In this document: positions 1 through 30,349 of the stretch, one piece after another
How the letters are laid out: each line of letters begins with the position of its first letter
Position numbering within the stretch: the first letter of the stretch is position 1
IMG/VR virus record: IMGVR_UViG_3300020123_000431
Span: 1 to 30,349 of that record
Origin: a virus
Reading direction: 5' to 3' (one strand)
Length of the DNA stretch: 30,349 nt
Notes under the pieces: generated by a model
Database searches by the model: none
Seen by the model: only the letters and a program-made list of their open reading frames with translations
What the model was told of the DNA's origin: nothing
Translations under genes and position numbers: made by a program

Positions 1-2
1 CC

Positions 3-428
3 ATGACGATGTATCCGATCAAGCGCGCGCTCGGTGGCGGCGGGATCCTCCACCTGTGGGGCGCGAGCGAACGCCGGCTGCGCGCAAAGCACGCCTGGTA
101 CAAAGTCACCGAGCGACGGCGGTGGCCTAACAAGCCGGTTGCCGTGATCGAGCGAATGTACAACGCGTGGAACGACCCCTCGGTTCACCCGCACTTTGCC
201 CAGGTGTGGGAGTTCGCCGAGGCGCCGGCGAACTGGTGGGCTGGCGCGGAGGAGCTGGTGCGCCGATATCTGCGGCTTGAAGGCGTTCCCTGGCAGGAGC
301 ACGCCGTGCGCGAGATGGTGGAAGCGGCGCCGGCGGAATTCGCGGGACTCGATTTGTTCGGATTGATGCCAGCGGGCGGCGACCACTCGGACAAGTCCGC
401 GGTCTCGCCGCCGCGCGTGACTCCCTAG
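3..428 (+). CDS. Hypothetical phage protein, possibly 5'-truncated by the window edge
   Basis: A 141-residue open frame begins two bases inside the window. ATG codons at 3 and 9 are both usable, and no upstream sequence is visible to show a ribosome site or a longer N-terminus. The protein is rich in Trp and Arg in its first half, with a predicted helical stretch around residues 78-110 (alternating Glu/Leu/Arg/Val) and a Pro/Ser-rich end. I do not recognise the family. It sits just before the tail tube gene, where head-tail joining or tail-completion genes usually lie, so a virion role is possible but is inference from position only. It converges with the next minus-strand gene with only 3 bases between the two stop codons. 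Confidence 0.55.
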   Translation: MTMYPIKRALGGGGILHLWGASERRLRAKHAWYKVTERRRWPNKPVAVIERMYNAWNDPSVHPHFAQVWEFAEAPANWWAGAEELVRRYLRLEGVPWQEHAVREMVEAAPAEFAGLDLFGLMPAGGDHSDKSAVSPPRVTP

Positions 429-431
429 GCG

Positions 432-704
432 CTACTGCGCTTCAGGCGGGCAAGGGTCGAGGAAAAGGTAGTACTTCGATCCCTGTTCAAACGTTCCCAC
501 GATCGCTGGGTTCGTCACCGTGATCTCCAGCTCCCCGGTCGGCGTCGCACTTGAAAAGCTCTGGTCTTCCAGGCTTTCGCTGTGCGGGACCGCACTCAGC
601 TTGATCCGCTCCACATACTTTGGCGGGTCCTCGGGCTTCGCGCAGTTCCACGACATCCGGGAAACTTCCTTCACCTGAAACTTGCAAACGGTTCGGACAC
701 TCAC
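432..704 (-). CDS. Small conserved phage protein of unknown function
   Basis: This 90-residue protein on the minus strand starts with GTG at 704. Its layout (KLSAV near residue 37, a central TPTGELEITVTNPA segment, then F-x-x-GSKYYLFLDP near the end) resembles a family of about 80-90 residue phage proteins found near head-tail and tail genes, usually annotated as hypothetical. The family likeness is from memory and no search was run. There is no Shine-Dalgarno sequence before the GTG. Instead a perfect TATAAT lies 6 bases upstream (716 to 711 on the minus strand), so the transcript probably starts at the start codon. The gene is transcribed away from the tail tube gene and converges on the gene at 3-428. 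Confidence 0.7.
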   Translation of the reverse strand: MSVRTVCKFQVKEVSRMSWNCAKPEDPPKYVERIKLSAVPHSESLEDQSFSSATPTGELEITVTNPAIVGTFEQGSKYYLFLDPCPPEAQ

Positions 705-710
705 GAGGGG

Positions 711-739
711 ATTATAGGCGATCGGCTATCGATCGCGAA
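711..739 (-). promoter_or_regulatory. Leaderless promoter of the minus-strand gene at 704
   Basis: Read on the minus strand there is TATAAT (716-711), six bases (CCCCTC), then the GTG start codon at 704. A weak -35 match TTCGCG lies at 739-734 with a 17-base spacer. With the usual 6-8 base distance from -10 to transcription start, the RNA would begin at or within a base or two of the GTG. Confidence 0.6.
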
Positions 740-747
740 CGATCGAT
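728..747. promoter_or_regulatory. Perfect inverted repeat in divergent promoter region (possible operator)
   Basis: ATCGATCG (728-735) and CGATCGAT (740-747) are perfect reverse complements around the 4-base loop CGAA. The repeat lies between the minus-strand -10 (716-711) and the rightward -10-like TACAAT (771-776), overlapping the -35 of the minus promoter. This is a suitable place for a repressor or activator of both units, or it could form an RNA hairpin. No binding protein can be assigned. Confidence 0.4.
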
Positions 748-770
748 CCCGCCCGAAGTGCATCGCGGGT

Positions 771-776
771 TACAAT
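771..776 (+). promoter_or_regulatory. Candidate -10 element for the tail tube gene
   Basis: TACAAT (771-776) matches the sigma-70 -10 consensus at five of six bases and lies about 58 bases before the tail tube ATG at 835. No good -35 is present 16-18 bases upstream, so the site is weak or activator-dependent. A ribosome site AGAGGAG (818-824) follows in the leader. Confidence 0.3.
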
Positions 777-834
777 TGCGGGGGAGACGCGGGGGGCGCG
801 AGTCCCTCGAATCAGCGAGAGGAGAATCCCTGCG

Positions 835-1323
835 ATGTCCAAACTCTACGCCGCCCTCGGAATTCAACTGTGGGTCGGCGACGACAATTCGATTGAGACG
901 TTTTTTAAAGTGGCGCGCGTCGGTGACGTTTCGGGTCCGCAGGAAAAAGTGGACACGATCGACGCGACCACTCACCAGTCGGCCGAGAATCCGGACGGTC
1001 CCTACCGCGAGTTCATTCTCAGCCTGATCGACGCCGGCACCGCGACGTTTCCGATTATGCTCGACCCGGCCGAGGAGTCCCAGAACGAGGCGCCCACGAT
1101 CGTGGGAGTTCAGGCCGGCGGTCTGCGGTACCTGATGAAAAACCGTCTGCGCCGGAATATGCGCATGGTCTTCCCGTTCACCTCGCCCGAGGCCCGCGTC
1201 CGGATGTTCGGCGGCGTAACCGGCATGAACTTCGATGGCAAGGTCGCGGGGATGCTGATGTATACGGTCACGCTGAAGCTCTCGGGGCCCGCCACGCTCG
1301 AGGCTGGCTCGGGCAACAGCTAA
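835..1323 (+). CDS. Major tail tube protein
   Basis: This 162-residue protein has the layout of siphovirus tail tube subunits of the lambda gpV-like fold. It has an N-terminal strand region, a central segment around residues 25-60 with the usual V-x-DV-x-GP...ID-x-T-x-H pattern, a YREFI...LIDAGTATF stretch (residues 57-73), and a C-terminal strand pair rich in Thr/Val/Leu. Tube subunits polymerise as stacked hexamers around the tape measure and carry DNA during ejection. The ATG at 835 is preceded by AGAGGAG with about 10 bases spacing. It would normally be followed directly by the chaperone gene at 3096, but here a hairpin-rich stretch and a five-gene minus-strand operon intervene. Family is assigned from pattern and gene order, not from a search. 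Confidence 0.8.
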   Translation: MSKLYAALGIQLWVGDDNSIETFFKVARVGDVSGPQEKVDTIDATTHQSAENPDGPYREFILSLIDAGTATFPIMLDPAEESQNEAPTIVGVQAGGLRYLMKNRLRRNMRMVFPFTSPEARVRMFGGVTGMNFDGKVAGMLMYTVTLKLSGPATLEAGSGNS

Positions 1324-1364
1324 CCCCGCCCAGGGTCCCGCCCGCAGCGAATAGCGCGCGCGCT

Positions 1365-1431
1365 GGCTGCGCAGCCGCCCCTTCCAGGGGGGAACGTTCC
1401 TCCCGGAGCCCGGCGGCGCGCCCTGGCGCGC
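1365..1431. repeat. Cluster of three dyads downstream of the tail tube gene
   Basis: Between the tail tube stop (1323) and the minus-strand operon end (1505) lie a 12-base perfect palindrome GGCTGCGCAGCC (1365-1376), an 18-base palindrome with one G-T pair centred on GGAACGTTCC (1387-1404), and a GCGCG/CGCGC hairpin (1416-1431). None is followed by a T-run in the rightward direction. They may act together as a Rho-independent-like stop, an RNA-stabilising 3' end for the abundant tube mRNA, or a remnant of an insertion boundary. Confidence 0.5.
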
Positions 1432-1440
1432 GTGTTCCCC

Positions 1441-1480
1441 TCCCAAAACACAGGAAAGCCGCCCGGGGCCACCGGGCGGC
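1441..1480 (-). terminator. Intrinsic terminator of the minus-strand operon
   Basis: A perfect 9-bp stem GCCGCCCGG (1458-1466) / CCGGGCGGC (1472-1480) encloses a 5-base loop. Read leftward, it is followed by TTTCCTGTGTTTT (1457 down to 1445). It lies 24 bases past the stop of the last minus-strand gene (1505), where a leftward terminator is expected. The T-run is interrupted, so termination may be partial. Confidence 0.65.
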
Positions 1481-1504
1481 GTCCAAACCACCAACTTCTC
1501 GTTT

Positions 1505-1861
1505 TCAGCCCTGGTTTGAGGCCCGGGCGGGCCCGGGTGGGATATATCTAGCCCACCCTCGGTTCGGGAGGAAGTGGCCGTCGTCGTCTTTGCGCTTGGG
1601 AAACAGCCCGCCCCCCTTCTTGTGCTGGCCGAACTGAAACCGCCCCCGGCACTCGCCCGCCATGCACTGGAGCTCGTAGTAATCGAAGTCCTCGACGTGG
1701 CGGTGCTGGAAGCGGATCTCCGAAGACCCGCAGATCCCGCAGACGTTTTCGGCGTCGAAGACGTCCTGGAGCGCGGCGATCTGCGCGAAGAGCTCCTTGG
1801 GGGTTTCTCCCTGGACCTCGAACGTCAGGCGCCCGCCGGCGGCGCGGTAATGGGCTTTCAT
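1505..1861 (-). CDS. Zinc-ribbon-like conserved phage protein
   Basis: This 118-residue protein starts at ATG 1861, whose AAGG ribosome site lies 6 bases upstream; its start overlaps the stop of the previous gene (ATGA). It carries CGIC at residues 41-44 and a second Cys pair at 66 and 71, then FGQHKKGG and LFPKRKDD-G--LPNRGW. The run of motifs (Cys pair, I-R-F-x-H-R-x-V, YYELQC, FGQHK, LFPKR, GW) looks like a small conserved phage family often seen among early or accessory genes. Its function is unknown to me; the four cysteines suggest a structural zinc site. It is the last gene of the minus-strand operon and is followed by a terminator. Confidence 0.72.
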   Translation of the reverse strand: MKAHYRAAGGRLTFEVQGETPKELFAQIAALQDVFDAENVCGICGSSEIRFQHRHVEDFDYYELQCMAGECRGRFQFGQHKKGGGLFPKRKDDDGHFLPNRGWARYIPPGPARASNQG

Positions 1862-2103
1862 TTGACCTTCCGCTCGCACTCCCCGCGGGTGGGCATCGCC
1901 ACCTCGGCCTTGTGGCACCAGCAGGCGCAGTCCATCTTGCAGTTGGGCACGACAACACGCGGATTTCCACTGCGTCCGCAGTTGTCGACATGTTTTCGCT
2001 CCGCGCGGGTGGGCATCGATGTATCAGGCATGCGCGTCCGCCTTGTGGTCGCTACAGAAGTCGCCTTAGCCTGATCGATAGTCATAACAATCGCTCTGCT
2101 CAT
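1858..2103 (-). CDS. Small Cys-rich hypothetical protein with duplicated MPTR motif
   Basis: The 81-residue protein starts at ATG 2103, directly after the upstream gene's stop (TAAATG), with GGAAGG as ribosome site. It contains NCKMDCACWCHK near residue 54 and the short duplicated motif MPTRAE / MPTRGE (around residues 30 and 71). The duplication is visible in DNA as two nearly identical 19-base runs at about 1878-1896 and 2000-2018. The function is unknown. The clustered Cys/His suggests metal binding. The ATGA overlap with the next gene indicates translational coupling. Confidence 0.6.
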   Translation of the reverse strand: MSRAIVMTIDQAKATSVATTRRTRMPDTSMPTRAERKHVDNCGRSGNPRVVVPNCKMDCACWCHKAEVAMPTRGECERKVK

Positions 2104-2385
2104 TTAAACCTTCCCGTTCAGCGGGTCACAGATACAAGCTCTCAGTGTGGCGGCATGGCACTTAGAGCAGGCAGGGGGAAGATCCTTCATGCCGAGGATT
2201 CTACGAAGGCGATTGATCTCGGGAAGGCGAAGGCTCCCCGCAACGTAGATTTCTTCGCCATCGCAATCGTAGGGCGCATCCATCTCTCGCAAAGTTTCCA
2301 GCCAGACCATGACCATCGCCATGTCGTCTTTGAAGTTATACCGGCTAAGGCCAGCGCCGCGCCGTTGGTTGCTGAGGATCGCCAT
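2104..2385 (-). CDS. Hypothetical protein with C-terminal Cys cluster
   Basis: The 93-residue protein starts at ATG 2385, which has GGAG seven bases upstream and abuts the preceding stop codon. Residues 20-45 look helical and acidic; residues 50-67 (LRLPEINRLRRILGM) resemble a short amphipathic helix. The C-terminus has CSKC followed by CIC, a possible metal site. I do not recognise the family. The gene is the third in the minus-strand operon, with end-to-end TAAATG junctions on both sides. Expression is therefore tied to its neighbours. Confidence 0.6.
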   Translation of the reverse strand: MAILSNQRRGAGLSRYNFKDDMAMVMVWLETLREMDAPYDCDGEEIYVAGSLRLPEINRLRRILGMKDLPPACSKCHAATLRACICDPLNGKV

Positions 2386-2610
2386 TTACGACTCCATCCC
2401 CAGTTGATCCATCAGTTGCTTCCGACGCCACCAGAAGCCATTCAGGAAGCCGGACGGCTTGGGTTCGGACCACTTGGCGAAGTCCAGGATCTTCGTAACG
2501 TCGTGGTTCGTCATGATCCAGGTGCCATCAGGGTAGGTCAAGAGTTCTTCACGTGTGATCGTCTGTTTCGGGTTTACGACCGAAGGCGGGAGAGTCGGGG
2601 GCGCTGGCAT
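2386..2610 (-). CDS. Small hypothetical protein
   Basis: This 74-residue protein starts at ATG 2610, overlapping the upstream stop (TAATG). It begins with a proline-rich stretch and continues with EELLTYPDGTWIMTNHDV, a charged linker and FLNGFWWRRKQLMDQLG. The second half may form two helices. I do not recognise it. Its reality rests on the operon pattern: five consecutive minus-strand frames with overlapping or abutting start/stop codons. The opposite strand here holds no better-organised frame. Confidence 0.55.
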   Translation of the reverse strand: MPAPPTLPPSVVNPKQTITREELLTYPDGTWIMTNHDVTKILDFAKWSEPKPSGFLNGFWWRRKQLMDQLGMES

Positions 2611-2996
2611 TAGCGGCCCCCTTTCGCTTTGTAAGTCCGCTTCCCTTCGTCCGACTTCGACGAGGTGATCTTCAGGCCGTAGCGCTTGCCGGCGGTCGAG
2701 ATGAAGCCGCGAACGCTGTGCGCCTGCCACTTGGCGGCTTTCATGATCTGTTCGAGCGTCGCGCCTCGGGGCCGCGCGAGCAGCGCCAGGATTTTCGCGC
2801 GCTTCGTATCCTTGCGCGGGTCCGAACTCTTGGCGGCGCGCTTTGTGGCCGCGCGGTGGGTCTTCTTCTTCGCGGCGGTCTTGCGCGCTCCCGAGCGCTT
2901 CCGCTTGGGCTGAGTGAGCGCCGTCTTGAGTGCGGCGGCTTGGCTGGTCTGGGCCGCTTCGTGCGCGGCGGTTTCGGTTGCTGTTTCGGTATTCAT
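2610..2996 (-). CDS. DUF3489 protein with lysine/arginine-rich N-terminal tail
   Basis: From ATG 2996 the protein has 128 residues; an ATG at 3044 would add 16 residues but lacks a well-spaced ribosome site. Residues 1-60 are Ala/Thr/Lys/Arg-rich and disordered in appearance. Residues 62-125 carry KRAKILALLARPRGATLEQIMKA...WQAHSVRGFIS, the signature of DUF3489, a small winged-helix-like domain common in phages and proteobacteria. The basic tail plus the winged-helix-like fold suggests DNA binding, so this first gene of the minus-strand operon could be its regulator; this is inference. It is divergently arranged with the chaperone gene at 3096. Confidence 0.75.
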   Translation of the reverse strand: MNTETATETAAHEAAQTSQAAALKTALTQPKRKRSGARKTAAKKKTHRAATKRAAKSSDPRKDTKRAKILALLARPRGATLEQIMKAAKWQAHSVRGFISTAGKRYGLKITSSKSDEGKRTYKAKGGR

Positions 2997-3057
2997 TTGA
3001 TCCGTCCGTTTCTGCCGCCCATGTGGAGCGGCATTCAGATGCATACCTCTCGCGCGC

Positions 3058-3088
3058 TTGCGAAGTCAAATCCGCCCCGTGTTACGAT
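3058..3088 (+). promoter_or_regulatory. Leaderless promoter of the tail chaperone gene
   Basis: TTGCGA (3058-3063), a 19-base spacer and TACGAT (3083-3088) are followed after 7 bases by ATG 3096. There is no Shine-Dalgarno sequence, so the transcript would start at or next to the ATG. It restarts tail-gene transcription after the inserted minus-strand operon. Confidence 0.5.
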
Positions 3089-3095
3089 TTCCCGC

Positions 3096-3518
3096 ATGGA
3101 ACCTACTGCTCTCCAAACGGTCGCGGCCAAGGACACCGTGAACTCTCACCACGAAAACGGCGCCGGCGGCGAGCTCGATCTCTTCGACGGCGTTCCCGTC
3201 GACCTGGGCGACGGAAAGAAGCACTATCTCCGCTACACGCTCAAAAGTTTCAAACGGCTGAAGGGACTGATGGGCCGTTCGATGCTCGGCTTGCGGGGCG
3301 AGCTGATGAATCTCGACGAGGACATGCTGCCCGTTCTGATTCGCGAGGGACTCCGCGGCGAAGACGGCCGCGAAACAGAGGTCACGATCGAACAGCTCGA
3401 AAACCTTCCCGTCCGCTACTTTAAGCCGCTCCTTGACGCCTTCCTCGAGGCGTTCCAGGGAAGCCGCCCAAAAGACAAGCCGGCAACGGAAACGGCGACG
3501 ATACCGCCGGCGGCGTAG
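3096..3518 (+). CDS. Tail assembly chaperone, short form (gpG-like)
   Basis: This 140-residue acidic protein directly precedes the second chaperone frame and the tape measure gene, the standard siphovirus order. Residues 40-60 (RYTLKSFKRLKGLMG) and the helical C-terminal half with LDEDMLPVLIREGL and FKPLLDAFLEAF fit tail assembly chaperones, which coat the tape measure before tube assembly and are absent from the virion. Near its end the frame has the slippery heptamer CCCAAAA at 3467-3473, correctly phased as C-CCA-AAA. A fraction of ribosomes should therefore shift back one base and make the longer G-T product. Unshifted ribosomes stop at 3518. Confidence 0.8.
   Translation: MEPTALQTVAAKDTVNSHHENGAGGELDLFDGVPVDLGDGKKHYLRYTLKSFKRLKGLMGRSMLGLRGELMNLDEDMLPVLIREGLRGEDGRETEVTIEQLENLPVRYFKPLLDAFLEAFQGSRPKDKPATETATIPPAA
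3467..3511 (+). promoter_or_regulatory. Programmed -1 ribosomal frameshift site with downstream hairpin
   Basis: CCCAAAA (3467-3473) is in the X-XXY-YYZ phase relative to the short chaperone (codons CCA and AAA). Five bases later, GCCGGC (3479-3484) can pair with GCCGGC (3506-3511), a self-complementary six-base arm around a 21-base loop. That is the usual spacing for a stimulatory structure. The downstream frame is open from 3473 to 3913 with no stop. Confidence 0.8.
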
Positions 3519-3913
3519 ACAAGCCGGTTACCTTCATCGAGCTGTTTGCGGTCGGCGTGATCGACATGGGTCTGGCGCCCGACCTGTTCTGGTCGCTTAC
3601 CCTTCGCGAGTTCGACGCGCTCGTCGCGCGCCACGCGATCGTCCAGCGCCGGCGCTACGACCATCCGGCGGCGCTCATCTGCGCGGTCCTCGCAGAGCTG
3701 CAGCGCGATCCCAAGCGTCGCGCCGAACCCTTTGGACCCGACGATTTCCTTCCGGACGCGACGGGTGAAAATAAGCCGCCGCCGGTGTCGATCCAGGAGC
3801 GCGCGCTTGACGGGCTGCGCGAGATGATCCGGCAAATGGGCGGCGTCGATGCGCTTCCTGATAGGGTGGATCTGATCGGTCCTGACGGGAACATCCTCAA
3901 GGTGAACGCGTGA
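3473..3913 (+). CDS. Tail assembly chaperone, T part of the G-T frameshift fusion
   Basis: This frame is read after the -1 shift at 3473, adding 146 residues to the first 126 residues of the short chaperone (fusion about 272 residues). The join is a Gly/Asn/Asp-rich linker, then residues such as FIELFAVGVIDMGLAPDLFWSLTLREFDAL. The 'LGL-P-x-x-FW-x-L-T-x-R-EF' pattern is typical of phage tail T-domain or GT proteins that recruit tube subunits to the tape measure. A GTG at 3557 could in principle start it alone, but no ribosome site is apparent and the slippery site makes fusion more likely. Its stop overlaps the tape measure start (GTGA). Confidence 0.78.
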   Translation, partial: RQAGNGNGDDTAGGVDKPVTFIELFAVGVIDMGLAPDLFWSLTLREFDALVARHAIVQRRRYDHPAALICAVLAELQRDPKRRAEPFGPDDFLPDATGENKPPPVSIQERALDGLREMIRQMGGVDALPDRVDLIGPDGNILKVNA

Positions 3914-6900
3914 GTCGAACTGTTGGCGATCTTCTCCTCCGTATCGGCGCGGACCAGGCCGCCTTCCAGACCCTGCGCGACCAGCTCCAGGGAGGCCGCG
4001 AGTCCGTCGCCGACTTCGTAAAAGCGACCGAAGCACTGTCACTCAACTTCGACCGCGCCTTTACCGCGCCGCTTGAACACGCAGCCGAAGCGCTGGTCGA
4101 GTTCGCGAACCAGTTTCAGGAAGCCTCGAACATCCTGATTCGGAACACGGGCGCGATGGGCGACGAGCTCGCCAAGCTCGACGAGAGCGTCCGCACGGTC
4201 CTGGGCCACGTCGACGAAACGAGTACTGAAGTGGCGACGACGGTCGCGCTGCTCGCGAGCCGGTTCTCACTTACGGGCGAAGAGCTCGACCACCTCTCAG
4301 AGAAAATGCTCGACTTCGCCCAGGCCACCGGCGGCGACGTCAACGGGACGGTTAGCGAGACGGTCAAGATCTTTAGCCAGTGGAGCGTCGCCACCGCGGA
4401 CCAGGTCGACAAGCTCAACGAGCTGATGCGGGTCGCGCAGGCCTCGGCGACGCCGGTGATCGAGATCGAGCAAAGCCTGGCCCAGTTCGGGCCGGCGCTC
4501 CGTGAAGCGGGCATTGGTTTCGACCAGGCCGCGCTCATGATCGGCAACCTGGCGAAATCGGGCGTCGACCTGGCGCCTACCCTCGGCGGGATCCAGAAGG
4601 CGCTGGGTGCGCTGGGCAAAGCCGGCCTCCAGGATCCGCTCGAAGGCCTGCAGCTGCTCGCCGACAAAATCAAGAACGCGACGAGCGAGGGCCAGGCGTT
4701 CGGGATCGGGGCCAGCGCTTTTGGGAAGGGCGCGGCTTCGATGGTAGAAGCCATCCGCTCCGGAAAGCTTTCCTTCGACGACTTCGCCGGCAGCCTGAAG
4801 CTGTCGGATAACGAGATCTCGAAGGTCGCCGACACCGTAAAGACGCTGGGGGAAACCTGGAACGAGGTTTGGAACAAGATCTCGCTCGCGTTCAAGCCGT
4901 TCGCGGATGCACTGGCGAGCGCGATACGCGATCTGTTGAAAGCGGCCGAACCGCTAATCGCCTGGGTGAAGGGTATCGGCGAGTCGTTTGCTCAGCTCGA
5001 CCCGGTTACTAAAAACATCATCATCGGCTTCGCTGCACTGATCGCCTCGATCGGGCCGCTCGCAGGGATTATTGCCGCCGCCGGCTTCGCGTTTGAGACG
5101 TTCATGGGCGTCATGGCGCCTTTCGCGGCCATCGTCTCGGGCCCGCTTCTCGTCCCCGGGCTGATCGCGATCGGCGTGGCGATTGCGGCATGGGCGATTT
5201 ACGAAGCGGTCACCAAGATTTCAAAGCTCCGGACGGAGCTGGAATCGCTTTACGACCTGCAGTCGCGCGGCGTGGTTGCTACGGCAGACCAGGCCGACCA
5301 GATCAAGCTTCTGACGGGGGTGATCGACAAATACAACTCTTCGCTCGATCGCGCGAAGTCCGGCGCGAAGCAAATCGAAGTGTCGCCCTTTACTCCCGGC
5401 GGCCAGGCGCTCACTCCCACCGAGTACTTGAAGGCGCTCCAGCAGGCGGTCGACGGAATCGGCGGCGTGAGCGCGGGCCTCAAGGGAATGAAAGCCGCAA
5501 TCGCGGACGTCGATACGAGCTTTGCCGCGAGCGGGTCGAAGATCAATCTCTCGATCGACACGATCGGCGCGACCCAGACCCGCGCTGGCGACGCGGCCAG
5601 GAAGTGGAGCGCGGCAACCAGCGGGGCCGTCGACCAGGTTCTTGAGAAATTCTCCGCGATGAAGCAGGTCGAGGAGCAAATCAAAAAGCTGCAGGAGGTC
5701 GTGGGCGCGGAGTCGCTCCCCATTAAGAAGCTGCAGCTCGAAGACCTGCAGCGCCGCGCGTTTGCTCCCACCCAGCAGGACGCCGATAACCAGTGGCTCG
5801 CCTATTTCGACGAGGTGATCAAACTCAACCGCGCGGCGGCCATCCAGTCGAGCGACGACACCCTCGAGGCGGCGGCGAACCTCCGGACGAAGCTGAAGGA
5901 AGCCGGCATGGACACGCAGCAGGCGTTCTCGCTGTTGGGTGTCACATCCCAGGCCGATATCGATCGTCAGGTCGAGGAAGTGAACGTCGCCTACGCGCGG
6001 ATCTACCAAAGCCAGAGCGCGACCGATGGCGATCGCACCCGCGCGCTGATCGCGAATCGCGAGAAGGTAATCGCGCTGTGGCGCCAGACCGGCCAGCAGA
6101 TCGCTGACGACGACATCCTGACGCTCGAAAAGATGAAGGCAGAGTGGGCGGCCGCGACGCAGGATATCGGGCGGGCGCTCTCGACCCTGGGCATTTCGTC
6201 GGTCGACCAGGTCGAAAACAACTTGAGCGTGGTCTCCGCGGCGCTCGATAAGATCCGGGAATCGGTCGAAGCCGGGAAAGCCACGCAGCTCGACGCGGAC
6301 AATGCCGAGATCGCCTCGCTTCAGAAGAAGGCCCAGCAATTTGCGGCGATCGGCAAGGCCATGTCCGACGAGGAAACCGCGCGCCTCGCCCAGCTGCTCG
6401 CCCAGCGCCAGCAGGCGACCTTCACGACGCAGAGCGCGTTCCAGTTTTTCGGGATCCCGTCACAGCAGGATTTCGATAACACGATCGGCACGATCGAAGC
6501 GGCTTACCGGAAGATCGCGGAATCGGGCGTCGCATCCGAACAGCAGTTGAACGCGGCGCGCGCGGGCGAGCTCCAGAAGATGATCGACGAGTACAGGAAG
6601 GCTGGCAGAACCGTTACCGACGACATGCTCACGGAGTGGAAGGATCGAACCGCGGCGGCGCAGCGCGCGGCGCTCGATATCGACCAAGCCTTCAAGATCC
6701 TGGGGACGGTCTCGACGACTGACGCGACCAACCAGATTAAGCTGCTCGACGCGGCGTTCGACAAGCTCGCAAACGACGCCTCGGTTTCTGCCGGCCAGCT
6801 CCAGGCGGCGCTCGTGAGCAAACTGCAGGGGACAATCGACGAGCTGCGCAAGGCAGGCACGGCAGCGTCCGACGAACTCGTGCACCAGCTCGACCAGGCC

Positions 6901-8478
6901 AAGGTGAAGCTCCAGCAGGTCACGATGAATATCGACGATGCCTACAAGCAGCTGGGCGTCCAGTCCCTTCAATCCATTCGCGACTCGGCCGAGCTCGCAA
7001 AGACCGCGCTCGACAAGATCAACGCGGACACGAAGGCGTCGCTCTACGATCGGCTGCAGGCCCAGATCGCCTATAACGAAGACCAGTTCAAACTCCAGGT
7101 CGCAAGCGGCCAGCAGGTCGACGAGTTTCTGCGCGCGCAAAACACGATCGCGAAGCAACGGATCCAGGAGGCGCTCAGCGACCAGCAGAATATTTATCTG
7201 GCGTTCGCGCAGGTGATCAAAAACGTGTATGGCGCGATCCAGAACGATATCGCGGACGTGATTCTGGGCGCGAAGACGATGGGCCAGGCGTTCCAGGATA
7301 TCGCTCAGCAGATCGAGAAGGCGCTCGTCCAGTTCGTGATCAACAAGCTGCTTCTGACGCAGAAGACGCTCGACCAGCTCACGGACACGCTGCTCGGGTT
7401 CCTGAAGGACCTCGTCGGAGACTGGTCCACCTCGGGGGGGCTGCCGAATATTCCCGGCGGTCCTGGTCCGGGTGGCGGCGGTGGCGGTGGAACGGGCGGC
7501 GGTACCGGCGGTGGCGGGATCGGAGGCGCGACGGGCGGTGGGCTGCTCGGCAAGCTGTCCGACCTCACCAACGTTCTGAGCCTGATCGTCAACGTGATCT
7601 CGTCGATCGTCCAGGGGATCCAGGGCGCGCGCCAGATCACGCTCCTTGGGCGGATAGAGGAGTCCACGCGGCGCGCGGACATCGCGCTCGAACAGGGTCC
7701 CGAATCGATTTCGGAAAAGATCAAGGCTTACCTGCCCATGCTGCAGGGGCTGCTCGATTACATGTGGAACTTCCAGTCGACGATCCTGACCGGGATGTCG
7801 AGCGACCTCGATGGGATCGCCTCGGACGTAAACGCCAGCTACTGGAAGCTGGTCGATATCCTCGCGGCGATTCGCGCGGGCGGCAAGTCCGGCGGGTCGG
7901 CCTCGGCTGATAACCAGCCGCTCCCGGGTGCGCTGATCCCGGTGATCCCGCCCGATGTGTCCTCTGAATTTAAGTCGACGATGACGGCGTGGTCGAACGC
8001 TTACAGCGATATGGCGCAGTCTGCCAATAAGCTCTCCGAAGCGATCCCGGTCGCCCTCGGCGCAGTGTACTCGGTCGCGGCATCGACCACTCAGGCGGCA
8101 ACCGCGGTCACGGAGGCCGTCGCCGCGATCGAGACCGTTTCTTCGGTGGCGGGCGTCATGGCGCTCGCCGAGGCGCTGGGACCGTCCGCGCCGGGGCCAT
8201 CCGGGACGCCTTCCCTCGGCCCGCTCGCGCTCGCTGAGCCTATCGTTGCGCCCGCGGTGACCGCCTATATCGAGCAGTCGCAGGGCGGCCCGCTCGCTGT
8301 GCCCTCGCCCTACGGTTTGCGGGCCGTTCCTGAGATCGCCACGCCCGGTGGTTCGGTCGTGATACAAACAACAGTGAGCCAACCGGTCGTGCTGGACAAT
8401 CCGACGCTCCGCAATCTGATGTCGGAAATGCAGCGAATGTTCAACGACTCGCTGCGCCAGGCTGGTTTGATGCGATAG
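3910..8478 (+). CDS. Tape measure protein with five tandem ~84-residue repeats
   Basis: This 1522-residue protein sets tail length and is ejected with the DNA. Residues 120-270 match the pattern of the phage minor tail/TP901 tape-measure core (conserved 'S-x-x-FGP-LREAGI-FDQAALMIG-LA--G' arrangement). Residues 369-440 are strongly hydrophobic, with likely membrane-spanning helices. Residues 672-1095 contain five tandem repeats, each beginning A-F/L/Y-x-x-LG/FG (residues 672, 756, 843, 927, 1011; spacing 84, 87, 84, 84). A Gly/Pro-rich hinge follows at about 1183-1210. At about 0.15 nm per residue the tail would be roughly 230 nm. The GTG start overlaps the previous stop by four bases. Confidence 0.93.
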   Translation: MSRTVGDLLLRIGADQAAFQTLRDQLQGGRESVADFVKATEALSLNFDRAFTAPLEHAAEALVEFANQFQEASNILIRNTGAMGDELAKLDESVRTVLGHVDETSTEVATTVALLASRFSLTGEELDHLSEKMLDFAQATGGDVNGTVSETVKIFSQWSVATADQVDKLNELMRVAQASATPVIEIEQSLAQFGPALREAGIGFDQAALMIGNLAKSGVDLAPTLGGIQKALGALGKAGLQDPLEGLQLLADKIKNATSEGQAFGIGASAFGKGAASMVEAIRSGKLSFDDFAGSLKLSDNEISKVADTVKTLGETWNEVWNKISLAFKPFADALASAIRDLLKAAEPLIAWVKGIGESFAQLDPVTKNIIIGFAALIASIGPLAGIIAAAGFAFETFMGVMAPFAAIVSGPLLVPGLIAIGVAIAAWAIYEAVTKISKLRTELESLYDLQSRGVVATADQADQIKLLTGVIDKYNSSLDRAKSGAKQIEVSPFTPGGQALTPTEYLKALQQAVDGIGGVSAGLKGMKAAIADVDTSFAASGSKINLSIDTIGATQTRAGDAARKWSAATSGAVDQVLEKFSAMKQVEEQIKKLQEVVGAESLPIKKLQLEDLQRRAFAPTQQDADNQWLAYFDEVIKLNRAAAIQSSDDTLEAAANLRTKLKEAGMDTQQAFSLLGVTSQADIDRQVEEVNVAYARIYQSQSATDGDRTRALIANREKVIALWRQTGQQIADDDILTLEKMKAEWAAATQDIGRALSTLGISSVDQVENNLSVVSAALDKIRESVEAGKATQLDADNAEIASLQKKAQQFAAIGKAMSDEETARLAQLLAQRQQATFTTQSAFQFFGIPSQQDFDNTIGTIEAAYRKIAESGVASEQQLNAARAGELQKMIDEYRKAGRTVTDDMLTEWKDRTAAAQRAALDIDQAFKILGTVSTTDATNQIKLLDAAFDKLANDASVSAGQLQAALVSKLQGTIDELRKAGTAASDELVHQLDQAKVKLQQVTMNIDDAYKQLGVQSLQSIRDSAELAKTALDKINADTKASLYDRLQAQIAYNEDQFKLQVASGQQVDEFLRAQNTIAKQRIQEALSDQQNIYLAFAQVIKNVYGAIQNDIADVILGAKTMGQAFQDIAQQIEKALVQFVINKLLLTQKTLDQLTDTLLGFLKDLVGDWSTSGGLPNIPGGPGPGGGGGGGTGGGTGGGGIGGATGGGLLGKLSDLTNVLSLIVNVISSIVQGIQGARQITLLGRIEESTRRADIALEQGPESISEKIKAYLPMLQGLLDYMWNFQSTILTGMSSDLDGIASDVNASYWKLVDILAAIRAGGKSGGSASADNQPLPGALIPVIPPDVSSEFKSTMTAWSNAYSDMAQSANKLSEAIPVALGAVYSVAASTTQAATAVTEAVAAIETVSSVAGVMALAEALGPSAPGPSGTPSLGPLALAEPIVAPAVTAYIEQSQGGPLAVPSPYGLRAVPEIATPGGSVVIQTTVSQPVVLDNPTLRNLMSEMQRMFNDSLRQAGLMR
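5923..7192 (+). repeat. Five tandem protein repeats encoded in the tape measure gene
   Basis: Repeat units start at 5923, 6175, 6436, 6688 and 6940 (252, 261, 252 and 252 bases apart). Each encodes A-[FLY]-x-x-[LF]-G-x-x-S, a helix with [AY]-x-[KR]-I or similar, then a Leu/Gln helix, and (in most copies) [TA]-x-[SD]-[DE] before the next unit. DNA identity is low, so the repeats are old and selected at protein level. One unit would account for about 12-13 nm of tail. Confidence 0.8.
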
Positions 8479-8488
8479 GAGGGGTTTG

Positions 8489-8731
8489 ATGGACGTCTCC
8501 ACGATGTCGATTCCGGAGCTTCACGCGGCGCACCAGGCGCGCGACCAGAGCGTGCAGCAGCTGCGCCAGGAAATGGGCGCTATCCACGACGAGATTTGCC
8601 GGAAGGAAAGCCTCGCGCGGGTGCCCTCCGATCCCCGACTCCTGCAGGGTATGTCGGTCCCAACCGACGAAGGGGCGCTGCGCGCGCTCTACGCGAAGCT
8701 GAAGGCCCAGTTTGAAGGGAAAAAGGAGTAA
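8489..8731 (+). CDS. Small coiled-coil hypothetical protein in the tail module
   Basis: This 80-residue protein starts at ATG 8489 with a strong ribosome site AGGAGGGG (8477-8484). Its first half (residues 8-40) is a charged, heptad-like helix rich in Gln, Glu and Arg; the second half has RVPSDPRLLQGM followed by another helix. I do not recognise a family. It lies immediately after the tape measure gene and 5 bases before the next gene's ribosome site, so it is transcribed with the tail-tip genes. A role in tail tip assembly is possible from position only. Confidence 0.6.
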   Translation: MDVSTMSIPELHAAHQARDQSVQQLRQEMGAIHDEICRKESLARVPSDPRLLQGMSVPTDEGALRALYAKLKAQFEGKKE

Positions 8732-8733
8732 CC

Positions 8734-9321
8734 GTGTCGAACGGAATCTATCTCAACGGTCGCAAGCACTTCCTGCAGGGCGACGTCGCCTGGCTTACCG
8801 ACAATATCAAGGCGGTGCTGATCGACACGGCGATCTACACGCGCGATCTCACGAACGACGAGTTTCTTACCGCGATCGCTTCCGGAGCGCGCATTGCGAC
8901 GTCTGGAAACCTGGCTTCCAAAACCTCGACCGCCGGCACCGCGGACGCTGCCGATATCACGTGGACCGCTGTTTCGGGAGCGCAGGCTTCGCAGATCGGC
9001 GTCTACAAAGACACTGGTACCGCCGGCACGAGCGCGCTGCTCGTCAACTACGATACGGCGACCAATCTTCCGGTCACGCCCAACGGCGGCGACATTCAGT
9101 GCCAGTGGGATAACGGCACCAACAAAATGTTCACGTTGATGGAGGGACTTTCGCCCGAGACCTGCCGCGACCTGGTCGGGGAGCTGTCGCGCGCGGCCTG
9201 GCGCGAGCTGCGCGATCGCGTCCATCGGTGGCTTAAGGGGCTGGGCGTTCCCGCCGAGTTCGACCGTCCGATGGGGCGGATCTGGATTCCGGCGCCCCGC
9301 GTGATCATTCAGCCGAGTTAA
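8734..9321 (+). CDS. Conserved tail-associated protein with C-terminal extension
   Basis: This 195-residue protein starts at GTG 8734 with AAAGGAG five bases upstream. Residues 1-135 follow a pattern I know from phage tail-region hypothetical proteins. That pattern has 'FL-GD--WLTDNIK-VLID', 'FL--I--GARIATSGNLASKT', '-VSG--A--IGVYKDTGTAGTS-LL', and 'LPVTPNGGDI---WDNG-NK-F-L'. It is beta-rich and probably a virion component of the distal tail. Residues 136-195 are a separate, mostly helical, basic segment starting MEGLSPETCRDLVGEL, which I do not associate with the family and which may be a later fusion. The exact structural role is not known to me. Confidence 0.65.
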   Translation: MSNGIYLNGRKHFLQGDVAWLTDNIKAVLIDTAIYTRDLTNDEFLTAIASGARIATSGNLASKTSTAGTADAADITWTAVSGAQASQIGVYKDTGTAGTSALLVNYDTATNLPVTPNGGDIQCQWDNGTNKMFTLMEGLSPETCRDLVGELSRAAWRELRDRVHRWLKGLGVPAEFDRPMGRIWIPAPRVIIQPS

Positions 9322-9327
9322 TACGCG

Positions 9328-10590
9328 ATGGCGATCCAGACCTATGCCGCGACCGCTGACGTCGTCGGAACTGTAGCTGCGACGTTCAATATCGGTTCGT
9401 CGAACGACCAGCTGCAGATCACGATCGACGGCGGGAGCCCGCAGACCTTCACGCTCACGCACGGGGCGACGCGGACCGCGGCGAACATCGTGACCGACCT
9501 TGCCGGCTTGACCGGCGCCACAGCGAGCGCTTTCGGCAACCTGGTCCGGATCACCACGACAAGCGGCAACGGTGCGTCGAGCTCGATCGCGTTCGGGTCG
9601 CCTTCAAACAATGCGAACGCGACGCTTGGTTTTTCGGGCACGACGACCGGATCCGCGCGAGTCAATACCACCTTCACCGGCGCCTCGATCCAGAACATCA
9701 TCGACGGGATCGAGACCGCGCTTCTCTCAGCCGGCTGGACTACGGTAAGCGGGCACGGCACCACCAACCTGCTCATGCAGAGCGGTCTTACGCCTAACCC
9801 GCAAAACCTGCAGATGCGGCTTCGGGTGAAATCGAACTCGGGCAACTGCGCGACGTGCTCGATTGAAAACGTCGCCGGCACGAAGACCTCGACGAACTCG
9901 ACCACCGCCGGATTGATGCTCAACCCGGGCGCGGCGAAGACCTTCCGCGTGATTGCCAACAAGTACCAGGGCTTCGTGTTCACGAGCTCGGTCAACACCT
10001 CGCGCGAGTTCGTATGCTTCGGAGTCCCCGCTCTGCCCGGCCCGCTGCAGGGTGTAATTACCGAGTGCATCTGGGGATCGGGCAACGCGATTTCGGACAC
10101 CGATACCTCGAATCGCGACAGCTTCCGCGTCGCGCTTTCAGCCGATGGAACCTCGGGCAACGTGACGGGCAATAACATCGGCAACCAGGCGTTCATTCTG
10201 AACGGCACCCTCCTCGAGGTGAATAACAACACCTTCACCGGCGGCGGGAATAACGCGGGCAACGCCGCGCTGCGCCTGGCAACGACCGCCGGCGCGCGCA
10301 TGGTCGCAACAAACAGCAGCCCCAACCAGACCGGGGGCGGCGTCAAGTGGCACGACGACGAGAGCTTCATCGTCGACGCGATCATCTGTTTTGGAATCTC
10401 GGGCCAGTCGGACGAGGCGAAGGCGCGCGGCTATATTTGGGACGCGGCGATCATTACCGAGTCGTTCACCGCGGACTCGACGACCAGCTTCTCCGATGGC
10501 ACGGCCACCCAGAACTGGTTCAACATCACCAGCTCGAACGCCGGCGTCCAGGGTGTCGCCCGAGGGTCGCTCTTTTTGATCGTGCCGTAG
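9328..10590 (+). CDS. Putative tail structural/tip protein
   Basis: The 420-residue protein is Thr/Ser/Asn/Gly-rich and predicted to be almost entirely beta, typical of tail fibre or tip proteins. Residues 15-110 (F-x-I-G-x-x-x-D-x-L-x-I-T-I-D-G, then ...T-L-T-H-G-x-T-R-T-A...I) resemble the repeat domain inserted in flagellin and flagellar hook-cap proteins. The remainder has repeated short strands and an 'IICFG' segment near residue 352. No enzymatic motif is visible. It lies between the conserved tail protein at 8734 and the hub at 10603, so a distal-tail position is likely. The ATG at 9328 lacks a good ribosome site and lies 7 bases after the previous stop. Confidence 0.5.
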   Translation: MAIQTYAATADVVGTVAATFNIGSSNDQLQITIDGGSPQTFTLTHGATRTAANIVTDLAGLTGATASAFGNLVRITTTSGNGASSSIAFGSPSNNANATLGFSGTTTGSARVNTTFTGASIQNIIDGIETALLSAGWTTVSGHGTTNLLMQSGLTPNPQNLQMRLRVKSNSGNCATCSIENVAGTKTSTNSTTAGLMLNPGAAKTFRVIANKYQGFVFTSSVNTSREFVCFGVPALPGPLQGVITECIWGSGNAISDTDTSNRDSFRVALSADGTSGNVTGNNIGNQAFILNGTLLEVNNNTFTGGGNNAGNAALRLATTAGARMVATNSSPNQTGGGVKWHDDESFIVDAIICFGISGQSDEAKARGYIWDAAIITESFTADSTTSFSDGTATQNWFNITSSNAGVQGVARGSLFLIVP

Positions 10591-10602
10591 GAGGCGCGCC
10601 CG

Positions 10603-13320
10603 GTGCCTCTTACCGTTCAAAAGATCACCACCTTCCAGAGGGCGGCATACGATATCGCCGGTCCAACGGCGACTTCCACTTTTACTCTCAGCTCGAAAAC
10701 AGCGAAGGGCGGCTATGGAATCGTGGGCCGGTTCCAGCTCCGCAACTCGATGCTGGCTCCTTACCGGACCCGCCGGCAGGTTCTTTTTGACCGGACCGCC
10801 TACGATATCGCCGGTCCGACGGCGACTTCCACTTTCACGCTGAGCTCGAAGACGGCGAAGGGCGGCTATGGGATCCTGGGCCGGCACCAGTTTCGTGCGT
10901 CCATGCTGCGCGTCGTCTTCGACGTCGCGATGGTTCCGGATGGAATTGCTTCGGGCTTCGCGGCGGGCACGCCGATCGTTCTTCCGACCCAAATTCTCAG
11001 CCCCGGTGGGATCGCGTCAGGCTTTGCCGCCGGCACGGCGTTTCTCAAGGTCCCGCTTACGACCACCGGGATCGCGAGCGGCTTCGCGGCGGGCACGCCC
11101 TTTGTGGCGCCTTCCTGGATTGTTGCGCCTGGCGGCATTCCAACCAGCTTCGCCGCCGGAAACCAGCTCGTTGCTCCCACGCAGCAGCTCGTCATCAATG
11201 GCGATATCTTTTCCGGAGTCCGGATCGGCGTTCCACTGATCGCGGGTGGCAACCCGCAGCCCGCCGGCATTCCTTCGAGCTTTGCCGCCGGCGACCCTAG
11301 CGTCTTTGAGACCCAGCTCGTCGCGCCCTCGGGCGTCCCTACGAGCTTCGCTGCAGGGCTGCCGCTCGTCCGTCTGGTCCAGACCATCCAAACGCCGACC
11401 GGGATCGCGTCAGGCGTCGCGCTGGGCCATCCTGCGGTGAACGGCGCGGTCCAACGCGTCATCGTCTCGCAGTCGATCGGCCCGCCCGATATCGGAATCC
11501 CGAGGCTCAACGGCGGCCGCCAGTCGCTCCAGTGCTTCATTGCCGGCGTCGACGTCACCGACTTCTTCCGCGTCGAAATCGCTGCAGTCGCTTCGCAGAC
11601 GATCGGGCGCTGGACGTTCACCTTCGACTTGTTCACCCGCGGCGGCGCGGACCTGTCGTGGATCCAGCTGGGGCACCCGGTGCTCGTCCAGGAGTTCGGC
11701 GTCAAGGTTTTCGCCGGCTGCATCGCGGACATTGTCGCGGTCCCGACCATTTCAACGCCGGGTGCGATCTTCTACCACATCACCGCGAACGATAAGACCG
11801 GCATCTGCGACCACCGCCTCGTTGCGCCGATCATTTATCCGGCGGCTGCCGACGCGGCCGACGTCATTCGCGCGGTGCGCGACTCCTCGCTCAACGGCGA
11901 AGGCATCACCACTAACGGCGTTCCTGCGTCGCTGGGAGCGCTTGGCGCCGACCTGCCGATCAACTGGGAGTCGGTCACTTCGGTTTATGACCGCATCGCG
12001 ACCTCGACCGGTACGGTGTGGTGGGTCGATATCAACGGCGACCTTCACTTCTCCTCGCTCGTCTCGCTTGAGGTGGTTCCGTTCGAGATCACGGACACGA
12101 GCGGCAACTATCGCAACCTGAGCGTTCGCCAGACGCTCCAGGATTATTTGAACCGCCAGGTGGTCGTCTCGAACCTGACGGTCGTGCCCGAAGGATCGGG
12201 AGCCGGCGCTTCGGGCCCGGTCACCACGGAAACCTACGTCTTCGGACCGAACGGCCAGCAAGCCGCGTTCAATGCCGGCCTCGCGTTCGGCTACATCCTG
12301 CTCAGCTTGCCGCTTCGTGCGATCGTCAGCTTCAAGATCAACGGACTCGCAAAGCTGGTCTATTCGATCAACGACGCCGCGGCGCCGGCATACGGGTCGG
12401 TCGAAGCCTGGTATTACTTCGGCAGTCCGCAGGGCGGTGGCCAGATGCTATTCCCTGGATTCCTCGACGTCCACAACGGCGACACGGTCGAGATTCAATA
12501 CGTGCCGCTTACCCAGAGTTCGGCTGTGACCGAGGGCGACGCGCTCGACCCGAGCATCCCGCCTGGCGCGACGCTCAAGCTGTGCGGGAGCGGCCGCTAT
12601 GAAGCCGCCGAACAGGTGAAGGATATTTCCCTGCGATCGGACCTCGAGGCGATCGCGCGCGCGCTTCTCGATCGCAAGGGGGGTATTCCCACGATCGTCA
12701 GCTTCGAGTTTGACTTCCACGGCGCTGCGCCAGGGAAGCTGGTCCGCGTCGACCGTCCGGACGTGGGCGTAAGCAACCGAATGCTAATGATCACCTCGGT
12801 TTCGGGGAAGGCGATGTTTGCGGAGCTCGGGCCCGGGAATCGCTGCAGCTTCCGGTGGACCGTGACCGCGCGGTCAAACCACGACCCGGGCAATACGCTC
12901 AAGTGGACGGAACGCCTCGTGCGGCGCACCGAGCAGGCGCGTCCGATCATTCGCGACGAAACCGCGAGCTGGGTGATTTCGCCCGATGGCTCGGCGATCG
13001 CGAATGGCGTTCCCCTTGGCAATCCGCGGCCGGTTAAACGCACGGGGCGCCTAACCGAGCTGACGATTCAAACCGGAGTCACAAGCGTCGATCAGGATCT
13101 GACGGTCACCCTCTTCAACGGGTCGGGCGCGGCCCTCGGTCAGGTGACTCTGCCGGCGGCGGCGGCCATCTTCTTCCAGTTCACGTTCCTGTTTGGCGAC
13201 TCCAATCCGATCTACGTCTTCGGCGGCGATAATCTGTCGATCCAGGCGGTCACGCGCGATACGGGTCCTTCGCCCTCACCGGCTTCCAATATCACGTTCA
13301 CCGCGAGCTGGGAGTACTGA
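10603..13320 (+). CDS. Tail hub/tip protein with N-terminal tandem repeats
   Basis: This 905-residue protein starts at GTG 10603 behind TAGGAGG. Its N-terminus has two copies of a 51-residue unit (residues 13-51 and 64-102) containing YDIAGPTATSTFTLSSKT. Then come about eight 20-23-residue repeats with G-[IV]-[AP]-[ST]-[GS]-F-A-A-G (first residues 114, 136, 156, 178, a diverged one near 201, 222, 244, 267). Residues 305-800 have the alternating strand pattern and 'SLRSDLEAIARALLDRKGG...PGKLVRVDRP' layout of baseplate or tail hub proteins (gpD/gp27-like), which close the tail tube and anchor fibres. The last 90 residues look like a beta-sandwich, perhaps carbohydrate-binding. The hub assignment is by pattern. 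Confidence 0.65.
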   Translation: MPLTVQKITTFQRAAYDIAGPTATSTFTLSSKTAKGGYGIVGRFQLRNSMLAPYRTRRQVLFDRTAYDIAGPTATSTFTLSSKTAKGGYGILGRHQFRASMLRVVFDVAMVPDGIASGFAAGTPIVLPTQILSPGGIASGFAAGTAFLKVPLTTTGIASGFAAGTPFVAPSWIVAPGGIPTSFAAGNQLVAPTQQLVINGDIFSGVRIGVPLIAGGNPQPAGIPSSFAAGDPSVFETQLVAPSGVPTSFAAGLPLVRLVQTIQTPTGIASGVALGHPAVNGAVQRVIVSQSIGPPDIGIPRLNGGRQSLQCFIAGVDVTDFFRVEIAAVASQTIGRWTFTFDLFTRGGADLSWIQLGHPVLVQEFGVKVFAGCIADIVAVPTISTPGAIFYHITANDKTGICDHRLVAPIIYPAAADAADVIRAVRDSSLNGEGITTNGVPASLGALGADLPINWESVTSVYDRIATSTGTVWWVDINGDLHFSSLVSLEVVPFEITDTSGNYRNLSVRQTLQDYLNRQVVVSNLTVVPEGSGAGASGPVTTETYVFGPNGQQAAFNAGLAFGYILLSLPLRAIVSFKINGLAKLVYSINDAAAPAYGSVEAWYYFGSPQGGGQMLFPGFLDVHNGDTVEIQYVPLTQSSAVTEGDALDPSIPPGATLKLCGSGRYEAAEQVKDISLRSDLEAIARALLDRKGGIPTIVSFEFDFHGAAPGKLVRVDRPDVGVSNRMLMITSVSGKAMFAELGPGNRCSFRWTVTARSNHDPGNTLKWTERLVRRTEQARPIIRDETASWVISPDGSAIANGVPLGNPRPVKRTGRLTELTIQTGVTSVDQDLTVTLFNGSGAALGQVTLPAAAAIFFQFTFLFGDSNPIYVFGGDNLSIQAVTRDTGPSPSPASNITFTASWEY
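10639..10908 (+). repeat. Direct DNA repeat, two ~115-base copies 153 bases apart
   Basis: The stretches at about 10639-10753 and 10795-10908 are near-identical copies, differing mostly at third codon positions (shared core TACGATATCGCCGGTCC). They encode the duplicated YDIAGPTATSTF unit of the tip protein. The high DNA similarity indicates a recent duplication or ongoing gene conversion, in contrast to the old repeats of the tape measure gene. Confidence 0.85.
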
Positions 13321-14523
13321 GTGATCGAGGCGGTCGACACTTTTTACACGACGCAGTTTGAATCGGCGGGCCTCCGCTACGAGGTCAATTCGGACATCTT
13401 CGCGCAGGGCGTAATGATCGATGGGCCGCCCGGCGGTCCCTCCGCGCGTCCGATCGGGCGCTCCTTCTGGATCTTCAACACCGGCTTTTCTAAAGCGGAA
13501 TACACCCGCTTCCTCGTGCCGCGCGACACCTGGTTCATCAACCTCTGGTTTCGCTCGCTGGTGGCCGCGACGGGCCCGCAAGTCCAGGTCTGGCGCGACG
13601 TCGAGTGGTACCGGATCCAGGATGCGACGGGAACGGTGTTTTCGATTCGCCTCCGGACGGATGGCCGGATTGAGTTCAAACGCTGGGACGGCACGGTGGT
13701 CTTAACGATCGGCCCCTATCCGGTGGGCGAGTGGCACGCCCTGCAGTTGAAGCTCGTCTTCGACGTGGCGCACGGCGCCTGGGTGGTGAAGATCGACGGC
13801 ATCGTCGTCGGGAGCGACACAAACGTCAATCTGACGGCGCGCAAGCCCGATCGCTTCACGCATCGCTGGACGGCTTCGGGTGGATTGAATCTCGCGCACT
13901 ACGTGATCAATAACGCGGTCGGGCCGGCGAACAATGACTTTCTCCCCTATCCCTGGTGGACCTGGCGCGTCGCGCCGGCGCTCGATCTGACCTCGAGCTG
14001 GGCGTCGAACGGTCCCTACTCGCGCGCGTTTGCGGTGGGTGACGACAAATCGAACCTCTACCACACGTGGCCCGATGGGAACCAGACCTACATCCAGCCG
14101 AACTTCCCTGGCGCTCTCTCGCTTTTCCGGATGGGAGAAAGCAAGTGCTTCGGACGGAACCTGGCGGTCGCGGCCACCGTGTGCGCGATCGGCCTCGTCC
14201 CCGACCAGGAGCTTTCACTCGTCGTAAGAGAAGCTCTCACGGTTCATCCGATCGGCGCGCCCCAGGCGCTGCGCAACTGGACGTCGCCACTTGCGCAGAC
14301 CGCGGACCTCCTCAACTACAGGCAGTATCAGCAGATCAGCGAAAAGTCGGACGAGACCGGATCCATCTGGCTCGATGGCGATATCGAGCGCGCGGCCTGG
14401 GGCTTCCAGGCAGGCAATTTCAGCATGCAGCTGCGGGCGACCGAGTTCTATTTGGAGCGTGTAACGACCACGTCGCCGGCGGTCTCTCACTCGTGTGGGC
14501 AGCTTGGCACTTACGCTTTTTGA
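13321..14523 (+). CDS. Lectin-like (concanavalin A/LamG-type) tail tip protein
   Basis: The 400-residue protein starts at GTG 13321 immediately after the hub stop. Residues 45-165 show the strand order and landmarks of a LamG/concanavalin-like jelly roll: 'W-F-I-N-L-W-F-R', 'V-F-S-I-R-L-x-x-D-G-R-I-E-F', 'G-E-W-H-A-L-Q-L-K-L' and 'V-V-K-I-D-G-I-V-V-G'. Such domains in phage tails bind host surface sugars. Residues 200-400 are also beta-rich and Trp-rich and may form a second module. It is the last large protein of the tail cassette, the usual place for a receptor-binding or host-range component; that role is inferred. Confidence 0.6.
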   Translation: MIEAVDTFYTTQFESAGLRYEVNSDIFAQGVMIDGPPGGPSARPIGRSFWIFNTGFSKAEYTRFLVPRDTWFINLWFRSLVAATGPQVQVWRDVEWYRIQDATGTVFSIRLRTDGRIEFKRWDGTVVLTIGPYPVGEWHALQLKLVFDVAHGAWVVKIDGIVVGSDTNVNLTARKPDRFTHRWTASGGLNLAHYVINNAVGPANNDFLPYPWWTWRVAPALDLTSSWASNGPYSRAFAVGDDKSNLYHTWPDGNQTYIQPNFPGALSLFRMGESKCFGRNLAVAATVCAIGLVPDQELSLVVREALTVHPIGAPQALRNWTSPLAQTADLLNYRQYQQISEKSDETGSIWLDGDIERAAWGFQAGNFSMQLRATEFYLERVTTTSPAVSHSCGQLGTYAF

Positions 14524-14538
14524 AGTAGATCTTCTCGA

Positions 14539-14544
14539 TACAAT
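14539..14544 (+). promoter_or_regulatory. Candidate leaderless -10 element for the gene at 14552
   Basis: TACAAT (14539-14544) is followed after 7 bases by ATG 14552, with no Shine-Dalgarno sequence between. A T-rich hexamer TTTTTG (14517-14522) lies 16 bases upstream as a poor -35. Confidence 0.4.
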
Positions 14545-14551
14545 CGTTTCG

Positions 14552-14821
14552 ATGGAACACACCGTGGTCGAACGTCTGCACATCGCTGTGGTCGATTTAA
14601 CCAAGGTCCTGGAGCGCCGTTTAGACGATCACGATCTGCTGATCAAAATGGCGACGCGTCAGGAAGTCATGCACGAGGAAATGAGCACGATCCACCGCGA
14701 GCAGCTGATCAACAAAAAAGAGCAGGACTCACGCCTCGCCGCCGTCGAACGAAAGATTTTCTATGCGGCGGGCGCGGTCGCGATGCTCGTCGGGCTGCTG
14801 AAGATGCTGGGCAAATTCTAA
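14552..14821 (+). CDS. Coiled-coil protein with C-terminal membrane helix (possible XhlA-like holin)
   Basis: The 89-residue protein starts at ATG 14552. Residues 5-65 form a long charged helix with heptad character (VVERLHIAVVDLTKVLERRL, later EQDSRLAAVERK). Residues 69-86 are a single hydrophobic segment, IFYAAGAVAMLVGLLKML, ending with a Lys. A coiled coil followed by one C-terminal membrane helix is the layout of XhlA-type haemolysin/holin accessory proteins, which help endolysin reach the wall. Its position just after the tail cassette agrees with a lysis gene. A tail-associated membrane protein is the main alternative. It appears to be transcribed from its own leaderless promoter. Confidence 0.5.
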   Translation: MEHTVVERLHIAVVDLTKVLERRLDDHDLLIKMATRQEVMHEEMSTIHREQLINKKEQDSRLAAVERKIFYAAGAVAMLVGLLKMLGKF

Positions 14822-14845
14822 GGCGTTCCCCCGACTCCCCCCGGT

Positions 14846-14875
14846 TTGACAAGCGCCCGCCCTGTGGAATAGAGT
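14846..14875 (+). promoter_or_regulatory. Promoter of the long accessory operon
   Basis: A perfect -35 TTGACA (14846-14851), an 18-base spacer and TAGAGT (14870-14875, four of six to consensus) form the best sigma-70-type promoter in the window. Transcription should begin near 14882, leaving only 3-4 bases before ATG 14886. The mRNA is thus leaderless or nearly so. It heads the run of overlapping genes from 14886 to 22370. Confidence 0.7.
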
Positions 14876-14880
14876 TAGGC

Positions 14881-14898
14881 CCGTAATGCCCATTACGG
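14881..14898. promoter_or_regulatory. Perfect palindromic operator overlapping the start codon of the RHH gene
   Basis: CCGTAATG (14881-14888) and CATTACGG (14891-14898) are perfect reverse complements separated by CC. The site covers the predicted transcription start and the ATG (14886). A third half-site-like CGTAACG follows at 14900-14906, 18 bases from the first. The encoded protein has a ribbon-helix-helix pattern, so autorepression is the obvious model. Confidence 0.65.
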
Positions 14899-15149
14899 AC
14901 GTAACGATTCCCAAAACGGCGCACGAGCACACCCAGGCGCTTATCGTCGCGCGCGGCGACTTTGAAAAGAAGAGCTCGCTTCACATCCCCTGTTCGCGAT
15001 CGTTTTTGGATCACCTGCACGCGACCGCGCGTTCGCAGGGCGTGACCGTCCGCGACTTTGTCCTCGGTCGATTGCTGATGGCCACGGGACTCCCGAAGAA
15101 GCAACCGCCGGCGCTACTCGACGCGCGGGCCACAAGGAGACGACGATGA
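14886..15149 (+). CDS. Ribbon-helix-helix-like DNA-binding protein, predicted autoregulator
   Basis: This 87-residue protein has a short strand (SSLHIPCS, residues 30-37), then helix FLDHLHATARSQG (40-52), the turn V-T-V-R and a second helix DFVLGRLLMATG (57-68). This is the strand-helix-helix arrangement of Arc/MetJ/CopG-type repressors, which bind palindromes as dimers of paired strands. The tail is basic (ARATRRRR). Right at its 5' end lies a perfect 8+2+8 palindrome spanning the start codon and predicted transcription start, suggesting it represses the operon it heads. There is no Shine-Dalgarno sequence. Its stop overlaps the next gene's start (ATGA). Confidence 0.65.
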   Translation: MPITDVTIPKTAHEHTQALIVARGDFEKKSSLHIPCSRSFLDHLHATARSQGVTVRDFVLGRLLMATGLPKKQPPALLDARATRRRR

Positions 15150-15241
15150 TGGAACTGATTCCGACCCTGCAGCTCTACTGCCTGGGTCTCGGCGTGTTTT
15201 TCGGCGCGATCGCAGCGCTCGAAGCGTGGAGGCGCGGATGA
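15146..15241 (+). CDS. 31-residue single-pass membrane microprotein
   Basis: ATG 15146 overlaps the previous stop (ATGA) and has an excellent ribosome site AAGGAG (15134-15139). The product is 31 residues: a short acidic N-terminus, a hydrophobic helix LQLYCLGLGVFFGAIAAL (residues 8-25) and a basic end EAWRRG. The next gene again starts with a four-base overlap, so three lines of evidence (ribosome site, coupling on both sides, clear membrane helix) support a real small gene. The function is unknown. Phage membrane microproteins can act as holins, superinfection excluders or inhibitors, but nothing here discriminates. Confidence 0.65.
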   Translation: MMELIPTLQLYCLGLGVFFGAIAALEAWRRG

Positions 15242-15627
15242 ACTACCTCAGCCTCCAAAGCGAAGAGGAGCGCGTTCTCATCCTCGTGCGCGCGGCGATG
15301 TTTGCCGAGCTCCATCGCGACGCGGTGGAAACTTCCCAGGTCGCCGCGACCGACGTCGACGCGATCTGGAGCTGGGTCGATGAAGCGCTGGCCTGGTTGC
15401 AGCGCGTCCTTGAAACCTCGGAGTTCAAGCCCGATTGCATAGCGTGCAACCAGTTAAGCCTATCCCAGCACGGCCAAGACGAGAATCTGATCTGCCCAGA
15501 ATGCCGGACGCACCTCGTGCTTCTCGGCCTCGGGCTGATCATGGTCGACGACCGCTGGAGCGCGATGGCGCAGCGGATGTTCCCGACGTTCTTCGCAACC
15601 GGAACGGGGGCGTTTCCATGCAGCTAA
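15238..15627 (+). CDS. Hypothetical protein with zinc ribbon
   Basis: From ATG 15238 (overlapping the previous stop) the protein has 129 residues. The first 60 residues are helical and acidic, with AIWSWVDEALAWLQRVLE. Residues 67-89 carry two CxxC pairs (67/70 and 86/89) 15 residues apart, a classic zinc-ribbon knuckle pair. The C-terminal 40 residues contain a hydrophobic LVLLGLGLIMV. I do not recognise the family. A DNA-, RNA- or protein-binding role is plausible from the ribbon alone. Confidence 0.6.
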   Translation: MNYLSLQSEEERVLILVRAAMFAELHRDAVETSQVAATDVDAIWSWVDEALAWLQRVLETSEFKPDCIACNQLSLSQHGQDENLICPECRTHLVLLGLGLIMVDDRWSAMAQRMFPTFFATGTGAFPCS

Positions 15628-15860
15628 CGATTCACCCGACCGACCGCATTGTGGATTGTGAAGTGGGGGCTGGGAGACCTCTGCGGATGCGCGTTTGGGA
15701 GGGCACAACCGACACAGGCATTCCTGTTCAACTCCTGGTCACCCGCGTGGCCGTTCCGATTGCCGAAAGACAAACAGAGTTCGAGCGCGAGCTGCTCGCA
15801 GCAGCGCCTGTGCCCTCGACGATGTCTCCGCAAGCCTTCCCGCTCCGGATGGTGCTTTGA
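15618..15860 (+). CDS. Small hypothetical protein
   Basis: The 80-residue protein starts at ATG 15618, inside the last codons of the preceding gene. The sequence is beta-like: TIHPTDRIVDCEVGAGRPLRMRVWEG, then TDTGIPVQLLVTRVAV, ending with a helical ERELLAAAP segment. Phage genomes often carry similar small proteins of about 80 residues with an R-x-W-E-G-x-T...G-x-P-V pattern, function unknown. It is one of several overlapping small genes in the accessory operon. Confidence 0.55.
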   Translation: MQLTIHPTDRIVDCEVGAGRPLRMRVWEGTTDTGIPVQLLVTRVAVPIAERQTEFERELLAAAPVPSTMSPQAFPLRMVL

Positions 15861-15861
15861 A

Positions 15862-16197
15862 ATGCCCAGGCGGTACGAGTGGGAGGCAGCAGCACGGCGC
15901 CGGCAGCGCTGCGACTTCTGCAAGAACGACGCGATACTGCCGCGCTGTCCGAAGTGCGGGATCGATTACATCGAGGCGCACGCGGACCAGGCTCGGCAGC
16001 GCCGGCACGCCGAGATATGGCGGCGCAGCCAAGACATCGTGCAGTTTTGGGCGATCATACTCGGTCTGTCGTTGATCTTCGCCGGCGGGCCAGGCGCGGG
16101 CAGCCGTCGAATAGCGTGCGGGTTTTTCCTGGTGTCGGCGGCGATTGCGGCGTTTCAGTTCATTGTCGATCGGCGCAACCGGAGGCGGAAGACGTGA
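15862..16197 (+). CDS. Zinc-ribbon membrane protein
   Basis: This 111-residue protein (ATG 15862) combines an N-terminal zinc ribbon with CxxC at 17/20 and CxxC at 29/32, a basic helical linker (residues 40-57), and two hydrophobic segments at about 61-75 and 83-102 separated by a Gly-rich turn. The end is strongly basic (DRRNRRRKT), which predicts that both termini face the cytoplasm. This zinc-ribbon-plus-two-TM layout is common in bacterial proteins of unknown function. It lies in an operon of small proteins and overlaps the next gene by four bases. Confidence 0.6.
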   Translation: MPRRYEWEAAARRRQRCDFCKNDAILPRCPKCGIDYIEAHADQARQRRHAEIWRRSQDIVQFWAIILGLSLIFAGGPGAGSRRIACGFFLVSAAIAAFQFIVDRRNRRRKT

Positions 16198-16499
16198 GGG
16201 AGTTCGCCACCTTCATAGCCACGTTCCGAAAGCTCCCTATGGCCGTCCAGACCCTGATCGAGTTCGACGCGTTCTTCCACCAACAGCACGCCCCGATCAA
16301 AACCCACAACACCGAGATGATGCTCGTCGCGCTCGAAGCTGCCTATCAGCGCTGGGTCGATCGGGGCGGGCCTGAGCTTTCGCGCGCCGACCAGGAAGAC
16401 ACCGCGCGCACCACGCTTGCGATCATGTTTACGCTCGAACCGCGTTACAAGCGGCTGTTCGACCGCGCCGAGCGTGTGGCCGCACGGGTGGCACCGTGA
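16194..16499 (+). CDS. Hypothetical helical protein
   Basis: GTG 16194 overlaps the upstream stop (GTGA), giving 101 residues. The protein is largely alpha-helical (FATFIATFRKLPMAVQTLIEFDAFF, then MMLVALEAAYQRWVDR and TARTTLAIMFTLEPRYKRLFDRAE), without recognisable catalytic motifs. It ends with a four-base overlap into the methyltransferase gene. No family assigned; coding is supported by tight coupling on both sides. Confidence 0.55.
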   Translation: MREFATFIATFRKLPMAVQTLIEFDAFFHQQHAPIKTHNTEMMLVALEAAYQRWVDRGGPELSRADQEDTARTTLAIMFTLEPRYKRLFDRAERVAARVAP

Positions 16500-17125
16500 A
16501 GCGAACCTATCCCGTCGAGGTCCTCTGGTGCGGAAACCCCAGCCGGAACTCGCGCGTGGCGCGCGGCGCTGGCCAGCGCACTGGCTGGATCTTCCCGCCG
16601 GCGGTCGAGCGCCAGCTGAAGCGCGACACCCAGGGCCAGAGCGTGCTCCATCTATTCGGCGGCCAGTCGCGGTTCGGCACGAGGCTCGATATCGACCCGG
16701 CGCTTTGTCCGGACGTGGTCGGCGACGCCTGGCTTCCGCCCTTCGGCCGAGACACGTTCGACGTGGTGATCCTCGATCCTCCCTACTTCCGGATCAACGC
16801 GCAGGAGAAGACCGCGCTCTTCCGCGCGGCCGCCTGGATCGCGCGATCGCGCGTGATCTGGTTTTCGACGACGTGGGTCTCAGCATCCGGAGGCCTGGCG
16901 ACGGAGGCCGGCTATCTCGTCCGCGTGGGCGATAGCTGCCTCTGCCGGTGCCTCCAGTATTTTCGGGTGGTGCGCAAGATCGGACCGGTGAAGCACTTCA
17001 CGCGCGGCCCGATGATGAAGTACAACCGGTGGCTCCACCAGCCGGAAATGTTGCCTGGCTTCGTTTGGGACAAGGAAGAACCGCGCGCTGCGGGCCAGCT
17101 TTCGCAGGGTGCAAGAGCAGTGTAG
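16496..17125 (+). CDS. DNA methyltransferase-like protein
   Basis: The 209-residue protein (GTG 16496) has a SAM-binding motif LHLFGGQSRFGTRLDID (residues 51-67; FGG loop with an acidic end to strand 2) followed by the catalytic LDPPY at 93-97. This is the N6-adenine/N4-cytosine class of amino-methyltransferases with motif I before motif IV. It is short and has no evident target-recognition domain beyond about 100 C-terminal residues. Solitary phage methylases of this type typically protect DNA from host restriction or imitate host epigenetic marks. No partner nuclease is adjacent. The substrate sequence cannot be read from the protein. Confidence 0.75.
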   Translation: MKRTYPVEVLWCGNPSRNSRVARGAGQRTGWIFPPAVERQLKRDTQGQSVLHLFGGQSRFGTRLDIDPALCPDVVGDAWLPPFGRDTFDVVILDPPYFRINAQEKTALFRAAAWIARSRVIWFSTTWVSASGGLATEAGYLVRVGDSCLCRCLQYFRVVRKIGPVKHFTRGPMMKYNRWLHQPEMLPGFVWDKEEPRAAGQLSQGARAV

Positions 17126-17141
17126 TTAGAGTGTTCTTGCA
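17110..17141. repeat. Inverted repeat spanning the methyltransferase stop codon, upstream of parB
   Basis: TGCAAGAGCA (17110-17119) pairs with TGTTCTTGCA (17132-17141) over ten positions including one G-T, leaving a 12-base loop that contains the TAG stop (17123-17125). No T-run follows, so it is not a classic terminator. It lies about 180 bases before the ParB-like gene and could be an RNA processing hairpin or a ParB/operator binding site; neither can be shown here. Confidence 0.5.
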
Positions 17142-17192
17142 TTGCTGGCTCGCAGCGGGCTGCTCTTCTGGCTGGCCCGGAAAGGTTCGGAC

Positions 17193-17327
17193 ATGATTGC
17201 TCTTCTTCTCTTGGCGGCGGTCGTCTGGGCGTTCGCGATTCGCGAGATCGCCATCGTCTCGCGCCGCACCCGTATGAATCGGTTGATCGCGCGCTTCCCG
17301 CTGCAGATCGGGGGGCCCCGTGGGTAA
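17193..17327 (+). CDS. 44-residue membrane protein
   Basis: ATG 17193 is preceded by AAAGG at seven bases and yields 44 residues: hydrophobic MIALLLLAAVVWAFAI (residues 1-16), then a basic tail with SRRTRMNRLIARF. It looks like a single N-terminal membrane anchor with a positively charged cytoplasmic tail. Its stop overlaps the first codons of the ParB-like gene. No function can be given. Confidence 0.55.
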   Translation: MIALLLLAAVVWAFAIREIAIVSRRTRMNRLIARFPLQIGGPRG

Positions 17328-18978
17328 GCGCGGTCTTCAGTCGCCCGCCTCGATCCCGATCGAACAGACGCCGCCGGCGTTTGAATCGATCCCCCTGGAG
17401 TTCATCCAGGAATCCGACTTCAACCCGCGAAAGCACTTCGCGGAAGCCAAGCTGCGCGAGCTCGAAAGCTCGATCCGGCTGCGCGGCATCATCCAGCCGA
17501 TCGTCGTTCGCTCCCACCCGAAGCTCCCCGCGCGCTACGAGGTGGTCGCCGGCGCGCGGCGCTTCCGCGCGGCGAAGGCGGTCGGCCTAGAGAAAGTGCC
17601 GGCGATCATCCGCGTTTTGTCCGACGTCGACGTGCTCGAAATCATGGTCATCGAAAACGGGCAACGCGACGACCTTCATCCGCTTGAGGAAGCGGACGGC
17701 TTCGGGCAACTGATGGAGGTCGGCAAATATGACGCCCAGACCATCGCGCAGAAGGTCGGCCACGACGAAACCTACGTCTACCGGCGCCTCGCGCTGCGCA
17801 AGCTGATCCCCAAGGTGCGCGAGTCCTTCGAGGGCGGCGGGATCCAGCTCGCCCACGCACAGCTGATCGCCCGCCTCGCCCCGCCCGACCAGCAGCTGGC
17901 TTTTGAAATGGCGTTTCACGAGGACCGCGCCTGGGACGAGAAGAAAAAGCGGGTGTCCCTCTCGCGCCGCGTGATCCCGGCCCGCGAGCTCGAACGCGAG
18001 ATCGATAGCCGTATCATGCGCGAGCTTTCGACCGCTCCCTGGGACCTCGAGGATCCGGCGCTTCTGGAGCAAGCCGGCCCCTGCACGGCGTGTCCCAAGC
18101 GATCGTCTGCGCAGGCGGCGCTCTTTGACAAGGGCGGCCAATCGAGCGATCGCTGTCTCGATAGCCACTGCTGGTCGCTGAAGCTCGCGGCGCTCTTCAG
18201 CACGAAGATCGTCACGATCCAGAACGTGACCGGGAAAACACCGGTTCGCGTCGCCGAGTCGTGGGTGTCAAGCGACGCCGATCGCTCGCTGCAGAAAGAC
18301 CACAAGCCGCAGCTCCAGCATCACGAATATGAAACCGTCCTCAAGGGGAAGGAGTGCGGCGCGATGGAGCCGGCGCTCGTTGTGCACGGGGAAAACGTCG
18401 GCCAGCAGATCACGATTTGCCGGTCGAAGACGTGCAAGGTCCACCGCGGGCGTTCGTCGGGTCTCCAGAAGTCGGCGGGCGATCGCGCCCGTGAAAAAGC
18501 GCAGCGCGCCAAGGTGGACCTCGAGCGCCGCATCTGCGCGCGCATCTTCTACGCGATCGGATCTAAAGCGAACTTCCCGCCCCGCCGGAAGGAGCTTGAC
18601 CAGGTCTTCGAGCGTGTGCTCGATCTGAAGAACCACGACGAGCTCCGCTTCCTCTCGATCGACGTCTACAAGCTCGAAGCTCCGAAGACGAAACAGTTCG
18701 GGCCCGACTATGGCGGCGCGCTGCGCGCGCGCTACAAGAAGGCAGCTGACGCTGAGGCGTTCCGGATGTTGGTAGCGGTCGCGTTCGCGACGCCGCCTTT
18801 CTCCTTTGCGACCAAGCGCGCGGAGTGGATCACTGCCGCTGCTCGCGCGTTCAAAGTCGACGTTCGCGCGATCACCACGCACGAGACCAAGCTCTCAAAG
18901 CCTGCTGCTGGCACAAAGCCGGCGCCGGCGAAAACCAAAGCTCGCGGCCGCGCTGCGAAGAAGCGGGGTGCCAAGTGA
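17320..18978 (+). CDS. ParB/Spo0J-family protein without a ParA partner
   Basis: The 552-residue protein starts at GTG 17320 after a G-rich stretch. Residues 24-115 form the ParB N-terminal (CTPase/nuclease-like) domain with NPRK (35-38), the GARRFRAAKAVG motif (78-89) and IENGQRDDLHPLEEA (111-125). A helix-turn-helix follows at about 137-162 (AQTIAQKVGHDETYVYRRL). Residues 255-284 hold C-x2-C...C-x4-C, a probable zinc site found in a subset of plasmid/phage ParB-like proteins. The tail is Lys/Ala-rich. No ParA ATPase is in the window, so roles in plasmid-like maintenance, DNA binding or transcription are all open. It overlaps the next gene by four bases. Confidence 0.8.
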   Translation: MGKRGLQSPASIPIEQTPPAFESIPLEFIQESDFNPRKHFAEAKLRELESSIRLRGIIQPIVVRSHPKLPARYEVVAGARRFRAAKAVGLEKVPAIIRVLSDVDVLEIMVIENGQRDDLHPLEEADGFGQLMEVGKYDAQTIAQKVGHDETYVYRRLALRKLIPKVRESFEGGGIQLAHAQLIARLAPPDQQLAFEMAFHEDRAWDEKKKRVSLSRRVIPARELEREIDSRIMRELSTAPWDLEDPALLEQAGPCTACPKRSSAQAALFDKGGQSSDRCLDSHCWSLKLAALFSTKIVTIQNVTGKTPVRVAESWVSSDADRSLQKDHKPQLQHHEYETVLKGKECGAMEPALVVHGENVGQQITICRSKTCKVHRGRSSGLQKSAGDRAREKAQRAKVDLERRICARIFYAIGSKANFPPRRKELDQVFERVLDLKNHDELRFLSIDVYKLEAPKTKQFGPDYGGALRARYKKAADAEAFRMLVAVAFATPPFSFATKRAEWITAAARAFKVDVRAITTHETKLSKPAAGTKPAPAKTKARGRAAKKRGAK

Positions 18979-19181
18979 TCTGGCATCTGTTCGCGCTCGC
19001 TCTTTCGTTCGCGTTTGGTTCGGTCGCGGTCCACGACTTGAAGCAGGGCTGGCACTACTCTGCGCTGTTCTATGGCCTGCTGGCGATCGACATCTTCGTG
19101 CTTGAGGTCACAGAGAAGCCAGGCCGACCGCGAGTCCCTGGCGTGTTCGTTCCCCGCAGAAAGGCTGGTGGATGGCGATGA
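18975..19181 (+). CDS. Small two-helix membrane protein
   Basis: GTG 18975 overlaps the parB-like stop (GTGA). The 68 residues include a hydrophobic N-terminal helix (IWHLFALALSFAFGSVAV) and a second (YSALFYGLLAIDIFVLEV, residues 28-45), then a basic Pro/Arg-rich tail. The predicted topology is a hairpin with both ends in the cytoplasm. The function is unknown. Confidence 0.55.
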   Translation: MIWHLFALALSFAFGSVAVHDLKQGWHYSALFYGLLAIDIFVLEVTEKPGRPRVPGVFVPRRKAGGWR

Positions 19182-20029
19182 CCCTTTCACGTCCGCTCAT
19201 TCTTGAAAAGTCCCGCACCAAGGACGTCTCGCTCACTCCGACCGAGCGCTTCTTTAAGCCGGTGATCGTGATCGGCGCGCCCTGCTCGCGCGCCGATGCG
19301 GAATTGATCGGCTGCGAGTGGCTGTTCGACGCGCAGGGAAACGCGCACCACTTCGAGGGTTCGGTCAAAGCGACTGCCGAGCTTTCAACGGCAGCCGTGA
19401 CGCTCCGCGGCGTCACCCTCTCGACCGACTTCAAAGCGGAGAAGATCGTACACTTCCGCCTGGCGCGGGTCGAGAAAGTGGGCCTCGAGGTACAGATGCG
19501 GATCCACCTCACCGAGCACAGCCCTGAGGACCTGGTCCCGCTGCTTGCGTTTCTTTCGACGCTCAACAAGGAGGAGTTCGTCCTTGAGATCACTTCGTCG
19601 CAGATGCAGCTCGAACCGGCGAAGCCGGTAAAGGACACAATATCGAAGCGGAAGCCGACCCGCGACGCGGATGGGATGCCGGTGCCGATGGAATCCGGCG
19701 AGTACGATGCGAACCTCGCGACTGGCGTCCCCTTCTCGAACAAGCACGTGGTCGCAACCGTCGCAAGCCTCGAGGTGCGCGGCGGCTATATCGCGGGCTG
19801 GCACTTCCGGGTGACCGGGAAGGTCGCGCGCGCGTCGGGCGAACCGCTTTCGGTTAAGAGCGAGGTCTACGCCTCGGAATCGGAAGCGATCGAGCACGCG
19901 GCGCTTGCGGCGCATGCGTTCGGGCTGGGGATCCTTCCCGACGCGACCGGGCCCACGGAGGCCTCGGTGCGCGCAGCAGTTGAATGGCTGGCTGAGCGAT
20001 GCCCGAAGCCGGCGGGGGTGACCCAGTGA
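19172..20029 (+). CDS. Conserved-looking hypothetical protein
   Basis: The 285-residue protein starts at ATG 19172 (AAAGG seven bases upstream); ATG 19178 is an alternative that would give the usual four-base overlap. Residues 60-140 look beta-rich (repeated strands such as VTLRGVTLSTDF, KIVHFRLARVEKVGLEVQMRIHL). A charged linker follows, then another beta region (VVATVASLEVRGGYIAGWHFRVTGKV, about 190-215) and a helical C-terminus. I do not recognise a family or catalytic motif. Position between ParB-like and RusA-like genes would fit a DNA-metabolism accessory factor, but that is only context. Confidence 0.6.
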   Translation: MAMTLSRPLILEKSRTKDVSLTPTERFFKPVIVIGAPCSRADAELIGCEWLFDAQGNAHHFEGSVKATAELSTAAVTLRGVTLSTDFKAEKIVHFRLARVEKVGLEVQMRIHLTEHSPEDLVPLLAFLSTLNKEEFVLEITSSQMQLEPAKPVKDTISKRKPTRDADGMPVPMESGEYDANLATGVPFSNKHVVATVASLEVRGGYIAGWHFRVTGKVARASGEPLSVKSEVYASESEAIEHAALAAHAFGLGILPDATGPTEASVRAAVEWLAERCPKPAGVTQ

Positions 20030-20646
20030 ACCCGGCGAGCGTTCGGACCGTCGTCGTTGCTGGTTTTAAGCGCGACTTTGAAAGGTGCGGCCTTTCCTGG
20101 GAAGCTCTCGCCAAGTGCCGCGTGTGCGGCCAGGAATGCGCCCTGCGCGACCGCCAGGATCCGGATGCACCAGTCGGGTGCCTCCGGTGTGCCGCCGCCG
20201 GTAAGCTCGACCTGGCTCCGATCGATCAGCTGAATGCGTGCGCCAGCTTCTACACGCTCTTCGGGCGCTACGTGGACCAGCCGCCGCGCGTTCTCGGGAT
20301 GAAGAAGTGGAACCTTCAGTTTCCGCAGGACATCCGGTTTTGCACCCACCACGATCGCTCCGATTACTTCAGCATGATGGCGAATATTCTGTGGATCGAT
20401 CCGACGCGGCCAGGAGCACGCCCGGTCGGTGTCGGGCGTTTCCTCGCTCCCCAGTCGTTCTGCCGCCCCTGCACCGAACTACTCGGGCCCCAGTTTACCG
20501 GGCCGATCCTCGACTCCTGCACGTCGATCGACGGCGCGATCCCCGACGAGCTGCGCGTCGTGATCACTTGGATGACCCGCAGCCAGGTGGGGGCGCTGCT
20601 CGAACGTCGCGAGCCACCCACGGTCTACGCTCCGGGGCGAGGGTGA
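20026..20646 (+). CDS. Cys-rich hypothetical protein with zinc-finger-like N-terminus
   Basis: GTG 20026 (overlapping the previous stop) gives 206 residues; an in-frame ATG at 19999 would add nine. Residues 28-50 contain CRVCGQEC and a later CLRC pair, a likely zinc-binding ribbon. Further Cys residues occur at FCRPCTELLG in the second half. Between them is a mixed alpha/beta region with WNLQFPQDIRFCTHHDRSDYF. The function is unknown; it is one of six or more Cys-pair proteins in this genome. Confidence 0.55.
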   Translation: MNPASVRTVVVAGFKRDFERCGLSWEALAKCRVCGQECALRDRQDPDAPVGCLRCAAAGKLDLAPIDQLNACASFYTLFGRYVDQPPRVLGMKKWNLQFPQDIRFCTHHDRSDYFSMMANILWIDPTRPGARPVGVGRFLAPQSFCRPCTELLGPQFTGPILDSCTSIDGAIPDELRVVITWMTRSQVGALLERREPPTVYAPGRG

Positions 20647-20650
20647 ATTC

Positions 20651-21070
20651 ATGCTGCTGGGCTTTTCACCACAGTTTGCGGGCTACGTCCGCGAGGGAAC
20701 GAAGCACCACACCATTCGGGCGCTGCGCGCCCGCCCGCCCAAGGTCGGTGAGATCTGCCACTGCTATACGGGCCTCCGAGGGAAGAGTCCCGCCACGCTC
20801 CTGGGCCGGTGGCCGTGCATCCGGATCCAGCCCATAACGATCTGGCTTACTCGCGCTGGCTTGCAGCCGATGCATATCGAGCTCGATTGCGCCGTGCTCG
20901 ATCCTGGGGAGATCGAGTTATTCGCGTGGCGCGACGGCTTCCGGCCGGGAACGGGAGCGTCGGCTGAGGGAGTTCGCGACATGCTCAACTTTTGGGTCTC
21001 GCGTAACGGACTCTCTTCTTCAAAGCCGTTTACTGGCCAGGTTATCCACTGGCGCTGGAGCGAACAGTGA
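20651..21070 (+). CDS. ASCH-domain (PUA-like) protein
   Basis: The 139-residue protein starts at ATG 20651 behind GAGGG. It opens with LLGFSPQFAGYVREGTKHHTIRALR and continues with KVGEICHCYTGLRGKS, the opening hairpin and 'G-x-K-x-x-T-I-R' signature of ASCH/PUA-like domains common in phages. Later landmarks are LFAWRDGF and FTGQVIHWRW at the end. ASCH domains are thought to bind RNA or nucleotides and some act as nucleases or coactivators; the role in phages is unclear. The fold is well supported by pattern, the function is not. Confidence 0.75.
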   Translation: MLLGFSPQFAGYVREGTKHHTIRALRARPPKVGEICHCYTGLRGKSPATLLGRWPCIRIQPITIWLTRAGLQPMHIELDCAVLDPGEIELFAWRDGFRPGTGASAEGVRDMLNFWVSRNGLSSSKPFTGQVIHWRWSEQ

Positions 21071-21351
21071 GGGCCGGTCCGCGCTCGATCCACTTCCGGT
21101 GCCTGCAGGAGCTGGCCGCGATCGCAGCGCCTCGCGCAGCTCCGGAGGAGACCCGCCTGTTCGTCGAACCAGTCGAGGAAATCAAGCTGCTCGGCCTGAT
21201 GGCTTCGGACACGCTGGTGATCGCGGAGAAGCTCAACGGTCTGCCGGCGGCCGGCGACGGCTATCGCGGAGATCTCCGGGTCGTAGTAGGCGCTGCGCGG
21301 CGCCTCGTCGATCGCGCGATTCGATTGCTGGGCGAAACGGAGACCCAGTAG
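21067..21351 (+). CDS. Small hypothetical protein
   Basis: GTG 21067 overlaps the ASCH gene stop. The 94-residue product is mostly helical: an N-terminal SIHFRCLQELAAIAAP, an ETRLFVEPVEEIKLLGLMASDTLVIAEKL segment and a C-terminal helix RRLVDRAIRLLGE. No motif is recognised. It abuts the RusA-like gene with no gap, suggesting co-translation. Confidence 0.55.
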   Translation: MRAGPRSIHFRCLQELAAIAAPRAAPEETRLFVEPVEEIKLLGLMASDTLVIAEKLNGLPAAGDGYRGDLRVVVGAARRLVDRAIRLLGETETQ

Positions 21352-21912
21352 ATGCTTTCCGAAGTCCCCTCGTTCATGGTCCCGGAGAGCGAAGGCCTCG
21401 GCCCCCACATGCTGCTGGTCCACCTCGAGTTCCCGATGGAGCTGCCATCGAAGAAAAACAACCTGCAGCGCCGTGGCGGGAAAGCGCGCGGCGGGCGCCT
21501 CATGTATTCCGAGGAGGTTCGCTCGGCGATGCGCACCGCGGAGCTGCTCTCTAAGGTCCAGTGGGGCGCGCGCCTGCCGGTTGAGCACCCGATGGTGTTC
21601 GTCAAGATGGCGATCGCGAACCCGGCCAAGGATCCGGACGGGATCTGGACTACGCTCGTCGACGCGCTCGTCAAGGGTGGCGTTTTGCGCGACGATTCGG
21701 TGCGCGAGTTCAACGGACCGAAGTACTTCGCGCCGGTCGCCCTTTGTGAACCAGGGCACGAGCTGGTGGTCGTCGAGCTCGTGTTCCCCGATCCGGATCC
21801 TGTAACGGGCGAGCTCCACGAATGCGAGCTTCCGCGTGTCGATCCCTTCACCCTGCGTAGAATGAAAGTGACTGGGCGGGAGCCGGCGGGCCGCAGGAGG
21901 TCACCAAAGTGA
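21352..21912 (+). CDS. rusA: RusA-like Holliday junction resolvase
   Basis: The 186-residue protein carries LPSKKNNLQRRGG (residues 31-43) and DPDGIWTTLVDALVKGGVLRDDSVREF (94-120). The spaced acidic residues Asp94, Asp96, Asp104 and Asp114/115 match the metal-binding set of RusA endonucleases ('D-x-DN...D-L...V-DD'). RusA dimers cut Holliday junctions and help phages resolve recombination or branched replication intermediates before packaging. Gly97 replaces the usual Asn after the second Asp, a mild deviation. The N-terminus is longer than usual, and ATG 21409 (Met20) is a plausible alternative start. It is followed by the zinc-ribbon gene in an overlapping arrangement. Confidence 0.75.
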   Translation: MLSEVPSFMVPESEGLGPHMLLVHLEFPMELPSKKNNLQRRGGKARGGRLMYSEEVRSAMRTAELLSKVQWGARLPVEHPMVFVKMAIANPAKDPDGIWTTLVDALVKGGVLRDDSVREFNGPKYFAPVALCEPGHELVVVELVFPDPDPVTGELHECELPRVDPFTLRRMKVTGREPAGRRRSPK

Positions 21913-22370
21913 GAAATCCGCGCTGCCACATATGCAGCCTGGTCCACCCGCCTTTCACGAGCTGCGCCGAGGCGCGCCTCGCTGCGCTGCAGTTCATCCT
22001 TTCGCACGCTGGCCGCGAAGACACGTGCCGCGCGTGCGGTGCAAAGCTCTACTGGACGATTCGCGTCGACGGAACCTATCGCGCCTACAACGAGCTCGGG
22101 CGCCCCCACATTTCCGGGAGCACGTGTCCCTCGCCCGCCGAAGCCGAGCGGGTCGAGGATTATAATCCCCCGGTCGAACAGCGCATCCGTTCGCTCCTGC
22201 TCGCGATCGCGCCGGCAAGCCGCTGCCAGTGCGGAACGCCCATTTTCTTCGTCAAGTACGGGACGGGCAAGAGCGCGCCCTACACGATAGCCGGCTTGGT
22301 CCATTTCGCGGACTGCCCAGCCGCCCTCCGGTTTCGACGGCCCCGCGTCCCCGTGGGAGCCGGTGGATGA
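21909..22370 (+). CDS. Zinc-ribbon hypothetical protein
   Basis: GTG 21909 has GGAGG seven bases upstream and overlaps the RusA-like stop. The 153-residue protein has CHIC at residues 6-9, CRAC at 40-43 with nearby strands (KLYWTIRVDGTYRAYNELG), a later Cys-containing CP motif (about 74), CQC near 106, and a final H-F-A-D-C. These could form one or two zinc ribbons. The repeated 'C-x-C-G-x-x-[IL]-[YF]...P-Y' arrangement suggests two copies of a ribbon fold, at 38-75 and 104-138. It is the last gene of the long operon and is followed by the putative origin. Confidence 0.6.
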   Translation: MRNPRCHICSLVHPPFTSCAEARLAALQFILSHAGREDTCRACGAKLYWTIRVDGTYRAYNELGRPHISGSTCPSPAEAERVEDYNPPVEQRIRSLLLAIAPASRCQCGTPIFFVKYGTGKSAPYTIAGLVHFADCPAALRFRRPRVPVGAGG

Positions 22371-22439
22371 GCTGTGCATAAGTCTGTGACTTTCCAGGGG
22401 ACATCCTGCGGGAAACTGCGGGTGCCAGTGGAAGTTTTT

Positions 22440-22477
22440 CGGGCAGCCCTGGTTTTGCACAGCCCGCCCTTTTTTTT
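22440..22477 (+). terminator. Possible terminator of the accessory operon
   Basis: A short GC arm CGGGC (22440-22444) can pair with GCCCG (22462-22466), or GGGC (22441-22444) with GCCC (22466-22469), followed at once by eight T residues (22470-22477). The stem is weak for its loop size but the T-run is one of only two such runs in the window. Confidence 0.4.
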
Positions 22478-22531
22478 CCACCGCATCCGCCCACAGCATA
22501 AAGCTCTGACACCACGCTCGTTAGGTCTGTT

Positions 22532-22560
22532 TTCCACGTTTCCACAGGGCTTCATATTAT
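22532..22560 (+). promoter_or_regulatory. Candidate promoter for the 22593 gene group
   Basis: TTCCAC (22532-22537), a 17-base spacer and TATTAT (22555-22560) form a weak sigma-70-like promoter inside the DnaA-box cluster. A second -10-like TAGAGT (22578-22583) lies nine bases before ATG 22593 and would make a leaderless RNA. It is the same hexamer as at the operon promoter 14870-14875. Confidence 0.3.
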
Positions 22561-22592
22561 TCTTGTCAGAGGAGAGGTAGAGTTCTAAGACT

Positions 22593-22787
22593 ATGAAGAA
22601 AAGACACTTAAAACGCGAGCTGGCCAAATGCCCCGTCACCCTCGCAGCAATATCGCTTTCCTCCGAACGGGCCGCAAACGAGCTGGCCGCCCTCGGGCGC
22701 GCTATGGCGCGGTTTGGGCGCGCGCTCCGGAGGGTGGCCCCTTCCACCGACCGTGTACCGGGAAACGGCACAGGCCGCGCGCTATGA
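22593..22787 (+). CDS. Small basic hypothetical protein
   Basis: The 64-residue protein (ATG 22593) is highly basic (MKKRHLKRELAK at the start; many Arg later) with an Ala-rich helix in the middle. Its stop overlaps the next gene's ATG (ATGA at 22784-22787), the main argument that it is translated. The ribosome site GGAGAGG (22571-22577) is rather far (15 bases), so a leaderless start is an alternative. The function is unknown; it is small enough to be a nucleic-acid-binding peptide. Confidence 0.45.
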   Translation: MKKRHLKRELAKCPVTLAAISLSSERAANELAALGRAMARFGRALRRVAPSTDRVPGNGTGRAL

Positions 22788-23143
22788 GGGCGGATTGGCG
22801 CTGTGGCGACGCTGAGCTCGTAGCGGTTATGCGACTCCTAATGGCCCGCTCGAAAGCGGGCGAGTTCGGGCTGGACGATTTCAACCGGCACCTTCCCGTG
22901 TTCCCGCCGGTCGGACAAATCTGGCGGATCGGCGACCCGCGCCATTCGCTGGTGTATCACCTCGGACGGAGGCAGGCGATCGCGGTCGCAGTCGGAGACT
23001 ACAGCTTGTCGAACGTACCAGCCGAAAACCGGCTGCCGGCGCAGCCGATCCCCGCGTTTGACCACCCGCTCGTCGCGGTCCGCAAGCCGCCGGCGTCGGC
23101 TGAGGGCCGCGGTTACCAGGGCGGCGTGAAGGGGCGGCGGTAA
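22784..23143 (+). CDS. Hypothetical protein
   Basis: ATG 22784 overlaps the previous stop, giving 119 residues. A helical N-terminus (ELVAVMRLLMARSKAGEFG) is followed by a compact region with FPPVGQIWRIGDPRHSLVYHLGRRQAIAVAVGDYSL (residues 40-75) and a Pro/Ala-rich, basic end. The central part looks like a small beta-barrel-type module. I do not recognise the family. Confidence 0.55.
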   Translation: MRADWRCGDAELVAVMRLLMARSKAGEFGLDDFNRHLPVFPPVGQIWRIGDPRHSLVYHLGRRQAIAVAVGDYSLSNVPAENRLPAQPIPAFDHPLVAVRKPPASAEGRGYQGGVKGRR

Positions 23144-23150
23144 AAAACCG

Positions 23151-23531
23151 ATGCTTCGCGCGCTCGCCGGCGGAACACTCGTTTTCTTCGGATGCTCCGT
23201 CGCGGCCGAGCTCCCGGCGTGGGTTGAACCGGTCGCCCAGGCGATCGCACTGGTCGAGGGCTGGCGAGATCCTGCGAGCCTCGTGCGTCGCGAGCACAAT
23301 CCGGGTGCGCTCGCATTTGCCGGCCAGGAAGGTGCCACGTGCGGCATCCGCGGTTTTGCTCGGTTCGCTTCGGACGAGCTCGGCTGGCGCGCGCTCCGGA
23401 AAGACCTCGAGCTGAAGATTGCGCGCGGCATGACGGTCGAGGCGATCGCGCGAGCTCGCGCGGGCCGCACCGACGACGTCGAAGCCTACGTGCGAATCTT
23501 GGTGAGTGCTGCGAAAGGACCCCGGCGGTGA
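23151..23531 (+). CDS. Exported lysozyme-like protein (putative endolysin or tail-associated murein hydrolase)
   Basis: This 126-residue protein has an N-terminal signal-like segment (LRALAGGTLVFFGCSVAAEL, residues 2-21) with a Cys at 15 that could be a lipobox-like position. The rest carries 'A-I-A-L-V-E-G-W...H-N-P-G-A-L...F-A-S-D-E-L-G-W-R-A-L-R-K-D-L-E-L-K-I', with Glu36 in the E-G-[WF] motif and N-P-G at 50-52. This is the arrangement of small lysozyme-like/transglycosylase-like phage proteins resembling the P5-type family. Glu36 would be the catalytic acid. It probably degrades peptidoglycan at the periplasmic side. Its small size and signal segment fit a signal-arrest-type endolysin, but this is inference. 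Confidence 0.55.
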   Translation: MLRALAGGTLVFFGCSVAAELPAWVEPVAQAIALVEGWRDPASLVRREHNPGALAFAGQEGATCGIRGFARFASDELGWRALRKDLELKIARGMTVEAIARARAGRTDDVEAYVRILVSAAKGPRR

Positions 23532-23746
23532 CCGACCTGCAATTTAAGAACGAGCTGAACATCCGCTGTTTCATCGACCAGATCGCTGCCTTCCCGGTCG
23601 GCGATCTTTCGCGAGTCGGCTTCAAGCCGGTCGTCCCGATCAACTTCCGCGCGGATGGCTCAATCGATCGGGAACAGACGCTCGCCCTTCCCGCGTTCCG
23701 ACTGTTCAGCATTCGCGAACGCGCGACCCTGCTCGCGGTCGATTAA
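23528..23746 (+). CDS. Small hypothetical protein
   Basis: GTG 23528 overlaps the upstream stop (GTGA) and gives 72 residues. The product has a mixed alpha/beta look: LQFKNELNIRCFIDQIAAF, then LSRVGFKPVVPINFRADGS and LPAFRLFSIRERATLLAVD. No family recognised. The four-base coupling with the lysozyme-like gene suggests a linked function, possibly in lysis, without direct evidence. Confidence 0.5.
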   Translation: MTDLQFKNELNIRCFIDQIAAFPVGDLSRVGFKPVVPINFRADGSIDREQTLALPAFRLFSIRERATLLAVD

Positions 23747-23754
23747 TCTGGTGA

Positions 23755-23760
23755 TAGAAT
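23755..23760 (+). promoter_or_regulatory. Candidate -10 element for the 23784 gene
   Basis: TAGAAT (23755-23760) within GGTGATAGAATCC lies 23 bases before ATG 23784, whose ribosome site CAGGAGG (23768-23774) is in the leader. A -35 match is absent. The related string CTGTGATAGGCTC occurs at 24819-24831 just before the structured non-coding stretch. Confidence 0.3.
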
Positions 23761-23783
23761 CCGTGGCCAGGAGGCGAAAGCCG

Positions 23784-24326
23784 ATGTCCAAACTCGCAAC
23801 TTACGCCCAGGCGAAAGCTCTTCTTACCCTGGTGCAATGTTTCTCGCGCGATACGCAACTGATCCTCAACCCGAGCGTGATTCCGAAAGACGGATGGCCG
23901 CCCACGCCCTCGGTCTTCGATCCGGCCACGGGCGTCTACAAGTATGCGGTCCCGACCAACACGCCCGACGACGAAGAAGGCGCCTACATGCTCTATGGGC
24001 ACGTCGAGCAAGCGCGCCTTGTCCTGCCGCCGTCGCTCTTCCAGCCGGGATCGTCGGACGTCTACACGCTCAAGGGCGGCGTGCAGTGCGTCTTCGAGGA
24101 AGACGTCGCGGAGCTGATCGAGCAGAAGGAAAAGCTCGATTACATGGCCAAGATCGGCCACCCGCTCGGCAACGCCGGCATCCGCGCTGGGAAGTACCTG
24201 GTGCCCGCCGGTAAAGTCGTCGGTCTCGACGGCACGGTCTCCGACGATCTGGTGATCTTGCTCTACTGGTCGTCGCGGCCGTTCGACCAGCCGCAGGAGA
24301 GTTCCGCCGGCGCGCCGGCCTCGTGA
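23784..24326 (+). CDS. Hypothetical protein, possibly virion-associated
   Basis: ATG 23784 has a strong CAGGAGG site ten bases upstream and gives 180 residues. The protein has PSVIPKDGWPPTPSVFDPATGVYKYAVPTNTPDDEEGAYMLYGHV (residues 32-76) and a later GKYLVPAGKVVGLDGTVSDDLVILLYWSS. The alternating short strands and many Pro/Gly suggest a beta-rich globular protein. I do not recognise the family. It is the first of three co-directional genes ending in a strong terminator at 24789. Confidence 0.6.
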   Translation: MSKLATYAQAKALLTLVQCFSRDTQLILNPSVIPKDGWPPTPSVFDPATGVYKYAVPTNTPDDEEGAYMLYGHVEQARLVLPPSLFQPGSSDVYTLKGGVQCVFEEDVAELIEQKEKLDYMAKIGHPLGNAGIRAGKYLVPAGKVVGLDGTVSDDLVILLYWSSRPFDQPQESSAGAPAS

Positions 24327-24358
24327 TCGACATAGCGCTTCTGTGGGAGGCTCAACAA

Positions 24359-24517
24359 ATGGCCGATATTAAGATCGTCCTGCGTGGCGACCAGGCGATC
24401 GAATGGGTGATGCGGAAGGAGAAACTCGCGGAGCTGGCTCGCCAGATTCAGCTTCGCGCGGACCGTCTGACCGCGATCGCCGCGCAGTTCAATTCCATCA
24501 TCGAAAAGGAGAAGTAA
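24359..24517 (+). CDS. Small helical hypothetical protein
   Basis: ATG 24359 has GGGAGG seven to eight bases upstream and gives 52 residues; GTG 24323, overlapping the previous stop, is an in-frame alternative adding 12. Residues 18-52 are one amphipathic, Arg/Leu/Gln/Ala-rich helix (EKLAELARQIQLRADRLTAIAAQF). A small DNA- or protein-binding or coiled-coil protein is possible. It overlaps the next start (TAATG). Confidence 0.55.
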   Translation: MADIKIVLRGDQAIEWVMRKEKLAELARQIQLRADRLTAIAAQFNSIIEKEK

Positions 24518-24756
24518 TGCAACCAGACCTAGCGGCTGCTGAAGCCGCCTTGAAGCAGATCGACGCGGCGTCCGACCAGATCGGCGCCGGCGTAACCGCG
24601 GTCAAGGACGAGCTCACGCAGCTCAACCAAAAGATCGCGAACTCCGCGAGCCTCGAGGACGCCAAAGCGATCGCTGCCGAAGCGCAAGCCGCGGCCGAAA
24701 AGCTGCAGCCCCTCGCCGATCAACTCACCGCACTCGGGAAGCCGCCGGCGGTCTAA
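24517..24756 (+). CDS. Small coiled-coil protein
   Basis: ATG 24517 overlaps the preceding stop (TAATG). The 79-residue product is Ala/Gln/Leu/Asp/Lys-rich with heptad pattern throughout (AAEAALKQIDAASDQIGAGVTAVKDELTQLNQKIANSA...AAEKLQPLADQLTAL), typical of a coiled-coil assembly factor or virion accessory such as those found near phage structural genes. It is the last gene before the terminator at 24789. Confidence 0.6.
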   Translation: MQPDLAAAEAALKQIDAASDQIGAGVTAVKDELTQLNQKIANSASLEDAKAIAAEAQAAAEKLQPLADQLTALGKPPAV

Positions 24757-24788
24757 ACCGCGCCGCAGGCAGTTCGAGTTCCACGCCG

Positions 24789-24820
24789 CCCCCGGAGCAA
24801 TCCGGGGGTTTCGTGTTTCT
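24789..24820 (+). terminator. Strong intrinsic terminator with GNRA loop
   Basis: CCCCCGGA (24789-24796) and TCCGGGGG (24801-24808) form a perfect 8-bp GC-rich stem closed by the GCAA tetraloop, followed by TTTCGTGTTT. It ends the rightward unit from 23784 to 24756. Confidence 0.85.
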
Positions 24821-24830
24821 GTGATAGGCT

Positions 24831-24987
24831 CGCTTCTTAAGAAAGCCGGTCCTTCCCCGCGCTCTAATTGACGCCTTCAAATCCGGAGCGCGCAGACTGG
24901 CTTTCAACGATCTGTATCCTCCGTCACTCCGGGCCGTTGGACGCGCGCGCTTCACGAGGGCGCACCCGTTCCCTCGGCCCCTTTTTT
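24831..24987 (+). ncRNA. Candidate structured small RNA (unknown)
   Basis: This non-coding stretch starts just after a terminator and ends in its own. An 11-bp stem GAAAGCCGGTC (24841-24851) / GACTGGCTTTC (24895-24905) with one G-U pair encloses a second 7-bp stem CGCGCTC (24858-24864) / GAGCGCG (24886-24892). A five-bp stem (24905-24909/24935-24939) is also possible downstream. It closes with CGAGGG (24955-24960) / CCCTCG (24971-24976), then GCCCC and TTTTTT (24982-24987). No protein start or ribosome site is visible on this strand. Candidate -10s upstream are poor. A packaging or cos element is an alternative to an RNA. Confidence 0.45.
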
Positions 24988-24990
24988 ATT
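24955..24990 (+). terminator. Intrinsic terminator ending the structured stretch
   Basis: CGAGGG (24955-24960) pairs with CCCTCG (24971-24976) over six positions with a 10-base loop; after GCCCC a run of six T (24982-24987) follows. The T-run overlaps the stop codon of the convergent minus-strand gene. Confidence 0.6.
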
Positions 24991-25489
24991 CGCTGGCTGT
25001 GACGACGTGCAACCTGGTGTTACCGGCTGCAACCATTCGGGCGACCGCCTCGCGCTGGACCCGGTCACCGATCACGATGCAGCCGTCGCTTGCCGTGTGG
25101 TCGTGGCTTGCGGTGTCGGCGTGAAGCCAGAAGCCACTGCGCCCGAACATTACGTTCGATGGATCCGGCACAAGCGGCATCGCGAACGGCCCCAGGTGCG
25201 GGTGGTTCACGGCGCGCCCGATCGTATACCAGCCGACCGGAAGCGGCCCGACCCGTTTCATTGCAGTCGCCGCCGGATTGTTCAGACCAACACCGTGACC
25301 GGAGTAGCAGCTGCAGTAGGAGAGGCCGGCCAGGTACAAGTCCCCGGTCTCGATTTCATACAGCCACTGTTCTGGTTCGGTTGCGGGAAGCATTTGGGAT
25401 TCAAAAGTAACACGGCCCGCCAGCTTCCACAGAAACGCTGCCCGTTGTAGAATCGGGTCCGGAGACACCAGCTTGACCATACAAGCCAT
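24986..25489 (-). CDS. DUF2778 L,D-transpeptidase-like protein
   Basis: The minus-strand protein has 167 residues from ATG 25489, or 164 from ATG 25480, which has GGATGG just upstream. It shows the DUF2778 layout: Y-E-I-E-T-G-D-L-Y at 44-52, YSGHGVGLNNP (62-72), GPLPVGWYTIG (81-91), FGRSGFWLHAD (115-125) and ASDGCIVIGDR (133-143). His123 and Cys137 would be the catalytic pair. DUF2778 proteins include Tlde1-type effectors that attack or exchange peptidoglycan crosslinks. In a phage, this is likely a lysis or entry factor acting on the cell wall. No signal peptide is evident, so it would need a holin or virion delivery. It overlaps the divergent gene at 25473 by up to 17 bases. Confidence 0.72.
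   Translation of the reverse strand: MACMVKLVSPDPILQRAAFLWKLAGRVTFESQMLPATEPEQWLYEIETGDLYLAGLSYCSCYSGHGVGLNNPAATAMKRVGPLPVGWYTIGRAVNHPHLGPFAMPLVPDPSNVMFGRSGFWLHADTASHDHTASDGCIVIGDRVQREAVARMVAAGNTRLHVVTASE
25425..25453 (+). promoter_or_regulatory. Candidate promoter of the terminase-side operon
   Basis: TTCCAC (25425-25430), a 17-base spacer and TAGAAT (25448-25453) read rightward inside the 5' end of the minus-strand gene, 19 bases before the TTG at 25473. The -35 hexamer and spacing are the same as in the candidate promoter at 22532. Confidence 0.35.
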
Positions 25490-25781
25490 CCGGAGTAGTC
25501 ACACCTGCCGGCCCCGCACCGAGGACCCGCGACGCGCAGCAGCGCGCCAGGCGCTTATAGCCGAACTCTTTCGGTGGAAACTGCGGATCGACGGAGCGCT
25601 TCGCGTCCTGGCTGTGCACGACGCGGCCACCGCGAAGGACGAGCGCGCCCTAGAACTTCTGCAGGAGCTCGGGCGGCGGGCCCGCAACGCCGCGGACCGT
25701 GCGTTCGTTATGGCGCGGGTGGCACCAACACCCGGCCTCGAGCCACCCGACGCCACACGGCGCGCGGGGTGGCCACAGTGA
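25473..25781 (+). CDS. Hypothetical helical protein
   Basis: The frame is open from a TTG at 25473 with GGAG eight bases upstream, giving 102 residues. The middle is helical (RQALIAELFRWKLRIDGALRVLAVHDAATAKDERALELLQELGRRARNAADRAFV) with charged ends and a Pro-rich tail. It starts within the 5' end of the divergent minus-strand gene, and its stop overlaps a GTG. No family recognised. The TTG start is tentative. The frame precedes the HNH gene in the packaging region. Confidence 0.45.
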   Translation: MTIQAIRSSHTCRPRTEDPRRAAARQALIAELFRWKLRIDGALRVLAVHDAATAKDERALELLQELGRRARNAADRAFVMARVAPTPGLEPPDATRRAGWPQ

Positions 25782-25787
25782 GCGCGC

Positions 25788-26156
25788 GTGGCGTACAAGC
25801 TGCCAACGCCCTGTACCCAGCCAGGCTGTCGCGCGCTCGTCAAAGGCGGCGGGCGCTGCGCGCGGCATTCGGAAATCCGCGCTCCTGGAGTCTTGCCGGG
25901 AGGCGGACGCGTGTACGACGTCGCGCAATGGGACCGTCTCAGGCTGCTGGTGCTCGCCGAGGAGCCACTGTGCCGGCTGTGCCTCCAGCGCGGCGAGTCG
26001 ACGCTTTCAGCCGAGGTGGATCACATTCTAGCGATCCGATTCGGCGGCCCGCCATTCGATCGCTTGAATCTGCAAGCTCTCTGCAAAACCTGTCACAGCC
26101 AGAAAACGCGGCGCGAAATGGACAGCGTCGATCGACAGGGAGGGAGGGGGGGGTAA
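25788..26156 (+). CDS. HNH endonuclease of the terminase cluster
   Basis: The 122-residue protein (GTG 25788) opens with a CTQPGC...RC-x-x-H finger and continues with LCRLC (61-65), EVDHILAIRFGG (76-87), D-R-L-N-L-Q-A-L-C-K-T-C-H (91-103) and QKTRRE. His79, Asn94 and His103 form the HNH set; Cys62/65 and Cys99/102 bind structural zinc. In HK97-type cos phages an HNH protein beside the terminase assists cleavage at the cos site during packaging. Its place two genes upstream of the small terminase fits that role. Confidence 0.85.
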   Translation: MAYKLPTPCTQPGCRALVKGGGRCARHSEIRAPGVLPGGGRVYDVAQWDRLRLLVLAEEPLCRLCLQRGESTLSAEVDHILAIRFGGPPFDRLNLQALCKTCHSQKTRREMDSVDRQGGRGG

Positions 26157-26244
26157 ATCTCTGGGTCGGTTCAGCCAGCCAGCGCCGGGCGCTCCGGCAC
26201 AAGGCTCCGCGAAATTCGATCGGTTTTTTTTGGGGTTCTCTGAA

Positions 26245-27612
26245 ATGCCACTAAAGGAAAGCAAATCAGTGAATCAAAAGGCCGATCGTTCATCGGACGC
26301 GCGATTCAGTGGGGAAAATCTAGCTGTTTTTGTGGAGATTTGGGGCATCGATCGACCGATTCCCTACGATCGGAACCCCCGGAAGATCCCCAAGCGCGCG
26401 ATCGAGACCGTGGCGCGATCGCTCCAGGAGTTTGGCTGGCAGCAGCCGATCGTCGTTGATTCTAAGGCTGTAATTATTGCAGGGCACACCCGGCTTCTCG
26501 CAGCGAAACACCTCGGTCTCACGCAAGTGCCGGTCCATGTCGCGAAGAATCTGACCGAGGCACAGGCCCGCGCCTACAGGCTGATGGATAACCGGAGCTC
26601 CGAGGACTCCTCCTGGGAGCTGAAGATCTTGGCGGTCGAGCTCGGCGCGCTGCGCGCGATGACAGTGGACCTGGCGGCGACAGGGTTTGCCGAGACCGAG
26701 ATCGCGCGCCTCCTGGCCGATCCCGATAACGAGGCGCTCGACGCCGTGCCGGCGGCGCCGGCGGTACCGACGTCCAAGCGCGGCGATCTCTGGCACCTGG
26801 GGAACCACCGTCTCCTCTGCGGTGACTCCTGCGACGCGGCCGACGTCGCCCGAGTACTCGGCGGCCAGAAGCCAACGCTCATGGTCACGGACCCGCCTTA
26901 CGGGATCCAGCTCGATACCGAGTGGCGCGATCGCGCCGGCGCGAACAAGATGGGGCCCGCCCAGCCCAGCTACATGAAGAAGCGGATCGCCGGCCACACG
27001 AACACGTCGGTCTCGGGCGACACCCGGGCGGATTGGAGCGAAGCGTTCGCGCACGTCCCGTCGCTCGAGGTGGTTTACGTGTGGCACGCGAGCGCCTATA
27101 CCCGCGAAGTACTCGACGGTCTTCTCCGGATCGGGTTCACCAACCCGCAGCAGATTATCTGGGCAAAGACGATCGCGGCGATGACTCGCACGCACTACTG
27201 GTACCAGCACGAACCCTGCTGGTATGCCCGAAAGAAAAACGCCCCCTGGTTCGGGGAGCCCGGGAAGAACACAACCGTCTGGTCTGCAAAGTCGCCCAAG
27301 CAGATCATGAGCGGTTCGACTGAAGAGAAGTTTGACCACCCGACCCAGAAGCCGGTCGAGCTGATGTCGATTTCGATTCTGAACCACACGAAGCCTGGCG
27401 GGCTGGTCTATGAACCGTTCGGCGGGAGCGGAACTACACTCGCCGCGGCTGAGTTCCACGGGCGAACGTCCTTCACGATCGAGATTGATCCGCAGTATGT
27501 TGACGTGATCGTCGATCGCTGGCAGCGTCTCTCTGGACGGACCGCGCTGTTCGAGGGCGGCGAGTCCTTCGACGAGGTGAAAAGGAAGCGCGCCCGAGGC
27601 CGGCGTGGCTGA
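26245..27612 (+). CDS. ParB-domain DNA methylase (amino-methyltransferase)
   Basis: From ATG 26245 the protein has 455 residues; GTG 26269, with AAAGGAAA about ten bases upstream, is an alternative start. Residues 30-120 form a ParB/sulfiredoxin-like domain with GHTRLLAAKHLG (80-91). The methylase has catalytic TDPPYG (215-220), 'HPTQKPVEL' in the later part, and the SAM-binding YEPFGGSGTT (389-398). The order, DPPY before FGGSG, marks the beta class of N6-adenine or N4-cytosine methylases. Such ParB-fused methylases are common in phages and mobile elements and likely guard against restriction. A T8 run and weak hairpin lie between it and the HNH gene. Confidence 0.88.
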   Translation: MPLKESKSVNQKADRSSDARFSGENLAVFVEIWGIDRPIPYDRNPRKIPKRAIETVARSLQEFGWQQPIVVDSKAVIIAGHTRLLAAKHLGLTQVPVHVAKNLTEAQARAYRLMDNRSSEDSSWELKILAVELGALRAMTVDLAATGFAETEIARLLADPDNEALDAVPAAPAVPTSKRGDLWHLGNHRLLCGDSCDAADVARVLGGQKPTLMVTDPPYGIQLDTEWRDRAGANKMGPAQPSYMKKRIAGHTNTSVSGDTRADWSEAFAHVPSLEVVYVWHASAYTREVLDGLLRIGFTNPQQIIWAKTIAAMTRTHYWYQHEPCWYARKKNAPWFGEPGKNTTVWSAKSPKQIMSGSTEEKFDHPTQKPVELMSISILNHTKPGGLVYEPFGGSGTTLAAAEFHGRTSFTIEIDPQYVDVIVDRWQRLSGRTALFEGGESFDEVKRKRARGRRG

Positions 27613-27994
27613 CAAAGTCTTCCCACTCTCGAAGGAGCTGGATATGGTGCAGCTCTACGACGCGGCGCGCGCCAGGGAACAAGCGAACCAGCGCTGCGAA
27701 CGCGCGGTCCACTGGCACGTGAAGCGTTCGGACGATACGTGCGTGACCCTGGTCGGCGACTATTTCGGCATCACCATCGCGGCTGATGAGTATGGTCGCT
27801 TTGCCGTCGACGTCGAGACCTCCTGCGGCGACTTGATGAACACGAAGGGCAACCAAAAGCTAACCGACATCCGGTGCCGGCCACTTCGGGTCGCTGACGC
27901 TTTCGAGCGCGAGATCCTCTTCGGAATGGTGCGCGCGACGGCGAAGGGTCCGGTGCGCTTCCCGGGTGTGTGGTGGGAGGTCGCGGCCGATTGA
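27605..27994 (+). CDS. Hypothetical protein between methylase and small terminase
   Basis: GTG 27605 overlaps the methylase stop and gives 129 residues. The N-terminal third is helical (KELDMVQLYDAARAREQANQRCERAVHWHV); the middle is beta-like (VTLVGDYFGITIAADEYGRFAVDVET). The C-terminus has REILFGMVRATAKGPVRFPGVWWEV. I do not recognise the family. It is tightly coupled to the small terminase, whose TTG overlaps its stop (TTGA), so a packaging-linked role is possible. Confidence 0.6.
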   Translation: MADKVFPLSKELDMVQLYDAARAREQANQRCERAVHWHVKRSDDTCVTLVGDYFGITIAADEYGRFAVDVETSCGDLMNTKGNQKLTDIRCRPLRVADAFEREILFGMVRATAKGPVRFPGVWWEVAAD

Positions 27995-28506
27995 GGGGAC
28001 GGAAGCCCAAGCCCGACGTCGACAAGCACGCGCAGGGGAATCCCGGTAAGCGCCGCTACAACAGGCGCGAAATCGACGGCCAGGTCCGAAAGATCCGGCC
28101 GCCCAAAGACCTGGCGCGCGACCCTGTCGCCTGGCGCACCTGGCTGCGGTTGACGGCGATTCTGGCGCGGCGCCGGCTGCTGCGCGAGGAAGACACGGTG
28201 CAGCTGGGCATCCTCTGCCAGGCTTATAGCGTCTACAGCGAAGCCGCGGAGTCGCTGATGTCTCTTCCACGCGGAAACCGTTTGCTCGTCAAACGTGGAT
28301 CCGGCGGCGTGGCTCCGAACCCGCTCGTTGCCCTGATGAACCAGCAGGCATCGATTATCCAGCGCCTGGGAACCGAGTTCGGCCTGTCGCCCGTCGCCCG
28401 TGCACGGATCGATCTGGATCCGGCTGGTCCTGAGCTTGAAGGCCTCGACGCATTGCTCGGTGGATTGGGCGAGGAACCCGAACCCACAAGCGACGTGCTC
28501 AACTAG
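27991..28506 (+). CDS. terS: Terminase small subunit, P27 family
   Basis: TTG 27991 is chosen because GGGAGG lies ten bases upstream and it gives the family's typical opening RGRKPKPD...HAQGNPGKRR (residues 2-22). The 171-residue protein continues with PPKDLARDPVAWRTWLRLTAILARRRLLREEDTVQLGILCQAY and a C-terminal helix with NPLVALMNQQASIIQRLGTEFGLSPVARARI, all matching the P27-type pattern. The small subunit recognises the packaging site and loads the large subunit. It ends five bases before the large terminase GTG. Confidence 0.88.
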   Translation: MRGRKPKPDVDKHAQGNPGKRRYNRREIDGQVRKIRPPKDLARDPVAWRTWLRLTAILARRRLLREEDTVQLGILCQAYSVYSEAAESLMSLPRGNRLLVKRGSGGVAPNPLVALMNQQASIIQRLGTEFGLSPVARARIDLDPAGPELEGLDALLGGLGEEPEPTSDVLN

Positions 28507-28510
28507 CTAC

Positions 28511-30073
28511 GTGTACGACGGCCGACGCGCGCTGCGCGCGATCCGCTTCTTCGAGCGAGTTCTCAAACACCCCAAGGAAAACTATGCTCCTTTCATTCTG
28601 CTTCCCTGGCAGCGCTTCATCCTGGCTAGCATCTTCGGGCGCCTCAACGAGTCGGGCGATCGCGCGATTCGCCGTGCCTATCTCGAAATGGCCAAGAAAA
28701 ACGGCAAGAGCGAGTTCGCCGCCGGCATCGCGCTCTACATGCTTGCGGCCGATGGCGAGTCCGCAGCTGAGGTCTACGGCGCTGCGACGACCAAGGACCA
28801 GGCCGGCAAAGTTTTCGAGGTGGCTGCCGCGATGGTGCGCGCCTCGCCATTTCTCAACAAGCACTACCAGGTGATCTCGCACACGAAAACGATCGTCAAG
28901 CGATCGGATCCACTTTCGTTTTACCGCGCGATATCCGCGGACGGGTTCACACAGGACGGGATGAACCCGCACTGCGTGATCATCGACGAGCTCCACCGGT
29001 GGACCACGACGCGGGCGCTCGAACTCTATCAGGTGCTGATGCGCTCGAAGGTCGCGCGGCGGCAGCCGCTTGCGTTTGAGATCACGACGGCTGGTTCAAC
29101 GCGCGAGGAAAGTCCGCTCGCCTACAACGCCCACGAACACGTGATCAATATCCAGAAGGGCGTCTATGAAGACAAGCGCTTCCTCGGCGTGATCTTTGCG
29201 GCCGACGAGTCCGACGATTGGACGCTCCCCTCGACCTGGGAGAAAGCGAACCCGTCGCTTGAAACCAAAGGCGGCTTTCTGAAACTTGCGGCGCTCCAGG
29301 AGATGTGCGACGCCGCCCAGAACCAGCCGGCGACGCTTTCCGACTTTCGCCGCTACCACCTGGGGATTTGGCTTTCGAGCGAAAAGGAGTGGATGCCGGC
29401 AGAGACGTGGGATCGGGGCAACGTTCCGCTGCGCGCGATTGTGGGGCGGTCGTGTTACCTTGGTGGTGATTTAAGCGCGACCACGGACCTCACTTCTCTG
29501 GTGCTGTTGTTTCCGGATCCGGCGGATGACAGCTTTGACGTTTTACCGTTTTTCTGGATGGCCCGCGATCGAGTTCGCGAGCGTACGCTCGCTGATCGTG
29601 TTCCCTACGATCACTGGGTCGATCAGGGCCTCATCGAAACCACAGAGGGCGACGTGATCGACCAGAAGGCCATCCTCGCCAAGATCAAGTGGGCAACCGA
29701 AATCTTTTCGGTCAAGGAGCTCGCGTTCGATCCCGCTCACGCGAACCAGTTTGCGATCGAAGCCGACGACCAGTTCGGAATTACCTGCGTTCCGGTACCG
29801 GCGCGCTACACGCATCTGTCGCTGCCGACCAAACACCTGATGGAGCTGGCGCTCCAGGGGAAGCTTCGGCACAACGGCCACCCGGTGCTGCGGTGGAACG
29901 CGCTCTGCACGCGCGTCCGCTCAAACGATAACGACGAGCAAATGCCCGCGAAGCCGAAGCGTCTCACTGACTCCAAGCGCATCGACGGAATCGTTGCGCT
30001 GATTCTTGCGCTCTCGCGCGGCATGTTTGAAAACGGTTCGGTCTACGACACCCGCGGCATCGTCACCACATGA
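28511..30073 (+). CDS. terL: Terminase large subunit, HK97 type
   Basis: From GTG 28511 the protein has 520 residues; an in-frame GTG at 28460 would add 17 with overlap into the small subunit. Near residues 60-67 AKKNGKSE is the Walker A variant. Around 155-163 CVIIDELH gives Walker B. The C-terminal nuclease has GGDLSATTDLTSL (317-329; Asp319) and a later DPAHANQF (about 407). The opening YDGRRALRAIRFFERVLKHPKENYAPFILLPWQRF matches the adenine-recognition region of this family. The enzyme cuts concatemers and drives DNA into the capsid by ATP hydrolysis. No clear ribosome site precedes it, so coupling to the small subunit is likely. Confidence 0.93.
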   Translation: MYDGRRALRAIRFFERVLKHPKENYAPFILLPWQRFILASIFGRLNESGDRAIRRAYLEMAKKNGKSEFAAGIALYMLAADGESAAEVYGAATTKDQAGKVFEVAAAMVRASPFLNKHYQVISHTKTIVKRSDPLSFYRAISADGFTQDGMNPHCVIIDELHRWTTTRALELYQVLMRSKVARRQPLAFEITTAGSTREESPLAYNAHEHVINIQKGVYEDKRFLGVIFAADESDDWTLPSTWEKANPSLETKGGFLKLAALQEMCDAAQNQPATLSDFRRYHLGIWLSSEKEWMPAETWDRGNVPLRAIVGRSCYLGGDLSATTDLTSLVLLFPDPADDSFDVLPFFWMARDRVRERTLADRVPYDHWVDQGLIETTEGDVIDQKAILAKIKWATEIFSVKELAFDPAHANQFAIEADDQFGITCVPVPARYTHLSLPTKHLMELALQGKLRHNGHPVLRWNALCTRVRSNDNDEQMPAKPKRLTDSKRIDGIVALILALSRGMFENGSVYDTRGIVTT

Positions 30074-30349
30074 CCTCGATTCTCGGTCTCGATCGCGTCC
30101 CACCCGCCGCGCGCGGGCTGGGAAATGCCGGCCTCACGACGCTTGGGCGCTTTGACTGGCCCGCGACGCGCGATGGTGGCGATCCGAACGCTCTGACCGC
30201 CGAGGGGAGCCTCGAAAACCCGCACACGCCGTGGGACGCGGTGTTTGAGGTCGAGCGTCCGAACTCAGGTGTTTCGGTGACCGAGCTTAACGCGGTGAAT
30301 CTTGCTGCCGTGTGGCGGTGCGTGACCTTGATCTCTGGCGCTGTCGCCC
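30070..30349 (+). CDS. Portal protein, HK97 family, partial at window end
   Basis: ATG 30070 overlaps the large terminase stop (ATGA). The 93 visible residues end in SGVSVTELNAVNLAAVWRCVTLISGAVA, the conserved N-terminal landmark of HK97-type portals ('G-V-x-V-x-x-x-x-A-L-x-L-x-A-V-x-x-C-V-x-L-I-S'). Portals form the dodecameric channel at one capsid vertex. The remaining ~300 residues lie beyond the window. Confidence 0.88.
   Translation, partial: MTSILGLDRVPPAARGLGNAGLTTLGRFDWPATRDGGDPNALTAEGSLENPHTPWDAVFEVERPNSGVSVTELNAVNLAAVWRCVTLISGAVA

Follow-up and report, generated by a model that had tools for sequence, protein, structure and literature searches.

Does a phage protein of the ribbon-helix-helix (RHH) class repress its own gene through a palindrome that covers the gene's start codon? 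The question arises in a tailed-phage contig, a viral record 30,349 bases long that was analysed whole and is called the window below. Tail genes (tape measure, phrog_644 and a large tail protein) lie at its left and the terminase genes at its right end. The gene in question (14886-15149, + strand) encodes 87 residues and stands downstream of a holin-like gene (14495-14821). We examined the fold of the protein, its promoter, the palindrome, the corresponding genes of related phages and the operon that the gene appears to head.

Fold of the 87-residue protein

The preliminary description of this DNA had recognised in the translation the strand-helix-helix order typical of RHH repressors, and profile comparison, modelling and structural matches all bore this out. 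Taken alone, the protein matched the Pfam family ParD best, at a sub-threshold E-value of 0.007 over residues 32-67. Searches with it and its three positional counterparts in related contigs, each taken singly, likewise scored below the Pfam cut-off, and for all four the top or only match was an RHH or RHH-antitoxin family. A four-row profile, composed of the window protein and the short ORFs of contigs L084, L087 and L088, revealed a relation by sequence to known RHH proteins. Compared with PDB sequences it matched VapB12 (E = 7.5e-4), ParG (0.025) and CopG (0.063), as well as EndoAI; two higher-ranked matches were disregarded as designed proteins of repetitive sequence, matched in many tiny pieces. 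Direct homologs of the 87-residue protein were found neither among viral contigs, phages, plasmids and the PDB nor in 24 TerL-related records.

Structure prediction gave the RHH order when AlphaFold was supplied with the alignment: a short beta-strand at residues 31-36 followed by helices at 38-51 and 55-67. The mean pLDDT of this model was 59, with block means of 69-82 over residues 31-60, and the helices were its best-predicted part. The single-sequence model was poor and missed the strand. Among structural matches to the alignment-based model, phage P22 Arc ranked first (Z 4.4, 1.4 Å over 40 residues). A second-look structural alignment returned a list composed almost entirely of RHH proteins, the best being Arc, CopG, TacA and VapB12, while the Foldseek E-values of the model were above 1. 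We are confident that the protein has an RHH fold, with the domain at about residues 29-70.

Promoter and start codon

The 64-bp intergenic gap ahead of the RHH gene contains the promoter that had been pointed out, TTGACA-18-TAGAGT, base for base at 14846-14875. The -35 box (14846-14851, + strand) matches consensus at 6/6 positions, and the -10 box TAGAGT (14870-14875, + strand), of the TANNNT type, lies 18 nt from it and 10 nt before the ATG. Two sigma70-like matches were found between 14 and 25 kb, where shuffles led us to expect ~1.1 scoring 9/12 or more; this one, at 10/12, scores higher than the other.

The ATG at 14886 is the earliest start codon in its frame. No Shine-Dalgarno match was found in reach of it, and the next two genes each have one. 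In leaderless bacterial genes the first T of the TANNNT box lies ~12 nt before the start codon (PMC3160421). The corresponding distance in the window is 16 nt, so that a leader of 3-5 nt would be expected. The term leaderless used in the preliminary description is therefore too strong as it stands, and a near-leaderless start, with a short predicted leader and no Shine-Dalgarno site, is what remains of it. The spacing in L084 is alike (TTGCGG-17-TAGGCT-9-ATG). In L088 the box TACACT ends 6 nt before the ATG of its RHH gene, a spacing that fits a leaderless start. The holin-like gene directly upstream of the window's RHH gene is a candidate for a second such start, since its ATG at 14552 is preceded by a TACAAT box at a distance of 7 nt (14539-14552) and by no Shine-Dalgarno site.

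Palindrome and half-sites

The candidate operator is a perfect 8+2+8 palindrome, CCGTAATG-CC-CATTACGG, at 14881-14898. It spans the predicted +1 and the ATG and is exact in the sequence, as had been claimed. The third half-site-like element that had been noticed next to it, CGTAACG, is also there, at 14900-14906; its half-site CGTAA (14900-14904, + strand) forms TTACG-GA-CGTAA (14893-14904) with the right arm of the palindrome. CGTAA/TTACG half-sites thus stand at 14882 (+), 14893 (-) and 14900 (+). The motif occurs 27 times in the window, and at this place alone do two copies fall inside 20 bp or three inside 30 bp. This third half-site, part of the sole CGTAA/TTACG cluster in the contig, adds further weight to the operator reading.

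Taken alone, the palindrome is weak evidence for an operator. Perfect inverted repeats with arms of 8 or longer and gaps of 0-10 number 12 in the window, compared with 12.45 expected from simulated sequence. A repeat this good is present within -40 to +20 of 1.2% of all positions, and 0.56% of positions are covered by one; the chance of finding such a repeat near a given start is p ~0.01-0.02 (~0.012 for the window). A mismatch-tolerant scan with the arm fixed at 9 gave p = 0.052 for the window and 0.06 for L087. Of the 96 synonymous ways to write codons 2-5, only 2 retain the palindrome (~2.6% when weighted by codon use), and the GTA codon in the third half-site is rare, accounting for 6% of Val codons.

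A scan of the full genome for the palindrome had been suggested. Run on the contig with up to three mismatches allowed, it returned the original site and no second copy, and a single site is consistent with autoregulation. There were no copies in fragments L002-L004, which are too short to reach the region. What is expected of an autorepressor, an inverted repeat over the promoter, +1 or start together with a single target, is thus present at this locus, with modest significance.

RHH genes and repeats in related phages

Relatives were reached through neighbouring genes. Single-sequence scans with the ParB-like protein and the tail protein found none. A terminase alignment led to contig G004/L084-L085, whose TerL is 62% identical and in which a ParB-like gene, a large tail protein and several further genes keep the order of the window. 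From an alignment of the large tail protein came L086, L087, L088 and L090, together with a further contig that matches L084 exactly over the stretch compared; with this protein, alignments of two to six rows succeeded where the single sequence had failed. No same-species or closely related contig spanning the RHH gene was found.

RHH-type ORFs of 50, 63 and 52 aa are present at or near the corresponding place in L084, L087 and L088, and are 27%, 29% and 15% identical, respectively, to residues 29-70 of the window protein. In L084 and L087 the gene is placed between the holin-like gene and the ParB module; in L088 it stands in a different module. No RHH gene occupies the corresponding place in L086, L090 or L097, so the regulator is not universal in this phage group. 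In L097 a terminator-like hairpin and T run past the tail genes (~11190-11250) are followed by TAGGAT 7 nt before an ATG, and the transcription-unit boundary of this relative is the same as the window's.

The preliminary description had stated that lack of conservation of the palindrome in relatives with the gene would count against the operator. The sequence itself is not conserved among the relatives, and it was not found in the half of the L084 contig that bears the RHH gene. L087, however, has a repeat of its own over its ATG, a perfect 8+6+8 repeat of different sequence (p 0.024). In L084, CCTACCTTTGGTAGG (CCTACC-TTT-GGTAGG) lies beside the -10 (p 0.14), and in L088, AGCACGTGCT lies upstream of the -10 (p 0.33); these two repeats are short and unremarkable by chance. 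A perfect repeat with 8-bp arms therefore covers the start codon in two of four RHH genes. Fisher combination over the three relatives gave p ~0.03, or ~0.004 with the selected window case added. As the RHH proteins are only 15-29% identical, a change of palindrome is what joint divergence of regulator and operator would produce. Taken together, the repeats, the half-site cluster and the codon counts favour, short of proof, an operator that diverges with its regulator. Retention or replacement of the repeat along with the regulator is clear in L087 and weak in L084 and L088.

Operon and genome setting

Between 14886 and 22370 every gene is on the same strand, neighbours overlapping or being separated by short gaps. 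A search of the + strand for strong terminator-like sites in this interval found none, and a T8 tract follows at ~22472, past its end. An operon of ~7.5 kb is thus reasonable, and the earlier proposal that the RHH gene heads it is supported by this anatomy, by the gene's own promoter and by its placing in relatives. The RHH stop overlaps (ATGA) the start of a hydrophobic 31-aa ORF (15146-15241, + strand; Shine-Dalgarno AAGGAG), and L087 has a 41-aa hydrophobic ORF at the matching place. Next comes a 129-aa protein with a zinc-ribbon-like CxxC pair (15238-15627, + strand; Shine-Dalgarno GGAGG). Further along are the ParB-like protein (17320-18978, + strand), with ParB_N and HTH_ParB domains (Pfam E = 3.8e-29 and 1.6e-12), a gene with no assigned function (19172-20029, + strand), a RusA-like resolvase (21352-21912, + strand; PHROG E = 4e-4) and the last operon gene (21909-22370, + strand). 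These four have homologs in both L084 and L087 and form the module common to the three phages. The ParB-like protein also has cysteine motifs, and a second protein with a ParB-like N-terminal domain, fused to a DNA methyltransferase, is encoded at 26245-27612.

The intergenic gap that closes the operon (22371-22592) contains the T8 tract and a cluster of DnaA-box-like sites (TTWTNCACA, at most one mismatch): 5 of the window's 13 such sites, including both perfect ones. Clusters with two perfect boxes also follow the homolog of the 21909 gene in the relatives, at 897-1120 of L085 and 20593-20681 of L087, the latter inside an ORF resembling a helix-turn-helix replication protein. The cluster is likely the replication origin of the phage group, and its position after this gene in all three phages suggests that the operon is probably replication-associated.

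Farther right, a strong terminator-like hairpin, CCCCCGGA-GCAA-TCCGGGGG (24788-24809), closes the rightward unit before a reverse-strand gene. At 24986-25489 (-), on the strand opposite to its neighbours, lies a Tlde1/YkuD-type domain (PF10908, E = 4.5e-13), perhaps a phage cell-wall enzyme of a type unusual for a lysin.

Proposed autorepression and its alternatives

We favour, as somewhat more likely than not, the explanation that the 87-residue protein acts as an RHH repressor of the phage on its own promoter, and that the palindrome is plausibly its operator. Transcription would start at ~14882. RHH dimers would bind the half-sites at 14881-14904 via their beta-strands, covering the start region and preventing RNA polymerase from using the promoter or escaping from it. 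The RHH gene and the ~7.5 kb operon would then be on early and be kept at a set level once repressor accumulates. Transcripts from this promoter would carry the 3-5 nt leader and be translated without a Shine-Dalgarno site, and read-through from the upstream holin-like gene may be an extra source of transcripts. 

Alternatively, the RHH protein could head the operon while the start-codon palindrome is coincidental; its operator would then lie at another place, such as between -35 and -10, or its targets would be other genes. RHH operators are often at or upstream of the -10 (PMC9477884, PMC4175270), the relatives' repeats vary in place and length, and the number of palindromes in the window equals expectation. 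Two of four RHH genes with perfect 8-bp-arm repeats over the start codon, and a third half-site in register in the window, argue against coincidence, and we regard it as unlikely, though a serious contender. It is improbable that the repeat acts instead as an RNA hairpin that sequesters the start codon and so limits how much regulator is translated, perhaps in read-through transcripts alone. The L087 RNA does form an 8-bp stem far stronger than shuffles (z -3.85), and that of the window can make a 7-bp stem with the AUG in stem or loop, but the fold in the window is matched by shuffles (z -0.07), no hairpin of this sort exists in L084 or L088, and the 2-nt centre is better suited to a DNA site than to an RNA loop. 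Folding in the window, L084 and L088 does not support the hairpin as the main explanation, and we rejected it as such.

A role as an antitoxin, or in plasmid-type maintenance in the manner of ParG, CopG or omega, in concert with the ParB-like protein and the origin close by and in place of dedicated repression of the operon, seems quite improbable. A ParD antitoxin as best Pfam match would suit such a role, as would the joining of the ParB-like gene and the DnaA-box cluster in one module of three phages. However, no conserved toxin-like partner adjoins the RHH gene: the adjoining 31-aa hydrophobic and zinc-ribbon-like ORFs gave no match to a toxin family, and the neighbours of the RHH gene differ among L084, L087 and L088. 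In addition, no ParA was recognised among the proteins scanned, and CGTAA repeats are absent from the origin-like gap. A composite scheme has an RHH regulator co-evolving with an operator over its own start codon, the same repeat serving as DNA operator and as RNA hairpin over a near-leaderless AUG, and the whole setting the dose of the ParB-plus-DnaA-box module in the manner of plasmid copy-number control; this we consider highly improbable.

Comparison with known systems

Autorepression by the RHH protein would provide a candidate control point for an early or replication operon in an uncultivated phage group with almost no annotated genes. The locus offers a concrete candidate operator and a few relatives whose regulators and candidate operators seem to have altered in step. 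In a limited search of the literature, no RHH operators at early phage promoters came up. Phage P22 Arc, the best structural match of the model, is likewise a small phage-coded RHH protein, and it represses a promoter through operator half-sites located at that promoter. The Arc operator lies between -35 and -10, not over the start codon; the 87-residue protein has no detectable sequence homology to Arc, and the genomic setting differs. CopG of pLS1, an RHH repressor that matches the window protein by profile and structure, controls plasmid copy number at copG-repB, and the window's RHH gene has no homologous neighbour.

MobC of plasmid RA3 is an RHH autorepressor encoded by the first gene of its operon, with a palindrome with 8-bp arms at its own promoter, and in the related PromA plasmids promoter conservation is lost around the operator, and further palindromes are placed over the -10 or downstream of it (PMC4175270). 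The window gene resembles it in being first in its operon and in its 8-bp-arm palindrome, and the PromA palindromes vary as they do among the window's relatives. MobC differs in being a 176-aa conjugation protein with an imperfect operator between -35 and -10 (PMC4175270). Antitoxins of the MazE6/MazE9 type autoregulate as RHH dimers, their 18-bp operator taking in the TANNNT -10 box (PMC9477884), but they belong to toxin-antitoxin pairs, and no toxin partner was seen by the window's RHH gene. Lambda cI and CvkR are mobile-element regulators translated from mRNA without a leader (PMC9938897); unlike the window protein they have HTH or MerR folds, and the predicted leader of the window gene is 3-5 nt rather than zero. 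As a mechanism it adds little, since operators at the start of an RHH autorepressor's own gene are well known, and a start-codon operator with an RHH autorepressor is probably a sound but ordinary case of the self-control found in phages and plasmids.

Follow-up and report, generated by a model that had tools for sequence, protein, structure and literature searches.

How does a phage start to copy its genome when none of its genes is recognised as a replication initiator? The question is raised by a 222-bp gap between genes (positions 22371-22592) of a viral contig. A preliminary description of this DNA had proposed that the gap holds a cluster of DnaA boxes from which the phage initiates through the DnaA protein of its host. 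Our analysis supports this proposal by the synteny of the boxes in a related phage, by the absence of recognised replication genes and by an arrangement of box pair, GC block and trio-like triplets of the type found in Acidobacteriota. We consider it probable that the gap is a phage replication origin that works like a small bacterial oriC and depends on host DnaA. As a rule, phages pair their origin with an initiator of their own.

Genomic context of the gap

The window (the whole stretch of DNA analysed) comprises a complete IMG/VR record (30,349 bp) and lacks end repeats. Its genes run from the tail module through the early genes (ParB, RusA and a Zn-ribbon protein) to the gap, and from there through lysis-like, HNH, ParB-methyltransferase and terminase genes to the start of the portal gene. 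The gap is bounded by the stop of the Zn-ribbon gene (21909-22370, plus strand) at 22370 and by the next plausible start at 22593. The open reading frames that overlap it are mechanical, in agreement with its earlier description as non-coding. Its GC content is 52%, compared with about 63% for the window. The early genes upstream, all on the plus strand, include those for a ParB-family protein with ParB_N and HTH_ParB domains (17320-18978), a conserved early protein (19172-20029, hereafter the 19172 protein) and a RusA-like Holliday junction resolvase (21352-21912; phrog_34, E 4e-4). Rfam and tRNA searches returned nothing.

Density of DnaA boxes

The gap contains two perfect DnaA boxes and three with one mismatch, exactly as first listed. 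The perfect boxes are TTATGCACA on the minus strand (22373-22381) and TTTTGCACA on the plus strand (22453-22461). The one-mismatch boxes, all on the plus strand, are TTTTCCACC (22474-22482) and a tandem pair formed by TTTTCCACG (22530-22538) and GTTTCCACA (22538-22546), which are offset by 8 bp and overlap by 1 bp. Elsewhere in the window there are no perfect boxes and eight scattered boxes with one mismatch.

We assessed this density against several backgrounds, and the cluster in this non-coding DNA is above chance in each. Dinucleotide shuffles of the 222 bp had a mean of 0.5 boxes (≤1 mismatch) against the five observed, a number reached in 0 of 2000 shuffles. For perfect boxes the mean was 0.04 against the two observed; the earlier expectation of about 0.01 is right for equal base use and becomes 0.04 once the real composition is allowed for. 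When the entire window was shuffled 100 times, no 222-bp stretch had more than three boxes (≤1 mismatch). Among 120 phage and prophage loci with GC ≥55% (1.69 Mb), a box density score ≥7 was found only for the window, for its relative G001 (see below) and for L100, a locus whose parB is preceded by box pairs, and the next best score was 4. T-rich words might also have clustered by chance in a gap that is non-coding and of lower GC, which the local GC of 52% and a poly-T tract that helps one of the words would favor. Set against the shuffles and the seven boxes that G001 has in its syntenic gap, the probability of this explanation is close to negligible.

The 15-base direct repeat of the preliminary description does exist in two copies on the plus strand (22376-22390 and 22496-22510), but it is weak, with 12 out of 15 bases identical.

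Conservation in a related phage

Only one relative was found that shares the whole gene module. This contig, G001 (IMGVR_UViG_3300036806_000183; 38,041 bp), encodes a terminase 62% identical and a ParB 38% identical to those of the window. Homologues of ParB, the 19172 protein, RusA (37% identity over 115 aa), the Zn-ribbon protein and the product of 23151-23531 are encoded in identical order, with the Zn-ribbon gene at the matching place directly upstream of the gap. The gene at 23151-23531 (plus strand; 62% over 52 aa) is the first one downstream with a G001 homologue and thus establishes that the gap is syntenic. In its own gap, which extends from the Zn-ribbon gene to the gene that follows, G001 has seven boxes (≤1 mismatch), of which two are perfect copies of TTTTGCACA. 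The conservation of the boxes in relatives, proposed earlier as a check, is therefore borne out for the position of the cluster in the one relative known to carry the module.

The two gaps have mostly diverged. The best-kept blocks are the tandem boxes (GTTTTCCACGTTTCCACAGG vs GTTATCCACTTTTGCACAGG), in which the first box of the window aligns with TTATCCACT in G001, and the word GTTCTAAGA; GTTWTCCACNTTTNCACAGG is also conserved. Boxes and position that are kept while the flanks diverge look like protein-binding sites under selection, as judged from this pairwise alignment.

Other searches for relatives returned little. No match was obtained in a distant DNA search of phages with the window or when the Zn-ribbon and 19172 proteins were searched against phages; the sole relative of the 19172 protein is in G001 and in the near-twin contig of G001. 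Scans with the Zn-ribbon protein or ParB alone found no relatives, and a terminase scan of genome contigs gave no confirmed match. The ParB scan of genome contigs retrieved 77 loci, in which the module of the window is absent beyond ParB-like, methyltransferase and HNH domains.

The G001 gap has features of its own. A 17-nt inverted repeat (L086:1880-1950; GTGCAACCCAGTGGAAA / TTTCCACGGGCTTGCAC, 15/17) carries box-like words in each arm, and a hairpin near L086 1830 resembles an intrinsic terminator. A weaker form of the inverted repeat is present in the window (CCAGTGGAA ... TTTTCCACC). We set aside the reading of these inverted repeats as an ABC-primosome-like hairpin, for which support was thin. 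The predicted RNA structure of the window gap is no better than that of shuffles (z -0.48), and that of the G001 gap gives a weak signal relative to shuffles. Outside the gap, four small genes on the minus strand lie within the tail operon of the window (432-3044), one of them with DUF3489. Two of the four have plus-strand homologues in the region of G001 that follows its gap (L086:4628-4954 and 6788-6985), so the block seems to have been moved or inverted.

A candidate unwinding site at the 3' end of the gap

The basal unwinding system of bacterial origins consists of one or two DnaA boxes, a spacer of ≤16 bp (with a peak at 10-13 bp) and at least three DnaA-trios, 3'-NAN-5', onto which DnaA extends (PMC8287927). 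The 3' end of the gap has these elements in this order: the overlapping boxes TTTTCCACG/GTTTCCACA are followed by a 4-bp GC clamp and by five trio-like triplets at 12 bp from the first box. The 12-bp spacer TTTCCACAGGGC (22539-22550, plus strand), whose length falls within the peak reported for bacterial origins (PMC8287927), holds the second box and ends in the GC block GGGC. The triplets TTC ATA TTA TTC TTG (22551-22565, plus strand) read 3'-NAN-5' on the complement and form an AT-rich candidate unwinding site. A run of five such triplets has a probability of 0.009 in composition-matched shuffles. As a control, we inspected the 20 tandem pairs present in 1.65 Mb of phage DNA, and the longest trio run after any of them was three. 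G001 retains the boxes and the GC spacer; only two of its first three triplets are trio-like, and it thus fails the strict rule of three in a row.

Because the gap resembles a bacterial origin down to the opening site, we suggest that the phage borrows the initiator protein of its host. Host DnaA would bind the box cluster, nucleate on the tandem pair (22530-22546) and spread from there over the GC-rich block GGGC to reach the trio-like triplets (22551-22565) in single-stranded form, pulling apart the strands of the AT-rich DNA. The host helicase and replisome would then be loaded, so that a phage initiator, helicase and primase would be unneeded.

The order of these elements bears on two other roles for the boxes. 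The first is the regulation of transcription: DnaA or an activator encoded by the phage would act on a promoter within the gap, at the early/lysis-late junction, and replication would not start there. A sigma-70-like promoter (TTTCCA-18-TATTAT, 9/12) does overlap the tandem boxes, the early/late junction is the usual site of late promoters, and near ori-lambda both transcription stimulated by DnaA and sites resembling DnaA boxes are known (PMC3985674). However, a promoter needs neither five to seven boxes over >150 bp nor the succession of boxes, GC block and trios, and the -10-like TATTAT is without a counterpart in the aligned G001 gap. We consider this role unlikely. The second is that of a sink, in which the cluster would starve the host chromosome of initiator and would not be an origin. 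A multicopy phage genome with five boxes could titrate DnaA, and a prophage protein is known that binds DnaA and inhibits initiation (PMC4776307), but a sink has no need for a GC spacer, trio-like triplets and a fixed order beside the tandem pair, and we regard it as very improbable.

Resemblance to origins of Acidobacteriota

The best cellular relatives of the ParB protein are in Acidobacteriota genomes in 10 out of 11 cases (~30-37% identity, at loci that may be prophages), and on this taxonomic lead we gathered dnaA regions from Acidobacteriota. The great majority of the boxes in these regions read TTTTCCACA, and position 3 is T in 150 out of 171, whereas 31 dnaA regions of Burkholderiales use TTATCCACA, with A at position 3 in 50 out of 55. 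The boxes of the two phages are of the acidobacterial kind, T occupying this position in four out of five boxes of the window and six out of seven of G001. The commonest box-to-trio spacer in the Acidobacteriota dnaA regions is 12 bp. Two acidobacterial origins illustrate the likeness: one (L207) reads TTTTCCACA-TTTCCACAGGCA-CTACTACTACTACTA and the other (L203) TTTTCCACG-TTTCCGCACCGC-CTACTGTTACTG, and the window spacer is identical to theirs at 10/12 and 9/12 positions, respectively.

We built a profile of the oriC core from seven Terriglobia genomes and searched it over all the phage and prophage loci that had been fetched. The G001 gap ranked first and the tandem pair of the window fifth, with E-values of 0.3 and 21, which are non-significant alone. 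When only the flanks were shuffled, 0 of 4000 sequences reached the score of G001, indicating that bases outside the boxes contribute to it; for the window, 443 of 4000 scored as well and bases outside the boxes add nothing. The comparison is post hoc, as the resemblance was noticed first, and the E-values are modest; we therefore treat it as supporting and not decisive.

We infer that the host of the phage belongs to the Acidobacteriota. The best terminase relatives are 43% identical in the sampled Acidobacteriota and 40% in the sampled Burkholderiales, values that do not settle the host. The origin core itself may help to assign hosts, because the box flavor (TTTT vs TTAT) differs between phyla.

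Replication genes and the missing segment

Pfam and PHROGs recognise ParB, a RusA-like resolvase, methyltransferases, HNH and terminases in the window, and no polymerase, helicase, primase or initiator in its early region. The same four functions were likewise unrecognised among the scanned G001 proteins. About ten of the early proteins could not be assigned to a known family, and one of them may be an initiator that escaped recognition. The best candidate for this role is possibly the 19172 protein; its structure model has a pLDDT of 33, and a PDB sequence search with it gave chance matches only.

The preliminary description had also considered that an initiator and origin might be encoded in the part of the phage missing from the contig. 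A contig from another metagenome (L004) is protein-identical to the window over the end of the terminase and the start of the portal, and continues with portal, protease, capsid and connector genes. The circular gene order of G001 is the same as that of L004 and the window. From this continuation and order, the unsequenced part probably consists of head genes, estimated at 5-6 kb. The missing genes thus appear structural, and the roughly ten unassigned early proteins remain as a possible source of an initiator. The suggested kinship with phage-plasmids, on the other hand, is not borne out: ParB is present, and neither ParA nor Rep was found with Pfam and PHROGs.

If the 19172 protein or another phage protein were an initiator, the repeats in the gap might be its iterons and resemble DnaA boxes by chance. 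The 19172 protein, which has a homologue in G001, lacks an assigned fold, and in L088, a ParB relative, an O-like HTH gene harbors three iterons of 22 bp, GAAAAGGTGCAAAACACGACAG, that include TTTTGCACC. The repeats of the window, however, are short words at irregular distances and in either orientation: regular direct repeats of ~17-22 bp are absent, and there are only the one 15-base pair (80%) and shorter words. No O-like initiator gene was found, no adjacent gene belongs to a phage or plasmid initiator family by Pfam and PHROGs, and the words and their spacing match acidobacterial oriC. We judge iterons to be quite improbable, and retain the reading of the repeats as DnaA boxes of an oriC-like origin.

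Strength and implications of the assignment

The expected extremum of cumulative GC skew does not appear at the gap. The minimum is at 25758 in the window, and the detrended minimum in G001 is at 15976, also away from the site. Because skew in small phages follows the coding strand, this mismatch is weak evidence. A phrog_24118 gene on the minus strand, perhaps for a lysis enzyme (24986-25489), lies near the minimum of the window amid plus-strand late genes. A further counterpoint is that three of the five boxes are one base off the consensus. There is no dnaA or dnaN next to the gap, and dnaA is absent from the window. As this adjacency is typical of a chromosomal oriC and not required of a borrowed origin, we propose that the gap works like an oriC, not that it is a chromosomal oriC, and we do not claim that it is an oriC by descent. 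The sequences themselves show the cluster of boxes, its kept position in G001, and a layout and wording that Acidobacteriota origins share. We infer DnaA binding, unwinding and helicase loading at the gap, in an acidobacterial host and as the sole origin.

If this is true, a phage with the origin-opening module of its host would be tied to the cell cycle of its host and to the host's control of DnaA, and would not need replication genes. It would also be a naturally occurring minimal system for testing which elements of oriC are enough to initiate replication. Phages and origins of Acidobacteriota have hardly been studied.

Similar cores in other viral contigs

We scanned IMG/VR with the core shared by the window and G001, TTWTCCACNTTTSCACAGG. 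It occurs at 53 loci versus about five expected, a rough estimate that assumes ~45 Gb of sequence. Many of the 53 loci lie in clusters of 5-17 boxes. The fetched stretches of the 53 loci contain no recognisable dnaA, and contamination by chromosomal origins was excluded solely on this basis. Several loci are clearly phage: two (L341 and L374) adjoin terminase and portal genes, one (L373) is downstream of RusA and a methyltransferase, and one (L365) is accompanied by a terminase small subunit and a ParB-like gene. Two more phage loci (L345 and L376) have CTACTACTACTA, with the textbook TTATCCACTTTTCCACAGGGAACTACTACTACTAC. The core is also found in marine low-GC groups of viral contigs. Three or more trios are present in only some of the 53 loci, and about eleven high-GC matches look like chance.

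As the core falls within the box clusters of several unrelated phages, it may mark a recurrent, little-described class of phage origin; we regard this recurrence of oriC-type origins in phages as a lead and not a result. The general proposition that initiator-less phages carry a stand-alone host-type opening module (DnaA box pair, GC clamp and DnaA-trios) and replicate wholly via host DnaA is tentative, and we place it slightly below an even chance.

Some individual loci are of interest in themselves. In a phage contig of 57% GC (L341:885-1220, and likewise L374), 17 boxes (≤1 mismatch) are packed into ~330 bp that separate an HNH-like gene from the terminase genes. A 38-kb contig, either phage or plasmid (L334:3240-3740, minus strand), has two divergent box-pair cores within 300 bp, and one of the two cores precedes five ACT/CTA-type trios. 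Many low-GC prophages (L045-L079) share a conserved cluster of five to seven TCATTCACA words ~3 kb upstream of the terminase (e.g., L045:6889-7157).

Comparison with known origins

Plasmid origins of the P1 and mini-F type combine host DnaA boxes with AT-rich DNA. The window resembles them in having DnaA boxes, AT-rich DNA and an encoded ParB, and differs from them in having no Rep and no iterons; ParA was not found.

The gap is also like lambda ori and other O-type phage origins, including those of L088, L100 and L101, in being located near early genes, and DnaA boxes are known near ori-lambda (PMC3985674). In L100 and L101, pairs of TTATCCACA lie upstream of ParB, inside apparent O-type genes. 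In L088, the iterons within the O-like gene (L088:1182-1248) are ~0.9 kb upstream of a ParB of the same family as that of the window, and would constitute a lambda-type origin in a ParB relative. Unlike these origins, the window has neither an initiator gene nor regular iterons. For Pseudomonas phage PseuGes_254, an AT-rich region with DnaA boxes was predicted by Ori-Finder as the phage origin (PMC11512268). Unlike the window, this phage encodes its own primase and polymerase, and the passages of its report that we consulted describe neither a box-pair/trio core nor a test of conservation. A phage origin with the full module is not described in the open-access literature that we searched.

Finally, we compared the gap to bacterial oriC with a basal unwinding system (PMC8287927), especially the oriC between dnaA and dnaN of Acidobacteriota. 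The site of the window differs in that it is in a phage and not beside dnaA, has only five boxes and has trios of the form TTC/ATA/TTA instead of CTA, with an incomplete trio run in G001. It is like the acidobacterial oriC in its box word TTTTNCAC, in its tandem pair at an 8-bp offset, in its 12-bp spacer with a GC-rich end, in the run of trio-like triplets that follows and in the extra boxes upstream.
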